A stretch of 64,000 nt of DNA from Halomonas piscis (GTDB taxonomy: Bacteria > Pseudomonadota > Gammaproteobacteria > Pseudomonadales > Halomonadaceae). Positions 1 to 64,000 of this stretch are shown one piece after another. Position numbers and translations under genes: made by a program. Position 1 is the stretch's first letter, and each line of letters begins with the position of its first letter. The stretch is from assembly GCF_031886125.1 (NCBI RefSeq), contig NZ_CP119391.1, positions 930,001 to 994,000 on the forward strand, read 5' to 3'. The notes beneath the pieces were generated by a model, which was not told where the DNA came from, did no database searches, and saw only the letters and a list, made by a program, of their open reading frames with translations.

Positions 1-609
1 GCGCACCGTCTCCAGCCAGCGGAAGTGTGCCGGTATCCACTTGCTCTTGCCGGGGTAGATCTTGCTGTGCCGCAACAAGAAGGCGTTGAGTCGCTGTCGG
101 GCGCGGAGCTCAGCGGCTTTCATGTCTTCCCGGGCACGCGTCAGATCGCGAATCGCCTCCTGTTCCGGCGTTGGCACCCAGACCGGTGTCAGCTCTCCTG
201 AGCGCGACAGGCGAGCCAGCATCTTGGCATCGCGACGGTCGGTCTTGATGCGATCCCCTGCGCGCTGAGGAATCAGCGTCGGGGCAACGACCTCGCAATC
301 ATGGCCGCTGGCCTGAATCTGGTGATAGACCCCGTAGCCACAGGGGCCAGCTTCGTAGCTGAATAACAGCGGCTGCCCATCGAAACGCTGACTCAACTGA
401 CGAACCAGCTTATCGATGGCCTGAGGCTCGTTCGGAATTTCGCCGCGGAACTCGGGAGCTTGGCGTCCGGCCTCGGCGATTGCCACGGAGATACTCGCCT
501 TGTGCACGTCCAGGCCAATATAAGCGGCGTGGACGTTGCTGGCAGCACTAACCCGCTGGGCAACAGTGCGCTCGACAATAGCTGGCTGAGTTGCGTTAGA
601 CTGTTTCAT
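1..609 (-). CDS. IS110-family transposase, N-terminal half (window-truncated)
   Basis: The fragment encodes residues 1-203 of the same 400-residue transposase seen whole at 59208-60410. The start ATG is at 609-607, with GGGAGG just upstream. The visible part holds the RuvC-like DEDD domain, with GLDVHK near residue 33 and KTDRRDA near residue 125. In this family the enzyme recombines DNA with the help of an RNA encoded in the element. The C-terminal serine domain lies outside the window. Nothing indicates damage in the visible part. Confidence 0.9.
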   Translation of the reverse strand, partial: MKQSNATQPAIVERTVAQRVSAASNVHAAYIGLDVHKASISVAIAEAGRQAPEFRGEIPNEPQAIDKLVRQLSQRFDGQPLLFSYEAGPCGYGVYHQIQASGHDCEVVAPTLIPQRAGDRIKTDRRDAKMLARLSRSGELTPVWVPTPEQEAIRDLTRAREDMKAAELRARQRLNAFLLRHSKIYPGKSKWIPAHFRWLETVR

Positions 610-699
610 GACCTGCCTCCCTCAATAGTGGCTCTGTGTTGTTGCCCTACCTCAACATAACCCACGACGTTGAGGTGGGGCAGGTCAATCCATGATGTC
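1..699 (-). mobile_element. IS110-family (IS1111-type) element, copy 1, cut by window start
   Basis: This is the transposase-proximal end of the element found complete at 59118-60681. The inner inverted repeat GGTCAATCCAT lies at 683-693, followed by GATGTC, which also borders the other copy. IS1111-type elements have such subterminal repeats and make no target duplication. The element interrupts the 3' part of a tyrosine integrase gene, which resumes at about 700. The rest of the element lies outside the window. Confidence 0.88.
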
Positions 700-927
700 T
701 ACGCCTACACCAAGCTCTGGAACCAGGCGAAGAAGAAGGCCGGGCTCGATGACTTTCGGTTTCACGACCTACGCCATGAGGCTGTCAGCCGGTTGGTGGA
801 GGCCGGATTGTCCGATCAGGAGGTCGCCGCGATCAGTGGCCACAAGTCGATGCAGATGCTGCGACGGTATACCCACCTGAGGGCGGAGGACTTGGTTATA
901 AAACTGGATCGTATAAGGGATCATTAG
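700..927 (+). pseudogene. Tyrosine integrase C-terminal fragment, copy 1
   Basis: About 75 residues of the catalytic C-terminus of a phage-type tyrosine recombinase remain. They include the Arg-box HDLRHEA, the SGHKSMQM segment and the tyrosine in LRRYTHL. The N-terminal part is missing because the IS110 element joins directly at about 700. A second, clearly related but not identical copy of the same 3' end lies at 3551-3820, so this locus held two related integrases or an old duplication. It cannot make an active enzyme as it stands. Confidence 0.85.
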
Positions 928-1374
928 TTACGAGTTTTCTAAATCTTGCATGGAGAGTGAAAAATGCTGGGTGTTTCATTAAACGATGGCTACCTAGGCG
1001 GTCTCAATGACCAAGTGCAACACATGACCCATCAGGTACGGTGTTGCCATGACTCATTGCTATCGCCATCTCACTGCTGAAGACCGAGCCGCCATCATGA
1101 TGATGCGAGCGACTCATTCAATCCGATCCATCGCCACTCATCTGGGCCGTGCACCGAGCACCGTGTCGCGAGAACTCGCTCGCCACACGGTCGACCCCCT
1201 CAAGGGCTACGATGCCGGCTTGGCGGGCTACCGGGCTCGCCTGACGCGGCATCGGCCACGTCAGCGTCCCAAGCTGCATCCCGACGGGGAACTCTTCGAG
1301 GTGGTGGTCTACCTGCTGCGCAAGTACTGGTCACCGGAACAGATAGCCCGCACACTGAAGCGCATGTCTCCTAG

Positions 1375-2201
1375 GGTGTGTTAACAATCATTAGTTTCGT
1401 TTAAACTGATTTAGTATTCATAGATTTTGATGGGCCATGAGTCGGTTGAAGTTACGCGATGATCAGTGGGAGCGAATCGAGCACCTGCTCCCCGGCAAAG
1501 CCTCAGACTGTGGGGTAACTGCCAAGGACAATCGCCTGTTCGTGGAAGCCGTGCTCTGGATCGCTCGGACCGGCGCCCCGTGGCGTGATCTTCCCGAATC
1601 TTTTGGGCGCTGGCACACCGTCTACATGCGGTATAACCGTTGGTCACGAAAGGGCGTTTGGCAGCGTATTTTTGACACAGTAGCCGACGATCCCGATCTA
1701 GAGCAGCTGATGATCGACGGTAGCATCGTCAGGGTGCACCAGCATGGAGCGTCAAAAAAAACACGCAAGACGTCGAAGCCATGGGCAAATCTCGAGGCGG
1801 ATTGAGCACCAAAATTCATGCCGCAGTCGATGCGTTAGGTAACCCAGTACGATTGGTTCTCACACCGGGCCAGGCGTCGGAGTATGGTGCTGCTCCCGCT
1901 CTACTGGAAGGTTTTTCCCCGCAAGCAGTGCTGGGCGACAAGGGGTATGACTCCACTGCTCTGCGGGACATGATTCAGGCCGCAGGTGCCGAGCCGGTGA
2001 TTCCTCCGAAAAAGAATCGTTTGGCGCGCATTGAAGTAGACTGGCACTGTTACCAAGATCGCAATCTGGTGGAGAGGTTCTTTCAGAAAATCAAGAAGTT
2101 CCGGCGGTTATCTACACGCTATGAGCGACTGGCAAGAAACTACCAGTCACTCCTCTGCCTCGTGTCAGCCGCCATATGGCTGGCCTAATTGTTAACGCCC
2201 C
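1375..2201 (+). mobile_element. IS5-family element (IS427-like), 827 bp, copy 1
   Basis: The ends are GGTGTGTTAACAAT on the left and ATTGTTAACGCCCC on the right, forming imperfect inverted repeats. The flanks are CTAG and CTAA, close to the YTAR duplication of IS5 elements. An apparently identical 827-bp copy lies in the opposite orientation at 22411-23237, flanked by CTAG on both sides. Confidence 0.9.
1437..2188 (+). CDS. IS5-family transposase made by -1 frameshift
   Basis: Two overlapping frames, 1437-1805 and about 1760-2188, together encode a DDE transposase of about 250 residues. The first frame has an N-terminal domain (LRDDQWERIEHLLPG) and the first catalytic Asp in MIDGSIVRVHQHGA. 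The second has LGDKGYDS and LVERFFQKIKKFRR with the other acidic residues. An eight-A run at 1754-1761 lies in the overlap. A -1 slip there joins the frames as ...NTQDVEAMGKSRGGLS, a sequence typical of IS427-group enzymes. Frameshifting is inferred from this layout. Confidence 0.88.
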
Positions 2202-2937
2202 CTAACGAATCACGTCGACAGGTCTCGCATGAGGCCATCTACAACGCGCTCTATGTGATGCCCCGTGGCAGCCTCAAGAAAGAGCTCATCGCCTGCCTGC
2301 GGCAGGGCAACGGCAAGCGTCGGCCACGTAGCCGTGGCAAGGATCGACGCCAGCAGATTCCCGAGCTCGTTAGCATCCATATGCGGCCGCCTGAGATCGA
2401 AGACCGCCTGATGCCTGGCCATTGGGAGGGCGATCTCATCATCGGTGCCAACAATCGCTCCGCCGTCGGTACGCTGGTGGAGCGCACCACGCGCTTGGTG
2501 ATCCTGGCGAAGATGGATGGCACCACGGCCACCGCGGCGGCCGTTGGCTTCAGCGACAAGCTCAATGAGGTGCCGCGAGCTCTGCGCCTGTCCATGACGT
2601 ACGACCAAGGCAGAGAGATGGTGAAGCATGCCGAGATCACTCAGAAAACCGGTACGGCGATCTACTTCGCTGACCCGCATAGCCCATGGCAGCGAGGCTC
2701 CAATGAGAATACCAACGGGCTGTTGCGGCAGTACCTGCCGAAGGGCACGGATCTGTCGGTCTACAGCCAGGAAGAACTCGACGAGATCGCTGACTCACTG
2801 AACACCCGGCCGCGCAAGACACTGGACTGGCGAACGCCGCTGGAAGTTTACGCCGAGGTGCTCAAGAAATCCGTCGCCGGTCCGAGCACCCTTCAATAGC
2901 GTTGCACTTGGAACTTGAGACCGCCCTACCTAAGGAG

Positions 2938-3513
2938 ATGTACGTTTTCTTGGGAGCTGTTATCGGTGCGGTTGCCGCATACATAACGACAAAAATAACA
3001 GTTAGAAATCAGGTAAGGATTGCTGAGATTACTGCCCAAAAGGATGTTGCTCTTCAATCAGATAGATTGCTGCATGAGCGTGTTATGGCAGAAGTGGCCA
3101 TTGAGAGAGAAGAGTTAAGAAAAATGCATGCGATATTGTCAAGAGTTTCGCTAGAGACATCTCTAACTATGAGTTATATGCAGTCTGATAATAACATGAA
3201 ACTCCATGAGTTTCGGGATAGATATGTAGAGAGCTGTCATCGGCTTCATGAGGCTAAAGCCATTTCAGATATTTATTATCCTGAGATGAGTGATTCTGTC
3301 TGCAAGATTTATGGGCAAGCTAATGTTTTCTGGGGGCACCAAGAGAGCGTTTTGCGAACTGATATTAAAGATGAAAGAGGCGTATGGGAAACTAGTTTGT
3401 CCAAAGTGATTAAAACGGGAGATGAAATATCAAGCTATTCTCGCGTTCTTCAAGAAAAGATAGCTACTCGTGGAAAAGAGCTGAAGAATGCGGTGGGGGA
3501 GAAAATTGATTAA
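2938..3513 (+). CDS. Membrane-anchored hypothetical protein
   Basis: I do not recognise this 191-residue protein. It starts with one hydrophobic segment (residues 3-15, FLGAVIGAVAAYI), followed by a long charged, probably helical region with much Glu, Lys, Arg and Gln. That suggests a single membrane anchor with a cytoplasmic coiled coil. The ATG at 2938 follows AAGGAG with almost no spacing, so the original start may lie elsewhere. The IS30 right end is only 15 bp upstream, so the native promoter or N-terminus may be lost. The gene is much more AT-rich than its neighbours, which suggests foreign origin. Confidence 0.6.
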   Translation: MYVFLGAVIGAVAAYITTKITVRNQVRIAEITAQKDVALQSDRLLHERVMAEVAIEREELRKMHAILSRVSLETSLTMSYMQSDNNMKLHEFRDRYVESCHRLHEAKAISDIYYPEMSDSVCKIYGQANVFWGHQESVLRTDIKDERGVWETSLSKVIKTGDEISSYSRVLQEKIATRGKELKNAVGEKID

Positions 3514-3550
3514 CAGTTGGCTGAGGCTAAGGAAAGCGTGAAGTGACCTG

Positions 3551-3820
3551 GTGTTCTTCGGTGAACCTAGCGGAGACGGTAAGCGCGGCCCCTATGCCTA
3601 CACCAAGCTCTGGAACCAGGCGAAGAAGAAGGCCGGACTCGATGACTTCCGCTTCCATGAGCTGCGCCATGAGGCCGTGAGTCGGTTGGTGGAAGCTGGG
3701 CTATCCGATCAGGAAGTCGCCGCGATCAGCGGTCACAAGTCGATGCAGATGTTGCGACGGTATACCCATCTGAGAGCAGAAGATCTTGTCTCGAAGCTAG
3801 ACCGAATTCATATTCAATAG
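3551..3820 (+). pseudogene. Tyrosine integrase C-terminal fragment, copy 2
   Basis: This 89-residue remnant carries the catalytic end of a tyrosine recombinase (HELRHEAVSRL, SGHKSMQM, LRRYTHL). It is a little longer at its N-terminus than the fragment at 700-927 (FFGEPSGDGKRGPYAYTKLW) and differs from it at scattered positions. There is no N-terminal DNA-binding part. The two fragments flank the IS30/IS5 nest and the membrane-protein gene as direct repeats about 2.9 kb apart. Confidence 0.85.
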
Positions 3821-4187
3821 CCAAACTTCTTGACCATTGTTTGCTGCGCGGATGCCGGTGCTTTGTCACCGGTGGTAAAAGGAGTGTTGAGCACCCTGCC
3901 AAAAGGAGGATTTCTTTCAGAAATAATAAGAATAATAATGCTATTATTATTCTTATTATTGCTCCGCTTGAGCTCCTTGTCTTCGCGTCTGTGCAATTTG
4001 TTAAATTTTGTTATTTATTTAAGTTGCTGTAATGTCTCGTGTTTTTAGTGCGGCTTTTCTTCAAGATAATACACTTTGATCATCAATATCTAGTGCATTG
4101 ATTGCTATGCAAGAGGCGCGTGCTTGAGCTTTGGCTTTGCTTGGTTAGCATTGATTACGTCGATATGTGATTGATGGAGTGCTAGCC
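3821..4187. other. AT-rich intergenic stretch without a convincing gene
   Basis: This 367-bp stretch is far richer in A and T than the backbone and has no plausible coding frame. It contains one perfect inverted repeat (annotated separately). It separates the integrase remnant from a replication-like gene pair, so it may hold an origin or promoter region of the former mobile element; that role is inference. Confidence 0.5.
3922..3960. repeat. Perfect 18-bp AT-rich inverted repeat
   Basis: AATAATAAGAATAATAAT at 3922-3939 is followed by the 3-base loop GCT and its exact reverse complement at 3943-3960. The arms are almost pure A and T in a GC-rich genome. There is no following T-run that would make it a standard terminator. 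It could extrude as a cruciform or serve as a binding or unwinding site. Confidence 0.85.
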
Positions 4188-4421
4188 ATGAAAGTCGAAG
4201 ACTATCTTGTTGGTCGGTTCGGCCTACTGATGAGCATAACAGACCTGGCGGATCTTCTTGGTCGTTCGCCCGATGGTGTGCGAGTTTCTCTTTATTCAGA
4301 TACTGAGGTCTCTCGAAAGCTGAAGCCGACGATGGTGAAGGTAGGGCGTCGTGTCTATTTCCGGACGCTCCAAGTCAAAGACGCTCTGGATTTGGAGCCT
4401 TCTGAATATGGCGCGTGTTAG
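4188..4421 (+). CDS. Small putative DNA-binding protein of plasmid type
   Basis: The product is a 77-residue protein starting MKVEDYLVGRFGLLMS. Its middle (SITDLADLLGRSPDGVRVSLY) has the pattern of a helix-turn-helix, and it ends with a basic stretch and VGRRVYFRTLQVKDAL, like small excisionase or AlpA-type regulators. The ATG at 4188 is preferred over an in-frame start 7 codons upstream because it gives a compact domain. Its last 14 bases overlap the next gene, so the two are probably co-translated. The exact function is unknown. Confidence 0.65.
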   Translation: MKVEDYLVGRFGLLMSITDLADLLGRSPDGVRVSLYSDTEVSRKLKPTMVKVGRRVYFRTLQVKDALDLEPSEYGAC

Positions 4422-5094
4422 TCCCTCGGTAGTACAGAAGATCCTGGGTAGGGTAGTTGCTTATCATGCCGCATTCACGCTCCTTCCCGGCGTTTCAGTT
4501 CCTGGTGCAGTTTTCCTCAGCCAAGCATTTTACTGGACGCGTAACACCAAGGCGGAGGAAAGAGGCGGGTGGTTTTATAAAAATCAGCGTGGCAGAGATA
4601 GCTGGGAGTCAGAAACAGGACTGTCTCCAAAGCAGCAGGCTAATGCTAGGAAATCGCTAGTGGAAATTGGCGTATTGGAAGAGGAAAGAAGAGATGTACC
4701 TGCAAAAATGTGGTATAGGGTGAACTGCGAGCGCTTGCTTGAGCTTCTGGCGGAGCAATTCGACGACGAGCCTTCTGGAAGTGATTGTAATTCCCAGTTT
4801 TTCCCTTTGGTCGATTCTACTATCCCTTCTGGCCAATCTGGTGATCAGGATGGTCAAACCTTGATTCGACCAAAGGGCAAATCTATTACAGAGAATACAA
4901 CACAGAGTACATCAAGAAATAAAAGCGAGGCGGCCAAGGCCAAGAGTTATCTTGGGTCCGAATCACAATTAACTCGGGCGGAGATGGCTGAGTTATTGGG
5001 CCAGCAAAGAGCAGACCTCATAGCCAGGAATTACGGCAGCGACAAGGTTGGAGCTCCTGCAGTAGAAGAAATGCGCAGAACCCTTCGCACATAG
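4408..5094 (+). CDS. Putative plasmid/phage replication-type protein
   Basis: This 228-residue protein begins MARVSPSVVQKILGRVVAYH. Its first half has the layout of winged-helix proteins found in phage and plasmid replication modules: AVFLSQAFYW, then GGWFYK, then a Thr/Ser-rich recognition segment, ending near MWYRVN at about residue 108. The rest is low-complexity and polar. The start overlaps the previous gene by 14 bases. It may regulate or initiate replication of the former mobile element, but I cannot name a family with certainty. Confidence 0.6.
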   Translation: MARVSPSVVQKILGRVVAYHAAFTLLPGVSVPGAVFLSQAFYWTRNTKAEERGGWFYKNQRGRDSWESETGLSPKQQANARKSLVEIGVLEEERRDVPAKMWYRVNCERLLELLAEQFDDEPSGSDCNSQFFPLVDSTIPSGQSGDQDGQTLIRPKGKSITENTTQSTSRNKSEAAKAKSYLGSESQLTRAEMAELLGQQRADLIARNYGSDKVGAPAVEEMRRTLRT

Positions 5095-5167
5095 AACTCA
5101 AGCGGCGCGGAACGGGGGTGATGGCCCCGACCGCGCCTAACCACGACTGCCTGCATAGGAGGCATCC

Positions 5168-5491
5168 ATGGCTAACAAACAGGGTATCACACCCGCCTAC
5201 ACCGATAGTGGGCTGTCGCGGCTGTACCGGTCACACGCGGTCGAACAGCATGCCATCCAGAGCGAGATTCGAGCTCTGGTGATCATCGCCGGCTACGCAA
5301 GCGATTTTCTGACCGAGGAGTTGGAAATCCTTCCCGAGGATTTCTTCACCTGCATCGAGGAGATGAAAGAGGTGATGGAGTCCATCGACTTGAAAAGCCT
5401 GGATTTTGAAAAACGGTCGCTCACGCTCCAGAGAACGAAGCGGCGTCTGGAGGCCAAGGCGACCCGCCAGAATCGTCAAAAGGAGGTTTGA
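5168..5491 (+). CDS. Hypothetical protein next to T4SS genes
   Basis: The product is 107 residues, mostly helical and charged, with no signal peptide or membrane segment. A strong site (AGGAGG, 5 bases before the ATG) supports the start. It ends 2 bases before the virB5 start codon, and the virB5 ribosome site lies inside its 3' end, so the genes form one operon. I do not recognise a family; proteins of this size and place are often transfer-region accessory proteins. Confidence 0.6.
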   Translation: MANKQGITPAYTDSGLSRLYRSHAVEQHAIQSEIRALVIIAGYASDFLTEELEILPEDFFTCIEEMKEVMESIDLKSLDFEKRSLTLQRTKRRLEAKATRQNRQKEV

Positions 5492-5493
5492 TC

Positions 5494-6144
5494 ATGAGCA
5501 TCACAATTTCGTGCGCACGAAAAATCGCTGGTGTCGCTCTCGCGGCCACCGTCGGTCTTTCGCAGCCAGCCATGGCGGGCGGGATTCCCGTGATCGACCT
5601 GTCGAGCCTGACTCAGCAGATTTTGCAGGTCGAGCACATGCTTAACCAAATCGAGCAACTGAAAAGCCAGCTCGAAACGGCCAACAAAGAGTTGGACAGC
5701 ATGAGCGGGGTTCGTGGCCTGGGCAACGTCATCGACTCGGCCTATGACACTGCCGTGAACGTCGATCCTAACCAGATGCTGAGCGACGCCGGTATCAGGA
5801 GCGCCAACGAACACGGCCTGTCCGGTGACGTGGCGGACCTGTACGACAGCGGCAACCAGAACACGGCGACGTGGCTTGGCCAGTCCCAAAAGTCCCTGGA
5901 ACAGGCTCAGGAGCGTTTCAGCGAGCTGACCGGCTTGGTGGCTGAGGTCAACAACAGCCCCGACCAGAAAGACGTTCTGGATCTCCAGGCCCGTATCGGC
6001 GCCGAACAAGTCATGCTGCAAAACGAGATGGCCAAGCTGTCCATGCTCCGTTCGCAGGCCGAGGCCAACCAGGCGCTTCGCGCTCAGCGGGTTCAGCAGA
6101 TGCGTGTCGCGTCATCAGGGGAACCGTTCGAACTTGATTGGTAA
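5494..6144 (+). CDS. VirB5/TrbJ-like type IV secretion pilus protein
   Basis: This 216-residue protein has a cleavable signal peptide ending near PAMA-GG (residue 28). It is followed by the amphipathic helices typical of VirB5 (LTQQILQVEHMLNQIEQLKSQL, split here at residues 39-60) and a Gln/Ala-rich C-terminus. VirB5 proteins are minor tip components of conjugative pili and act in the periplasm. ATG 5494 is chosen because AGGAGG lies 8 bases upstream; the nearby TTG is too close. A 16-bp palindrome lies inside codons 6-10 and encodes part of the signal peptide. The order virB5-eexN-virB6 matches P-type systems, but no other virB genes follow. Confidence 0.85.
   Translation: MSITISCARKIAGVALAATVGLSQPAMAGGIPVIDLSSLTQQILQVEHMLNQIEQLKSQLETANKELDSMSGVRGLGNVIDSAYDTAVNVDPNQMLSDAGIRSANEHGLSGDVADLYDSGNQNTATWLGQSQKSLEQAQERFSELTGLVAEVNNSPDQKDVLDLQARIGAEQVMLQNEMAKLSMLRSQAEANQALRAQRVQQMRVASSGEPFELDW
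5507..5522. promoter_or_regulatory. 16-bp palindrome, copy 1 (inside virB5)
   Basis: TTTCGTGCGCACGAAA is a perfect palindrome starting 13 bases into the virB5-like gene and encoding part of ISCARK in its signal peptide. It is one of five copies between 5.5 and 8.3 kb. Confidence 0.7.
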
Positions 6145-6153
6145 GGAGGCCTT

Positions 6154-6447
6154 ATGAGTACCAGAAAAATTTCGTGCGCACGAAATATTGCCGTTGTGGT
6201 TCTGGTCAGCGTTGCGCAGTCCGGGTGCTTTGATGACACCCCGGATACTGGCCCGGTGCAGACCGTAGACTGGTACAAAGTGCATGACGACGAGCGCAAG
6301 GTGACACTGGAGACGTGTGGCAACAACCCTGGCGAACTCCAGGAGGCGCCGAATTGCATTAATGCACTCCAAGCGGAGCGGGCACTGTCTAGCGGTGAGC
6401 CCTTCGAGCTCGATCTGTCTAGCCTAAAAAGCGAGGAAGACTCATGA
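6154..6447 (+). CDS. eexN: EexN-like entry-exclusion lipoprotein
   Basis: The product is a 97-residue lipoprotein with a signal peptide and a lipobox near VAQSGC at residue 24. The mature part has the EexN pattern: TVDWYKVHDDERKVTLETC, then NNPGEL and PNCINA. EexN proteins sit in the inner membrane of plasmid-bearing cells and block entry of related plasmids. It lies between the VirB5-like and VirB6-like genes, the usual place. AAGGAGG precedes the ATG, and its stop overlaps the next start by 4 bases (ATGA). A palindrome copy lies in codons 6-11. Confidence 0.85.
   Translation: MSTRKISCARNIAVVVLVSVAQSGCFDDTPDTGPVQTVDWYKVHDDERKVTLETCGNNPGELQEAPNCINALQAERALSSGEPFELDLSSLKSEEDS
6170..6185. promoter_or_regulatory. 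16-bp palindrome, copy 2 (inside eexN)
   Basis: TTTCGTGCGCACGAAA again, with flanking A and T extending the symmetry to 18 bp. It lies at the same relative place in the signal-peptide coding part as in virB5 and encodes ISCARN. Confidence 0.7.
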
Positions 6448-7439
6448 ACCTGTTTGAAGGCATGTTCTCCGTGGTTGATCAGGCACTGGACCAGTACATC
6501 GTCAAAACGGCTACTGACCTCATCGCTTACATCACGCCAATTTTTACCAGCATGTTGATCGTCTGGATTGCCATCTGGGGCTATTTGATGATGTTTGGCA
6601 AAGTCAGTGAGCCCTTGCAGGAGGGTGTTTTTCGCATCCTTCGCATCGGCTTCATCATGACATTGGGACTGACGGTCGGTACCTATATGGGCGTCGTGGT
6701 GGACGTGCTGGCTCACGGCCCGGAAAAGGTAGCAGCAGTCATCACGGGGTCCAATGGAGGTGCCGCGGCCATTTTGGACAGCCTGTTCTCCCGCGTTCTC
6801 GCCGTAGCTGATCAGGCCTGGGATAAAGCGGGAGTCATGAGTGGTGATTTCGGCATGTATTTAGTGGCAATTCTGATCATGGTGTTTGGTGGTGGTGTTG
6901 CCATCGTAGTGGCGTTCCTCTTACTGGCCAGCAAGGTCGCTACCACAGTGCTGCTGGCAATTGGTCCGCTCTTCATCATCGGCCTGCTGTTTAACAGCAC
7001 CCAACGCTTTTTCGAGAGCTGGCTGGGCATGGTGATCAATTTCGGCATGCTGCTGGTTTTGGGTTCCGCCATTGGGCGCATGGTCATCGATGTCAGCGAA
7101 GCGTTCATGAACATCGTGGAATCCTCGGCAGGCAGCATGGCCAGTATGACCACAAGCGCCTATCTGATTGCTTTTTTTGCTCTTGGCATCCTCGTGCTTA
7201 AGCAGGTGCCGGGCATTGCTTCTGCATTGGGCGGTGGTGTGGCATTGGCAACTCAGGGCGCTCTGGGCTCTGCTATGTCCGCGATGCGTCCCTCAGCCAT
7301 CCGCCGTCAGTATCGCGGCGTTCAACGTGATGCACGCTTAGCAGGCAGTGCGGCAACCTCTCCTTACCGTGGCGCCAAGTCTGCCTATCGTGCCTACCAG
7401 AAGCGTTTCGGTGCTGGCAACACGATGACAGGAGGCTAA
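6444..7439 (+). CDS. VirB6/TrbL-like type IV secretion channel protein
   Basis: The product is a 331-residue polytopic membrane protein with about six hydrophobic segments between residues 25 and 260, then a basic, Ala/Arg-rich cytoplasmic tail. The segment LLLASKVATTVLLAIGPLFI followed by FFESWLGMVINF is the conserved core of VirB6. These proteins form the inner-membrane channel used by DNA in conjugation. Its ATG overlaps the eexN stop. The length fits the family. No VirB4 or VirB8-11 genes lie nearby, so the system is a remnant and cannot assemble alone. Confidence 0.88.
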   Translation: MNLFEGMFSVVDQALDQYIVKTATDLIAYITPIFTSMLIVWIAIWGYLMMFGKVSEPLQEGVFRILRIGFIMTLGLTVGTYMGVVVDVLAHGPEKVAAVITGSNGGAAAILDSLFSRVLAVADQAWDKAGVMSGDFGMYLVAILIMVFGGGVAIVVAFLLLASKVATTVLLAIGPLFIIGLLFNSTQRFFESWLGMVINFGMLLVLGSAIGRMVIDVSEAFMNIVESSAGSMASMTTSAYLIAFFALGILVLKQVPGIASALGGGVALATQGALGSAMSAMRPSAIRRQYRGVQRDARLAGSAATSPYRGAKSAYRAYQKRFGAGNTMTGG

Positions 7440-7442
7440 GTC

Positions 7443-7736
7443 ATGAATACCAATATCAAGTGGTTAGATACCTGTCGCGTCCGCTGGGCACGGATAAAGC
7501 GAGGCGGTGAGCTAGGACTCTCCGGGATGCTACTGGTGGTGGGTATCCTGCTGTCCGTGGCGTTGCTCCCTGAACTACCTGGCTTGGTCAGTGGCACCCT
7601 TGCTGGCGACGGTGATATTGCTAGAACCTTTTTTGTCTGTGCGACAGGTATCGCCGTGTGCGTGCTCCAATGGCGATGGCGCGCAGCGATATATCCCGGG
7701 CTCCGGCGTGCTACCCGACAGAAGGAGACACCGTGA
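7443..7736 (+). CDS. Small membrane protein in the T4SS remnant
   Basis: This 97-residue protein has a basic N-terminus and two hydrophobic segments (about residues 27-47 and 59-75), then a basic tail, so a two-helix inner-membrane hairpin is likely. AGGAGG lies 6 bases before the ATG. It starts 3 bases after virB6 and overlaps the next gene by 4 bases. I do not recognise a named family. Confidence 0.65.
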   Translation: MNTNIKWLDTCRVRWARIKRGGELGLSGMLLVVGILLSVALLPELPGLVSGTLAGDGDIARTFFVCATGIAVCVLQWRWRAAIYPGLRRATRQKETP

Positions 7737-7954
7737 GCTACCGACGCTTGACACCCGAGGAGATCGAAGAGCTGCGAGCCGAGATGCGTGCCGCCGGCCA
7801 TTGGATGAAAGCTGAAATGGCCAGGCGTCGGCGCGTGCGTACTGAAACTGAAGCTTCACCACCGGGAGCCGGACCAACCGAGAGTGTTCAAAGTCCCTTC
7901 CCTATGTCTAATGGCAAAGCCTCTGACTCAGCCCCAGGCGACGAGCAGGTGTGA
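7733..7954 (+). CDS. Small hydrophilic hypothetical protein, GTG start
   Basis: The product is 73 residues, starting SYRRLTPEEIEELRAEMRAA, a charged helix, with a Pro/Ser-rich disordered C-terminus. The GTG start is supported by GAAGGAGA 7 bases upstream and by the 4-base GTGA overlap with the membrane-protein stop codon. It is the last gene of the transfer-remnant operon before the repeat-rich non-coding region. Its function is unknown. Confidence 0.55.
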   Translation: MSYRRLTPEEIEELRAEMRAAGHWMKAEMARRRRVRTETEASPPGAGPTESVQSPFPMSNGKASDSAPGDEQV

Positions 7955-8116
7955 GACAGGTCCGTCCGTATTACTAATGGAGAAGCCCTGCGGGTTGAGG
8001 ACGATAACGCAGCCTGGAGGGCATGCGGCTTTTCGTGCGCACGAAACGAAGTGGTTATAACGAGGCAAGTCCGGGAAGCTTGAGACAGGACCGTGCGTAT
8101 TACTAACGGAGCAGCC
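7952..8116. repeat. Direct repeat pair A (36 bp, 129 bp apart)
   Basis: Segments 7952-7987 and 8081-8116 match at about 32 of 36 positions; both start TGAGACAGG and contain CGTATTACTAA. Each is followed by one of the 16-bp palindromes, 44 and 21 bp downstream respectively. The first copy overlaps the stop codon of the preceding small gene. Confidence 0.8.
8031..8046. promoter_or_regulatory. 16-bp palindrome, copy 3
   Basis: TTTCGTGCGCACGAAA, perfect, in the non-coding region between the two A repeats. Confidence 0.7.
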
Positions 8117-8136
8117 TAGCACGTCCCCGAGATCTT

Positions 8137-8152
8137 TTTCGTGCGTACGAAA
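8137..8152. promoter_or_regulatory. 16-bp palindrome, copy 4 (one mismatch)
   Basis: TTTCGTGCGTACGAAA differs from the perfect copies by C to T at position 10, which breaks one symmetric pair. Confidence 0.65.
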
Positions 8153-8170
8153 AGAATGAATGGGTTTAGA

Positions 8171-8309
8171 GCTAGGGCAGGATTCGCGAAGTGCCAGCAC
8201 ATGGTACCGCCGCCCTATTTGGAGCGTCGAGAGAGTACTGCTGAAGCCAAAATTTCGTGCGTACGAAAAACATAACCGATTCTGAGGCTAGGGCAGGATT
8301 CGCAAAGTG
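8171..8309. repeat. Direct repeat pair B (23 bp, 116 bp apart)
   Basis: Segments 8171-8193 and 8287-8309 match at 22 of 23 positions; both start GCTAGGGCAGGATTCGC. Each lies about 19 bp after a variant palindrome, so palindrome plus repeat B forms a unit present twice. Confidence 0.8.
8253..8268. promoter_or_regulatory. 16-bp palindrome, copy 5 (one mismatch)
   Basis: TTTCGTGCGTACGAAA, the same variant as copy 4, about 114 bp before the MobC-like start. Confidence 0.65.
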
Positions 8310-8381
8310 GTAGCAGTTGCCGGCAGCGTGCTGGCATTTGGTACCAGATTCGATGGGCAGTACCTGATGAAGGATGACGAA

Positions 8382-8912
8382 ATGACAGAAACAGTAGTGG
8401 TCAAGACCAGGCTGAAACCAGCCGAGAAGGAAGCCTGGCAGCGCCTTTGTGATGCATCTGGCCGTTCGGAGTCAGACGTACTACGGGAGATGATTCAGCG
8501 CGTCTGCGGGGAGAGCATTGCCGAAGAAGGGCGAGACATGATGCGGGGCCCCAAGTCCTGCAAGTTATCGATTCGACTAACTCGCCAGGAGCAGGAGTTG
8601 ATCGCAGAGCGAGCCGCCTATGAGGGGTTCCCAAATCGCACTCGTTGGTCTTCGGCACTGATTCGGGCCACGCTGCTACGCCAGCCAGTCATGAACGAGG
8701 AAGAGCTCTCGGCCCTGATCCAGGCCTCTCTTTCACTGACTGACGTGATTGAAAACTCGGGCGGCAGACGTTTGGGCTTACCTCGTATGCGGATCAAGGG
8801 TCAGAGTGAGGGAGAAATCAGCATCAAGGAGCTACAGGACAGAGTCTGGGAGGTTAACGAGCGCGTGATGGCACTGGTCTCCGGTGGACGAAAGCGTTGG
8901 AATCTGGTTTGA
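8382..8912 (+). CDS. MobC/TraJ-like relaxosome accessory protein
   Basis: The protein is about 176 residues. The N-terminus (TETVVVKTRLKPAEKEAW) followed by RLCDASGRSESDVLREMI is a ribbon-helix-helix domain, and a second similar module follows (KLSIRLTRQEQELIAERAAY). Such proteins bind oriT and help the relaxase nick plasmid DNA. ATG 8382 is chosen over upstream in-frame starts because those lie in the repeat region. No relaxase gene follows, so mobilisation by this remnant alone is unlikely. It could instead be a repressor of the repeat region. Confidence 0.65.
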   Translation: MTETVVVKTRLKPAEKEAWQRLCDASGRSESDVLREMIQRVCGESIAEEGRDMMRGPKSCKLSIRLTRQEQELIAERAAYEGFPNRTRWSSALIRATLLRQPVMNEEELSALIQASLSLTDVIENSGGRRLGLPRMRIKGQSEGEISIKELQDRVWEVNERVMALVSGGRKRWNLV

Positions 8913-8928
8913 GCATAGGAGAATTGCA

Positions 8929-9204
8929 ATGCCGCGATATAGTTTCAAGATCGATCCGTGCCCTCAAGAAGACGGCTATGGCTGGGTCCTGAGGTATTTT
9001 GAGGGTGATTGGGAGATCCCAGGATATGAGATCTTTGCTGTACCTCACGATGTTGAGTGGATGAAGAGAGTTGAATACGAAAATGCCAAGTTTTCCGGAG
9101 AGCTATGGGTCGAAGAGATGGTAGAAGGAGGAGTGAATGCAGTAGAAGCTCAGGCTGAGAGCGAGCCGGGCCCTAGTCAACTAAGCTTCAAGCTCGAAAG
9201 ATAA
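8929..9204 (+). CDS. Hypothetical protein downstream of the MobC-like gene
   Basis: The product is a 91-residue acidic protein beginning PRYSFKIDPCPQEDGYGW and rich in Trp and Tyr. AGGAG lies 7 bases before the ATG, and it starts 16 bases after the MobC-like stop, so the two are co-transcribed. There is no signal peptide or membrane segment. I do not recognise a family. Confidence 0.6.
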   Translation: MPRYSFKIDPCPQEDGYGWVLRYFEGDWEIPGYEIFAVPHDVEWMKRVEYENAKFSGELWVEEMVEGGVNAVEAQAESEPGPSQLSFKLER

Positions 9205-9253
9205 TTGAAAGTGTGTCCAAGCTCCCACATTGCTGCCAACTGGGATTGGCATA

Positions 9254-10363
9254 TCAGTCTATGTCCCATAACTGCTTTAGGCGCGTCACTGTATGCTCCC
9301 ATTTTGGTGTCGTGGGTTTGCAGACAGTGTTCTGATTGCCGAACAGGCCGACTTCGCTGAATGCCTGCGAGGCAGGAAATGAGGCGATCCAGCGGACCGG
9401 CACGAGATATTCCGCTGCCTCCTCGTCGTCTTCATCGGTCGCCCGGTGGATCTGCGGATACTCGGTGGCCGTAGTGAGATCCTGGAGTCGCTGACATGCC
9501 TGATCAGTTTGCACCGTGAAATGGTCGCCTCGGCAACGCTCTCCGGTCACCTCGGCCACGCCCACATAGCCGGTCTTGGGGATGTTGACCCAGACCCGGT
9601 CCCCCTCAGAGAGCATGGCGAGGGTCTTCGAATACCAGGCCGCACCACCGCCGGCAATGAAGCCGTAGCGTCGTGCCAGCTCCCAAGGGCGGTTATCGCC
9701 AAAGGAGGCGTAGAATTCGCCGTTCCAAGGCTCTTTACGTGCCTTGCGGGCGGCCGGCTGGGGTGGTTCGTCCGGGTCGATCATCCAGGCGCGGCTCAGG
9801 TAATGGTTGCCCTGGTCCTCGAAGGCGGCGAAGAACATGGCGTTGATCGAGAGCTGGGCATGCTCGTTGAGGTAATTGATGATCCGCTCGCTGCTGGCGT
9901 CGAGCTGGGTGGCCACGACGACCAGCTGGTGATTCTCGTTGAGGGTGACACTGTCCAGCGTGATGCCGAACTTGGCCTCGAAGGCGTCCTCGAGAGACGC
10001 GTGAGGGCGCTGATAGCGTTCGGCGAAGGCCTGGTAGATCTCAATCAGCTGGTAGTCGGCCAGGGTGACGACCCAGGAGGCATAGTCGATGGCCTGAGCC
10101 ACCACGTCGCGGGGCGTCTTGTCGCGCTTGAGCTCGATGACGATGACCGTGCCGTTGGCGTCGATGGCCAGCAGGTCGATCAGCTTGTCGAAGCCGGTGC
10201 GTACCTGCCGACCGATCAGCAGCCAATCCCGGTTGAGGATCGAGACATCCTGCATGATCTGATCTTCCAGCTGCCCCTCGTCGGCGAGCCCAGTGGGCCG
10301 CAGCTTCTGCGGCAGCTCGCCCGTAGTACCTGCCAGCTTCCAGATTCCTTGCTCGATGGCCAT
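9254..10363 (-). CDS. DUF91/NucS-type putative nuclease in a defence operon
   Basis: This 369-residue protein has a PD-(D/E)XK-like core near residues 75-110 (FDKLIDLLAID, then VIVIELKRDKTPRD), with Asp and ELK as likely catalytic residues. This resembles DUF91/NucS-like DNA endonucleases. The C-terminal half (RVWVNIPKTGYVGVAEVTGE) resembles a PUA/EVE-like fold that could read modified bases. ATG 10363 is chosen because AAGGAGG lies 8 bases upstream. It is the last gene of a colinear hsdR-hsdM-hsdS-Abi set. Its role in restriction or anti-phage defence is inferred from context. Confidence 0.7.
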   Translation of the reverse strand: MAIEQGIWKLAGTTGELPQKLRPTGLADEGQLEDQIMQDVSILNRDWLLIGRQVRTGFDKLIDLLAIDANGTVIVIELKRDKTPRDVVAQAIDYASWVVTLADYQLIEIYQAFAERYQRPHASLEDAFEAKFGITLDSVTLNENHQLVVVATQLDASSERIINYLNEHAQLSINAMFFAAFEDQGNHYLSRAWMIDPDEPPQPAARKARKEPWNGEFYASFGDNRPWELARRYGFIAGGGAAWYSKTLAMLSEGDRVWVNIPKTGYVGVAEVTGERCRGDHFTVQTDQACQRLQDLTTATEYPQIHRATDEDDEEAAEYLVPVRWIASFPASQAFSEVGLFGNQNTVCKPTTPKWEHTVTRLKQLWDID

Positions 10364-10499
10364 CCAGGTGCCTCCTTGCGTTTGGTAGAGAAAAGCGTTG
10401 CCTCGCCCAGGGTGGTGCTCTATCATAGGTATCAACACGGCCCCCGCCTCTTGGCTCTCACGAGCTTACGCGGGGGTTCTTATTTGTGTTCTCACCGCC

Positions 10500-11474
10500 T
10501 CACTCGGTCCACCAGCGCTCCCAGCCCGGTGGAGCCCCCATGTCCTCCAGCGATAGCCTCCGCCTGGAATGCGGCACCGGGAAACGTTCCAGATGTGCCT
10601 GTAGGCGTCGATGCCACTCGGTATTGGGGCAGACCACCAGGGTCATGTGCCGCACGATACTCAATAGCAGGAAGGGGCGGGCGAGGCGCTTTGCGTCTCT
10701 GAACCCATCGCACCACGGTACCTCACCCTGCTTGGGCAGCATGGGCTGGTCGATGACGTTGCGATTCCAGAGTCGGCTGTGATGAGCGCAGACGTTACGC
10801 AGGTAGTTCAGCGACCTAAGCCAGGTCTGAAAGACCTCCCAGTCTTGCACGCCGTATTTATGCGCTATGTGGCTCTGGTCCGGCACCTTCATCATGGCAA
10901 ACAGATGTGAGAGGGTGCCGAAGTCCCAAGTCTCGATAGCGACCCAGATCGGCAGTCGCGGCCCGTGCTTCTGCCGATAGTGCTTGACGAAGTCTTCTTT
11001 AGAGCGATCTTCTAGCCGTTTGGCATGCCCCTGCCAGCTTACAAAAGCTTCTATACGCTTCTTTCCGACAGGCTTTCGAGCAAAAGACTTGTGGAAAGTG
11101 CCTCGGTGAAGATGCGCGAAGGCGTCCCGCTCCCCCAGCCGATAGGCGATATCCACGCGCAGCGAGATCTCGATGCGCTCCAGGGCATCGGTCAGGCGAA
11201 GTCGAAGCTCCTTGTCGAAGAGATATAGCCGCACCGCGTCGACGAACTGGGTTTCAGGAACGAAGCTATCCGTTGCGTGGGTGATTGGCCGGTCATGTTG
11301 GTCATGACCTACCGTCTCGAAGACCCTGAAGGGGTACCAGTAAGCGCTTAGACGGTAGTAGCCGACGCGTTCCAGGTATTCCAAAGCGGCGCTTTCATCG
11401 CCGACCTGCATTCCGCGCTCCATGAGTAGGGCTAACTGCTCTTGAAACGACTTCCAAGGGCGATCGTAGGTCAT
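10500..11474 (-). CDS. Abi_2-family (AbiD/AbiF-like) abortive infection protein
   Basis: The product is 324 residues. The start (YDRPWKSFQEQLALLMERGM, then YLERVGYYRLSAYWYPF) is the hallmark of Abi_2 proteins. The centre has FDKELRLRLTDALERIEISLR, and near residue 230 LRNVCAHHSRLWNR carries the R-N-x3-H motif of HEPN ribonucleases. The family causes abortive infection, probably by RNA cleavage. The start codon overlaps the hsdS stop by one base (TGATG), so it is translated with the restriction-modification operon. That makes it a likely second-line response of the same island. Confidence 0.85.
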   Translation of the reverse strand: MTYDRPWKSFQEQLALLMERGMQVGDESAALEYLERVGYYRLSAYWYPFRVFETVGHDQHDRPITHATDSFVPETQFVDAVRLYLFDKELRLRLTDALERIEISLRVDIAYRLGERDAFAHLHRGTFHKSFARKPVGKKRIEAFVSWQGHAKRLEDRSKEDFVKHYRQKHGPRLPIWVAIETWDFGTLSHLFAMMKVPDQSHIAHKYGVQDWEVFQTWLRSLNYLRNVCAHHSRLWNRNVIDQPMLPKQGEVPWCDGFRDAKRLARPFLLLSIVRHMTLVVCPNTEWHRRLQAHLERFPVPHSRRRLSLEDMGAPPGWERWWTE

Positions 11475-12993
11475 CAGCTCACCGCCTGTTCCACTACCGT
11501 CTCGGCGAGCTGGGACCGGGTCTTGCCGCACTCGCTCAGGCGCGTTTTTAGCTGGTCGCAGAGGGCCATCAGCTCATTGACCTTTTCGACGATACGGTTT
11601 TGTTCATTCAATGGTGGAACAGGAATAGCGAGTGCTTCTACGTCACCTACCCTTAGGTGCTTTACTGTTGAACCAATTGCCTTTTCAGTAGCACGATTCA
11701 GAAGGTTGGGTTCAGTTAATGCGAGTAGTAAATACTCTTCATTGATGTGATTAAGCATGGGGCGAATCAGCATGGTTCTCTGCCCCAGGCACCACCTTTC
11801 GCCTTCTGGAATAATTGCGGCTTCACCCATCGGTGCTTCGCGAGTAAAGATTATGTCTTTTGGTTCGGGAGGGCAGCGCCGTGACCAGTATTCATAGGTC
11901 TCCTTGCTAACGTACTTTACGTCATTTAGTCGAAATTCTCTTTCCCTTATATTTGAGGTTCGAATGATAGGAATGCCGGACGGAGTATAAGGTGCGGTCT
12001 TGTTATGACAGTCAACAAGTATCTTGCATAGTTGGATTAAATGAGCAGCTGCCCAGCCTGAAGGGAGGTCGAAAGGCGGATTCGGCGAGCTAAGCTTCTT
12101 GAGCTTGCGAAGCATCGTTGCGCACTCAGGGTTTTTGTCTTTATTTTCTTCTAACCACGCTTGCCGCTCCTTACTCAATCGAGCCAGCAAGCTACTTGCA
12201 GATTCATCATCCGAATTTTGTTCCATCAGCCGCCCCATCACCGCCAGCTGAAGAATGGTCTGCTTAAGCTTTTCGATACTGGCTTCGGTGGTGAAGAGGG
12301 TATCGAAATGTTCGGCAACGCGGGCCCAGTTCTCAGCCAGCTCGGTGGCGTCCGACGAGCGAGTCAGGGCATCGAGCAAGGTGTCGACCAGCACCTCATG
12401 GGCTTCCAACTGGTTGCCGACCTGCTGCTCTAAGCGGTCGCAGAGGGTCATCAGCTCGTCGACCTTTTTGACGATGCGGTGTTGTTCTGGCAAAGGTGCG
12501 AAAGGAAGTGGATCTCCCGCAAAGAAGTCTTTAGGGACACGTTTCTGTCCTGCGGAGCCAGTCATTTTTCGTTCTCCGTTGCTCAGAAAGCGAGGAGATT
12601 TTAGACAGAGAAGCACATAGCGAGGGTTCAGTGTATTTCCAAAGGGACGAGCAACATGAAGTTCAGTGGTGCCAGCACCAATACCATTTTTTAAGCTGCT
12701 AAAGATTGCTGCCTTGCTGTTTTCGAAACAAGGAGTTATTTTTGCAATGGCAATGTCACCATCAGCAAAGTGTGTGTAGCCTTTTTTCATCTCCCTCCAT
12801 GGGCGTGGCTCTTGGTCATGTTCGCCATTATATGAAGTCGATATCAGCGGCATGGGGATGAAAGATGCTTGTAAGTCATCTTCAGCATCGTTTCTTGGAT
12901 TGATTTGACTTATATTGCCAAGCCGTATCCAGGACCAAGTCTCTGGTAATTCAAATGGCTTCTCTTCCTCCGAAATCTCCGGCAGTTTTCTAG

Positions 12994-13848
12994 GGCCTGT
13001 TGACGTTTCATGGCAGGGGTATTGGCAGGATAGGGGCAAGCTCGCAGAATAAAGGTTCCCACACCAACAAACTGCAAGCCTGCCATGCCCCGACAAATGC
13101 TCACGGATGAACACTGGTCGAAGCTGAAACCTATCCTGCTTCAACAAGGTATTTATGACAAGGCCGACTTGCGTACCACGATAGAAGGCATCCTTTATCG
13201 GATGCGCACCGGCTGCCCGTGGCGGGACCTACCGGAGACGTTTGGCCCCTGGAACACGGTCTACAAGCGTTTTAACGCCTGGTCAGCGAGTGGAAAGCTG
13301 ATGAGGCTTTTCAGCTCTCTGGTGGAGGAGCCTGATGTTGAGTGGCTGTTCATTGATGGCTCCTACGTCAAGGCCCACCAGGACAGCACCGGAGCTGCCA
13401 CGGAAGACGCAGAAGCCATTGGCAAAAGTCGTGCAGGCAATACCAGCAAGATCCACTTGACCGTAGATGCCTATGGGCTACCGATAACCTTCAGAATAAC
13501 CGGGGGTGAGGTGCACGACAGCACGGAAGCCCGGGCATTGATTGACGATTTGCCAGCGGGTGATGCATTGGTGGCTGACAAGGGCTATGACAGCGAGCGT
13601 ATCCGTGAACAGATCGAAGCCAAGGGCATGGCTGCCGTCATTCCACGCAAACGCAACTCAAAGAAAGGAAATGCCAATCTGGACAGAGGCTTATATCGCT
13701 ATCGGCATCTGGTTGAGAATGCCTTTGCTCGATTGAAGCCGTATCGCGCCATCGCAACGCGTTACGACAAGCTCAAGCGAAACTACGAAAGCATGGTGGC
13801 CTTGGCCTGCGGCTTTTTATGGCTGCCCATGTGAAACGTCAACACGCC
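12994..13848 (+). mobile_element. IS5-family element, 855 bp, in hsdS
   Basis: The inverted ends read GGCCTGTTGACGTTTCA and, from the other side, GGCGTGTTGACGTTTCA. The target duplication CTAG is perfect (12990-12993 and 13849-13852). It is a different element from the 827-bp IS5 copies. Confidence 0.93.
13085..13834 (+). CDS. IS5-family transposase (single frame)
   Basis: This 249-residue DDE transposase is intact. It has the N-terminal domain (MLTDEHWSKLKPILL, GCPWRDLPETFGPWNTVYKR), the first Asp in FIDGSYVKAHQD, the second in LVADKGYDS and the Glu in HLVENAFARLKPYR. No frameshift is needed, unlike the 827-bp elements in this window. It is transcribed opposite to the hsdS gene it interrupts. 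Confidence 0.95.
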   Translation: MPRQMLTDEHWSKLKPILLQQGIYDKADLRTTIEGILYRMRTGCPWRDLPETFGPWNTVYKRFNAWSASGKLMRLFSSLVEEPDVEWLFIDGSYVKAHQDSTGAATEDAEAIGKSRAGNTSKIHLTVDAYGLPITFRITGGEVHDSTEARALIDDLPAGDALVADKGYDSERIREQIEAKGMAAVIPRKRNSKKGNANLDRGLYRYRHLVENAFARLKPYRAIATRYDKLKRNYESMVALACGFLWLPM

Positions 13849-14104
13849 CTAGGCTTCTTGATCTTCCCTTCTTTGACCAACCGGGCCTTTTCCTCGGCGA
13901 TACGGTCCAGTAGCGCGCTGGCGGGTTCGTCACTCGGGTCCTGCTGCACCAACTTGCCGCGCACAGCCAGCTCGAGGATCAGCTCGCGCAGCTTCTTGAT
14001 GCCGGTGAGCTCGATTTTCCCGTGGTTGCCTCGCCCAGTGCCGCTTTTGTGCTTCACGGCGCCGGTCCAGAGGTCGAGGTGCTCGGTGATCATCTCCTGA
14101 GCGC

Positions 14105-15610
14105 TCATGCCGGCTCCTCCGCTTGCTGCGGTTTGGTCTGGTCTTGCGGCTCATGACTGAGCGCATCGCCGAGCACGGTCTTCAGCTGATCACGCAGCTC
14201 CTGGGTCTCGGCCTGCTGGCGAGCGTATTGCGCGAGCAGCTCGTCCGGGTCGTGGCTGACCTGCTCTTCCTGCCAGGGATTCTTGATGTCCAGGTTGTAG
14301 TTGCGTGCCTTGATCTCATCGATGCAGACCTTCCAGGCCTGCTCGGTTTCCTTGCGGCTGGCGAAGCCGTCGGCCTCATCGCCCCACCAGTCGATCTCGG
14401 TGGCGAACTCCTCGGCGCGCATGGGCTTGGTCTTGCTGTAGTTCTTGTAGCCCTCGGGGTAGGGGTGCTCGTAGTACCACACCTGTTCGGTGGGCTGCCC
14501 CTTGGTGAAGAACAGCAGGTTGGTCTTGATGCCGGTGTAGGGGTTGAACACGCCGTTGGGCAAGCGAACGATGGTGTGCAGGTTGCACTCGCTGAGCAGC
14601 TTTTCCTTGAGGCGCGTCTTCATGCCCTCGCCGAACAGGAAGCCGTCCGGCAGCACAACGGCGGCGCGGCCGTTATTTTTCAGCAGGCGAATGAACAGCG
14701 CCATGAACAGGTCGGCAGTCTCACGGGTGCGGAATTCCGCCGGGAAGTTGTTCTCGATACCGTCTTCCTCGGTGCCGCCGAACGGTGGGTTGGCAACGAT
14801 CACATCGACCCGCTCCTTCGGGCCCCAGTCCCGGTAGGGACGGTTCAGGGTGTTGTCGTGACGAATCTGGCTGGGGACCTCGATGCCGTGCAGGATCATG
14901 TTGGTGGTGGCCAGCAGGTGCGGCAGCGGTTTCTTCTCCCAGCCGTAGATGCTGAGTTGCAGCGTCTGCTCGTCGGCGGGCGTCCGCACATAGTGGTTGC
15001 GCTTGTGCTCGATTGCACAGGTGAGGAAGCCGCCGGTGCCGCAGGCCGGGTCCATCACGCTCTCGGCAAGCTTGGGATCGACGCGGTTGACCATGAACTC
15101 GGTCACGGCGCGCGGCGTGTAGAACTCACCGGCATTACCGGCGCTTTGCAGGTCCTTGAGGAGCTGCTCGTACATGTCGCCGAAAGCGTGACGCTGCTGA
15201 GAGGCGTTGAAGTCGATGCCTTCTTGAATGCGGTTGATCACCTGGCGCAGCAGATGGCCGGACTTCATGTAGTTGTAGGCATCCTCGAACACGCTGCGGA
15301 TGACGGCGGCGCGGGCGTCGCCGCCGGCATCCAGCTGTTGCAGCCCGGGAAAGAGGGTGTTGTCGATGAAGCTCTTCAGGCCCTCGCCCGTCAGCCCCTC
15401 TGGATCGGCGGCCCAGCTGCTCCAGCGCAGATGTTCGGGGATGGGGCTGACGTAGTCGTCGTAGTCCAGCTCCCACTCCTTCTCGCGGTCATCGTAGATC
15501 TTCAGAAAAAGCATCCAGACCAGCTGGCCTATGCGCTGGGCGTCGCCGTCGACGCCGACGTCCTTGCGCATGATGTCCTGAATGCTCTTGATGGTGGTGC
15601 TGATGCTCAT
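14105..15610 (-). CDS. hsdM: Type I restriction-modification DNA methyltransferase
   Basis: The product is 501 residues. The N-terminal helical domain (IMRKDVGVDGDAQRIGQLVW) is followed by the AdoMet motif DPACGTGGF near residue 185 and the catalytic motif IVANPPFGG near residue 275. It transfers a methyl group to adenine N6 and forms the M2S methylase with HsdS, or R2M2S with HsdR. It starts 79 bp after hsdR and overlaps hsdS by 4 bases. All motifs look intact. Without a complete HsdS it cannot choose a target. Confidence 0.95.
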   Translation of the reverse strand: MSISTTIKSIQDIMRKDVGVDGDAQRIGQLVWMLFLKIYDDREKEWELDYDDYVSPIPEHLRWSSWAADPEGLTGEGLKSFIDNTLFPGLQQLDAGGDARAAVIRSVFEDAYNYMKSGHLLRQVINRIQEGIDFNASQQRHAFGDMYEQLLKDLQSAGNAGEFYTPRAVTEFMVNRVDPKLAESVMDPACGTGGFLTCAIEHKRNHYVRTPADEQTLQLSIYGWEKKPLPHLLATTNMILHGIEVPSQIRHDNTLNRPYRDWGPKERVDVIVANPPFGGTEEDGIENNFPAEFRTRETADLFMALFIRLLKNNGRAAVVLPDGFLFGEGMKTRLKEKLLSECNLHTIVRLPNGVFNPYTGIKTNLLFFTKGQPTEQVWYYEHPYPEGYKNYSKTKPMRAEEFATEIDWWGDEADGFASRKETEQAWKVCIDEIKARNYNLDIKNPWQEEQVSHDPDELLAQYARQQAETQELRDQLKTVLGDALSHEPQDQTKPQQAEEPA

Positions 15611-15635
15611 GGGAATCCCGTCTCGATAACCGAAA

Positions 15636-15661
15636 GCGCGCCGGCATGGCTGCCGGCGCGC
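15636..15661. promoter_or_regulatory. Hairpin in the hsdR-hsdM spacer
   Basis: An 11-bp perfect GC stem (GCGCGCCGGCA with its complement, loop TGGC) fills much of the 79-bp spacer. Read in the direction of transcription it is followed only by TTTCGG, so it is at best a weak terminator. It may lower hsdM relative to hsdR or protect an mRNA end. Confidence 0.55.
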
Positions 15662-15689
15662 AGAATGCGACGTATTGTACCTAGCTGTG

Positions 15690-18128
15690 TCAGCCGGCTG
15701 TAGCGGCGTCGGCGTAGAGGGTTTCCTCGAGGGCTCTCACGGCCTCGCGATAGCCGGCTTTGCCGCCGAAGGCCTTGGCGAGCTCCACGGGGGTACCGAG
15801 CCGGTCCAGTGGTGCCAGCTTCAATACCTTGGTGTCCTCGATGGTGGCCACGCCGTTGTCGGCGTACTTGTCGAGCAGGGCGTCCAGCACGGCGCGGGCC
15901 TGGCCCTCGTAGCGAGTGAAATAGTCCGACTGTCGGGCCTTGGCCGCGCGCTGGCGACGGGTGAGTGCAGGCTGGCCGTAGACGATGTGCACGATGGCAT
16001 CGAAGGGGTCCGGTGTATCGCCGAGTGTCTTTTCGACCTCGCTGGTGAGGTCTTCCCAGAACACGCCTTGTTCAGCCAGCTCATCCAGCACGGCCTGCTT
16101 GCGGTCGCTGGCCTCCCAACGGCGCAGGAAGTCCTTCAGGGTGGCGTAGTGGGCGCGTACCGTCTTGCGAGTGTAGTCGGTCAGCTCTTCGGTGATCAGC
16201 TTGCCGTCCGGCCCCAGGTACTGCACGCGCCGGCCGATGACCGCCACGGTGACGTCATCGACGACGTATCGCTTGGGCGGCTCGCCGATGCCGCCGTCTT
16301 CGTCATCCTCCCAGCCCCCTTCGGGGGGCAAGGCGGGATCGCTCGGTGACTCGTCGTCGGGGGATGCGCCGTCTTCGTCAGCGGGCGCGTTTCCATCGAC
16401 GCTGTCCTCGGTTTCATCGTCGTCGTCCGGTAGTAGCGGGTCGCCTTCGCCGGGTACGTAGACCTTTTCTGGTTCGCCGTCGAAGGCGGGGTCGGCGAAA
16501 AGCTCCGTGGCCTTGCGGAAATCGAGGATGGTGAACCAGAACTTGTTGTGGTCGGCGTCAATCCGCGTGCCGCGTCCGATGATCTGCTTGAACTCGGTCA
16601 TCGACTGGATGCGCTGGTCGAGCACGATCAGCTTGCAGGTCTTGGCGTCGACGCCGGTGGTCATCAGCTTGCTGGTGACGGCGATGACGGGGTAGGGCTC
16701 TTCGGGGTCGATGAAGTGGTCGAGCTCGGCCTTTCCCTCGAGCTCGTCGCCGGTGATGCGCATCACGTACTTGCGGTTCTTGGCCACGTGCTGAGGGTTG
16801 AGATTGACCAGCGCCTGGCGCATCCGCTCCGCATGATCGATATTCTCGCAGAAGACGATGGTCTTCTGCATCGGGTCGGTCTGGGTCAGATAATCGGTGA
16901 CGGTTCGAGCGACCAGCTTGGTGCGTTGCGTCAGGATCAGGTGACGGTCAAAGTCGCGCTGGTTGTAGATACGATCCTCGATCACCTCGCCGTGGATGTC
17001 GGTCTGGCCGTCGCTGGGGCGCCATCCTTGCAGGTCACGGTCCAGGTCGACCCGAATCACCTTGTAGGGCGCCAGATAGCCGTCGTCGATGCCCTGCTTG
17101 AGCGAGTAGGTGTAGATGGGCTCGCCGAAGTAGTGGATGTTGGAAACCTCGGTGGTCTCCTTGGGCGTCGCGGTCAGCCCGATATGGGTGGCCCCGCTGA
17201 AGTAGTCCAGGATGGCGCGCCAGGCAGAGTCTTCTGCGGCGCTGCCACGGTGGCATTCGTCGATGACGACCAGGTCGAAGAAGTCCGGACTGAACTGCTT
17301 GTAGATGTTCTTTTCTTCCTCGCTGCCGGTGACTGCCTGATACAGCGAGAGGTAGATCTCGTGCGACTTCTCGATCTGGCGCTTGGATATCTTGGTCATG
17401 GCCGCGCCGAAGGGCTTGAAGTCGCCACTCTTGGTCTGGTCGACGAGTACGTTACGGTCGGCCAGAAACAGGATGCGCTGCTTGCGGCCGGCCTTCCACA
17501 GTCTCCAGATCAGCTGGAAAGCGGTATAGGTCTTGCCGGTGCCGGTGGCCATTACCAGCAGCAGGCGATCCTGCCCTTTGGCGATGGCTTCGACCGTGCG
17601 ATTGACCGCGACCATCTGGTAGTAGCGGGGCGTGCGGCCGCTGCCGTCATCGTAGAAAGGCTGCTCGACGACCGGGCGTGTCTCTTCACTCAGGCCTTTC
17701 CAGCGGCGGTAGCCGTGCCAGAGCGTATCGGGCCCGGGGAGCTGATCGAGCGCCAGGTTGGTCTCGGCCTGATCGAAGACAAGGCGGTGGGGGTCGCTGA
17801 ACAGGAAGCCGCTGCCGTTGGAGCTAATGGCGAAGGGGACATCGAGCTTCTCCGCGTAGGCCTGGGCCTGCTGCATGCCATGGCCCAGGCTGTGGCTGGC
17901 GTCCTTGGCCTCGATGACGGCGATGGGCTGGTTCTTCTGGAAAGACAGCACGTAATCCGCCCGACGCGGGTGAGCCCGGTGGTGCATGCGGCCGCGTACC
18001 GTGATGCGGCCATCGCTAACCGGGTACTCTTCACGTACCTGGGTGTGGATGTTCCAGCCCGCCTGCTTGATGGCGGGGGTGATGAACTTGGTGCAGATGT
18101 CCCGTTCGCTGAAAGCTTGCCTTGTCAT
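15690..18128 (-). CDS. hsdR: Type I restriction subunit R (endonuclease/translocase)
   Basis: This 812-residue protein has an N-terminal PD-(D/E)XK nuclease with Asp58 and VIEAK (Glu73, Lys75). A superfamily-2 helicase follows, with Walker A MATGTGKT near residue 195, DECHRG near 297, GLTATP and the late motif IGRGTR. An acidic linker of Asp/Glu/Pro (about residues 570-625) separates the helicase from the helical C-terminus. It translocates DNA and cuts it when HsdM and HsdS bind unmethylated sites. It is the first gene of the minus-strand operon. The frame is intact, so the split hsdS is the only visible lesion. Confidence 0.95.
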   Translation of the reverse strand: MTRQAFSERDICTKFITPAIKQAGWNIHTQVREEYPVSDGRITVRGRMHHRAHPRRADYVLSFQKNQPIAVIEAKDASHSLGHGMQQAQAYAEKLDVPFAISSNGSGFLFSDPHRLVFDQAETNLALDQLPGPDTLWHGYRRWKGLSEETRPVVEQPFYDDGSGRTPRYYQMVAVNRTVEAIAKGQDRLLLVMATGTGKTYTAFQLIWRLWKAGRKQRILFLADRNVLVDQTKSGDFKPFGAAMTKISKRQIEKSHEIYLSLYQAVTGSEEEKNIYKQFSPDFFDLVVIDECHRGSAAEDSAWRAILDYFSGATHIGLTATPKETTEVSNIHYFGEPIYTYSLKQGIDDGYLAPYKVIRVDLDRDLQGWRPSDGQTDIHGEVIEDRIYNQRDFDRHLILTQRTKLVARTVTDYLTQTDPMQKTIVFCENIDHAERMRQALVNLNPQHVAKNRKYVMRITGDELEGKAELDHFIDPEEPYPVIAVTSKLMTTGVDAKTCKLIVLDQRIQSMTEFKQIIGRGTRIDADHNKFWFTILDFRKATELFADPAFDGEPEKVYVPGEGDPLLPDDDDETEDSVDGNAPADEDGASPDDESPSDPALPPEGGWEDDEDGGIGEPPKRYVVDDVTVAVIGRRVQYLGPDGKLITEELTDYTRKTVRAHYATLKDFLRRWEASDRKQAVLDELAEQGVFWEDLTSEVEKTLGDTPDPFDAIVHIVYGQPALTRRQRAAKARQSDYFTRYEGQARAVLDALLDKYADNGVATIEDTKVLKLAPLDRLGTPVELAKAFGGKAGYREAVRALEETLYADAATAG

Positions 18129-18241
18129 AGCTGCTTCCCTGCTGCGTTCATAGATTACTTATCACTTTTTACGCTAGCTTACGTGAAGCTGAGCAGATAC
18201 GCATGGGGGAGGAGAGGAGGGGCCGGCAAGCCTCACGATTT

Positions 18242-18355
18242 TGCGAAGCAGCGCGCCTGGCTGGGATCATCAACCGGCTCAACGACCCCCATGGCACCGA
18301 GTTCAGCGACGATAACAAGCTGCTGTTCGGGAAAATTATCAAGCTTTCGGTTTAA
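18242..18355 (+). pseudogene. Remnant of another type I restriction R-subunit C-terminus
   Basis: A short frame reads LAGIINRLNDPHGTEFSDDNKLLFGKIIK (split here into NRLNDPHGTEF and DDNKLLF), resembling the C-terminal segment of some HsdR proteins. It ends at a stop near 18352 and has no start. It points away from the hsdR gene beside it, so it comes from a different system. The match rests on a short motif. Confidence 0.4.
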
Positions 18356-18458
18356 AGTTTATAGAGAAAGCGGCCATTTCTGGCGATTCTGTGTTTGAAG
18401 ATAAACCAGCCTAGTTTATTCTCCTCTCTGAAGACGGAATTTAAGGCCGCTTTTTAAC

Positions 18459-19235
18459 GTGAAAATAAACCAGCTGCTGCACAAGATCCCGTATGGCGCC
18501 GTCGTGACGACCGCCTGGCTCGCGTCACACGGCGTCACCTCGGATCAGGCGCGTAAGCTGGCCGGCAGTGGCTGGCTGCAGCGCGTGGGGTATGGCGCCT
18601 ACTGCCAAACGGGGGAGCCTCTTACCTGGGAGAGCGCTGTTTTCGCCTTGCAGGCGAGCGACGACACGGGCTTACCACCGCTTTGGCCGGGTGGCCAGAC
18701 TGCCCTCGCACTGCATGGCTTTTCCCACTATCTGCACATGGGGGAGCGCACGACGCACCTGTATCGCAAGGAAGCCGTTCGGCTGCCCCGTTGGTTGAGT
18801 GATGCCGAGTGGGCAGGGCGGATGATGCTTCACTCCGAAAAGGGCCTGCCGGTGCAGCTTCCCGGCAGCTTCACGGACTACGCGCCGGATGGCAGGGCCT
18901 TCAGCTTGCAGGTATCGACCCCCGAACGAGCGGCCCTGGAGTGGATCGCCGCGACGCCGAATGAGCTGCTGTTCAGCAGTGAGCTGGTGGATACCTTCGG
19001 CGGGCTCAATACGCTGCGTCCGCGCCGGCTGCAGGCATTGCTGGAGGGATGCCGTTCGGTGAGAACCAAGCGGGCCTTCCTGGTGCTGGCTCGCCACGCC
19101 GGGCATGCCTGGTACGCTCGCCTGGAACCACGCCGACTGAATCTCGGCAAAGGCAAGCGGCAGTTCTGCCAAGGCGGCAGGCTGGATAGGGAATATCACG
19201 TGACGGTGCCGGAGGCGTTCCTGCATGCCGATTGA
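18459..19235 (+). CDS. abiEi: AbiEi-like antitoxin of a type IV toxin-antitoxin pair
   Basis: The product is 258 residues. The N-terminal winged-helix part (LLHKIPYGAVVTTAWLASHGV, shown as residues 6-26 in part, then ARKLAGSGWLQRVGYGAY) and the longer C-terminal domain fit AbiEi. AbiEi represses its promoter and blocks the AbiEii toxin. The start is GTG. An inverted pair AAAGCGGCC (18368-18376) and GGCCGCTTT (18445-18453) precedes it and may be the operator. The gene overlaps the toxin start by 11 bases. The antitoxin is intact while the toxin is broken. Confidence 0.85.
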   Translation: MKINQLLHKIPYGAVVTTAWLASHGVTSDQARKLAGSGWLQRVGYGAYCQTGEPLTWESAVFALQASDDTGLPPLWPGGQTALALHGFSHYLHMGERTTHLYRKEAVRLPRWLSDAEWAGRMMLHSEKGLPVQLPGSFTDYAPDGRAFSLQVSTPERAALEWIAATPNELLFSSELVDTFGGLNTLRPRRLQALLEGCRSVRTKRAFLVLARHAGHAWYARLEPRRLNLGKGKRQFCQGGRLDREYHVTVPEAFLHAD

Positions 19236-19580
19236 AGCTCGCTACCACGAACAGGTCAGTCTGTTGGTCTCGCTGCTGCCATTTCTCAATGAAGAGCCGT
19301 GCTTCGCCCTCAAGGGAGGCACAGCCATCAACTTTTTCGTGCAGCCATTACCTCGCCTATCGGTCGACATCGACCTGGCCTACTTGCCGCTGGAGCCCCG
19401 TGACGAGGCATTGCGACGCTGTCGCGAGGCGCTGCAGCGACTGGCAGAGACTTTCAGCGCCCGACTGCCAGGTGTGCAGGCCGAGCTTCAGGATAATCGC
19501 CGGGACGAGCTGAGGATCCTGGTGCGCCCTGGGGCGTAGCCAAGTGAAGGTGGAGGTATCGCCCGTACTGCGTGGCACTC
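19225..19580 (+). pseudogene. abiEii: AbiEii-like nucleotidyltransferase toxin, frameshifted and truncated
   Basis: Residues 1-104 carry the nucleotidyltransferase core: LKGGTAINFF, then RLSVDIDLAYLP with the metal-binding Asp-x-Asp. The family is normally around 270-300 residues. Here the frame ends at 19537-19539, but a second frame continues just downstream as VKVEVSPVLRGTL, a conserved continuation, so a frameshift lies near 19535. The homology stops around 19580, shortly before the 475-bp repeats. The toxin is therefore dead twice over. Confidence 0.85.
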
Positions 19581-19665
19581 TGAACCATAGCGTTGCAGCA
19601 AGTACGAAATTAGGTAAAGGGCTTGCAATTCAGGATAAGCAGTGCGAGCTTGGGCATGCGTGCAC

Positions 19666-20761
19666 TCTCCACAATGCTCTTGGTGACGGAGACGTCAGAA
19701 GGCGTCGGTGACCGAGGATTGCTGGAGACCAGCGCCTCTTTCGAGGTGGCTGGCCGGATAGTCGCTGTCATGGCTCAACGCGAGCCAAGCGGCACCGGGG
19801 AGCGCAAGCAGTCCTTGGCCACTAGCTTTACCTTGACCGTTACTCTCCTCAGAATCGGGGCCTTCCGGGCGGTGATAGAGCTTAAATTTCGGCCAGGCTG
19901 TGACGGGTGGCATGCTCGGGACGGAGGCTGTCCGGCCGCTCCAGGAGCGCCGAAATGTCTGTCAGAGATGCTCCGAGAGCCCTGTTTCGGTCCTCGTTTG
20001 ACGCGGAGGCCCAAAAAGCTACTCTCCGCAAGGGGATCTTTAGTGGAGGCAGGCAGATGTTCGGAGGTTTCACCTGGGCATGCAAAAACGTGCCAACCGT
20101 TTGTCGCGGCTCTGCTGGACACTCGGGAAGGCGGCCCTCATCTCCACAATGCTCTTGGTGACGGAGACGTCAGAAGGCGTCGGTGACCGAGGATTGCTGG
20201 AGACCAGCGCCTCTTTCGAGGTGGCTGGCCGGATAGTCGCTGTCATGGCTCAACGCGAGCCAAGCGGCACCGGGGAGCGCAAGCAGTCCTTGGCCACTAG
20301 CTTTACCTTGACCGTTACTCTCCTCAGAATCGGGGCCTTCCGGGCGGTGATAGAGCTTAAATTTCGGCCAGGCTGTGACGGGTGGCATGCTCGGGACGGA
20401 GGCTGTCCGGCCGCTCCAGGAGCGCCGAAATGTCTGTCAGAGATGCTCCGAGAGCCCTGTTTCGGTCCTCGTTTGACGCGGAGGCCCAAAAAGCTACTCT
20501 CCGCAAGGGGATCTTTAGTGGAGGCAGGCAGATGTTCGGAGGTTTCACCTGGGCATGCAAAAACGTGCCAACCGTTTGTCGCGGCTCTGCTGGACACTCG
20601 GGAAGGCGGCCCTCATCTCCACAATGCTCTTGGTGACGGAGACGTCAGAAGGCGTCGGTGACCGAGGATTGCTGGAGACCAGCGCCTCTTTCGAGGTGGC
20701 TGGCCGGATAGTCGCTGTCATGGCTCAACGCGAGCCAAGCGGCACCGGGGAGCGCAAGCAG
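19666..20761. repeat. 475-bp tandem repeat, 2.3 copies
   Basis: Unit 1 (19666-20140) and unit 2 (20141-20615) appear identical, and a partial unit 3 (20616-20761, 146 bp) runs up to 52 bp before the reverse transcriptase start. The period is exactly 475 bp. The unit is GC-rich, unlike the AT-rich reverse transcriptase gene. Frames inside it change phase from copy to copy because 475 is not a multiple of 3, and none looks like a gene. Each unit begins with a strong hairpin region. Confidence 0.95.
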
Positions 20762-20813
20762 CTGTGGTCGGGGTGGGTGACCGGAAGACCTCGTTCCCCA
20801 AGGGGGAGAAGAT
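20616..20813 (+). ncRNA. Candidate non-coding RNA leader of the reverse transcriptase
   Basis: This is the partial third repeat unit plus 52 unique bases directly before the reverse transcriptase ATG. A strong hairpin lies at 20679-20703 (CCAGC-G-CCTC, loop TTTC, GAGG-TG-GCTGG), with further GC-rich foldable sequence on both sides. Many stand-alone bacterial reverse transcriptases in defence use an RNA encoded just upstream. That this segment is such an RNA is inference. The same segment occurs three times because of the tandem repeat. Confidence 0.4.
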
Positions 20814-22064
20814 ATGCAAATTTACAAGGAGCTAAGTAAGTTTGCCACTTTAGAAAAGGCTTGGAAAAGCGTCAGGAAAAATGCTCAAGCTAGCAACTCA
20901 GCTAACAAGCCTAAAGGGTTAGATGAGTTTGAAGCAAATACGAGCTCCCGTCTAAAAAGCATCCAGTCAAGAATTGCTCGAAGAAGCTATAAGTTTCATC
21001 AGCAAAAAGGTGTCGTTCTGGAAAAAGAAAGTGGCGGATATAGGCCTATAGTTGTATATGCTTTAGAAGATAGGATTGTTCAGCGAGCTATACTCGATGT
21101 TCTCCAAGAAAATGTCCCTAAGGTAGAAGAGGTGTTGAGAACACCAACAAGCTTTGGCGCTATTCCTCAGGACTTTTCACCGAGTGGTCCTAGTGGTGTA
21201 AAAAATGCCATTGAAGAAGTGATGACCTATTCGAGAAAAGGTTACAGGTTTTTTTACAGAACTGATATACCCGGGTTTTTTACCAAGGTTGAGAAGAGAA
21301 GAGTTATAAGATTTATAGAGAATGAGATTGATGATTTTCTGTTCTTAGATATATTCAACAGAGCGCTGGATGTATCTATTGAAGGGGCTGAATCACTGAA
21401 AGAAGAGGTTTTTTCAATATTTCCAAGTGAAGAGCTTGGGATTAGTCAGGGGTCTTCTCTTTCTCCTCTTTTGGCAAATATATACTTATATGAATTTGAT
21501 CGAGCGATGATTGAATCAGAAAATTGTGTCTGCCTTCGTTATTTGGATGACTTGCTTATACTTTCAGATTCTAATGGTGGGTTGCAGAAATCGGTTCATC
21601 TTGCGAAAAGGAAGCTAGGAGAAATTGGTCTTTCAATATACTCTCAGCAAGATGGAAATAAAGAAAAGTATTCTTCTGGAGATCTCGCTAAAAGGTCTTT
21701 TGAGTTCTTGGGGTGTGATATTACTAACGGTAGTGTTATTCCCTCTAGAAAGAGCAAAGAAAGATTGCTAAGTAAGGTTGAGGCTAAATGTAGAAATTTT
21801 AAGTTTGGCCTTTCTATGATGGAGAAAGGAAGTGATAACCTCTCCATGACCTATCCTGAGTTTTTAGAGGGTGTCAGGCGGACTGTGTTGGGCTGGTCCA
21901 TGAGCTATCGGTTCTGCAATCATGAGCATTATTTTAAGAGTGTCGATAAAAAAGTTGCCGGGAAAGTGCAAGTTGTTGCTAATCAGGTTGGTAGGCTGTC
22001 AGGTAACGAGAAGTATTTTTCTTTAATGTATGGCATATCGACGCATAAAAACATTTTTGATTAA
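20814..22064 (+). CDS. Stand-alone reverse transcriptase (retron/DRT-like)
   Basis: The product is 416 residues. The reverse transcriptase core shows GGYRPIVVYALEDRIVQRA (residues 74-92), FYRTDIPGFF (147-156), ISQGSSLSPLLANIYL (210-225), the catalytic LRYLDDLLIL (241-250) and FEFLGCDI. A C-terminal thumb-like region ends near GWSMSYRF. There is no maturase, endonuclease or intron RNA domain, so it is not a standard group II intron protein. The layout is closer to unclassified or defence-associated reverse transcriptases. GGGGGAG lies 7 bases before the ATG. The gene is strongly AT-rich. The exact class cannot be decided by eye. Confidence 0.88.
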   Translation: MQIYKELSKFATLEKAWKSVRKNAQASNSANKPKGLDEFEANTSSRLKSIQSRIARRSYKFHQQKGVVLEKESGGYRPIVVYALEDRIVQRAILDVLQENVPKVEEVLRTPTSFGAIPQDFSPSGPSGVKNAIEEVMTYSRKGYRFFYRTDIPGFFTKVEKRRVIRFIENEIDDFLFLDIFNRALDVSIEGAESLKEEVFSIFPSEELGISQGSSLSPLLANIYLYEFDRAMIESENCVCLRYLDDLLILSDSNGGLQKSVHLAKRKLGEIGLSIYSQQDGNKEKYSSGDLAKRSFEFLGCDITNGSVIPSRKSKERLLSKVEAKCRNFKFGLSMMEKGSDNLSMTYPEFLEGVRRTVLGWSMSYRFCNHEHYFKSVDKKVAGKVQVVANQVGRLSGNEKYFSLMYGISTHKNIFD

Positions 22065-22076
22065 TATTGGTTTGTT

Positions 22077-22262
22077 TTAGGTTAGTTGTTTTTTGAGTGG
22101 TTTTCTGCTTTTCATAGTTGAGATTGGTGGTATTCTAGGGTTGTTCTTAATTGCTTCGTTCAAATGATCCGTCCACAAGTGGACATAGTACACGGTCGTC
22201 TGAATGGATTGGTGGCCCAGGATCTTCTGAAGTGTGAGCAGATTTCCATCGCTCATCATGAA
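22077..22262 (-). pseudogene. Tyrosine integrase C-terminal remnant
   Basis: About 60 residues read HFMMSDGNLLTLQKILGHQS, then TTVYYVHL, the last part of a phage-type integrase with the GH motif and the tyrosine region. The frame meets a stop just upstream, where the expected RHTFAS segment is replaced by unrelated sequence. It is a different integrase from the two fragments in the first 4 kb. Confidence 0.75.
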
Positions 22263-22410
22263 GTGGATCTATGGTAATTTTTGGTGCACGAGAGAAGGTG
22301 GGAATAGTGACATATCCTGTCGATTGATAAAGACCAAAAGCTCAATCAACACAAACGGATACGTCATGACCGGTTCTACCCTCTAGACTCTTTCACAACC
22401 AGAATCCTAG
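22263..22410. other. Intergenic sequence between integrase remnant and IS5
   Basis: No gene or clear repeat is visible here. The stretch probably contains the junction that truncated the integrase. Confidence 0.4.
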
Positions 22411-23237
22411 GGGGCGTTAACAATTAGGCCAGCCATATGGCGGCTGACACGAGGCAGAGGAGTGACTGGTAGTTTCTTGCCAGTCGCTCATAGCGTGTAG
22501 ATAACCGCCGGAACTTCTTGATTTTCTGAAAGAACCTCTCCACCAGATTGCGATCTTGGTAACAGTGCCAGTCTACTTCAATGCGCGCCAAACGATTCTT
22601 TTTCGGAGGAATCACCGGCTCGGCACCTGCGGCCTGAATCATGTCCCGCAGAGCAGTGGAGTCATACCCCTTGTCGCCCAGCACTGCTTGCGGGGAAAAA
22701 CCTTCCAGTAGAGCGGGAGCAGCACCATACTCCGACGCCTGGCCCGGTGTGAGAACCAATCGTACTGGGTTACCTAACGCATCGACTGCGGCATGAATTT
22801 TGGTGCTCAATCCGCCTCGAGATTTGCCCATGGCTTCGACGTCTTGCGTGTTTTTTTTGACGCTCCATGCTGGTGCACCCTGACGATGCTACCGTCGATC
22901 ATTAGCTGCTCTAGATCGGGATCGTCGGCTACTGTGTCAAAAATACGCTGCCAAACGCCCTTTCGTGACCAACGGTTATACCGCATGTAGACGGTGTGCC
23001 AGCGCCCAAAAGATTCGGGAAGATCACGCCACGGGGCGCCGGTCCGAGCGATCCAGAGCACGGCTTCCACGAACAGGCGATTGTCCTTGGCAGTTACCCC
23101 ACAGTCTGAGGCTTTGCCGGGGAGCAGGTGCTCGATTCGCTCCCACTGATCATCGCGTAACTTCAACCGACTCATGGCCCACCAAAATCTATGAATACTA
23201 AATCAGTTTAAACGAAACTAATGATTGTTAACACACC
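22411..23237 (-). mobile_element. IS5-family element (IS427-like), 827 bp, copy 2
   Basis: It is the same element as at 1375-2201 but inverted. The ends are GGGGCGTTAAC and GTTAACACACC, with perfect CTAG duplications at 22407-22410 and 23238-23241. Its perfect duplications suggest a fairly recent, simple insertion. Confidence 0.93.
22424..23175 (-). CDS. IS5-family transposase made by -1 frameshift, copy 2
   Basis: It encodes the same two overlapping frames as the copy at 1437-2188: the first at 23175-22807 and the second ending at 22424. The A-run that allows the -1 slip is conserved at about 22851-22858. Catalytic motifs (IDGSIVRVH, LGDKGYDS, LVERFFQKIK) are all present. The proteins of the two copies are identical as far as read. 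Confidence 0.88.
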
Positions 23238-23242
23238 CTAGG

Positions 23243-23341
23243 TGACAGACCACGCTGCGCGAGCTGTTACGGCAGGGAGTTAGAAACTTGATCGCCAAGG
23301 CCGTTGAGGCGGAATTGGCCAGCCTCCTGGAGCAGTTGTGA
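23243..23341 (+). pseudogene. IS256-family transposase scrap
   Basis: A 29-residue frame reads TLRELLRQGVRNLIAKAVEA, then ELASLLEQL and a stop. This matches the early part of IS256-type transposases. Nothing else of that element is visible. Confidence 0.5.
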
Positions 23342-23661
23342 AGCAGTGTAGATCGACCCCCGTGGATATGGTCTGGAACAGCTGTCGAAGTGGTTGGGTG
23401 GCGATGGTGTGGTCGGGTGAGCTGGGGCTGAGCAATGTATTCCTGAGACTAAGCATCAACGTTGCTGAGCTCATGGCTGCTATCGTCACATCGTGGGCTA
23501 TACCATACCGAGGTGGAATGGTGGTCTAGCTTCAGCTATAAGAGGTGAAAAAAGTGGAAATATATGATAGAGTATATAAATATATTCTATCATTGTTTAT
23601 AATATTTCAGTGACTTGAAGGTGTTGATGCCAATGATGCGATATAGAGAGCTGGAAAATAT
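23342..23661. other. Intergenic region upstream of sce7726 gene
   Basis: Its first part is GC-rich IS debris; from about 23525 it becomes AT-rich (for example tatatgatagagtatataaatatattc), which may hold the promoter of the three-gene operon that follows. No gene is seen. Confidence 0.45.
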
Positions 23662-24552
23662 ATGCCTTTAAGTACGACACAGCTTTCGGCGCTTTCTCGC
23701 CTTTTCTCATCGAGTGTTTTCCGAGAGTTGGCAAGAAAGGGGCGTTCCCCACTATTTGCTCGGTTGTTTGCCGAGACTGGGTTGTTGAGTCGATATACGG
23801 TTGCTGGTGGTACTGTGAGCTCTGCATTTGAATCTGCATTCGCAGCATTGCGAAAGTCTGGAATTCGTGACGAGTATGTGTATCGTGCAGCATTGACTCA
23901 TAATATCCTATTGGGGCGTCACTCTCTTAATACGGCTAGCATGTTGACGGAGTTTCGAGTAGGTGCAAGTAAAGCCGATCTTGTTATATTGAACGGCACA
24001 GGCACTGTCTATGAGATAAAATCAGACAGGGATTCTTTGTTACGACTGAGCAAGCAAGTTGAAGATTATAAAAAAGTATTCTCCCATGTTTATGTGATAG
24101 CTGGCGAAGCGCACATTCCAGAGGTTCTTGATAGTACGCCAAATGATATTGGTGTAATGAGTCTTGTGCGATGGAATCGCATTCGCACCATTCGCAAAGC
24201 TGTTGACCGAACAGATTTGGTCTGTCCTGATGCTATTTTTCAGTCACTAAGAATGACTGAGGCTAGTGAAATATTGAAGAGTTTGAATGTAAAGATTCCA
24301 GATGTCCCTAATACAATGTTATGGGAAGCAATGCGCGCGTGTTTTTCGGATTTAACACCTGCCGATGTACACCAACAAATGGTTTGGACATTAAAGAAGA
24401 CGCGAAACTTATCAACACTTAGCTCTTTGGTTGACCAGTTGCCGACGTCGCTCCAACCTGCGGCACTTTCCATTAATGTACGTCGAGCGGATCACAATCG
24501 CCTGATCGATGCGGTGCATACTCCACTCTACAAGGCAATGGCTTGGAGATAA
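23662..24552 (+). CDS. sce7726-family protein with nuclease-like motif
   Basis: The product is 296 residues. Glu97 (TEFRV), Asp106 (SKADLVIL) and Glu118-x-Lys120 (VYEIKSD) form a PD-(D/E)XK-like pattern, so a nuclease role is plausible. The overall sequence fits the sce7726 family, which is usually encoded next to sce7725, as here 4 bases downstream. The family function is not established to my knowledge. The gene is AT-rich and lies in a defence island, so an anti-phage role together with sce7725 and the RES gene is a reasonable guess. Confidence 0.75.
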   Translation: MPLSTTQLSALSRLFSSSVFRELARKGRSPLFARLFAETGLLSRYTVAGGTVSSAFESAFAALRKSGIRDEYVYRAALTHNILLGRHSLNTASMLTEFRVGASKADLVILNGTGTVYEIKSDRDSLLRLSKQVEDYKKVFSHVYVIAGEAHIPEVLDSTPNDIGVMSLVRWNRIRTIRKAVDRTDLVCPDAIFQSLRMTEASEILKSLNVKIPDVPNTMLWEAMRACFSDLTPADVHQQMVWTLKKTRNLSTLSSLVDQLPTSLQPAALSINVRRADHNRLIDAVHTPLYKAMAWR

Positions 24553-24556
24553 CTAG

Positions 24557-25492
24557 ATGTACTACCCGTATTTTCGTGGAAAGCAGTTTGAGCTAGTTAC
24601 TATCCGTGAAATCGCAGAATTGTTGGCTGAGTCAGGATTCGTTCCGGTTATTGAGCCCGTAAAAGAGGCGTTAAATGGTTTGGAACGTACGCTACGTGCA
24701 ATATGTGATGCGCGAGGCCAAGTGATTGTTATCGTTAATCCTGGCTATGGCGACCATTCTGAAAACGGAGTGGATATTGCTGAACTACTGAATGATAAAT
24801 TTGCAGATGCGGACGGTGTGTCAGTAGGTGTGTTGTTAAAAAATGATATGAGTGTTGATGATGCTCTTGCGTATTATGAACAGCACAATGATAAGAAACC
24901 TTTCTTTATTCATGCGGGTTTCACAGAACCGAAGGCTTTAGCAGAGAGATTAGGCGTTGATCTGGATGATACACAACATATATTTGTAGCAGATCATGCT
25001 AAAAAGTTGTACCGGAAGCACTTTCGAGGCAGTCGCCGAATTCTACTGGACGATGGGTTTAGGCGCAGGAGAAATGCTGACCATCCAGAGTCTGAAGATT
25101 TTTCCGATCTTCATATTACTTATGAAGACGAGGGAATGGATGGTTTTGGTGACTTTCTTATTGTTGGAGATGATTATAGTGAAGGTGGCGGTCCGGCGTA
25201 TGCGGTCGCAATTCACTTAACATATATTGATCCTGACCGAGATGATGTGATGTATATTTATCATTTCGTTTCTATAACTAATGATACACCCACTAATCCG
25301 GCTGGTAAGTTTGGCCAAGCTCTTGAAAAGCTTATCGAAAAACTTGATTCCGGAGCGTCGAACTTGTTTGAAGGCGAGGCTATCAGAGAGTTTCGGGAGC
25401 TACACGCTAAAGGGCATTTTCCGGGCCTTGGGTATGTCAAGAAGCTCTCAATGAAGCATCATGTTGAAACTTTGGCAAATTATTTAGATTGA
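24557..25492 (+). CDS. sce7725-family protein
   Basis: The product is 311 residues, starting MYYPYFRGKQFELVTIRE, a start typical of the sce7725 family. The first 170 residues look like an alpha/beta barrel-like domain (FVPVIEPVK, VIVIVNPGYG, FFIHAGF), and GFGDFLIVGDDYSEGGGPAY follows near residue 195. It is translated 4 bases after sce7726 and 10 bases before the RES gene, so the three form an operon. Its function is unknown. The frame is intact. Confidence 0.78.
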   Translation: MYYPYFRGKQFELVTIREIAELLAESGFVPVIEPVKEALNGLERTLRAICDARGQVIVIVNPGYGDHSENGVDIAELLNDKFADADGVSVGVLLKNDMSVDDALAYYEQHNDKKPFFIHAGFTEPKALAERLGVDLDDTQHIFVADHAKKLYRKHFRGSRRILLDDGFRRRRNADHPESEDFSDLHITYEDEGMDGFGDFLIVGDDYSEGGGPAYAVAIHLTYIDPDRDDVMYIYHFVSITNDTPTNPAGKFGQALEKLIEKLDSGASNLFEGEAIREFRELHAKGHFPGLGYVKKLSMKHHVETLANYLD

Positions 25493-25915
25493 GTGGTTTT
25501 TTATGCCGAAAATGTGTTGCTCAGAGTGTTTTGGTGATCGTGGTCTCCGGAAAAATATTGTTCCTTCCTTGAGCCTGGATCGTGGAAAGTGTAACTTTTG
25601 TGGTGCGGCTGATGTTGATTTGGTTGATCCCGGCCAGCTAACTGATTTTTTTGAAATTCTCATTAGTGTTTACGAGCCATGTACCCGCCTTATTCACGAA
25701 GACGCTGACTGGGCGGCGTGAAGAGGCTGGCTGGCGGCGTCGCTCATCAGGATCGGCCTCTCCGACGCGAGAGGCCGCTGAGTAATGCCCGAACATGGCT
25801 TTCTTCCCGGTTTCTTATAGCTCTTGGGAATCCATTGCGACCGTCAAAGCAGCCGTGACCGCCGGCCGCTGCAGCGGTCGCTCGATTTCAGGTCCTGAAG
25901 CCGTCTCGCCGGGCG

Positions 25916-27275
25916 TCAACTCAGCGCCGTCAGCTTCGGCAGCCCCTTCAGCAACGTCGGCCACCACTTATCGGCGGCGGCACCCAGATGAAGGGTGATC
26001 CGCCGGGCATGCAGCTTCAGTGTGGCGGCGACCTTAAGCACCTGCTCGCGCATCCGACTCAGGCTCCAGCCTTGCCGAGTCTGCCGCTCCAGCAGGCAAC
26101 GCAGACCATGCAGGACCTGGTAAGCATAGAGGCTGAGTAGCAGGCTCACCTCGTTACGCGCCATCACGTCCTGAACCGTGGAGGCGCCACGATCCGTCGA
26201 CGAGAGGTGTACGTCGAGCGCTGATTTCACCTCGCCCATGTGCGCTTCGGCGCTACCGCGCTTGCGGTACAGTGCCAGGACCTTCTCCGGCGGCCAGTCG
26301 AACTTGTTGAGGTTGGTGACCAGGAAGAAGGCATGCAACAGCAGGTCATCGGGTCGCTCTTGCACGACCAGTACCACGCGCCGTGGTTCAGGCCAGGTGC
26401 CGGCCTGGTACTCCAGGTCATGACACCATTCCCGTGGCTGCTCGGGCGGCCGACCTCGGGGCCGCTTCAGGTACGGCGCCGCCAGTGTCTGCAGCCCCGT
26501 GTGACTGCGCAGCCGGCCCAGGTACTCGATGCCGCGATCTTCCAACGCCTCCAGCGTGTCGTTGTCGGTGAACCCGGCGTCGATACGCACCCGAACCTGG
26601 GCGCCGGTGCTTTCGTTGAGCCGCTTCACCAGGTGCGGGATCCAGGTATCGGCGTTCTCGGCCGGGCCGGCGTTGCCTTCGCGTAGTAGGCCGCCCACCA
26701 TGTCACCGGTTTCGGCCAGCGAGGCGACCAGCGGCGAGTAGATGCGGACCCCGTAAAGGCCATGATAGGCCGAGCCACCTTGGTGACCGTGGACCTCGAT
26801 CGGCAGGCCGTCGATGTCGAGGGTCAACTGCTTGGGTCGCTCGCCGTTCTTCAGCGAGGTCAGGCGCCAGACTACCAGTCGCAGCAGGCCTTCATGCACG
26901 GCATCGATGTTGTCGTTGCGTCCAAGGCAAGTCAGCAGCCGCGACAGCGTGGCTTGAGACGGCCGGTCCTGGGCCAGTGGCGTCATTCCACGCGCATCGC
27001 TGCAGGCCAGCTGCCAGAGGGGATCACGCCGCAACGTGTCGGTATCGCTGAGGTCGATCCAGCCCATCGCGCGCTGCAGCACCAGGGTTCGCAGCTGGCT
27101 GGCCAGCGAGTGGCGGATGCGTAGCGGGTGGCGTTGATCGACCAGATTGTCTTCGAGCGCCTCGATCACACCGCTGTTGTCGAGGGCTTCACGCAGCAGC
27201 AGAGCGCCGCTGTCACTGGTGGTGCGGTGGCCGCTCAGCTCGACACGGACGGAGCCGTTGCACGAGGGCGTCCAG
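25916..27275 (-). pseudogene. IS1380-family transposase, N-terminus separated by IS3
   Basis: The frame encodes most of an IS1380 transposase, closely related to the one at 42317-43696: RIRHSLASQLRTLVLQRAMG, then DIDGLPIEVHGHQGG with catalytic Asp, VRIDAGFTDND, and YRKRGSAEAHMGEVKSAL. The extreme N-terminus lies beyond the IS3 insertion near 28970. The protein is therefore incomplete and probably inactive. A helical C-terminus ends WWPTLLKGLPKLTALS. Confidence 0.88.
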
Positions 27276-27355
27276 GTAGCCCCCTCTGTCAGCCTAGTTG
27301 TCCAGTTGGCGATTTCGCCTGAACCAATATCAGAATGGGCGGCACAGGATGGTTT

Positions 27356-27862
27356 ATGCCACGTTATTCCGAAGAGCGTAAGGCCGCGGTACTCAAAAAA
27401 TTGTTACCGCCAGAAAGCCGCAGTGTGGCGTCGGTTGCCACCGAGGAAGGCATCGCGAACGCAACCCTGTATGGTTGGCTGAAAGCATGCCGACAACAAG
27501 GAGTGCCTGTGCCAGGCAAGCGTAAAACCGGGGATGAATGGACAGCTGACGCCAAGCTGGCCGTCGTGATCGAAACCGCCCCTCTGTCAGCGACCGAGCT
27601 GGGCGCCTATTGCCGCGAAAAAGGGCTGTATCCCGAGCAAGTGCAGCGCTGGAAGGAGGCGTGCCTTCAAGGGGCGGGCCAGCAGGAGGCGCAGGAAAAG
27701 GCGGCTCGGCAGCAGCGTAAAAAAGATCGTCAGACGATCAAGACCCTACAGTCGGAGCTCCAGAAAAAAGAGCACGTTCTGGCAGAGACAACGTCGTTAC
27801 TGGTGCTCTCAAAAAAGCTCGAGGCCTTGTACGGGGAAGCCCCGGACAACGAGGACGACTGA
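27356..27862 (+). CDS. IS3-family OrfA
   Basis: The product is 168 residues. The helix-turn-helix lies at the N-terminus (YSEERKAAVLKKLLPPESRS, then TEEGIANATLYGWLKACR), followed by a leucine-zipper-like helix (residues 115-150). The slippery heptamer A-AAA-AAG at 27811-27817 lies near its 3' end in the correct frame. A -1 shift there leads into an open frame that continues as OrfB, the usual way IS3 elements make OrfAB. Confidence 0.9.
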   Translation: MPRYSEERKAAVLKKLLPPESRSVASVATEEGIANATLYGWLKACRQQGVPVPGKRKTGDEWTADAKLAVVIETAPLSATELGAYCREKGLYPEQVQRWKEACLQGAGQQEAQEKAARQQRKKDRQTIKTLQSELQKKEHVLAETTSLLVLSKKLEALYGEAPDNEDD

Positions 27863-27888
27863 CGTCGCTGAACGAACGTACAAGGCTG

Positions 27889-28923
27889 TTGAAGGACTTT
27901 GACGAAGCGGTCGCCAGTGGTGCCGCCCGCTACAAGGCGGCAGAGCTGATGGGGCTCAGTCAGCGCACGTTGAAACGCTGGCGGTATGCCAGCGGCCAGG
28001 TGGCACCAGACCGGCGCCCACAAGCGGAGCGAGTGACACAGCCTCATCAGCTCACCCAGGCGGAGGAAACGGCCATGTTGACGCTATGCAGCGAACCCGA
28101 ATATCAAAGCTTGCCGCCGTCACAGATCGTCCCGCGCCTGGCCGACCAGGGCCGCTATCTCGCCTCGGAGTCGTCATTTTATCGGGTACTGAAAAAGCAT
28201 CGGCAGCTGAATCACCGTGGCCGGATGGCACCGGTCCGTCAGGTGACCCAGCCGACCAGTTTTACCGCGTCGGAGCCAAACCAGGTCTGGAGCTGGGACA
28301 TCAGTTACTGTCCCTCTGCGGTTCGTGGCGAGCACTGGTACCTGTATCTGATCCTGGACGTGTATAGCCGCAAGATAATCGCCTGGGAAGTGCATGACAA
28401 CGAGTCCGGTGAGCTGGCGAAGCGGTTGATGGAGCGTGCCCTGTTGCGTGAGCGCTGCTGGCACACGCCGCCGATACTGCACTCGGATAACGGCGCGCCC
28501 ATGACCTCGTACACCCTGCGCGCCCGGCTGGCAGAACTGGGCATGTTGATGTCGCATAGCCGTCCTCGGGTCAGCAACGACAACCCTTACTCGGAGGCGT
28601 TGTTCCGTACGGTCAAGTACTGCCCGGCATGGCCAACAAAGGGCTTCACCTCGCTGGGTGCGGTGCGTCAATGGATGCTGACGTTCGAGCATGCCTATAA
28701 CGAGCGACACCTTCATAGCGGTATCAACTTCGTGACGCCGGCCGACCGGCATCAAGGTAAAGATAAGCAACGTCTGCTCGATCGAAGAGCAGTCTATGAA
28801 CGTGCCAAGCGTCAGAATCCCGGGCGCTGGTCAGGCGATATCCGGTGCTGGGAAGCCACTGGATCGGTATCGCTCAACCCAGGCAGGCCGCAGGAAATAG
28901 AGGGCAATAAAGAGGCTGCTTAG
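27889..28923 (+). CDS. IS3-family OrfB (DDE integrase domain)
   Basis: The product is 344 residues from a TTG, or the end of an OrfAB fusion. It has the rve integrase core with the first Asp in VWSWDISYCP, the second in ILHSDNGAPM and the Glu in NPYSEALFRTVKYCP. The C-terminus is rich in Arg and Lys. The frame is open back through the OrfA slippery site, supporting synthesis by frameshift. It looks intact, so this element may still move. Confidence 0.92.
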   Translation: MKDFDEAVASGAARYKAAELMGLSQRTLKRWRYASGQVAPDRRPQAERVTQPHQLTQAEETAMLTLCSEPEYQSLPPSQIVPRLADQGRYLASESSFYRVLKKHRQLNHRGRMAPVRQVTQPTSFTASEPNQVWSWDISYCPSAVRGEHWYLYLILDVYSRKIIAWEVHDNESGELAKRLMERALLRERCWHTPPILHSDNGAPMTSYTLRARLAELGMLMSHSRPRVSNDNPYSEALFRTVKYCPAWPTKGFTSLGAVRQWMLTFEHAYNERHLHSGINFVTPADRHQGKDKQRLLDRRAVYERAKRQNPGRWSGDIRCWEATGSVSLNPGRPQEIEGNKEAA

Positions 28924-29931
28924 TGGCAGCCATATGGACAACTAGGTTGAAAACTACCGGTAGATAGGCTTTCACCCATAGCGGATGGCTCTCTTGGTTC
29001 AGGTTCTTGGCGGAACACATTGAATTTTCAAGAGAATACCATCCGCTATCTTCGTTTTCAGGCCGGCCTCATGAATAGGCCGGGATGTAATGATGGCAAA
29101 ACCCTTGCTGAATGGATGAAAGAGGACTGGCAGCTCTTTTCTCACCCTCGCATGGACATTGCGCATGCTAAGGAGCTACTTGCCGAGATCTTTGATGATG
29201 GCGATATGGTTAGACGAAATTTTTCACCATCTGAATCTTACAGCAGCGAAGGGCTTGCTCAGTGGGAAACATTGAGGCACGAGCTGTTGCATAGGAACCG
29301 CTATTTTCTTGATGAAGAGCTTGACACCTATCGGCTAAAAGAACTTCTCGACCACCTCCTCGCCGATGACATACCGGATACTTGGTATCGGGCGCGTATC
29401 ATGACCGATAAATCACCTTATTCACTTGAAGAAATGGGAGCTCCCCCCAATCATCTTGCCAACCATGGTCGCGCTAACCCTGTTGGTATTCCATACCTCT
29501 ATCTTGGATCTCACCCCAAAACAGCCGTGTCAGAAGTGCGTCCTCATACAGGCGAAGTGGCATGTGTTGCAGAGTTCGAAATGCCAAGGCCCTTGGTAGC
29601 AGTTGATCTTCGCAACCCACGTAAACTTGTTTCCCCATTTGTCCTTGCCGATGCAGGTGCGATCGGACAACTACGCGCTGACATTCCTTTCTTGGAGAGA
29701 CTTGGCGAAGAGCTAACCCGTCCAGTTCTTCCTCGAAGTGCTGCGATTGACTACATACCAAGCCAATATTTATGTGAGTTTATTAAAAAGAATGGCTATG
29801 ACGGCGTAGTGTATCGTAGCTCGGTTCATGATGGTATGAATCTCGCATTATTCAATCCGGAAAAAGCCATGGCTAGGTCAGTATCAACCTACGAAATTAG
29901 CCGTGTAACAGTAGATGCTGATGTCATGTAG

Positions 29932-30286
29932 TGTGACTCGGCTTTACTGATTCTCAAAGCGTATAGGCATTGTGACTGCGGGGGCCTGTAAGGGCTGTTG
30001 CCTGTCTAGGCACAGCTAACGTTCTGTCTTGATAGGTACACCACCGGTACACACACCAGCTTCGTGTGCTATCCTCAATCTTCGCTAAGCTACTGATTCC
30101 AAAGAACTGTACCTTTCGCTTGATTACGGTTGCTTTTCCTTGTGCGTCAGTAACTTATTGTTTTAAAAGCGAACTCATAATCCCTTGGTCGGCGGTTCAA
30201 GTCCGCCTGGGCTTATGAGTCCTTGCCTTCTTGTTAAGCCTCTCCGCTTGTGCATACCGGTTTGGCTAAACGCTGAGGTAGGGCTT
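29932..30286. other. Island edge without genes
   Basis: No protein gene is visible. The stretch contains GGTACACCACCGGTACACAC near 30040, a repeat of the kind bound by integrases, and a tRNA 3'-end fragment near 30.2 kb (annotated separately). Backbone genes begin directly after it. Confidence 0.5.
30172..30213 (+). other. tRNA 3'-half fragment (CAT anticodon), candidate att site
   Basis: The sequence runs from an anticodon-loop-like CTCATAA through a perfect T arm (GGCGG TTCAAGT CCGCC at 30191-30207) into an acceptor-like TGGGC. It resembles the 3' half of a CAT-anticodon tRNA (Met or Ile2). The upstream bases cannot form the D arm or a good anticodon stem. Integrative elements copy tRNA 3' ends when they insert, so this is a likely attachment remnant. 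No CCA follows. Confidence 0.6.
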
Positions 30287-31042
30287 TTAGCCCTGTGCGA
30301 CGGCCTGTTCCAGGCCGGCCGAGACCAGAATGAAGAGCACAAATCCGCCGGTGAACGCCAGCGGCGATATTCGGGTATCGGCCCGGGTTTCGTGAGCTTC
30401 GGCGATCATCTCTTCGATGGTGGCTACCGTCAGCAGCCCGGCGGTGAAGGTTAAGGCCGCCAGCTGAAAGCTTTTCGGCTGATGTCTGAGGACAAAATAA
30501 GCCAAGAGGGCAGCGGCAAGCACGGGAATAATGAAAAAGGCGAGCAGGAGCAACCGCTTGGGCCGGGGGATGGCCTTGTCTTTCATGTTGGCGATAGTGG
30601 CAAAGCCTTCGGGAACGTCGGCGAGTACCTGGCCCGCTGCCAGTATCAGGGCCATGGAGGGCGCGATGGCGGAGCCTGCGCCGATCAACAGGCCGTCGCT
30701 GAACAGATCGACAGAGACAGCGATATAGATCATCCACACGCTGGTTTGAGCGCCCGCGCCTCGGTTTTCCTGGACGCTGTCTACCAGTTTTTCCAGACCG
30801 ACGTAGGCAAGGCCGCCCAGGGCGAAGGCTGCGGCGATCAGCCAGGCCGGAAGCGTTGTCAGCACGGGTGGCATGATTTCTACCGCCACTACGGCCATCA
30901 CCAGGCCGGCCGCGCCATGCAGGGCGTAATTGAGGTGGCGCCCGGTAGCTCTGCAGACCTCTGCTGCAAGGCCGCCGCTGATATTGCCAAGGGCAGGCAT
31001 TAATGCCAGTCCTACTACCAGCCAGATGCTATCTGTCAACAT
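30287..31042 (-). CDS. ZIP-family metal transporter
   Basis: The product is a 251-residue membrane protein with about eight hydrophobic segments. The signature parts of ZIP transporters are present: SVDLFSDGLLIGAG (metal-binding helix 4) and LADVPEGFATIANM (helix 5). A basic/polar loop separates helices 3 and 4. It should import divalent metals such as zinc across the inner membrane. It stands alone at the start of the backbone. A 128-bp gap separates it from ectD, which is read in the same direction. Confidence 0.9.
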   Translation of the reverse strand: MLTDSIWLVVGLALMPALGNISGGLAAEVCRATGRHLNYALHGAAGLVMAVVAVEIMPPVLTTLPAWLIAAAFALGGLAYVGLEKLVDSVQENRGAGAQTSVWMIYIAVSVDLFSDGLLIGAGSAIAPSMALILAAGQVLADVPEGFATIANMKDKAIPRPKRLLLLAFFIIPVLAAALLAYFVLRHQPKSFQLAALTFTAGLLTVATIEEMIAEAHETRADTRISPLAFTGGFVLFILVSAGLEQAVAQG

Positions 31043-31085
31043 GGCAGTTTCAGCTTTTTGCTGTGGCGTTTTAATGGGTGGCGAG

Positions 31086-31106
31086 GTGCCGGGGTTGGCC
31101 CGGCAC
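31086..31106. other. GC hairpin between ectD and the ZIP gene
   Basis: GTGCCGGG pairs with CCCGGCAC around the loop GTTGG. It may help end or protect the ectD transcript; a T-run is lacking. Confidence 0.4.
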
Positions 31107-31169
31107 TGTTCTCGTGGGCCAACCTAAAGCTGCGTAGCTTTATTGGCTGCTGGGCGTGCGTTCTATCGT

Positions 31170-32084
31170 CTATTTATCGTCTACGGGCTTGAGAGGGTCC
31201 CAGTTCTTGCGCGTAGCAAGAAACTCCGGGCGCGGCTTGTTACCGCAGTAGGGGTCGTGAAGCGTATTCTCCACGCTGTTGTAGACGAAGAAGAGGTTAC
31301 TCCTTGGCCAGCAGGACATGTTGGTATTGGAGCCGTGAAGCGTGTTGCATTCGAACATCACAAGCGAGCCCGATGCGCCCTTGGGTGCCTCGATACTGTT
31401 TTCCATCATCAGCTGCTTGAGGCTGGCCGCGTCCGGCACGCCGATTTCCTGGCTTTTCAACGACGCCTTGTAGTTGTTCTCCGGCGTACGCCCTACGCAG
31501 GGAATAAAATACTTGTGGGAGCCGGGGATCAGCATCAGCGGACCGTTGAACTCGCCGTTGTCCGTCAGAATGATCGAGCAGCTCAAGGAGCGCATGCGCG
31601 GCATGCCGTCTTCGCTGTGCCAGGTCTCGAAGTCGGAATGCCAGTCAAAGCCTTTACCCTTGAAGCCCGGCTTGTAGTTAATGCGCGACTGGTGAATATA
31701 CACGTCGCTGCCCAGGATTTGCTGCACCATGGCCAGAAGCCGCGGGTCGCGTGTCAGCCGGCTAAAGCGCTCGGAGAGGTCATGGATGCCGAAAATGGAG
31801 CGAATTTCCTCCTTGCCCGGCTCCAGGATGGTCCCTTCCGAAAGCTTCAGGTCTTCATCATCCTCGTAATCGCGCAGCTCCTGGATAAAGGCCTGCATGT
31901 CGTCTTCGTTAAAGAAGTTTTCGAAGGATAGAAACCCCTTTCTGTCGAACTCATCCAGCTCTTCGGTGCTCAGTGGCCCGTTTGCGCGCTGTTTTTCATC
32001 GCTGTGGACAACAGGATCAATGCGCTCAAACATGCCCAGCTTGCGTTCCAAACGGGTCGGAAAAAGATCTTGCGTATCTCGCAT
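31170..32084 (-). CDS. ectD: Ectoine hydroxylase EctD
   Basis: This 304-residue protein is an iron(II)- and 2-oxoglutarate-dependent dioxygenase that turns ectoine into 5-hydroxyectoine, a compatible solute. The iron ligands are visible in FDWHSDFETWHSEDGMP (His and Asp) and TLHGSNTNMS (His), and the conserved PRMRSLSCSIILTDN segment is present. The length fits the family. AGGAGG precedes the ATG. As in other halophiles, ectD stands apart from ectABC. It supports a Halomonas-type host. Confidence 0.96.
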   Translation of the reverse strand: MRDTQDLFPTRLERKLGMFERIDPVVHSDEKQRANGPLSTEELDEFDRKGFLSFENFFNEDDMQAFIQELRDYEDDEDLKLSEGTILEPGKEEIRSIFGIHDLSERFSRLTRDPRLLAMVQQILGSDVYIHQSRINYKPGFKGKGFDWHSDFETWHSEDGMPRMRSLSCSIILTDNGEFNGPLMLIPGSHKYFIPCVGRTPENNYKASLKSQEIGVPDAASLKQLMMENSIEAPKGASGSLVMFECNTLHGSNTNMSCWPRSNLFFVYNSVENTLHDPYCGNKPRPEFLATRKNWDPLKPVDDK

Positions 32085-32502
32085 GGTTACTTCCTCCTAG
32101 TTTGATTAGCCAGGTAAAGCTAACCCAGTGGTCGTCACATATTCAACTACTTGTTGATCCCGGTGGGTTGATATACTGCTTAAAGCGTGACGTGCAGGGT
32201 GCGTATCCCGTGGCAGGTCGCTCGGGCACTACTCGTCTGAACTCGGCTGAAGGTGCCGCTTTCTTTCATGTCGGGTTTAACGTATGGGGTGAGGCTGCCT
32301 CAAGTTTCAGGCGCAATGCCATGGTCAATTGAGCCGCTGTGGCAATAGGCTTCCGTGCCCGAGATGCCTTTGAGCATGGGTCGAGCAGTGGGCAGGGCCG
32401 GAACGGAAAAGCGCATTGCGTTCCGGGCGACCTGCCCTCGCGCTACTATAGGTACGAAGCGTATCGTGTTAACTGACCGCAGCACGCCGCAAGGAGGCCT
32501 GA
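32085..32502. other. ectD upstream region without genes
   Basis: The 418-bp gap between divergent ectD and the SbcD-like gene must hold both promoters. I see no repeat, RNA gene or credible frame. Confidence 0.5.
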
Positions 32503-33636
32503 ATGCTTCGCTTTCTGCACACCGCCGACTGGCAGATCGGCCGACAGTATGCCCGCTTCGAGGTCGAGGATGCCGCCGCCCTGGCGGAGGCCCGCTTCAC
32601 CGCGGTGGAGCGCCTGGCCGGGCTGGCGACGGAGGAGCAGGTCAGCGCCGTGCTGGTCGCCGGCGATATCTTCGATGCCCAGGGCCTGAGCAACCGCACC
32701 CTGCACCGCACGTTTCAGGCCATGAGCGGCTTTGCCGGCCCCTGGGTGCTGCTCCCCGGCAACCACGATGCCGCCCTGGCCGAAAGCATCTGGAGCCGGG
32801 CGCAGCGCATTGGCGCCGTACCGGACAACGTCCATGTGCTCACCCGGCCCGAGCCGCTGCGGCTGGACGCGATCGGCGCCGCTATCCTCCCCGCGCCGCT
32901 GACCCAGCGGCAAACCCACGAAGACTTGACCGCCTGGTTTGACGACGCCGCCACGCCCGACGGCCTGGTACGCATCGGACTGGCCCACGGCAGCGTTGAA
33001 GGCCAGCTGCCCGAATCGGCGGATTCGCCCAACCCCATCGCCGCCGACCGCGCCGCCACGGCAAGGCTGGACTACCTGGCCCTGGGTGACTGGCACGGCC
33101 TCAAGCAGGTCGACGCGCGCACCTGGTACAGCGGCACGCCGGAGCAGGAACGCTTCAAGAACAACGGCGCCGGCCAGGCGCTGCTGGTGGAAATTGACCG
33201 CCCCGGCGCCGTGCCGCGGGTCGAGGCCCGGGCGACAGGGCAGTACGGCTGGTATCAGTGGCGCCGCCGCCTGGCTGTGGCCTCGGACCTCGACGCCCTG
33301 CTGGAGGAGCTGGCGGCACTGCCCGCGATGTCGGTGATCGACCTGACGCTTGCCGGCGAGCTGGACCTGGCCGGCAAGCAGCACCTGGATCAGGCCTTGA
33401 GCGCCGCTGCCGGCCGCCACCGCAGCCTTCAGGTCGACACCGCCGAGCTGGCGCTTTCGCCCACGGCGGAAGACCTCGCCGATCTCCACGCCGACGGCTA
33501 CGTGGGCCATGTGATCCGCGAGCTTCAGGAGCAGCAGACAGGGGACGGCGAAGGCGCCGATACCGCTCGCCGGGCGCTGGGCATTCTTGCCGGCCTGCTG
33601 CGGGAACGGCCGTCCGCCAAGGAGAGCTCCTCATGA
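32503..33636 (+). CDS. SbcD/YhaO-like DNA repair exonuclease
   Basis: The product is 377 residues. Metallophosphoesterase motifs are clear: FLHTADWQIG (metal ligands), LVAGDIFD, LLPGNHDA and LAHGS near residue 165, with ALGDWHG later. Such proteins pair with an SbcC/Rad50-like ATPase to process DNA ends. GGAGG lies 5 bases before the ATG. Its stop overlaps the partner's start by 4 bases (ATGA), so the two are co-translated. The family member is the YhaO type rather than classic SbcD. Confidence 0.92.
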   Translation: MLRFLHTADWQIGRQYARFEVEDAAALAEARFTAVERLAGLATEEQVSAVLVAGDIFDAQGLSNRTLHRTFQAMSGFAGPWVLLPGNHDAALAESIWSRAQRIGAVPDNVHVLTRPEPLRLDAIGAAILPAPLTQRQTHEDLTAWFDDAATPDGLVRIGLAHGSVEGQLPESADSPNPIAADRAATARLDYLALGDWHGLKQVDARTWYSGTPEQERFKNNGAGQALLVEIDRPGAVPRVEARATGQYGWYQWRRRLAVASDLDALLEELAALPAMSVIDLTLAGELDLAGKQHLDQALSAAAGRHRSLQVDTAELALSPTAEDLADLHADGYVGHVIRELQEQQTGDGEGADTARRALGILAGLLRERPSAKESSS

Positions 33637-36365
33637 AGCTGACGCGCTTGTATATCAACCAGTTCCAGCAGTTTCGCACGCCGCTGGACGTCACCGGCCT
33701 CGAGGCCGGCCTCAACCTTTTTGTCGGCCCCAACGAGTCGGGCAAGAGCACCCTGGTGCGCGCCATTCGCGCCGCTTTTTTCGAGCGCCATAAAACCGGC
33801 AGCGTGACCGAGCTGCAGCCCTGGGGGGACAGCTCCGCCGGCCCCGAAATCCAGCTGGAGTTTGACTGGCAGGGCAGCCGCTGGACCCTGAACAAGCGCT
33901 TTTTGCAAAGCAAACGCTGCGACCTTCAGGGCGGCGGAGAGCACTACCGCGGCGACGAGGCCGACGACCGCCTGGCCGAGCTGCTGGGCTACGAGTTTCC
34001 CGGCCGCGGCGCGAGCAAGGCCGAGCACTGGGGCATTCCCGGTCTGCTATGGGTGGAGCAGGGCGCGGTTCAGGAGATGCGCGAACCCGTGGGTCACGCC
34101 GGCGAGCACTTGCAGGCGGCGCTGAGCCGCAACCTGAGCGAGGCCCTGGGCGACGTTGCCAGCACCGGCGGCGATGCGCTGATCGCCCGAGTGGAACAGG
34201 AGCGCGGCAAGCTGCTGACCGCCACCGGCCGCAGCACCGGCGAGCTCAAACAGGCCGAGCAGGAAAGCGCAAGGCTGGCCGCCGAGCAGGACAGGCTCGA
34301 CAGCCAGGTAGACGAGTACCGCGAGCTGGTGGATCGCCTCGGCGAGCTTCAGCGCCAGCAGCGAGAGATCGACGCCGCCCGACCCTGGGAGGCGCAGCAG
34401 GCCAGGGCGGAAAAGGCCCGACAAGCGCTGGACGCCGTTCAGGCCCAGCAGCAGCGTCAGGCGCAGGAGCGCAGCGAGCTCGACGCCTGCCGGCGCAGCC
34501 AGCAGCTTTATCGCCAGCAGCTGCAGGATATGGAAGACCAGGCCCGGCAGCTGGCAAGGCGCGAAGAGGAAAAGGCCCGGGCCCAGCAGCAGCGGGAGCA
34601 GCACCGGGCCAACGACGGCGGCATTCGCCAGCGCCTGGAAGATGCCAAGGCCGACTATGCCCGAGCGGAAGAGGCCCTAGCGAGCGCCCGCCAGCACGCG
34701 CGCCGGCAAGCGCTGCAGGCAGAGCAGGAGCGGCTGCGCGAGCAGAGCAGCCGGCTTGGCGCGACCCTGGCGGATGCCCGGCGCCTGCGCGATACGCTGC
34801 AGCAGCTGAGCGAGCAGCATCAGGCCATCCGCATCGACGACGAAGCGCTGCGTCAGCTGCAGCGCACCGAAGACGAGCGGGAGAAACTCGGCATTCAGCA
34901 GCAGGCGCTCGCCACCCGGCTGGCCTATCGGCTGGAAGATGGCCAGCAGCTGATGCTCGGCGATCAGCCGCTAAGCGGCGAAGGCGAGAAAGAGCTGTTG
35001 GCGGCTGCCGAGCTGCGCATTCCCGGCGTGGGCACGCTGACCGTCACCCCCGGCGGCAGCGACGTGGCCGAGCTTTCGCGCCGGCAGCAGCGTCACGCCG
35101 CGGACCGCGATGCCCTGCTGCATGAGCTGGGAGCGGCGAGCCTGGCCGATGCCGGGGCCCGGGCCAGAAAGGCCGACGAGCTGAACCGCCGCATGGAGCG
35201 CGAGCGCGCCGAGCTCAAGGGCCTGGCGCCCCAGGGGCTGGATGCCCTGGAAAGCGAGCAGCGCCTGGCCGAGCAGCGCCAGAAGCAGCTGGCCGACGAG
35301 CTGACCCAGCTTTCCGACGCGCCCCGGGCCGCTGCCCCTCTCGATGAAGCGCAGGCGCAGGCCGCCCTAGCCAACGCCGGTGAGCAGCTCAAGGCCGCCG
35401 AGCACGCCGAGCAGGCGCACCGCCAGGCGCTTGGCCTGGCGCAGCAGGCGCTGGCGACCGCCGAGGCCGAATGGCAAAGCCTGCACGACGAGCTCAACGC
35501 CCCGGACCGCCAGCAGCGCCAGCAGCAGGCCCGGGACGCGCTGACCGACCTCCACGCCCAGGACGAGCGCCTGCAGGCCTCGCTCGAGCGGCGCCAGAGC
35601 GAGATCGAGGCCGCCAACCCCGAATTGCTGGAGCAGGACCTGGAGCGCTTCACCCGCGCGGCAGAGGCCCAGCTGCAGCAGGCTCGGGGACGGGAACGCG
35701 AGGTTCACGACCTGCAGATTCGTCTGGATACCCAGGGCGCCCAGGGGCTGGACGAGCAGCGTGACGACGCCCGTCGCCAGCAGCAGCAAATACAGCGCCG
35801 CCGGGATGAGCTAAGCCGCCGCGCCGAGGCCCTGGACCTGCTGCTGACCCGGCTCAAGCAGCAGCGCCAGACAGTGACCCGCCGCCTGCAGGCGCCGCTG
35901 CAGAAACACCTGGGCCGCTATCTGAAGCTATTGTTCCCCGGCGCCGAGCTCACCGTGGATGAAGACCTCAAGCCCGAGGCCCTGATCCGCGACGGCACCG
36001 GCGGCGAAGAGCGGGGCTCACTGGAGGCGCTGAGCTTTGGCGCTCGGGAGCAAATGGGCCTGATTACCCGCCTGGCCTACGCCGACCTGCTCAAGGAAGC
36101 CGGCCGGCCCACCCTGATCATCCTTGACGATGCTCTGGTGCACTGCGACCGGGCGCGGCGCGAACAGATGAAGCGTATCCTTTTCGACGCCGCCCGGCGC
36201 CATCAGGTGCTGCTGTTCACCTGCCATCCGGAAAACTGGCAGGACCTGGGCGTGGCCCCCCGGGAGATGCAAGCGCTCAAGACCGCCGGCAGCACCGCCG
36301 ACATGCTGGCGCCCCAGGCCGGCGGCGATGCGCCCCGGCCGGGCGTCACCGCCCGCCATGAATAA
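33633..36365 (+). CDS. SbcC/YhaN-like AAA ATPase with long coiled coil
   Basis: The product is 910 residues. The Walker A motif VGPNESGKSTLVRA lies near residue 35. About 600 residues of Gln/Arg/Ala/Glu-rich coiled coil follow, then the C-terminal ATPase half with LSFGAREQMGLITRLAYADL (signature) and TLIILDDALVHCD (Walker B). This is the Rad50/SbcC architecture; the absence of a clear zinc hook fits YhaN-type proteins. With the upstream exonuclease it should act on DNA breaks or hairpins. The start is GC-rich and chosen by the ATGA overlap. Confidence 0.9.
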   Translation: MKLTRLYINQFQQFRTPLDVTGLEAGLNLFVGPNESGKSTLVRAIRAAFFERHKTGSVTELQPWGDSSAGPEIQLEFDWQGSRWTLNKRFLQSKRCDLQGGGEHYRGDEADDRLAELLGYEFPGRGASKAEHWGIPGLLWVEQGAVQEMREPVGHAGEHLQAALSRNLSEALGDVASTGGDALIARVEQERGKLLTATGRSTGELKQAEQESARLAAEQDRLDSQVDEYRELVDRLGELQRQQREIDAARPWEAQQARAEKARQALDAVQAQQQRQAQERSELDACRRSQQLYRQQLQDMEDQARQLARREEEKARAQQQREQHRANDGGIRQRLEDAKADYARAEEALASARQHARRQALQAEQERLREQSSRLGATLADARRLRDTLQQLSEQHQAIRIDDEALRQLQRTEDEREKLGIQQQALATRLAYRLEDGQQLMLGDQPLSGEGEKELLAAAELRIPGVGTLTVTPGGSDVAELSRRQQRHAADRDALLHELGAASLADAGARARKADELNRRMERERAELKGLAPQGLDALESEQRLAEQRQKQLADELTQLSDAPRAAAPLDEAQAQAALANAGEQLKAAEHAEQAHRQALGLAQQALATAEAEWQSLHDELNAPDRQQRQQQARDALTDLHAQDERLQASLERRQSEIEAANPELLEQDLERFTRAAEAQLQQARGREREVHDLQIRLDTQGAQGLDEQRDDARRQQQQIQRRRDELSRRAEALDLLLTRLKQQRQTVTRRLQAPLQKHLGRYLKLLFPGAELTVDEDLKPEALIRDGTGGEERGSLEALSFGAREQMGLITRLAYADLLKEAGRPTLIILDDALVHCDRARREQMKRILFDAARRHQVLLFTCHPENWQDLGVAPREMQALKTAGSTADMLAPQAGGDAPRPGVTARHE

Positions 36366-36502
36366 AATTAAAGTTCATCATGAGAAACTTCAGCTTGCTT
36401 CATGCAGCCCCGGTTTCGATAATCCATCGTTGATTTGCCGCGGACGCCTCAGCTGGCGGATGCCTTGGATTCATGCCTTTGGAACCAGGACGGTCATTCT
36501 CG

Positions 36503-37486
36503 ATGAACAACGATTTTGCATTTTCCGTCAAGCGGATTCGCTTCGATGAGAACTATCGCCCGGCGGACACTACCCGCATCACCACCAACTTTGCCAACCT
36601 GGCCCGGGGGGAGATGCGCGAAGAGAACCTGCGCAACACCCTGCGGATGATCAACAACCGCTTCAACGCCATGGCCGACTGGGACAATCCCAATGGCGAC
36701 CGCTATGGCGTGGAGCTGGATATCGTCTCGGTGGAAATGGCCGTGGACGCCGCCGCCCGCGACGAGGCCTTGCCGCTCATCGAGATTTTGCAGACCCACA
36801 TTGTGGACAAGGCCACCAACCAAAGAGTGGAAGGTATCGCGGGGAACAACTTCTCTTCCTACGTGCGCGATTACGACTTCAGCGTGGTGCTCAAAGAGCA
36901 CAACCGGGGCCGGGAGTCGTTCAGCGTGCCGGAAGACTTCGGCGTGCTGCACGGCCAGCTGTTCCGGGCCTTTCTGCACTCCGACGCCTACCGGGAAAAC
37001 TTCGCCAAGCCGCCGGTGATCTGCATCAGCGTTTCCAGCACCAGAACCTACTACCGCACGGACAACGTCCACCCGGTGCTGGGCGTGGAGTACCGCAAGG
37101 AAGAAAGCTCCCTGACCGATGCCTACTTCCACGAGATGGGCCTGCGGGTGCGCTACTTCATGCCGCCGGGCAGCGTGGCGCCGCTGGCCTTCTACTTCAT
37201 GGGCGATCTGCTCGGCGACTACACCAATCTGGAGCTGATCAGCACCATCAGCACCATGGACTCCTTCCAGAAGATCTACCGCCCGGAAATCTACAACGCC
37301 AACGCGGCGGCGGGTCAAGTCTATCGGCCGAGTCTGGAGGAGCCGGACTACTCCCTGACCCGCATCGTCTACGACCGCGAAGAGCGCACCCGGCTGGCCA
37401 GCGAGCAGGGGCAGTTCGTGGAAGAGCATTTCATCAAGCCCAACCGCCAGGTGCTCGAACAGTGGACCGCCCGCCAGGCGTCCTGA
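36503..37486 (+). CDS. mesX: MesX (DUF1852), partner of the MesD methionine synthase
   Basis: This 327-residue soluble protein fits the DUF1852 family, with FAFSVKRIRFDENYRPADTT at the start and VISVSSTRTYYRTDNVHP (part) in the centre. DUF1852 genes are found beside a short MetE-like gene, as here 24 bases downstream. Work on folate-independent methionine synthases named these mesX and mesD and found that MesD needs MesX and oxygen. The methyl donor is unknown. ATG 36503 is preferred over an in-frame ATG 10 codons upstream. Confidence 0.88.
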   Translation: MNNDFAFSVKRIRFDENYRPADTTRITTNFANLARGEMREENLRNTLRMINNRFNAMADWDNPNGDRYGVELDIVSVEMAVDAAARDEALPLIEILQTHIVDKATNQRVEGIAGNNFSSYVRDYDFSVVLKEHNRGRESFSVPEDFGVLHGQLFRAFLHSDAYRENFAKPPVICISVSSTRTYYRTDNVHPVLGVEYRKEESSLTDAYFHEMGLRVRYFMPPGSVAPLAFYFMGDLLGDYTNLELISTISTMDSFQKIYRPEIYNANAAAGQVYRPSLEEPDYSLTRIVYDREERTRLASEQGQFVEEHFIKPNRQVLEQWTARQAS

Positions 37487-37510
37487 TTTCCGTCTTACGA
37501 GGTTTTTATC

Positions 37511-38539
37511 ATGGCAAGATTGTTACCCACGTCCACCGCCGGCAGCCTGCCCAAACCTTCCTGGCTGGCCGAGCCCGAGGTGCTGTGGTCGCCCTGGAAG
37601 CTGGAAGGCGAAGGGCTGGCGGAAGGCAAGCGGGACGCCCTGCGCCTGGCCCTGCACGAGCAGCGCCACGCCGGCATCGACATCGCAAGCGACGGCGAGC
37701 AGTCGCGCCAGCACTTTGTCACCACCTTTATCGAGCACCTGAGCGGCGTGGATTTCAACCAGCGCGAAACCGTGCGCATCCGCGACCGCTACGAAGCCAG
37801 CGTGCCCTCGGTGGTGGGTGAGGTCTCCCGCCAAAAGCCGGTGTTTGTGGAAGACGCCAGGTTCCTGCGCGGGCAAACCGACCAGCCCATCAAGTGGGCG
37901 CTGCCCGGCCCCATGACCATGGTGGACACCCTGTACGACGGCCACTACAAAAGCCGCGAGAAGCTGGCCTGGGAGTTTGCCAAGGCGCTGAACGAAGAAG
38001 CCCGGGAGCTGGAAGCCGCGGGCGTGGATATCATCCAGTTCGACGAGCCGGCGTTCAACGTCTTCTTCGACGAGGTCAACGACTGGGGCATCGCCACCCT
38101 GGAAAAGGCCATCGACGGCCTCACGTGCGAGACCGCCGTGCACATCTGCTACGGCTACGGCATCAAGGCCAACACCGACTGGAAAAAAACGCTGGGCTCC
38201 GAGTGGCGCCAGTACGAAGAAGTCTTTCCCAGGCTGCAAAAGTCCAACATCGACATCGTCTCGCTGGAGTGCCAGAACGCTCGCGTGCCCATGGAGCTCA
38301 TCGAGCTTATCCGCGGCAAGAAGGTGATGGTGGGCGCGATTGACGTCGCCACCCAGGAGATCGAAACGCCGGAAGAGGTCGCCGCCACCCTGCGCAAGGC
38401 GCTTCAGTTTGTCGACGCCGAGAACCTCTATCCCTCCACCAACTGCGGCATGGCCCCGCTGCCGCGCCACGTTGCCCGGGGCAAGATGCAGGCGCTTGCC
38501 GCCGGCGCGGCCATCGTGCGCAAGGAGGTCGAAGGTTAA
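37511..38539 (+). CDS. mesD: MesD, core MetE-type methionine synthase
   Basis: The product is 342 residues, matching only the catalytic half of cobalamin-independent MetE. Zinc and substrate residues are visible: AVHICYGYG (His and Cys), IVSLECQNAR (Glu) and YPSTNCGMAPLPR (Cys). It lacks the N-terminal folate-binding half, so it does not use methyl-tetrahydrofolate like MetE. With MesX it should make methionine from homocysteine. A Shine-Dalgarno-like GAGG lies before the ATG, and a terminator follows 27 bases after the stop. Confidence 0.9.
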   Translation: MARLLPTSTAGSLPKPSWLAEPEVLWSPWKLEGEGLAEGKRDALRLALHEQRHAGIDIASDGEQSRQHFVTTFIEHLSGVDFNQRETVRIRDRYEASVPSVVGEVSRQKPVFVEDARFLRGQTDQPIKWALPGPMTMVDTLYDGHYKSREKLAWEFAKALNEEARELEAAGVDIIQFDEPAFNVFFDEVNDWGIATLEKAIDGLTCETAVHICYGYGIKANTDWKKTLGSEWRQYEEVFPRLQKSNIDIVSLECQNARVPMELIELIRGKKVMVGAIDVATQEIETPEEVAATLRKALQFVDAENLYPSTNCGMAPLPRHVARGKMQALAAGAAIVRKEVEG

Positions 38540-38565
38540 ACAAGCCTCCAGGACGGGGCCTCAGG

Positions 38566-38595
38566 CCCCCGCAAGCGGACGCTGCGGGGGTTTTT
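38566..38595 (+). terminator. Rho-independent terminator after mesD
   Basis: CCCCCGCA pairs with TGCGGGGG around a 9-base loop, followed by TTTTT. Confidence 0.9.
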
Positions 38596-38703
38596 GTGTG
38601 TCTGGCTTCCCTGCACGCACCCGCGGCGCTGTGTATCATATTGCCCTTTTGTCATTTTTTGCGCGGGCGTCACGCCGCGCGGCCAATGGAGAGGGGTAGC
38701 ACA

Positions 38704-40585
<1,882 letters not shown>

Positions 40586-41919
40586 CTGAGGAATCCCCAT
40601 GAAATGGGTAATAAAATCAGCATGATAGGATTGAAAAAGCCTGCATGAGTCATGCATGTTGTGAGTTACGACACACAACAACATGCGAAGGAGACCCATG
40701 CAGGCCCCTCGATTCTTGCATAACTTGCTGACGTCTTCACTCTCCGTGATCCATGCCAAGCGGCTACAGACCGTCCTCGATACCGTTGGCGCTCTGCTGG
40801 GCGAGCGACGTCTGGGATTAACGGCCATTGGCCGTGCGTTGCCGAGCTCGACGGATGCCAAGCACGCCATCAAACGAGTCGATCGACTATTAGGCAACCC
40901 TCACCTTCATCAGGAACGACCGCTGTTCTATTGGCTCATGGCCTCGCTGCTGATCGGCCATACAACGCGCCCACTGATTCTGGTGGACTGGTCGCCGATT
41001 GATGACCGCGGCAGGCATTTCCTGCTGCGTGCGGCGGTGCCCTTCGCCGGGCGATCGCTGCCCATCTTCGAGAAGGTTCATCACAAGGAAGGATGCCCAT
41101 ACTGTGAAGCCTATCTGCTGGATGCGCTGGCAAGGATCCTGCCCGACAAGGCCACGCCGATCCTGGTGACCGATGCCGGCTTTCGTAACCCGTGGTTTCG
41201 GGCCGTTGAAGCGCGCGGCTGGTATATCGTTGGACGGGTCCGTCAGCCCGCCCGTTACCAGGCGTCAGGCGAAGCATGGCAACCCGTGAAGACCCTGTTT
41301 CAACACGCGACATCGGAACCGCAGGCGTGGGGCTCCGTCCGGATCGCCGAAAACCATCCGTTCCGCGCTCAGATGGTGCTCTATTATCGACCGCCACGGG
41401 GACGTAAGCATCGCAATAAACAAGGCCGGATCTCTCGGGACGGCGGCAGCCGGACGATCGCCCGGCGTCAGCAGGAGCCCTGGGTGCTGGTCAGCAATCT
41501 GCCGGACCGCTCAACGCTGGCGAATAAAGTGGTAACGATCTACCGACAGCGCATGCAGATTGAGGAAGGGTTTCGCGATGTCAAAAGTCCCTTGTTCGGG
41601 CTGGGCTTCGGCATGCATCAGTCTCGCCAGGGCAAGCGCATCGAGGTCCTGCTGCTGATCGCCATGTTGGCGAACGTGGCCATGATGGTGGCCGGCCTGG
41701 ATGTCCGAGCCCGGGGGCAACAGCGGCGCTATCAGAGCAACAGTATCCGGCACCGGAGCGTGCTTTCCGTGTGGCGCCTGGGCTTGGAATGTCTTCGTCG
41801 TCATCAACCCGACGCCGTGCCTTGGCCTGCTTGGACAACCCTCCGAGCACGACTTCGCGAGGAAGTCAGGGAGCAGAGCCTATGCGGCGAGTAGCAACAT
41901 ATTCGTGGGGATTCGTCAG
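40586..41919 (+). mobile_element. IS4-family element, 1334 bp, copy 1
   Basis: The ends CTGAGGAATCCCCATGAA and CTGACGAATCCCCACGAA are inverted repeats. The left flank CTTTCAACC and right flank GGATTACTC differ, so this copy does not lie in its original site. Each flank instead matches a flank of another copy (IS copy 3 and copy 2). Confidence 0.95.
40698..41894 (+). CDS. IS4-family transposase, copy 1
   Basis: The product is 398 residues and has the DDE fold of IS4 transposases: [10 protein letters not shown] (first Asp), [10 protein letters not shown] (second Asp) and the YREK-like segment [17 protein letters not shown] (Glu). AAGGAG precedes the ATG at 40698, which is better placed than the ATG 5 codons earlier. 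The three copies in this window have the same protein sequence as far as read. Confidence 0.95.
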   Translation: MQAPRFLHNLLTSSLSVIHAKRLQTVLDTVGALLGERRLGLTAIGRALPSSTDAKHAIKRVDRLLGNPHLHQERPLFYWLMASLLIGHTTRPLILVDWSPIDDRGRHFLLRAAVPFAGRSLPIFEKVHHKEGCPYCEAYLLDALARILPDKATPILVTDAGFRNPWFRAVEARGWYIVGRVRQPARYQASGEAWQPVKTLFQHATSEPQAWGSVRIAENHPFRAQMVLYYRPPRGRKHRNKQGRISRDGGSRTIARRQQEPWVLVSNLPDRSTLANKVVTIYRQRMQIEEGFRDVKSPLFGLGFGMHQSRQGKRIEVLLLIAMLANVAMMVAGLDVRARGQQRRYQSNSIRHRSVLSVWRLGLECLRRHQPDAVPWPAWTTLRARLREEVREQSLCGE

Positions 41920-42083
41920 GGATTACTCCGGTGACGGGGTAGCCTTTCAGAAAGGAGATGTTCTTTTCGGAAAGCTTCGCCCTTATTTGGCCAAAGTTTA
42001 TCTTGCTGGTGGCTATGGTGAAGCGGTCGGGGACTTTCATGTTATGAGACCGTCCCAAAATATGTCGGGAAGGTTCTCTTTAT

Positions 42084-43800
42084 CCCGGCTTATTCACCGG
42101 AACGCTGACTGGGCATCCTGAAGCCCCGGGGAGCCGGTAGCTCGTCGCCGAACGCCGATTTCGAGACGGCACCGTCTTCCGGTGACGCTCTGTCCGGCTG
42201 CTATCGCCGTTATTCAGCCCCTTCCCTGCCTTGTCGTCGGTCATCCGGGCAGCCGGAACCGCCGGTCATCGACAGGACCGGCGTCTCACTGTCTTGCTTA
42301 TGCGACCGCTGAGGCGTCAGCGCAACGCTGTCAGTTTTGGTAGCCCTTTCAGCAGAGTCGGCCACCATTTATCGGCTGCGGCGCCGAGGTGGACCGTGAT
42401 ACGTCGGGCGTGGAGGATCAGGGTGGCGGCCACCTTGAGGACCTGCTCACGCATTCGGATCAGGCTCCAGCCCTGTCGGGTTTGCCGTTCCAGCACGCAA
42501 CGCAGACCATGCAGCACCTGATAGGCGTAAAGGCTCAGCAGAAGACTCGCCTCGTTGCGATCCATCACGTTCTGCTCGGTGGAGGCGCCGCGATCGGTCG
42601 ACGAGAGGTGAACATCCAGCGCCGACTTGACCTCGCCCATGTGCGCCTCGGCGCTGCCGCGCTTGCGGTACAGTGATAACACCTTTTCCGGCGGCCAGTG
42701 GTACCGACTCAGGTTGGTCACCAGGAAGAAGGCGTGGAGCAACAGGTCGTCGGGGCGCTCCTGAACCACCAGCACGACGCGCCGTGGCTCGGGCCAGCTG
42801 TCGGCCCGGTATTCAAGGTCATGGCACCATTCCCGGGGCTGGTCCGGGGGTCGGCCGGGCGGCCGCTTGAGATACGGCGCCGCCAGCGTCTGAAGGGTGT
42901 TGTTGCTGCGCAGCCGGCCCAGGTACCCGATATCACGCTCTTCCATGGCCAGCAGCGTATCGTTGCCGGTAAACCCGGCATCGATACGCACTGTCACTGT
43001 CGCACCGGTGCCTTCATTGAGGCGCCGTACCAGGTGAGGGATCCAGGTATCGGCGTTCTCGGCAGGGCCCGCGTTACCCTCGCGCAGCAGGCCGCCGACC
43101 ATGTCACCGGTTTCGGCCAGCGAGGCCACCAGCGGCGAATAAATGCGTGTGCCGTACAGCCCGTGAAAGGCCGACCCGCCCTGACGACCATGGACCTCGA
43201 TCGGCAGGCCGTCGATGTCCAGCGTCAGGTTATCGGGCTGCTCGCCGTGGTTCAGCGATGCCAGGCGCCAGATCGCCAGGCGCAACAGGCCTTCATGCAC
43301 GGTATCGATGTTGTCATGACTCCCAAGGCACGCCAGCAGCCGCGACAGCGTCGCCTGCGACGGACGGTCCTGTGCCAGAGGCGTCATTCCGCGTGCATCG
43401 CTGCACGCCAGCTGCCAGAGCGGATCGTGACGCAGCGTGTCGGTATCGTCCAGGTCGATCCACCCCATGGCGCGCTGCAACACGACGGTTCGCAGCTGGC
43501 TGGCCAGGGAATGACGAATACGCAGTGGATCACGCCGGTCGACCAGGCTTTCTTCCAGCGCCTGGATAACACCGCTGTTGTCGAGGGCTTCACGCAGCAG
43601 CAAGGCGCCGCTGTCGCTGGTGGTGCGGTGGCCGCTTAGCTCGGCCCGAACAGAACCATTGCAGGAAGGCGTCCACGACGATAATCTTTCACCCATGGCG
43701 AGAGGTCCTCTTGAATCAAGTTCTGGCTGGAACATCCTGATTCTACAAGAGAAACCCCTCGCCATCTTTATTTTCAAGCCAGCCTCATGAATAAGCCGGG
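42084..43800 (-). mobile_element. IS1380-family element, 1717 bp, in hsdS2
   Basis: The inverted ends start CCCGGCTTATTCA. The 5-bp duplication TTTAT lies at 42079-42083 and 43801-43805. It is related to, but not identical with, the element at 25684-29084. Confidence 0.95.
42317..43696 (-). CDS. IS1380-family transposase
   Basis: The product is about 459 residues from ATG 43696 (MGERLSSWTPSCNGSVRAEL); an upstream in-frame ATG at 43777 would add 27 residues. Catalytic regions are present: LDIDGLPIEVHGRQGG, VRIDAGFTGND and LYRKRGSAEAHMGEVKSAL. It ends in a helical domain (WWPTLLKGLPKLTALR). The frame is intact and it reads opposite to the hsdS2 fragments around it. Confidence 0.93.
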   Translation of the reverse strand: MGERLSSWTPSCNGSVRAELSGHRTTSDSGALLLREALDNSGVIQALEESLVDRRDPLRIRHSLASQLRTVVLQRAMGWIDLDDTDTLRHDPLWQLACSDARGMTPLAQDRPSQATLSRLLACLGSHDNIDTVHEGLLRLAIWRLASLNHGEQPDNLTLDIDGLPIEVHGRQGGSAFHGLYGTRIYSPLVASLAETGDMVGGLLREGNAGPAENADTWIPHLVRRLNEGTGATVTVRIDAGFTGNDTLLAMEERDIGYLGRLRSNNTLQTLAAPYLKRPPGRPPDQPREWCHDLEYRADSWPEPRRVVLVVQERPDDLLLHAFFLVTNLSRYHWPPEKVLSLYRKRGSAEAHMGEVKSALDVHLSSTDRGASTEQNVMDRNEASLLLSLYAYQVLHGLRCVLERQTRQGWSLIRMREQVLKVAATLILHARRITVHLGAAADKWWPTLLKGLPKLTALR

Positions 43801-43830
43801 TTTATACCAATTTTTACAGTCTCAATTTAT

Positions 43831-45179
43831 GGTTCTTCGTCGTTTCATGTGGATTTGGCCTGATCGAACAGGCGCCCCACCGGGCTGCCAATCAGGTAGA
43901 TCATGGCGATGAAGTTGGCTTCGTTCCGGTAACCCCGTGCGCGTGACCGAGCCGCCTGAAACAGACCGTTCATGCCTTCCAGTCGTGCGTTCGTCAGTCC
44001 CGAAATCCAACGCCTAACCACCGCATCGGCGTGGCGCTCCAACGTCGCCAGGGCCTTTCCCATCGGCTTCAGCAATGGCTTCTCCGAGACCGCCGCCTTC
44101 ATGACCCTGAGGTAGTGCGTGATGCGCCATCGAGCCGCTCGTGGCGTCGGCGCCTTCTGGATCCAGCGCAGCTTCTCCTTGATCACCCAGGCATCGGACG
44201 TGGCGCTCTGGTCAGCCACCAGCTCCTGGAGAGCCGCCAGCTGCTTGGGCGTCAGGTTCTCGTTGTCCAGGCTCTTCAGCAGGGCCCAGCGCAGCGACTT
44301 GGGGTGTTCCTGCTCGCGGCGCTCCTTCTTGCGCACCTCGTCTAGCCGCTTGGTGAAGGTCTGCACGATATGGAACCAGTCGACCGTGACCTCGGCCTTG
44401 GGAAGGTACTCAGCCACGCCGCTGAGGAAGGCTTGTGACATGTCGCAGACGACCTCGACCACGTTGTCCGGATCGCCGCCATGGGCCGCCAGGAAGGCGC
44501 TAAAGGCCTTGATGGCGTCCTTGCCGTGGCCGGGGACGGCGAAGATCACCGGTTCCTGCTTGCGTTGCATATCAAGGAACACCGTCACATAGCGCTGGCC
44601 ACGCCGGGACGCGGTTTCGTCCACGCCAACGGTGGCCACGTTGCTCAGATCCAGCTGCCCCAGCATCCGACCGACGTAGTGATGCACGATGCGCCACAGC
44701 CGCTTGTCGGAGATCTCCAGCTGTCGGGAGACGGCCAACACCGGCATCTCCTTGACCAGTGACATGGCCGCCTGCTCGAACAGCAGGGTGAAGTCGCTGC
44801 CCGGCCTCGCCCAAGGGACCTCGATACGCTTGACGCCATGCTCCGGGCACTTGGTACGCGGCACGCGAGCATGCAAGTAGCAGTGATGCTGGAAGAAGTT
44901 CAGGTGCCGCCACGTCTTGTCAGCGAAGTCATGAGCCGGACAGGCCTCGCCGCACTCAGGGCAGGGGTAGAGGCTGCCACGCTCGGCCTCGACGTAGAGG
45001 TCCAGACGGTGGGGCGATACGGAGGTGTCCAGGTGCTGGTCCTTGAGAATCCAGGGCGCTTCCAAGCCCAGGCCGAGGGTCAGAATCTGGGTGCCGTCCA
45101 TGTCATACCTCCTGTCGTCGTGGAGGTCATATTCTGGCCCAGCTCAGGGGGCGAATTCCACACCCAACGACGAAGAGCC
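43831..45179 (-). mobile_element. ISL3-family element, 1349 bp, in hsdS2
   Basis: The ends GGTTCTTCGTCGTT and GGCTCTTCGTCGTT form inverted repeats continuing to TGTGGA. The 8-bp duplication CAATTTAT lies at 43823-43830 and 45180-45187, as expected for ISL3. Confidence 0.95.
43845..45101 (-). CDS. ISL3-family transposase
   Basis: The product is 418 residues. The N-terminal zinc-binding domain ([15 protein letters not shown], then [18 protein letters not shown]) is followed by a helix-turn-helix and the DDE core: [40 protein letters not shown] and the Glu near [14 protein letters not shown]. All regions look intact. The C-terminus ends [15 protein letters not shown]. Confidence 0.95.
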
Positions 45180-45500
45180 CAATTTATATCAGCAGTTGAT
45201 GGGGCCACTTATGGCGCGAAAATGCCACGGGTCGGCTGGGAAACAATGGGTAACATGCCTTATGTTACGCCACCTGAGCACGAGCAAGCTCAGGTAGCCG
45301 CCTTCCTCGACCACGAAACCACCCGCATCGACGCGCTGATCGCCGAGCAGCAGCGCTTGATCGCGCTGCTCAAGGAAAAGCGCCAGGCGGTGATTTCCCA
45401 CGCCGTGACCAAGGGCCTCGACCCCGACGTGCCGATGAAGGACTCCGGCGTGGAGTGGCTGGGTGATGTGCCGGCGCATTGGGATGTTGTGGCCTTACGC

Positions 45501-46834
45501 CTGACGAATCCCCACGAATATGTTGCTACTCGCCGCATAGGCTCTGCTCCCTGACTTCCTCGCGAAGTCGTGCTCGGAGGGTTGTCCAAGCAGGCCAAGG
45601 CACGGCGTCGGGTTGATGACGACGAAGACATTCCAAGCCCAGGCGCCACACGGAAAGCACGCTCCGGTGCCGGATACTGTTGCTCTGATAGCGCCGCTGT
45701 TGCCCCCGGGCTCGGACATCCAGGCCGGCCACCATCATGGCCACGTTCGCCAACATGGCGATCAGCAGCAGGACCTCGATGCGCTTGCCCTGGCGAGACT
45801 GATGCATGCCGAAGCCCAGCCCGAACAAGGGACTTTTGACATCGCGGAACCCTTCCTCAATCTGCATGCGCTGTCGGTAGATCGTTACCACTTTATTCGC
45901 CAGCGTTGAGCGGTCCGGCAGATTGCTGACCAGCACCCAGGGCTCCTGCTGACGCCGGGCGATCGTCCGGCTGCCGCCGTCCCGAGAGATCCGGCCTTGT
46001 TTATTGCGATGCTTACGTCCCCGTGGCGGTCGATAATAGAGCACCATCTGAGCGCGGAACGGATGGTTTTCGGCGATCCGGACGGAGCCCCACGCCTGCG
46101 GTTCCGATGTCGCGTGTTGAAACAGGGTCTTCACGGGTTGCCATGCTTCGCCTGACGCCTGGTAACGGGCGGGCTGACGGACCCGTCCAACGATATACCA
46201 GCCGCGCGCTTCAACGGCCCGAAACCACGGGTTACGAAAGCCGGCATCGGTCACCAGGATCGGCGTGGCCTTGTCGGGCAGGATCCTTGCCAGCGCATCC
46301 AGCAGATAGGCTTCACAGTATGGGCATCCTTCCTTGTGATGAACCTTCTCGAAGATGGGCAGCGATCGCCCGGCGAAGGGCACCGCCGCACGCAGCAGGA
46401 AATGCCTGCCGCGGTCATCAATCGGCGACCAGTCCACCAGAATCAGTGGGCGCGTTGTATGGCCGATCAGCAGCGAGGCCATGAGCCAATAGAACAGCGG
46501 TCGTTCCTGATGAAGGTGAGGGTTGCCTAATAGTCGATCGACTCGTTTGATGGCGTGCTTGGCATCCGTCGAGCTCGGCAACGCACGGCCAATGGCCGTT
46601 AATCCCAGACGTCGCTCGCCCAGCAGAGCGCCAACGGTATCGAGGACGGTCTGTAGCCGCTTGGCATGGATCACGGAGAGTGAAGACGTCAGCAAGTTAT
46701 GCAAGAATCGAGGGGCCTGCATGGGTCTCCTTCGCATGTTGTTGTGTGTCGTAACTCACAACATGCATGACTCATGCAGGCTTTTTCAATCCTATCATGC
46801 TGATTTTATTACCCATTTCATGGGGATTCCTCAG
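45501..46834 (-). mobile_element. IS4-family element, 1334 bp, copy 2
   Basis: It is the same element as copy 1, inverted. Its right flank GAGTAATCC (46835-46843) is the complement of copy 1's right flank GGATTACTC, showing that the two junctions once belonged to one insertion in hsdS2. A few base differences from the other copies exist, for example near 45846. Confidence 0.95.
45526..46722 (-). CDS. IS4-family transposase, copy 2
   Basis: It is a 398-residue DDE transposase identical in deduced sequence to copy 1 ([32 protein letters not shown]). Start and ribosome site are the same as in copy 1. Confidence 0.94.
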
Positions 46835-47109
46835 GAGTAATCCGATTCTTTCTTTATGTAACGACCAGACCACCCTTCGATATTCTCAAGAGCGATAGGG
46901 TTTGCCCGATTGGCAGCGCGATCTGTCACCAAAGTCAGTACATGTTTTAGGCGACGAACCACCCAATGCGCCGGCACTTCACCCAGCCACTCGATACCGG
47001 AATCCTTGTATTCGGGGTATGCGGGACGGGTACTCGGGCTATCCCTGCCCTCGCCCTTCGGGCCAGCCGCCTTGCGGCTGTTCAAATTTGCTCCAGACAA
47101 ATTTGTCAT
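46835..47109 (-). pseudogene. hsdS: Second hsdS, N-terminal fragment (inverted block)
   Basis: The first 91 residues of HsdS2 (MTNLSGANLNSRKAAGPKGE..., then YKDSGIEWLGEVPAHWVVRR and ENIEGWSGRYIKKESDYS) start at 47109 and overlap the displaced hsdM2 stop by 4 bases (ATGA), the usual hsdM-hsdS coupling. The frame stops at IS4 copy 2. Its continuation GDGVAFQKG lies on the other strand at 41929, next to IS4 copy 1. Confidence 0.92.
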
Positions 47110-47212
47110 ACCGCCATCTCCTCGATCATCTGCTTGATGCGGTCGGTACAGGCCTTGAGGTCGGCGTCGATTTCCTCCAGCGGGCGCGGGGGCTCGAAGG
47201 TGTAGAAATGCC
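47106..47212 (-). pseudogene. hsdM: Displaced 3' end of hsdM2
   Basis: These 107 bases encode the last 35 codons of HsdM2: RHFYTFEPPRPLEEIDADLK, then RIKQMIEEMAV and a stop. The flanking 47213-47221 is the complement of CTTTCAACC, the duplication also found at 40577-40585 beside the main hsdM2 piece. Confidence 0.92.
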
Positions 47213-47221
47213 GGTTGAAAG

Positions 47222-48555
47222 CTGACGAATCCCCACGAATATGTTGCTACTCGCCGCATAGGCTCTGCTCCCTGACTTCCTCGCGAAGTCGTGCTCGGAG
47301 GGTTGTCCAAGCAGGCCAAGGCACGGCGTCGGGTTGATGACGACGAAGACATTCCAAGCCCAGGCGCCACACGGAAAGCACGCTCCGGTGCCGGATACTG
47401 TTGCTCTGATAGCGCCGCTGTTGCCCCCGGGCTCGGACATCCAGGCCGGCCACCATCATGGCCACGTTCGCCAACATGGCGATCAGCAGCAGGACCTCGA
47501 TGCGCTTGCCCTGGCGAGACTGATGCATGCCGAAGCCCAGCCCGAACAAGGGACTTTTGACATCGCGAAACCCTTCCTCAATCTGCATGCGCTGTCGGTA
47601 GATCGTTACCACTTTATTCGCCAGCGTTGAGCGGTCCGGCAGATTGCTGACCAGCACCCAGGGCTCCTGCTGACGCCGGGCGATCGTCCGGCTGCCGCCG
47701 TCCCGAGAGATCCGGCCTTGTTTATTGCGATGCTTACGTCCCCGTGGCGGTCGATAATAGAGCACCATCTGAGCGCGGAACGGATGGTTTTCGGCGATCC
47801 GGACGGAGCCCCACGCCTGCGGTTCCGATGTCGCGTGTTGAAACAGGGTCTTCACGGGTTGCCATGCTTCGCCTGACGCCTGGTAACGGGCGGGCTGACG
47901 GACCCGTCCAACGATATACCAGCCGCGCGCTTCAACGGCCCGAAACCACGGGTTACGAAAGCCGGCATCGGTCACCAGGATCGGCGTGGCCTTGTCGGGC
48001 AGGATCCTTGCCAGCGCATCCAGCAGATAGGCTTCACAGTATGGGCATCCTTCCTTGTGATGAACCTTCTCGAAGATGGGCAGCGATCGCCCGGCGAAGG
48101 GCACCGCCGCACGCAGCAGGAAATGCCTGCCGCGGTCATCAATCGGCGACCAGTCCACCAGAATCAGTGGGCGCGTTGTATGGCCGATCAGCAGCGAGGC
48201 CATGAGCCAATAGAACAGCGGTCGTTCCTGATGAAGGTGAGGGTTGCCTAATAGTCGATCGACTCGTTTGATGGCGTGCTTGGCATCCGTCGAGCTCGGC
48301 AACGCACGGCCAATGGCCGTTAATCCCAGACGTCGCTCGCCCAGCAGAGCGCCAACGGTATCGAGGACGGTCTGTAGCCGCTTGGCATGGATCACGGAGA
48401 GTGAAGACGTCAGCAAGTTATGCAAGAATCGAGGGGCCTGCATGGGTCTCCTTCGCATGTTGTTGTGTGTCGTAACTCACAACATGCATGACTCATGCAG
48501 GCTTTTTCAATCCTATCATGCTGATTTTATTACCCATTTCATGGGGATTCCTCAG
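47222..48555 (-). mobile_element. IS4-family element, 1334 bp, copy 3
   Basis: Same ends and length as copies 1 and 2. Its left flank is the other half of the hsdM2 insertion site. Its right flank GCGTGAACC matches no other junction in the window, which suggests that neighbouring sequence (rest of hsdS2, possibly hsdR) was deleted here. Confidence 0.95.
47247..48443 (-). CDS. IS4-family transposase, copy 3
   Basis: It is a 398-residue DDE transposase with the same sequence and start context as copy 1. Confidence 0.94.
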   Translation of the reverse strand: MQAPRFLHNLLTSSLSVIHAKRLQTVLDTVGALLGERRLGLTAIGRALPSSTDAKHAIKRVDRLLGNPHLHQERPLFYWLMASLLIGHTTRPLILVDWSPIDDRGRHFLLRAAVPFAGRSLPIFEKVHHKEGCPYCEAYLLDALARILPDKATPILVTDAGFRNPWFRAVEARGWYIVGRVRQPARYQASGEAWQPVKTLFQHATSEPQAWGSVRIAENHPFRAQMVLYYRPPRGRKHRNKQGRISRDGGSRTIARRQQEPWVLVSNLPDRSTLANKVVTIYRQRMQIEEGFRDVKSPLFGLGFGMHQSRQGKRIEVLLLIAMLANVAMMVAGLDVRARGQQRRYQSNSIRHRSVLSVWRLGLECLRRHQPDAVPWPAWTTLRARLREEVREQSLCGE

Positions 48556-48650
48556 GCGTGAACCCTTGCCCACTTGGGTATCAACGTGCTGTCTCACGGC
48601 TGTTATGCTCCCAGCAGAATCCCAAACTCCGTAAACAGGAGGGCCGTCAC

Positions 48651-49124
48651 ATGACCGATGAGATCAAGCCGCCAGTTCCGCCTTTCGACTCGGCGTCAGC
48701 CGCTGAGAAGGTGCGTCTTGCAGAGGATGCCTGGAATACGCGCGACGCCCAAAAAGTGGCGCTTGCTTACACCACGGACAGCCAGTGGCGTAATCGCAAT
48801 GAGTTTATCAAGGGGCGTGAGCAGATTGTGGCATTTTTGCAGCGCAAGTGGCGTAGGGAGCTGGACTATCGGCTTATCAAGGAGCTGTGGATTGCCGATG
48901 GCCATAAGATTGCCGTGCGCTTTGCCTACGAGTGGCACAACGATTCGGGGCTATGGTTCCGGTCCTACGGGAATGAAAACTGGGAGTTCAACGACGCGGG
49001 TCTGATGAAGCGCCGCATTGCAAGTATCAACGATCTGCCAATAGAAGAGTCCGAGCGAAAGTTCCGTTGGCCGCTCGGCCGCCGTCCGGATGACCATCCG
49101 GGGTTGTCAGAGCTCGGCCTATAG
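48651..49124 (+). CDS. DUF1348/NTF2-like small protein
   Basis: The product is 157 residues. The pattern [40 protein letters not shown] and [14 protein letters not shown], then [20 protein letters not shown], fits the DUF1348 family of NTF2-like cone-shaped proteins. Members are small soluble enzymes or binding proteins of unknown substrate. AGGAGG lies 9 bases before the ATG. It is the first intact gene after the scrambled locus. Confidence 0.88.
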
Positions 49125-49221
49125 GCGCCCGCTCAGCGTTAACGCCGCTGGCTGTCGCGATAGCGGGGCAGCGGATGCTACAGTTCCACGGAGACCCTGC
49201 CATTAGCCGGAAAGGCCTGCC

Positions 49222-50481
49222 ATGCCTATCGAATCGCCCCCCTTGTCCCTTGAACGCCTGAACGCCACCCGAAACAGCCTTCGCGACGCCGTCGTTCATA
49301 CGGCGCAGTGGCACAACGATGCGCTGTCTGCGACGTTGAACACCTCGCTGGCCTTCAAGTACGAGAACCTGCAGCGCGCGGGCTCCTTCAAGATACGCGG
49401 GGCCACCAACAAGATTGCTCGGTTATTGGCAACCGGGGCGCAGGGCAACGGGGTGATCGCCGCCTCGGCCGGCAACCACGCTCAGGGGGTGGCGCGGGCG
49501 GCCGGCCTTGCCGGGCTTCGCGCCGTCGTGGTGATGCCGGTCAACGCGCCTTTAACCAAGGTAGAAGCCTGCCGCAAGATGGGGGCGGAGGTTCACCTGC
49601 ACGGTACCAATCTGGAGCAGGCTACCGAGCTTGCCCAGGAGGTTGCCCGCCGGGATAACCTGGCGTTTCTCTCGCCCTACGATGACTGGGATGTGATCGC
49701 CGGCCAGGCCAGCTGCGGTCTGGAAATGTTCGAGGACGACCCGGACGTGACGCTGGCGGTGGTGCCCCTGGGCGGCGGCGGTCTGCTGTCCGGCGTGGCG
49801 CTGGCGCTCAAGCTGCAAAATCCGGCCATTCGCGTGGTCGGCGTACAGACCGACACCGTGGCGCCCTGGCGGCGCTTTCTAGCCGATGGCAGCATCGAGG
49901 AAGTTGCACCCGATGCCCACACCATCGCCGATGGCATCAAGGTCAAGCGCGCCGGTGAGCTCACCCGCCAGGTCATCGCGCGTTACGTGGACGACATCGT
50001 CACCGTCAGCGACAACGCCATCGCCGAGGCCATCGTCACCCTGCTCGAGCATACCCATACCATCGGCGAAGGGGCCGGGGTCATCGGCCTGGCAGCCCTG
50101 ATGAGCGGCAGGATCCCGGTCAGTGAGCGAGACCGGGTGGTCTGCGTGATCTCGGGAGGGAACGTGGATACCAGCCTGGTAGGCCGCTCCATCGACTACG
50201 GCCTCGCTTCCAGCGGCCGCCTGATCAACCTGTCGGTGACCATCCAGGACACGCCGGGCAACCTTGCCCACCTGCTCGATACCGTCGCCAGGCTCAGCGT
50301 GAACATCCGTCACGTGGAGCATCGCCGCGGCGAGCTTCACGTGCCTGTGGGCATGACGCAGGTGATTCTCGAAATGGAAGCCCGGGGTCCCGAGCACCAG
50401 GAACAGCTGGTTACCCTGTTCCAGGAAGAAGGGCTCCAGGTCAACACGCTGACGACCCGCCAGCCCAAAGGCCAGGCGTGA
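49222..50481 (+). CDS. ilvA: Threonine ammonia-lyase
   Basis: This 419-residue PLP enzyme converts threonine to 2-oxobutanoate and ammonia, feeding isoleucine synthesis. The PLP lysine is Lys57 in AGSFKIRGA. ASAGNHAQGVA and the glycine loop LGGGGLLSG bind the cofactor phosphate, and VCVISGGNVD lies near the end of the catalytic domain. The last 75 residues (SVTIQDTPGNLAHLLDTVAR) are one ACT domain. The length fits the single-ACT type, so tdcB-like catabolic use is also possible. The gene stands alone. Confidence 0.92.
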   Translation: MPIESPPLSLERLNATRNSLRDAVVHTAQWHNDALSATLNTSLAFKYENLQRAGSFKIRGATNKIARLLATGAQGNGVIAASAGNHAQGVARAAGLAGLRAVVVMPVNAPLTKVEACRKMGAEVHLHGTNLEQATELAQEVARRDNLAFLSPYDDWDVIAGQASCGLEMFEDDPDVTLAVVPLGGGGLLSGVALALKLQNPAIRVVGVQTDTVAPWRRFLADGSIEEVAPDAHTIADGIKVKRAGELTRQVIARYVDDIVTVSDNAIAEAIVTLLEHTHTIGEGAGVIGLAALMSGRIPVSERDRVVCVISGGNVDTSLVGRSIDYGLASSGRLINLSVTIQDTPGNLAHLLDTVARLSVNIRHVEHRRGELHVPVGMTQVILEMEARGPEHQEQLVTLFQEEGLQVNTLTTRQPKGQA

Positions 50482-50542
50482 TCTCTCGGCGGCACCCGGT
50501 CGACGATGATTCTTTCCCATGTCCAAGGGAGGTTAACGCGCT

Positions 50543-51472
50543 ATGCAATCTGTCGTACTGCTTGATGGCGGCCTGGGTCAGGAGGTTTACCGGCGTGCGC
50601 GCGATATAAGCTCGCCGCTGTGGTCGGTTGCCGTGATGCAGGAGCAGCCCGAGGTGGTCACCGGCGTACACGCGGATTTCATCCGTGCCGGGGCCAAGAC
50701 TCTGACCCTGAATACCTACGCCGCCACCCCGACTCGCTTGCGCAGGCAGGGCATGCAAGAGCAGCTGGCCGGCGTTCATCAGCAGGCCTTTGACGTGCTG
50801 AGGCAGGCCATGGACAGCGCGGCAACCGAGGTGGATATCGCCGGGTGCCTGCCGCCCCTGGCGGCGAGCTATCAGGGCCAGCCGGAGCGCTCTTTCGAGG
50901 ATCTACTGGAAGAGTACGCCCAGCTGGTGGGGCTTCAGGCCGCGGCGGATGTGCTGCTGATCGAAACCATGACCAACACCCTGGAGGCGCGGGCCGCCTG
51001 CGCCGCCGCCCGCCGTCTGGACAAGCCCTACGGCGTCGCGTTTCGGCTGGAAGCGAACGGCAGGCTCAAATCCGGCGAGACGCTGGACGAAGCGGTCGCG
51101 GCCGTCATCCCTTATGCGCCCACCGCGGTGATGCTGAACTGCTGCGATCCTCAGTGGATAGCCACTGCCATGCCCGCCCTGGCCAACCGCTATGCGTGCG
51201 TCGGCGGCTATGCCAATGCCTTCAAGTCCGTGGAGGCCCTGGCCAAAGGCGGCTCGGTGGACGCGCTGGAGGCACGAGAGGACCTTTCCCCGGCGGCGTA
51301 TCATGCCTATGTCAGCCAATGGCTGGACAGCGGCGCTACGATTGTCGGCGGCTGCTGCGATATCACCCCGGCGCACATTGCGCATACGGCGACGCGGCTC
51401 GCGGAGGCGTACGAGATCGTGCCGTTTTCTAGCCTCCGGGATGGTCAGGCCTCCGGCGCCAGCGGGCGATAG
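50543..51472 (+). CDS. Homocysteine S-methyltransferase family protein
   Basis: The product is 309 residues. It starts VVLLDGGLGQEVYRRARDIS, a typical barrel start, and has LTLNTYAATPTRL, IAGCLPPLA and the zinc-binding cysteines in MLNCCDPQW and VGGCCDITPAHI. These features fit MmuM-like enzymes that make methionine from homocysteine and a methyl donor such as S-methylmethionine. The preceding gap holds a GGAGG before the ATG. The donor cannot be told from the sequence. Confidence 0.9.
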   Translation: MQSVVLLDGGLGQEVYRRARDISSPLWSVAVMQEQPEVVTGVHADFIRAGAKTLTLNTYAATPTRLRRQGMQEQLAGVHQQAFDVLRQAMDSAATEVDIAGCLPPLAASYQGQPERSFEDLLEEYAQLVGLQAAADVLLIETMTNTLEARAACAAARRLDKPYGVAFRLEANGRLKSGETLDEAVAAVIPYAPTAVMLNCCDPQWIATAMPALANRYACVGGYANAFKSVEALAKGGSVDALEAREDLSPAAYHAYVSQWLDSGATIVGGCCDITPAHIAHTATRLAEAYEIVPFSSLRDGQASGASGR

Positions 51473-52309
51473 TCAGGTGTTGAGCACCACGCCTCCGTTG
51501 AGGTGCAGGGTTTGCCCGGTCATGTACGACGATTCTTCGCTTGCCAGATAGACGTAGGCCGGGCCCATTTCGCTGGGCTGGCCGGCGCGGTCCATGGGCA
51601 CCTGCCCGCCAAAGCTTTCGACCTTTTCGGCATCGAAGCTTGCGGGGATCAGCGGTGTCCATACCGGCCCCGGGGCCACGGCGTTGACGCGGATGCCCTT
51701 GTCGACCAGGGAGATGGCCAGCGAGCGCACCAGCCCCTGAATCGCCCCTTTGGTAGCGGAGTAGTCAATCAAGGTGTCGTTGCCCTTGAAAGCGTTGATG
51801 GACGAGGTGGCGATGATGCTGTCGCCTTCCTGCATGTGGGGCAGGGCGGCCTTGCTCATATAGAAATGGCTGAAGATGTTGGTCTGGAAGGTGCGCTGGA
51901 GCTGATCGTCGGGAATCTGGGTGATGTCGTCCCAGTCGTACTGCTCTGCCGCGTTGTTGACCAGGATATTCAGCCTGCCGAAGGTTTTCAGGGTCTGGTC
52001 GACCACCTCGCGGCAGAAGGCGGCTTCGCCCACGTCGCCCTGAAGCAGCAAACAGCGCCGGCCCTCTGCCTCCACCAGGTCCCGGGTTTCATCGAGGTAG
52101 GCAAGCACGCAATCGGCGCCTTCGCGGGCGAAGTGCAGCGCTACCGCGCGGCCGATGCCGCTGTCGCCGCCGGTGATGACGGCCACCTTTTGGTGGAGTT
52201 TGTGACTGCCGCGGTAGCCGGCGCGGATGTACTCGGGCTCCGGCGCCATGGCGTGCTCTTTGCCGGGCTGATGCGCCTGCTGCTGGGGTGGCTGTTTCCG
52301 TTCTGTCAT
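51473..52309 (-). CDS. Short-chain dehydrogenase/reductase (YghA-like)
   Basis: The product is 278 residues. A Gln/Pro-rich tail of about 35 residues precedes the Rossmann fold: VAVITGGDSGIGRAVALHFA (NAD(P) binding), LVNNAAEQ, the catalytic Ser in ATSSINAF and YSATKGAIQ (Tyr-x3-Lys). The N-terminal extension and length match the YghA type of NADP-dependent oxidoreductases often linked to stress. The start at 52309 (MTERKQPPQ) is chosen over in-frame upstream codons. It ends right beside the convergent methyltransferase gene. Confidence 0.9.
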   Translation of the reverse strand: MTERKQPPQQQAHQPGKEHAMAPEPEYIRAGYRGSHKLHQKVAVITGGDSGIGRAVALHFAREGADCVLAYLDETRDLVEAEGRRCLLLQGDVGEAAFCREVVDQTLKTFGRLNILVNNAAEQYDWDDITQIPDDQLQRTFQTNIFSHFYMSKAALPHMQEGDSIIATSSINAFKGNDTLIDYSATKGAIQGLVRSLAISLVDKGIRVNAVAPGPVWTPLIPASFDAEKVESFGGQVPMDRAGQPSEMGPAYVYLASEESSYMTGQTLHLNGGVVLNT

Positions 52310-52366
52310 GATAAACACTCCGTTTGACTGTAATTGTTGCTCTGACAGAGAGGGGGGAAGGTCAGT

Positions 52367-52558
52367 ATGCCGGCAAAATCCAAAGCACAGCAAATGGCGG
52401 CCGGCGCTGCGCTGGCAGCCAGGCGCGGCGAGCAGAAGGTCAGCGAGCTGGATGGCGCCGCCAGGTCCATGTATGACTCCATGAGCGAAGAAGAGCTGGA
52501 GAAAATGGCATCGACCCAGCGTAGCGGCAAGCCCCGGCACGACGCTCAGTCCGACTGA
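52367..52558 (+). CDS. Small DUF3008-like protein
   Basis: The product is 63 residues: MPAKSKAQQMAAGAALAARR, then SELDGAARSMYDSMSEEELE and STQRSGKPRH. This small, charged, Ala/Lys-rich pattern matches the DUF3008 family, common in proteobacteria with no known function. It is transcribed divergently from the dehydrogenase, 57 bp away, so they may share a control region. Confidence 0.8.
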   Translation: MPAKSKAQQMAAGAALAARRGEQKVSELDGAARSMYDSMSEEELEKMASTQRSGKPRHDAQSD

Positions 52559-52683
52559 GCCCGGGTGGCGCCCGGCGTTTCGCCTGGCCATCCCTTTCTG
52601 CTAGATATTTTTTGCTGTAAAATCGCCGACTTATAGATTGTTTTATTCAGGCGGGCAGCCTAGGCCTGCTTTATGGAGTGACC

Positions 52684-54051
52684 ATGGAAAACGCTTCGGC
52701 GGAGCAGACGAAGGCCAGCAAGCGCAATTTGTTGATGTTTGTGCTTCCCTCATTGCTGGGCGTTTTTCTGTTCATGACGCCGGTGAGCTATCAAGGCGAG
52801 CTCACCATCATGATAGCGGTGCTGGCAAAAAGCCTGCAGGCTGCCTTGTCGGGGGCACTGCCCAGCATTGTGACCGCCTTGATCTGTGTCTCGGCGGTGA
52901 TGTCGCTGCTGGTGACCGTGTTCAAGCCAAGGTCGATCGTCAGCTATCCGTTTTTGAACACCTTGTTCAATACGTCGCCGGTGTGGCTGATCAGCCGACT
53001 GGTGGGCGCGGCGTTTGTGGTGATGGTTTACGCCCGCCTGGGGCCGGAGATTCTGTATGGCAGCGATACCGGCGGGCTGGTGCTGAACGATCTGCTGCCC
53101 GTGCTGTTTGCGGTGTTTGTGTTTGCCGGTTTGCTGCTGCCGCTACTGCTCGATTTTGGCCTGCTGGAGTTTATTGGCACCTTGCTGACCGGCATCATGC
53201 GCCCGATTTTTCGCCTGCCCGGCCGCTCCGCCGTGGACTGCATGGCTTCCTGGCTGGGTGACGGCAGCGTGGGCATTCTGCTCACCAGCAAGCAGTATGA
53301 AACCAATCATTACACCCATCGCGAGGCGGCGGTCATTGGTACCACGTTTTCCGCGGTGTCGATCACCTTTAGCCTGGTGGTGTTGGCCCAGGTAAAACTG
53401 GAACACCTGTTTCTGCCGTTCTATTTTACGGTATGCCTGGCCGGGGTGGTGGCCGCCATCGTCGTACCGCGCCTGCCGCCGCTAAGCTGGAAAAAAGACA
53501 CCTTTATCAACGGTGAAACCCGTTCACCCGAAAGCGAAGCCACGCCTGCGGGCTATTCGCCGCTAAGCCACGGCTATGCGCTGGCTCTGGCTCGGGCCAG
53601 CCGGATTGACAGCCTCGGTCTGGTGGTCCGCACCGGCATTCACAACGCGCTGGATATGGTGCTGGGGGTGTTACCCGTGGTGATGGCGTTTGGCACCCTG
53701 GCACTGGTGATCGCCGAGACCACGCCGCTGTTTCACTGGCTGGGCTTGCCGTTCGTGCCGCTGCTCGAATGGTTGCGCATCCCCGAAGCCGCCGCCGCCT
53801 CCGAGACCATGGTGGTCGGCTTTGCCGACATGTTTATTCCGGCTATTTTGGCAAGCGCCATCGAAAACGACATGACGCGCTTTGTGATTGCCGCCCTGTC
53901 TGTCACTCAGCTGATTTATATGTCGGAAGTGGGTGCCCTGCTGCTTGGCAGCAAGGTCCCGGTCAACGTGATCGAGCTGTTTGTGATCTTCCTGCAGCGC
54001 ACCCTGGTGACCTTGCCGGTTATAGCCCTGGTGGCACACGGGGTGTTTTAA
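52684..54051 (+). CDS. YjiH-family membrane protein (nucleoside-recognition GATE domain)
   Basis: The product is a 455-residue membrane protein with about ten hydrophobic segments. The central part (LPGRSAVDCMASWLGDGSVG) and the repeat-like region near the end (ASETMVVGFADMFIPAILAS) are features of GATE-domain transporters related to YjiH. The substrate is unknown. A GGAG lies 6 bases before ATG 52684. The 125-bp gap before it is AT-rich and may hold its promoter. Confidence 0.85.
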   Translation: MENASAEQTKASKRNLLMFVLPSLLGVFLFMTPVSYQGELTIMIAVLAKSLQAALSGALPSIVTALICVSAVMSLLVTVFKPRSIVSYPFLNTLFNTSPVWLISRLVGAAFVVMVYARLGPEILYGSDTGGLVLNDLLPVLFAVFVFAGLLLPLLLDFGLLEFIGTLLTGIMRPIFRLPGRSAVDCMASWLGDGSVGILLTSKQYETNHYTHREAAVIGTTFSAVSITFSLVVLAQVKLEHLFLPFYFTVCLAGVVAAIVVPRLPPLSWKKDTFINGETRSPESEATPAGYSPLSHGYALALARASRIDSLGLVVRTGIHNALDMVLGVLPVVMAFGTLALVIAETTPLFHWLGLPFVPLLEWLRIPEAAAASETMVVGFADMFIPAILASAIENDMTRFVIAALSVTQLIYMSEVGALLLGSKVPVNVIELFVIFLQRTLVTLPVIALVAHGVF

Positions 54052-54138
54052 GCGGCCTTGCGGCTGGCGTTAAGCCGCTGGCGATTCCAGCGGCTTTTGC
54101 TGGCGCGCGATGGGCGTAGAAGCGTTCCGTTCCCGCCA

Positions 54139-54690
54139 TCAGACGACTGCCCCGCCCAGCACGTTTTTCACGTGCTCGAGCGCTACCTCGTGGCCGGGCT
54201 GGTTGAAGCTGGCCACGCCCTTTTCGTGCACGACGATGTCAAAGCCCTTGTTGTAGGCGTCTATCGCCGTGTGGAGGATGCAGATATCGGTGCACACGCC
54301 CACCAGGTGCAGCTCGGTGATGCCGCGCTCGCGCAGCTTGGTCTCCAGCGGGGTGCCGACAAAGGCGCTGTAGCGGGTCTTGTCAGAGTTGTGCACGTGG
54401 GGCTTGTCGCGATGCTTCTCGTACGCCTCGGCCAGCTTGCCGTAGAGTTCGCGTCCCGGAGTGCCCATGATGTTGTGCGGCGGGAAGAGCCTGGCTTCCG
54501 GGTGGTAGGGATCGTCCGCGAGATGGGCGTCGATGGCGAAGAAGACGTCGTCGCCGGCTTCGATGAAGGCCTCGGTAAGATCGACGATGTCGTCCTCCAG
54601 CGCCTGGCCCGGGGCGCCGCAGGAGAGTTTGCCGTCTTCGGCGACAAAGTCGTGGGTGTAGTCGATGTTCAGCAGGGCTTTCTTGCTCAT
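54139..54690 (-). CDS. Cysteine hydrolase (isochorismatase/nicotinamidase-like)
   Basis: The product is 183 residues. The catalytic triad is visible as Asp10 (LLNIDYTHDF), the Lys in DKTRYSAFVGTPL and the Cys in LVGVCTDICILHTA. The family hydrolyses amide or ester bonds; the IDAHLADDPYHPEA segment is like the metal site of nicotinamidases. It is divergent from the quinone reductase, 88 bp away. Confidence 0.9.
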   Translation of the reverse strand: MSKKALLNIDYTHDFVAEDGKLSCGAPGQALEDDIVDLTEAFIEAGDDVFFAIDAHLADDPYHPEARLFPPHNIMGTPGRELYGKLAEAYEKHRDKPHVHNSDKTRYSAFVGTPLETKLRERGITELHLVGVCTDICILHTAIDAYNKGFDIVVHEKGVASFNQPGHEVALEHVKNVLGGAVV

Positions 54691-54778
54691 CTTCTACCAT
54701 AGCGAAGTCGTTCGCGGGCAGAAAGCCGCGCCAAACGCAGCGTCCGCTTTTTCGCCGGAGCCGAGAGGAGGAAATGCC

Positions 54779-55774
54779 ATGCCTATTCCTGCGACCATGC
54801 AGGCCGCTTTTATACGCGAAACGGGCGGCACTGATCGCATCGAAATCGGCGAGCTGCCGGTGCCGCCGCTCGGGCCGACCGACGTGCTGGTACGCATGGA
54901 AGCCAGCGAAGTCAATCACGTGGATCTGTTCGTGCGCTCGGGGGCGTTTCCCACCCATACGCCGTTTCCCTTTGTCATCGGCCGTGACCTGGTGGGCACC
55001 GTGGTCGAAGCGGGATCCGGCGTGGCGGCGTTTGCGGCTAACGACAGGGTGTGGTGCAACAGCCTGGGCCACGACGGCCGCCAGGGCGCGTTTGCCGAGT
55101 ATGCCGTGGTGAGCGCGGAGCGGCTGTATCCGCTGCCGCCGGGCGTGGCGCCGCTGGAAGCGGCGGCGGTGCTGCACGGGGCAGCGACGGCGCATATCGG
55201 CCTTACGCGCGAAGCGAGGCTTGCCGCCGGAGAAACGCTGCTGGTGGAAGGCGCCGGCGGCGGCGTGGGAAGTGCGGTGGTGCAGATGGCCGCGGCCAGG
55301 GGCGCGCGGGTGATCGCCACCGCCTCCGCCGAGGATGCGGACTGGTGTCGCCGCTGCGGCGCCGAAGCCGTGTTCGACTATCATCGCGACGACCTTTACC
55401 GGCAGGTGCAAGACGCTGCCCCCGAAGGGGTCAACGTCTGGTGGGACTGCAGCGGTCGCCATGACTTTGCTCACTGCCTGCCGCTGATGGCGCCGGGCGG
55501 CCGCGCGGTGGTCATGGCCGGGCTGCAGGGAGCGGCACCGGCGCTGCCGGTGGGGGCCATGTACACGCGCGAGATAACGCTGCACGGCTTTGCCCTCAGC
55601 AATGCCGGCGTGAGCGATCTGGCTCAGGCCGCCAGAGCGATCAATCGTCTGCTTGCCGCCGGGCGGCTCAAGGGCCGCATCGGCGCGACCTACCCGCTTG
55701 CCCAGGCGGCCGCGGCGCACGAGGCCATGGCCGCCGGCGCAGTGCGCGGGCGAATCGCGGTGCGCTCTCCGTGA
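54779..55774 (+). CDS. NADPH:quinone reductase-like oxidoreductase
   Basis: The product is 331 residues of the MDR superfamily. The GroES-like half has VNHVDLFVRSGAFP and PFVIGRDLVGTVVEAG; the Rossmann half has LLVEGAGGGVGSAVVQMA. It lacks the Cys-rich structural zinc site of alcohol dehydrogenases, pointing to a zinc-free quinone or enone reductase. ATG 54779 is chosen because AGGAGG lies 8 bases upstream; another ATG 5 bases earlier is too close. Confidence 0.9.
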   Translation: MPIPATMQAAFIRETGGTDRIEIGELPVPPLGPTDVLVRMEASEVNHVDLFVRSGAFPTHTPFPFVIGRDLVGTVVEAGSGVAAFAANDRVWCNSLGHDGRQGAFAEYAVVSAERLYPLPPGVAPLEAAAVLHGAATAHIGLTREARLAAGETLLVEGAGGGVGSAVVQMAAARGARVIATASAEDADWCRRCGAEAVFDYHRDDLYRQVQDAAPEGVNVWWDCSGRHDFAHCLPLMAPGGRAVVMAGLQGAAPALPVGAMYTREITLHGFALSNAGVSDLAQAARAINRLLAAGRLKGRIGATYPLAQAAAAHEAMAAGAVRGRIAVRSP

Positions 55775-55921
55775 AGGCAGCGTGCATAAACCCGGGCAAA
55801 AGCGGTGAAAACCCGCCATGCGCCTTCAAGTGCGGGGCGGACGTGGTTATGCTCCGACCAGACCGCCGACTGTATACAGCGGCCATAGACAATCTGAGGC
55901 ATTTACCCGGAGGTTGAGGTA

Positions 55922-56533
55922 ATGAGCAAGTCCATTGTTGTGGGGTCGACGCTCGCCGTATTGGGCCTGGGCGGCCTGGCGTTTGGCGCCTGGCAGATGC
56001 AGGATCAGGCCCAGGGGCCGGCGTACGCCGACATCGTCAACGTCCAGGAGATTACCCGTACCGTCGAGACGCCTCGGGAGGTGTGCGAAGACGTGCAGAA
56101 GCAGGTGCCCGTCAAGCAGCCGCCGCAGCAAGCCCAAAGCAGCGACCCCAACAAGCTGCTGGGCTCGGCGGCCGGCGCGGTTGTCGGCGGCCTGCTGGGT
56201 AACCAGGTAGGCGGCGGCACGGGCAAGAAACTGGCCACCGCGGCCGGCGCCATCGGCGGAGGCCTGGCCGGGCGAGAAGTTCAGGAGCGGGTGGAAAACC
56301 GCCAGCGCGCCCAGGCCGGTGCCGGCCAGCCGCAGACGCGCACGGTGACCCGCGAAGAATGCCGCACCGTGGTGGATACCCACCAGGAGTCCGAAGGCTA
56401 CAAGGTGTCCTGGCGCGACGACAGCGGCACCCATACCACGCGCCTGGAAGAAAGGCCCGAGGGCGACCAGGTAGAGCTCGAGGAAGGCTCGCCCAACTGG
56501 CAGAAGACCCGCACTGCCCGGCAGGAAGCCTAG
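55922..56533 (+). CDS. Glycine-zipper 2TM outer-membrane-type protein
   Basis: The product is 203 residues. An N-terminal signal or anchor (SIVVGSTLAVLGLGGLAFGA) precedes a periplasmic part, then the glycine zipper LLGSAAGAVVGGLLGNQVGG and GAIGGGLAGREVQERVENR around residues 78-118. The C-terminus has a Cys (TREECRTVVD) and is acidic. Such proteins sit in the cell envelope, similar to the 17-kDa surface antigen type. GGAGGTTGAGGT precedes the ATG. Confidence 0.85.
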   Translation: MSKSIVVGSTLAVLGLGGLAFGAWQMQDQAQGPAYADIVNVQEITRTVETPREVCEDVQKQVPVKQPPQQAQSSDPNKLLGSAAGAVVGGLLGNQVGGGTGKKLATAAGAIGGGLAGREVQERVENRQRAQAGAGQPQTRTVTREECRTVVDTHQESEGYKVSWRDDSGTHTTRLEERPEGDQVELEEGSPNWQKTRTARQEA

Positions 56534-56543
56534 CCCTGACGGC

Positions 56544-56882
56544 TCACCCAAGTAGTAGCACTACCACCCCGTACGTCGCCACCCCCGCCGCCACCGGCCA
56601 GCCCAGCGAGCGCACCCGCCGCCACACGGCCAGGGTCACCAACACTCCGAGCCCCGTGGCCAGCCAGGAGCCGGTATCGGGGTGGCGCGGCACCAGCGAG
56701 ACGCCGAGCACGGCCGCGATCATCAGCGGGCCCAGAATGCTGAGCCACTGGGGGAGCGCTTCGGCGCCTTCCGAATCATCCAGCCGGCTGAGCCGCCGGC
56801 GCATCCACAACAGCGGCAGCAGCCGCAGCAGCAGGGTGCCCAGCGCCGAGGCCAGAACGGCAAGCCAGAGGGCGCTACTCAT
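56544..56882 (-). CDS. azlD: AzlD-family branched-chain amino-acid export subunit
   Basis: The product is a 112-residue protein with four hydrophobic segments. LGTLLLRLLPLLWMRRRLSR and the following ILGPLMIAAVLGVSLV fit AzlD. It pairs with AzlC to export branched-chain amino acids or analogues. Its ATG overlaps the azlC stop region by 8 bases, typical of this pair. Confidence 0.88.
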   Translation of the reverse strand: MSSALWLAVLASALGTLLLRLLPLLWMRRRLSRLDDSEGAEALPQWLSILGPLMIAAVLGVSLVPRHPDTGSWLATGLGVLVTLAVWRRVRSLGWPVAAGVATYGVVVLLLG

Positions 56883-57600
56883 GGCGGCCTCGCGACAAGC
56901 CGGGGCCGTGCTTGACCAGATAGAAGCACAGGGCGCCGCAGAGGGCGGCAAAGGGAATGCCCGGGTTGGTCAGCCCCGCCAGGGCGCTGGCCAGGGCCAC
57001 ACCGATGCTGACGCTCAGCGCCAGCCCCCAGCGCCAGGAAGTGAAGCGCGGCGCCACCAGCACGATAAAGAGCGACGGCAGGGCAAAGGGCAGCACCTCG
57101 CCGAGCAGCGGCCAGCGCGACATCAGCCAGCCGCCGGAGAAGGCGCCGAGCGCGGTGCCGCCAACCCACCCGGCCCAGGCGAACAGCGAGACCCCGGCGA
57201 ACCAGCCCAGACGCTGGTCCACCGGCAGCTGGGGCAGGCGCTGGTGCGCCAGGGCAAAAACCTGATCGGTGAGGCCGTGAATCAGCCACGGCCAGCCGCG
57301 GCTCGCCGTCATCCAGGGCGCCAGGTTGGGCGCATAGACCAGGTGGCGGACGTTGATCAGCAGCGTCATGATGATCACCAGCCACAGCGGAGCGCCGCCG
57401 GCGACCATCCCCACGAACAGAAACTGCGAGGCGCCGGCGTAGAATAGCGTCGAGATGACAATCGCCTCCCAGGGGGCGAACTCCGCCTGGACCGCAATCA
57501 GGCCGAATGAGACGGCAACCGGCACGTAGCCGCCCATCAGGGGAAAGGTCTCGCGTATTCCCGTGAGCGCCGGGCGGGAAGGGGTAGCTTGCAGGGCCAA
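56875..57600 (-). CDS. azlC: AzlC-family branched-chain amino-acid export protein
   Basis: The product is about 241 residues. GGYVPVAVSFGLIAVQAEF, then TLFYAGASQFLFVGMVAGGA and NVRHLVYAPNLAP are AzlC signatures. A TTG start at 57600 is chosen because AAGGAGA lies 8 bases upstream; longer in-frame starts would overlap the divergent regulator. It forms a two-gene operon with azlD. Confidence 0.88.
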   Translation of the reverse strand: MALQATPSRPALTGIRETFPLMGGYVPVAVSFGLIAVQAEFAPWEAIVISTLFYAGASQFLFVGMVAGGAPLWLVIIMTLLINVRHLVYAPNLAPWMTASRGWPWLIHGLTDQVFALAHQRLPQLPVDQRLGWFAGVSLFAWAGWVGGTALGAFSGGWLMSRWPLLGEVLPFALPSLFIVLVAPRFTSWRWGLALSVSIGVALASALAGLTNPGIPFAALCGALCFYLVKHGPGLSRGRHE

Positions 57601-57697
57601 GAAGCGTCTCCTTGCGCGGCGTGAAACGTCACGCCAGTTTGCCCGAAGCGCCGTCGAAGGGCCAACCTTGGGGTTCGGCAATGAGTGAGGGGAGAGG

Positions 57698-58459
57698 ATG
57701 ACACGCAAGCGCACGACGCCGCTGAGCGATGGCCATGTGAGTCCCGGCAGCTGTTCGGCCGAGCTGCGCGCGCAGATACTGGGCAATGCGCCGTACTTCC
57801 GGGGCTTGCCGACGCCGGCTCGGGAGGCCGTTAACCGTCTTTTCCGCAGCGTCGACTATCCCGCCGGCAAAATGATTTACCACGAAGGCGAGCCCGCCGA
57901 GACGCTCTTCCTGGTCGCTCATGGCAAGGTCAAGCTGCTTCAGCACAGTCGCTCCGGCGATGAGGTCGTGCTCGACCTGCTGAGCCAGGGCGACCCCTTC
58001 GGCGGGCTGACGGTGCTCGGCCGGCGCCGCTACCCGCAGAGCGCGGTGGCGCAGACGGCGTGCTGCGTGCTTCTGATCACGCTTTCGGACTTCCGCAGTC
58101 TGCTGCATTGCTACCCGGCGGTGGCGCTGAGCGCGCTCGACGGCGTGGCGCAGGATCTCGAAGCGGCCCAGGATACCATCCGCTCGCTCAGCACCCTGGC
58201 GGTAGAGGCGCGGATCGCCCAGGCACTGCTTGACCTGGCCGAGCGGCTGGGCGAGGCCGACGAGGCCGGCATGCTCATTCAGTCGCCGCTGTCCCAGCAG
58301 GACCTGGCCGCCATGGTGGCCACCACCGCGGCGACCGTAAGCCGAGTGATTTCCGACCTGCGGCGCCGCGGCTACGTGGAGACCGGTCGCCAGTGGATAC
58401 GCCTGCGCGACCGCGAAGGCCTCGCTCGCCTGGTCGAAGAGAGCGAGCCGGGGCGCTGA
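57698..58459 (+). CDS. Crp/Fnr-family transcription regulator
   Basis: The product is 253 residues. The cyclic-nucleotide-binding-like domain (MIYHEGEPAETLFLVAHGKV, VVLDLLSQGDPFGGLTVLG) is followed by a long helix and the HTH (LSQQDLAAMVATTAATVSRVIS, shown in part, then RRRGYVE). The N-terminal Cys cluster of Fnr is absent, so it does not bind an iron-sulfur cluster that way. It precedes the HMA and metal ATPase genes on the same strand and may regulate them; this is inferred from context only. Confidence 0.9.
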   Translation: MTRKRTTPLSDGHVSPGSCSAELRAQILGNAPYFRGLPTPAREAVNRLFRSVDYPAGKMIYHEGEPAETLFLVAHGKVKLLQHSRSGDEVVLDLLSQGDPFGGLTVLGRRRYPQSAVAQTACCVLLITLSDFRSLLHCYPAVALSALDGVAQDLEAAQDTIRSLSTLAVEARIAQALLDLAERLGEADEAGMLIQSPLSQQDLAAMVATTAATVSRVISDLRRRGYVETGRQWIRLRDREGLARLVEESEPGR

Positions 58460-58626
58460 CGTTGCCAGGCGCCCGGATTGCCCGATAAATCGGCCTCCCA
58501 CAGGGACAGCGCGCTCCTTTTTGCCCTTGTTCTGCCAATCGCTGGAGCAACTTGTTCCGGCGCATGTTGTGTTCCCTCCCTGTCGCGCATCCTGTCTGTG
58601 ACACGCACAGAGACAGGAGACAAGCG

Positions 58627-58842
58627 ATGAAAACCCTGCTGAGAAGCGACGACCTCAACTGCCCGTCCTGCATCCCCAAGATCGAAAAGGCGCTTGGCCG
58701 GCTCGGCGGCGTCACCCACGCCCGGGTGCATTTTGCCACCGGGCGGATCGAGGTCGAGCACGACCCCGAGAGGGTCAAGGCCGAGCGCCTGGCATCAGCG
58801 GTGCGCGACGTTGGCTACGAGGCGCGCGTCAGCGCATTTTGA
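58627..58842 (+). CDS. HMA-domain metal-binding protein
   Basis: This 71-residue protein is one heavy-metal-associated domain with LNCPSCIPKIEKAL as metal site (Cys-x2-Cys) and the beta-alpha fold around it. Such proteins bind soft metal ions and hand them to a P1B ATPase. The ATPase begins 26 bases downstream and lacks its own HMA domain, so the two parts work as a split unit. AGGAGA precedes the ATG. Confidence 0.9.
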   Translation: MKTLLRSDDLNCPSCIPKIEKALGRLGGVTHARVHFATGRIEVEHDPERVKAERLASAVRDVGYEARVSAF

Positions 58843-59207
58843 ACTGTCCGGGTTGGAGGTAAGCCATCATGACTATCAGACGTTTTTTATCCCGCTGGCG
58901 CTCTCCCGCTCGTCGGCGCGGCGCGGTGGCGCTGGTCGCCGGGGCGGCCGGTCTGGGCGGCGTCGCCGGCCATTTTCTCGGCGGCCCGGCCTGGCTCACC
59001 GATGCGCTGTGGCTCTTTGCCGCCGCCGTCGCGGGAACCGAGGTCGCCCTGCGGGCGTTTTCCGCGCTGAGGGCGGGCAGCATCAGCATCGAGCTGCTGG
59101 TCACCGTTGCTGCCGTAGACATCATGGATTGACCTGCCCCACCTCAACGTCGTGGGTTATGTTGAGGTAGGGCAACAACACAGAGCCACTATTGAGGGAG
59201 GCAGGTC

Positions 59208-60410
59208 ATGAAACAGTCTAACGCAACTCAGCCAGCTATTGTCGAGCGCACTGTTGCCCAGCGGGTTAGTGCTGCCAGCAACGTCCACGCCGCTTATATT
59301 GGCCTGGACGTGCACAAGGCGAGTATCTCCGTGGCAATCGCCGAGGCCGGACGCCAAGCTCCCGAGTTCCGCGGCGAAATTCCGAACGAGCCTCAGGCCA
59401 TCGATAAGCTGGTTCGTCAGTTGAGTCAGCGTTTCGATGGGCAGCCGCTGTTATTCAGCTACGAAGCTGGCCCCTGTGGCTACGGGGTCTATCACCAGAT
59501 TCAGGCCAGCGGCCATGATTGCGAGGTCGTTGCCCCGACGCTGATTCCTCAGCGCGCAGGGGATCGCATCAAGACCGACCGTCGCGATGCCAAGATGCTG
59601 GCTCGCCTGTCGCGCTCAGGAGAGCTGACACCGGTCTGGGTGCCAACGCCGGAACAGGAGGCGATTCGCGATCTGACGCGTGCCCGGGAAGACATGAAAG
59701 CCGCTGAGCTCCGCGCCCGACAGCGACTCAACGCCTTCTTGTTGCGGCACAGCAAGATCTACCCCGGCAAGAGCAAGTGGATACCGGCACACTTCCGCTG
59801 GCTGGAGACGGTGCGCTTCGACACCCCGGTTCAGCAGGTTGTGTTGCAGGAGTACGTCGACAACGTGAAAGATGCCCAGCGCCGTGTGGCGGGTCTCGAA
59901 AAACAGATGAGAGCGGTGTTACCAAACTGGTCACTGGCTCCGGTGGTCGAGGCCGTTCAGGCGATGCGGGGCGTGAGCCTGATCACGGCGATGACGGTGC
60001 TGGCCGAGCTGGGTGACATCAGTCGCTTCGACTCGCCCCGCCAGCTGATGGCCTACCTGGGCCTGGTGCCCAGCGAGCACTCGAGCGGGGGCAGTCGGCG
60101 CCAGGGCGGCATCACCAAGACCGGCAACGGCCATGTGCGACGAGTGCTGGTGGAGGCGGCCTGGAGCTACCGGTTCCCGGCCCGCAAGACGCGCATTATT
60201 GAGCAGCGCGCCGAGAAGACCTCGCCAACGGTGCAGGCGATCGCCTGGGAGGCACAGAAGCGACTGTGCGGGCGCTACCGCCGCCTGGCTGCCACGGGCA
60301 AGGCCAAGCAGCAAGTCACCACGGCGGTGGCGCGAGAAATGGCCGGCTTCCTGTGGGCGATTGCCTGCGAAGCGATGGGCAAACCGCACGGCAGCCGGGC
60401 CACCGCATGA
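59208..60410 (+). CDS. IS110-family transposase (complete)
   Basis: The product is 400 residues. The RuvC-like domain has YIGLDVHKASISVAIAEAGR and RIKTDRRDAKMLARL. The C-terminal Tnp domain has AMRGVSLITAMTVLAELGDI and the serine-containing SEHSSGGSRRQGGITKTGNG. These recombinases act with a bispecific guide RNA from the element. GGGAGG lies before the ATG. The frame is intact and the element may be active. Confidence 0.95.
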   Translation: MKQSNATQPAIVERTVAQRVSAASNVHAAYIGLDVHKASISVAIAEAGRQAPEFRGEIPNEPQAIDKLVRQLSQRFDGQPLLFSYEAGPCGYGVYHQIQASGHDCEVVAPTLIPQRAGDRIKTDRRDAKMLARLSRSGELTPVWVPTPEQEAIRDLTRAREDMKAAELRARQRLNAFLLRHSKIYPGKSKWIPAHFRWLETVRFDTPVQQVVLQEYVDNVKDAQRRVAGLEKQMRAVLPNWSLAPVVEAVQAMRGVSLITAMTVLAELGDISRFDSPRQLMAYLGLVPSEHSSGGSRRQGGITKTGNGHVRRVLVEAAWSYRFPARKTRIIEQRAEKTSPTVQAIAWEAQKRLCGRYRRLAATGKAKQQVTTAVAREMAGFLWAIACEAMGKPHGSRATA

Positions 60411-60666
60411 TGATCGCGCCTCAGTGCCTACGATTCAGGGAGCGTCGGGCCGGTGGGAGAACCCCTGACGCTCCTATGAGGCCCCCGCCCTGCGGGGCGG
60501 GGTGACCCTCGCTCGTAGACCAGGGTAGCTCCGCGACGAAGTGATGACAGGTCGGTAACCAACCCACGAATACCAGAGAGATCCACCGTCGCTGATAGCC
60601 CCTCGCTTCCTGATCCGTAGGCATTGAGGACAATCACACGTAGCAGAGTCAACCGACCCCTTGACG
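60411..60666 (+). ncRNA. Probable guide (bridge/seek) RNA region of the IS1111-type element
   Basis: In IS1111-type elements the guide RNA lies between the transposase stop and the right end. Here about 256 bp of non-coding sequence occupy that place, with foldable GC-rich parts (for example CCCCGCCCTGCGGGGCGGGG near 60483-60502). Location supports the call; exact RNA ends and loops were not determined. Confidence 0.5.
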
Positions 60667-62352
60667 GGTCAATCCATACCAGGGGCGCTGTTCATCGGCG
60701 AGTACTGGGAATCCGCGGCGGTTACCTTCCTGTTCGTGCTGGGCGGCTATCTGGAGGCGCGGACTCTGGCCAGGACCCGTTCGGCGCTCAAGGACCTGCT
60801 GGCGCTGGCGCCCGTTGAGGTGGTCGTGCGTCGGGAGGGCGACGAGGTGACGGTGGCACCCCACGAGGTCGAGCCCGGCGAGACGGTCATCGTGCGGCCG
60901 GGCGGGCGCATCGGCGTCGACGGCAGTATTCTCGGCGGCCGCGCCGCCATCGACGAAAGTGCCATCACCGGCGAGCCCATCCCCGCCGAGAAGCAGGAGG
61001 CAGACAGCGTTTTTGCCGGCACCGTGAGCCACGACGGCTATCTCGAGATCCGCGCCGAAGGCGTCGGCGCCGACACCACGCTTGCGCGCATCATCCAGCG
61101 CGTGGAAGAGGCCCAGGAAGCCAAGGCGCCGACCCAGCGGTTTATCGAGCGCTTCGCCGCCTGGTACACGCCGGCCATTATCGTCATGGCCCTGGGCGCC
61201 TACGCGCTCACCCGGGATGCCCCGCTGGCCCTGACGCTGCTGGTGATCGCCTGCCCCGGGGCGCTGGTGATTTCCACGCCGATCTCGGTGATCGCCGGCA
61301 TCGGCCGCTCGGCCCGCGGCGGTATTCTGATCAAGGGCGGCGAGTACCTGGAAACCGCCGGGCGCATCCGCGCCGTGGCCTTCGACAAGACCGGGACGCT
61401 TACCCAGGGGCGCCCCGAGGTCATGACGGTCACGCCGCTTGCCGGTATCCCGGCGCTTTCCGCGGCTGAAAATACGCAGCCGCGCCAGCGGCTGCTGCAC
61501 TGGGCGGCGCTGGCCGAGAGCGGCTCGGAGCACCCGCTCGGCCGGGCGGTGGAGCGGGCGCTGCCGGCGGACTACGCGGGCCCGCGTGCCGACGATTTCG
61601 AGACCGCGGCGGGCGGCGGCATCAGCGCCCGCTGGCGGGGTCGGCGGGTCGAGATCGGCCGCCCGGACTGGCTCGGGGAGCGGGTCGACGAATGGCCCGA
61701 CGCGGCGGCCGCGGCGCTTGAGGACATCCGCGAGCGCGGCGAAACCGTTGCCGCGGTGGCCGTGGACGGCGCGCTGGTCGGCCTGCTGGGCTTTGCCGAC
61801 CGCATTCGTCCCGAAGCGGTGGAAGCGCTGAAGGCCCTGCGCGCGACCGGCGTCAAGCGCCTGGTGATGCTGACCGGCGATCACGCCGCCAGCGCCCGGC
61901 GCATTGCCCGGGAGCTGGGCATCGAGGAGGTGCAGGCCGGGCTCTTGCCCGAGCAGAAGCTTGAAGCTATCGAGACGCTTCAGCGCGAAAGCGGTACTAC
62001 CGCCATGGTCGGCGACGGCATCAACGACGCCCCGGCGCTGGCTACCGCGGATATCGGCATCGCCATGGGCGCGGCGGGTACCGATGTCGCCATCGAGAGC
62101 GCCGACGTGGCGCTGATGGCCGACGATCTGGGCAAGATCGCCGAAGCGGTGGGCATGGCCAGGGCGACCCTGAACAACATCCGCCAGAACGTGGTGATTG
62201 CGCTGCTGACCGTGGCGGGGCTGCTCGCCGGCGTCTTCGCCAACGAGGTGCACATGGCCGGCGGCATGTTTATCCACCAGGTCTCGGTGCTGGTGGTGGT
62301 GGTCAACGGCATGCGGCTGATGCGCGCCCGCCCACTTCGCCAGCGTTCGGCG

Positions 62353-63246
62353 TTAGCCGCCGGAAGGCTGGCGCCGGCTGCCTAGCCGTTCGCGCCCTGT
62401 ATCGCTGAGACGGGAAGGCCTCGCTGCGGCGAGGCCTGTGTCGTTCAGGGCGCCGGATCTCTCGGCTGGGGCAGTTTTCGCCCGGGCGCGGGTTTCCTCG
62501 TCGGCGGTGGCGCAGACCAGCCGGCCGTTGGCAAACTCCAGAATGTACTGCTCGAGCAGGGCGTTCTCGCTTGCCCGCAGCAGCAGCGTCAGCCGGCTGC
62601 CGCTGAGCTTGGCCGTTTTTACCCGGGCTTTTCGGCCGTTGCGCCAGGCGCTGGCAGTCACGTGCTGGTATTTCTGCTCGAGCGTGACGCGATACCGTCC
62701 GCCGTCCGGGGTCGGCCACTCCCAGGTGCCGGCAACCCGGGCGGGGACTATCCACAGGTAGACGATGGCGCCGCTGAAGGTGCGCCGCTCGTCTGCCTGC
62801 CAGTCGCCCATGTTGAAGGCGTGGGAGACGATCCGCGTGCCCGGGGCAAGCTCGCTGAGCAGCCGGGGGCGCAGCTCCACGTTGATTGAGTCGAGCAGAT
62901 AGAGGGTGACGACGGTGGCTTCGCTGATGTCCGCGCTGAAAATATCGTCCTCGACAAAGTCGACCATGTATTCGACGCCCGCGGAGCCCGCGTACTCCAT
63001 GGCATCGGCCACGCGCAGCGGGTCAAGCTCGATCCCCACGGCGCGGGCATCGCGCTGCATGGCGGCGGCCACGACGATGCGGCCGTCGCCGGAGCCCAGG
63101 TCGTAGAGCACGTCCCGGCGGCCGACGTCGGCCAGACTCAGCATTTCGTCGACGACTTTCTCGTCCGTGGGCACGTAGGGCACATTTAAAAGCAGGTCCG
63201 GCTCAACCGAATAGTGATCAAGATCGCTGACTAAATCGCTGAACAA
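62353..63246 (-). CDS. Class I SAM-dependent methyltransferase-like protein
   Basis: The product is 297 residues. LYDLGSGDGRIVVAAAMQRD is the AdoMet-binding motif I, followed by AVGIELDPLRV and the VTLYLLDSIN segment. The first 25 residues and the C-terminal 100 residues (with QYILEFANGRLVC) are outside the core; the tail is low-complexity and overlaps the ATPase 3' end by 33 bases on the other strand. The start at 63246 gives the full core. The substrate is unknown. Confidence 0.8.
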   Translation of the reverse strand: MFSDLVSDLDHYSVEPDLLLNVPYVPTDEKVVDEMLSLADVGRRDVLYDLGSGDGRIVVAAAMQRDARAVGIELDPLRVADAMEYAGSAGVEYMVDFVEDDIFSADISEATVVTLYLLDSINVELRPRLLSELAPGTRIVSHAFNMGDWQADERRTFSGAIVYLWIVPARVAGTWEWPTPDGGRYRVTLEQKYQHVTASAWRNGRKARVKTAKLSGSRLTLLLRASENALLEQYILEFANGRLVCATADEETRARAKTAPAERSGALNDTGLAAARPSRLSDTGRERLGSRRQPSGG

Positions 63247-63342
63247 TGGCGTTTCCTATGTCGTTATTGGCTTATGTTTCCTCCGTGCCGGGGCAAAACA
63301 AGAGGTCGTTGGCTGCCGGGCGGTCGCGCGCCCGGGCGGGGC

Positions 63343-64000
63343 TCAGAGCGCCGGGTCCTCCACGTACCGGTTTCTGCCCGCCCCGAGCCCGGCAAGGGTC
63401 AGCAGCGCATAGACGCCGATCATGGTGATGATGGGCCCGGTCCAGGCGCCGGTGAGGTCGTACAGAAAGCCGATCAGCAGCGGGCCGCTGGCGGCCAGCA
63501 CATAGCCCACCGACTGGGCCATGCCCGAAAGCTTGGCTGCCAGCACGGCGTTTCGCGTGCGCATGCCGAGAAAGGCCAGCGACAGGCTGATCGACGACCC
63601 CGAGGCGAGCCCCAAAATGGTGATCCAGAAGAGGACAAGCGGCAGCGGGCCGCCGAACAGCAGCCCGGCAAAGCCGACGATGCCGCCGCTGCCGATAAGG
63701 GCAATAATGCCCAGCTGATGGGGGAATTTCTCGGCGAGTATCGGGGCAAAAAAGGTGCCCGGCAGGCTGATGAACTGAATATAGGAGAGCATCCAGCCCG
63801 AGGCGGCTCTCGAAAAACCGAAGTCGTGCATCATCTCCGGCAGCCAGGAGACGAGCACGTAGAAAACGAACGACTGCAGGCCCATGAACAAGGTCACCTG
63901 CCAGGCCAGGGGCGACTTCCACAGGCTGACGGGCGGCGGCGGCTGCACCGCCGGCGCCGCAGCGCTGCCGTGGCGTTCGGTACGATCGACGATCACCCAT
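63343..64000 (-). CDS. MFS transporter (CynX/NimT-like), cut by window end
   Basis: The 219 residues visible hold the second half of a 12-helix MFS transporter: PLAWQVTLFMGLQSFVFYVL, SWLPEMMHDFGFSRAASGWM, then four more helices ending in GAWTGPIITMIGVYALLTLA. The pattern fits the CynX/YeaN group. The N-terminal half lies beyond position 64000. The substrate is unknown. Confidence 0.85.
   Translation of the reverse strand, partial: WVIVDRTERHGSAAAPAVQPPPPVSLWKSPLAWQVTLFMGLQSFVFYVLVSWLPEMMHDFGFSRAASGWMLSYIQFISLPGTFFAPILAEKFPHQLGIIALIGSGGIVGFAGLLFGGPLPLVLFWITILGLASGSSISLSLAFLGMRTRNAVLAAKLSGMAQSVGYVLAASGPLLIGFLYDLTGAWTGPIITMIGVYALLTLAGLGAGRNRYVEDPAL

What the first reader, a model, noticed from the sequence alone, without database searches (positions are those of the whole stretch)
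19666..22064. Stand-alone reverse transcriptase behind a 475-bp tandem repeat
Seen: an intact 416-residue reverse transcriptase with YLDD and no intron or maturase domain, preceded by 475+475+146 bp of apparently identical tandem repeats. The last partial unit ends 52 bp before the start codon and contains a strong hairpin. Known: several antiviral reverse transcriptases and retrons copy a structured RNA encoded just upstream, and one class (DRT2) makes concatemeric cDNA. Inference: the repeat unit includes the template RNA gene, and the genomic tandem array may be an expansion of it or even captured concatemeric cDNA. I know of no described system with this layout.
Basis: partly seen in the sequence, partly recalled or inferred. 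Interest (0 to 1): 0.88.

Follow-up and report, generated by a model that had tools for sequence, protein, structure and literature searches.

The report
Split gene beside a reverse transcriptase
In front of a little-studied family of bacterial reverse transcriptases lies what looks like a small gene cut into two overlapping halves, arranged so that copying its RNA into DNA with one jump between two identical repeats would make it whole.

Summary
In detail: three identical 146-bp repeats (475+475+146 bp) precede an intact stand-alone reverse transcriptase (RT). The RT's closest solved relative is the G2L4 (group II intron-like) RT.

The repeats belong to a conserved layout. In 48 of 68 usable loci of this RT clade (several phyla) a direct repeat R, usually 100-161 nt, flanks a spacer X upstream of the RT: R1-X-R2-RT. 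Within a locus R1 and R2 are 95-100% identical, yet R diverges between loci. A covarying helix joins the bases after R1 to those after R2. X carries a promoter-like site, ribosome site and start (N). One reading frame is open through both N-R2 and R1-X1 in 45 of 46 loci, encoding a small protein with a hydrophobic N-terminus. Two-copy genomes thus hold this gene as two overlapping halves; N-R-X1 becomes continuous only after an R-to-R jump.

Best reading (inferred, about 50%): the RT copies an R-X-R RNA and switches template at R, retrovirus-like, assembling the gene as DRT2 assembles neo. The three-copy window already encodes it whole, which DNA recombination alone could also produce. No expression or cDNA data exist. 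My literature searches found no description.

The parts
19666..19811 (+). R1, first copy of the 146-bp direct repeat
   Evidence: Exact matches at 19666, 20141 and 20616; TRF array
19812..20140 (+). Spacer X, first copy; its first part continues the R reading frame (X1), its last part holds promoter-like site P2 and start region N
   Evidence: same layout in 50 loci
19813..19822 (+). a1, 5' strand of the predicted long-range helix (10 pairs incl. 3 G-U) with 20764-20773; a second copy of a1 lies at 20288-20297 by repeat identity. A longer alternative pairing (19827-19840 with 20764-20777) also exists
   Evidence: Pairings; covarying helix in other loci
19998..20025 (+). Predicted promoter P2 (TTGACG, 16 bp, TACTCT); second copy at 20473-20500
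   Evidence: TTGAC in this stretch in 40 of 46 loci against 5.3% of shuffles
20057..20059 (+). ATG with a Shine-Dalgarno-like GGAGG, in the frame from which a -1 shift leads into the long ORF
20080..20095 (+). 16-mer ATGCAAAAACGTGCCA (start region N, possible slippery site); second copy 20555-20570
   Evidence: of 75 clade loci, 16/16 in 9 (window included) and 15/16 in 4
20080..20661 (+). Full N-R-X1 ORF, 193 aa; contiguous in the genome here because the unit is duplicated
   Evidence: no Pfam or PHROG match
20141..20286 (+). R, second copy
20287..20615 (+). Spacer X, second copy
20555..20839 (+). N-R3 ORF running past R into the leader and overlapping the RT start (94 aa), corresponding to the half gene of two-copy genomes
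20616..20761 (+). R, last copy, directly before the RT leader
20762..20813 (+). Leader of the RT gene; holds a2 (20764-20773), the 3' strand of the predicted helix
20814..22064 (+). Reverse transcriptase, 416 aa, YLDD, closest to G2L4 RT
19225..19585 (+). 5' remnant of abiEii (frame broken near 19533), where the cassette joins
   Evidence: tblastn of relatives' abiEii ends at 19585 in 4 of the 5 loci given

Best explanation
The cassette is an RT-driven gene-assembly system. Seen in the sequences: the RT gene is preceded by R1-X-R2 with near-identical R copies; the bases after R1 and after R2 form a covarying helix; X holds a promoter-like site (P2), a Shine-Dalgarno start region and the N-terminal codons (N); one frame is open through N-R2 and through R1-X1. 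Inferred: a promoter before R1 makes an RNA that begins at R1, so the RNA is terminally redundant (R...R). The RT starts downstream of R2, copies R2, X and R1 to the RNA's 5' end, and the cDNA 3' end (complement of R) re-anneals to R2, as in retroviral strand transfer. The jump places X1 after N-R, giving P2-N-R-X1: a complete gene for a protein of about 100-190 aa with an N-terminal hydrophobic segment, in many loci apparently read by a -1 frameshift at an AAAAAC site before a hairpin. By analogy with DRT2/Neo the product is probably a growth-arresting effector switched on by phage (no direct evidence). In two-copy genomes only the halves are encoded. The window has an extra unit, so the whole gene is already present.
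For: Layout in 48 of 68 usable clade loci; any direct repeat in 1 of 66 downstream controls; the layout in 0 of 15 further RT loci outside the clade and its sister pair. Four of 7 loci found later, outside the discovery set, show repeat, helix and split ORF. R identity among 16 alpha loci averages 85% between and 99.8% within loci. Helix: 34 representatives, mean 25.6 against 17.1 for mismatched loci, 0 of 5000 permutations; RNAalifold finds an 11-bp helix there in 18 alpha loci. Split ORF open in 45 of 46 against 15% of shuffles; hydrophobic 17-mer in the ORF frame in 43 of 44 against 1 and 2 of 44 in the other frames, and alpha-clade pN/pS 0.50 (R) and 0.63 (X1) against 0.99-1.35 in other frames. 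TTGAC of P2 40 of 46 against 5.3%. Frame phase 33 of 34. In DRT2 an upstream RNA is copied into repeats that assemble a toxic ORF (PMC12039810 and PMC11100668, passages).
Against: No RNA, cDNA or protein data. G2L4 RT of P. aeruginosa is published as a double-strand-break repair enzyme (PMC12337344), not a defence RT. The window and L063 have the extra unit, and in the window the full ORF is genomic, which argues against strong constitutive toxicity or needs silencing. The window has no convincing promoter before R1 (shuffle p 0.74); singly, only 12 of 49 loci beat shuffles at 0.05. Clustering of predicted starts at R1 is moderate (30 of 45, against 10 of 45 before R2 and 20 of 45 in a stretch 70 nt upstream). 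In 12 of 45 loci the genomic N-R2 frame has no stop before the RT match, and minus-strand frames are open in 28 of 46. Coding bias of X1 is clear only in the alpha clade; for window against L018, R shows none. 20 of 68 loci lack the repeat. Ten of 44 loci lack the A5 motif. The AAAAAC sites are preceded by C, G or T, not the strongest slippery type (recalled).
Confidence: 0.5

Rival explanations
1. DNA-level switch: homologous recombination between R1 and R2 excises an R-X circle or adds a unit. The circle, or the three-copy state, carries the whole P2-N-R-X1 gene, and the RT is only a neighbour or helper (phase variation).
For: One-, two- and three-copy states all occur: ten loci have R and the RT leader once, and L064 keeps the promoter-like stretch that precedes R1 in its relative L065; three copies in the window and L063. 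No RT is needed to make these states.
Against: Does not explain the covarying helix across the spacer nor why the layout tracks an RT. Single-R loci have broken RTs more often, 4 of 10 against 3 of 49 flagged (relatedness ignored), which hints that the RT needs the unit.
Confidence: 0.2
2. Retron-like or regulatory RNA: the helix encloses a structured RNA (X-R2) that primes or regulates the RT. R1 is a duplicated leader, and the short ORFs are leader peptides rather than halves of one gene.
For: The helix resembles retron a1/a2 pairing (recalled); RNAalifold gives -124 for the alpha alignment against a mean of -58 for 20 column shuffles; a Shine-Dalgarno start shortly before the A5 motif is common, 28 of 34.
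Against: Does not predict one shared open frame on both sides of R (45 of 46), synonymous bias in R and X1, or the hydrophobic segment confined to that frame.
Confidence: 0.15
3. cDNA copies of R-X are written back into the chromosome (retrohoming or break repair by this G2L4-type RT), expanding the array and keeping R1 and R2 alike; the window is such an event.
For: Concerted evolution of R; perfect identity of the three copies in the window; G2L4 RT joins DNA ends by microhomology (PMC12337344, abstract, one section and passages).
Against: Only two three-copy loci were seen; recombination gives the same pattern; R1/R2 mismatches show no diagnostic bias.
Confidence: 0.1

Closest known systems
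G2L4 (group II intron-like 4) RT of Pseudomonas aeruginosa (PDB 9d4s, 9d5x; PMC12337344)
   Same: Best match among solved structures, over residues 2-397 of the window RT; stand-alone; the RT3a plug region aligns with a single one-residue gap.
   Different: Window has YLDD where YIDD is called distinctive of G2L4; the plug arginines appear to align with K and E here. The upstream R-X-R and split ORF do not appear in what I saw of that paper (passages and one section); the 2026 G2L4 preprint has no hit for upstream, repeat, ncRNA, noncoding or phage.
DRT2 / Neo
   Same: An RT beside an upstream RNA region; template jumping at repeated sequence assembles an ORF that the genome does not hold in order (passages).
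   Different: Different RT family; jump homology about 130 nt instead of 3 nt (ACA); unit 321-475 nt and divisible by 3 in only 3 of 50 loci, against all of 42 DRT2 homologues in PMC12039810; a finite ORF in most loci; P2 is intact in the genome.
DRT10 (tandem-repeat DNA from an ncRNA; PMC12632851, start of abstract in search listing only)
   Same: Repeat-guided cDNA synthesis by a bacterial RT.
   Different: No split protein gene is mentioned in the part of the abstract that I saw.
Retroviral R-mediated strand transfer (recalled)
   Same: Identical repeat at both ends of the RNA lets cDNA switch template.
   Different: No integrase or LTR cycle is evident; an upstream cassette of a cellular RT.
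Retrons (recalled)
   Same: Pairing of sequences flanking the RNA before an RT gene.
   Different: RT far below the retron model cut-off (55.7 bits against 235); long direct repeats.

Membership tests
G2L4 RT | Sequence closest to G2L4 rather than other RTs with solved structure | tested here: met
   227 bits to 9d5x/9d4s against 65 bits for the next, Cas6-RT-Cas1
G2L4 RT | YIDD active-site motif | tested here: not met
   Window has YLDD. First motif found is YIDD in 61 of 92 RT loci examined (outgroups included), YLDD in 7. Hence 'G2L4-like'
G2L4 RT | RT3a plug with 9-aa insertion and R190/R191 | tested here: inconclusive
   The region aligns with one one-residue gap, but the arginines appear to align with K and E
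G2L4 RT | Microhomology end-joining activity | not testable with these tools
   Needs biochemistry
DRT2/Neo | Drt2-type RT | tested here: not met
   49 bits against curated cut-off 390
DRT2/Neo | Repeat unit divisible by three, near-endless ORF | tested here: not met
   3 of 50 units divisible by three; the joined frame ends inside X or R in most loci
DRT2/Neo | ORF in order only after template jumping | tested here: met
   Frame open in both halves in 45 of 46 loci; by sequence only, and three-copy genomes such as the window hold it in order
DRT2/Neo | Jump reconstitutes a promoter | tested here: not met
   The P2-like site lies intact inside X
DRT2/Neo | Phage-triggered concatemeric cDNA | not testable with these tools
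   Needs infection and sequencing
Group II intron | Intron RNA (e.g. domain V) and a maturase-class RT above cut-off | tested here: not met
   No Rfam match at E<=1 in 19500-22500; 150.6 bits against cut-off 300
Retron | Retron-type RT | tested here: not met
   55.7 against 235 bits for the best retron model
Retron | Flanking a1/a2-like helix | tested here: met
   Helix similar in position, not proof of msr/msd
Diversity-generating retroelement | Adenine-biased differences between the two repeats | tested here: not met
   45 R1/R2 differences over 50 loci: 11 with A in R1, 10 with A in R2

The most novel reading that the evidence does not exclude
G2L4-clade RTs are not only repair enzymes. They run a second, independent kind of RNA-templated gene assembly, in which a gene stored as two overlapping halves is joined by a retrovirus-like strand transfer between repeats of about 130 nt, then read through a -1 frameshift into a small membrane-targeted effector. 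A second, distant RT clade (L091, L092) shares the repeat layout.
Probability: 0.4. Interest if true: 0.95.

Novelty: new variant of a known kind. Interest (0 to 1): 0.87.

Why it matters
It would make gene assembly by reverse transcription a recurring strategy with a second, independent architecture, and link a bacterial RT to the strand-transfer logic of retroviruses. It would also question what G2L4 RTs, so far studied as DNA-repair enzymes, do in their native loci. The layout is visible in about 50 of the loci examined, so it can be tested directly. Even if the cDNA step is wrong, a conserved split gene with homogenised repeats beside an RT needs an explanation.

Tried and rejected
A single-protein search of genome contigs and of viral contigs with the window RT found no relative; an alignment query did. 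Phage records gave no match at E 1e-20. Plasmid records gave, for the region's DNA, four records that match only the stretch downstream of the RT, and one RT. Of 369 and 390 genomes sampled at class and order level, few carry a relative.

DGR-like mutagenesis rejected: differences between R copies are not adenine-biased. Group II intron remnant rejected: no Rfam match. The exact 16-mer in viral contigs (8 stretches) was not followed up beyond the contig that also gave L100. A first X1 coding test was not properly aligned and is replaced. The paper that first reported G2L4 repair activity was not looked up; what I say of it comes from PMC12337344.

Rows dropped: near-duplicates L033, L074, L100 (L021 also, except in 57); L021, L091, L092; L019, L073, L074, L021, L092 in the hydropathy count. 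In one search a few rows (L019, L073, L074) were taken in a frame that later looks wrong; redefines frames by hydropathy. In one search, 12 named rows (broken, partial or duplicate RTs among them) and rows with more than one internal stop were left out, giving 81. L106 and L110-L113 were not analysed.

Full report
THE OBSERVATION. The array at 19666-20761 is exact: period 475, 2.3 copies, 100% identity. R copies are 19666-19811, 20141-20286 and 20616-20761. The RT (20814-22064, 416 aa, YLDD) is intact. The window lies in a 3.23-Mb single-contig genome in which the repeat occurs only here. The cassette joins the 5' remnant of abiEii: in 4 of 5 relatives' loci given, abiEii aligns to 19585 and no further. 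Next to it are abiEi and a type I restriction-modification system.

THE RT. The best solved matches are G2L4 RTs of P. aeruginosa, 227 bits over residues 2-397; the next is 65 bits. It is far below the curated cut-offs for group II intron maturase, retron and Drt2 models. G2L4 is published as a double-strand-break repair enzyme (PMC12337344: abstract, one section and passages). YIDD is called distinctive of G2L4 (PMC4244168, passages); the window has YLDD, so I call it G2L4-like.

THE LAYOUT IS CONSERVED. Relatives came from the genome search, PLSDB, genome contigs (79 loci) and viral contigs (14 loci). I counted 75 loci in the clade, of which 7 have under 250 nt upstream. Of the 68 left, 48 have a direct repeat with spacing 321-475 before the RT (L021 has only 42 nt, L019 and L074 59 nt, the rest 100-161 nt). 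The 48 include the near-duplicate pairs L018/L033, L019/L074 and L020/L100. In the 1500 nt downstream, 1 of 66 clade loci with at least 1000 nt held has any direct repeat (L050, 32 nt). Of 17 RT rows outside the clade, the sister pair L091/L092 has the layout and 15 do not; one of these, L101, has a 39-nt repeat at spacing 1073. The layout occurs in Pseudomonadota and in metagenome-assembled genomes labelled Bdellovibrionota, Myxococcota, Zixiibacteriota and Bipolaricaulota.

CONCERTED REPEATS. In 30 of the 50 repeat loci R1 and R2 are identical; the minimum is 94.7%. Among 16 alpha loci, R averages 85% identity between loci and 99.8% within. Ten loci without the repeat hold one R followed by the RT leader; L064 (Acetobacter) also keeps the promoter-like stretch that precedes R1 in L065. 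Four more (L035, L042, L058, L077) show partial R similarity, L042 only at E 0.001; the other six of the 20 are unresolved. The window and L063 have three copies. Single-R loci have broken RTs in 4 of 10, against 3 of 49 flagged repeat loci (Fisher p 0.012; relatedness ignored; counting the four weaker single-R loci and L026 it is 4 of 15, p 0.047).

AN RNA SIGNATURE. Bases just after R1 (a1) pair with bases just after R2 (a2), in different sequences at different loci. Over 34 representatives the mean helix score is 25.6, against 17.1 for a1 and a2 of different loci; 28 of 34 reach 22, against 155 of 1122; 0 of 5000 permutations reach the real sum. RNAalifold on 18 alpha loci finds an 11-bp helix at this place, mostly invariant within that set. 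In the window the homologous helix is 19813-19822 with 20764-20773. Predicted sigma70 start sites fall within -7 to +5 of R1 in 30 of 45 loci, against 10 of 45 before R2 and 20 of 45 in a stretch 70 nt further up; singly, 12 of 49 loci beat shuffles at 0.05, and the window does not. This is moderate support.

A SPLIT GENE. X contains TTGAC at -175 to -75 of R2 in 40 of 46 loci (shuffles 5.3%), usually with a -10-like hexamer, then a start region (N). One frame is open through 51 nt of N plus R2 and through R1 plus 99 nt of X in 45 of 46 loci, against 15% of shuffles; minus-strand frames are open in 28 of 46. Near the N/R border that frame encodes a hydrophobic 17-mer in 43 of 44 loci, the other frames in 1 and 2 of 44. 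In 16 alpha loci pN/pS is 0.50 in R and 0.63 in X1, against 0.99-1.35 in other frames; smaller clades are weaker or neutral, and window against L018 shows no bias in R. In the genome the N-R2 frame stops by 48 nt after R2 in 33 of 45 loci; 12 have no stop before the RT match. The P. aeruginosa half is annotated as a 195-bp hypothetical gene. The window's joined ORF (20080-20661) matches no Pfam or PHROG family.

POSSIBLE FRAMESHIFT. Of 44 loci examined, 34 have an A5 motif 40-76 nt before R2; in 33 of these the long frame is -1 relative to the AAA-AAC reading. A start with a Shine-Dalgarno-like match lies in the AAA-AAC frame in 28 of 34, and the long frame has no start of its own at or before the motif in 20 of 34. 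The 34 nt after the motif fold into a hairpin in most loci (no shuffle control). A programmed -1 shift fits, but the slippery sequence is not the strongest known type (recalled).

OUT-OF-SAMPLE CHECK. A later search of 378 genomes in the genus of the L021 genome gave 8 hits, 7 of them new. Four (L127-L130, close to each other) have R 133-134 nt, unit 485, helix score 29.5-32.5, a joined ORF of 130-187 aa, and a genomic frame that ends 0-1 nt after R2. Two (L126, L131) show no repeat and one (L132) is cut by its contig. A search of 374 genomes in the family of the L063 genome gave only L063 itself.

MECHANISM. A terminally redundant R-X-R RNA, strand transfer at R, and assembly of P2-N-R-X1 explain repeat identity, helix position, the promoter tendency at R1 and the split frame together. 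DRT2 is the nearest precedent: its units were divisible by three in all 42 homologues examined there, and it jumps at ACA motifs (PMC12039810, PMC11100668; passages). Here 3 of 50 units are divisible by three. The cDNA step, the effector role and any link to phage are inference. Homologous recombination could make the same joined DNA, and is the main rival.

LITERATURE. The listings of searches show no paper on repeats or a split ORF upstream of G2L4 RTs. The 2026 G2L4 preprint (PMC13015716) has no hit for upstream, repeat, ncRNA, noncoding or phage. The library holds open-licence papers only.

Noticed in passing
window 13085-14108: A transposase-like ORF (13085-13834) sits between the two parts of a type I specificity subunit, so the restriction system is probably altered. 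The ORF's transposase identity is read from its sequence, not from a family search.
   Followed up: no
window 5103-5175: R1162-like plasmid antisense RNA (Rfam RF00043) in a chromosome-sized contig, suggesting an integrated plasmid remnant.
   Followed up: no
window 23662-25489: Two adjacent genes without a Pfam match at E 0.01; the first matches a PADLOC 'cll' model at 70 bits.
   Followed up: no
L091 (RT at 3001) and L092 (RT at 3001): A distant RT clade in Comamonadaceae has 141- and 139-nt direct repeats at spacing 357 and 369 before the RT, with short a1/a2-like pairing of 6 and 8 bp.
   Followed up: partly
L127-L130, X region: X is longer (351-352 nt) and holds extra A5 motifs, as if the N region had been duplicated.
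   Followed up: no
L037, L039, L047, L050, L052, L057, L066: The stored DNA ends within 250 nt upstream of the RT match, as expected if short-read assembly breaks at the repeat.
   Followed up: no
window 22424-23175: Two ORFs that read like an IS-type transposase lie just downstream of the RT; not searched against a family library.
   Followed up: no
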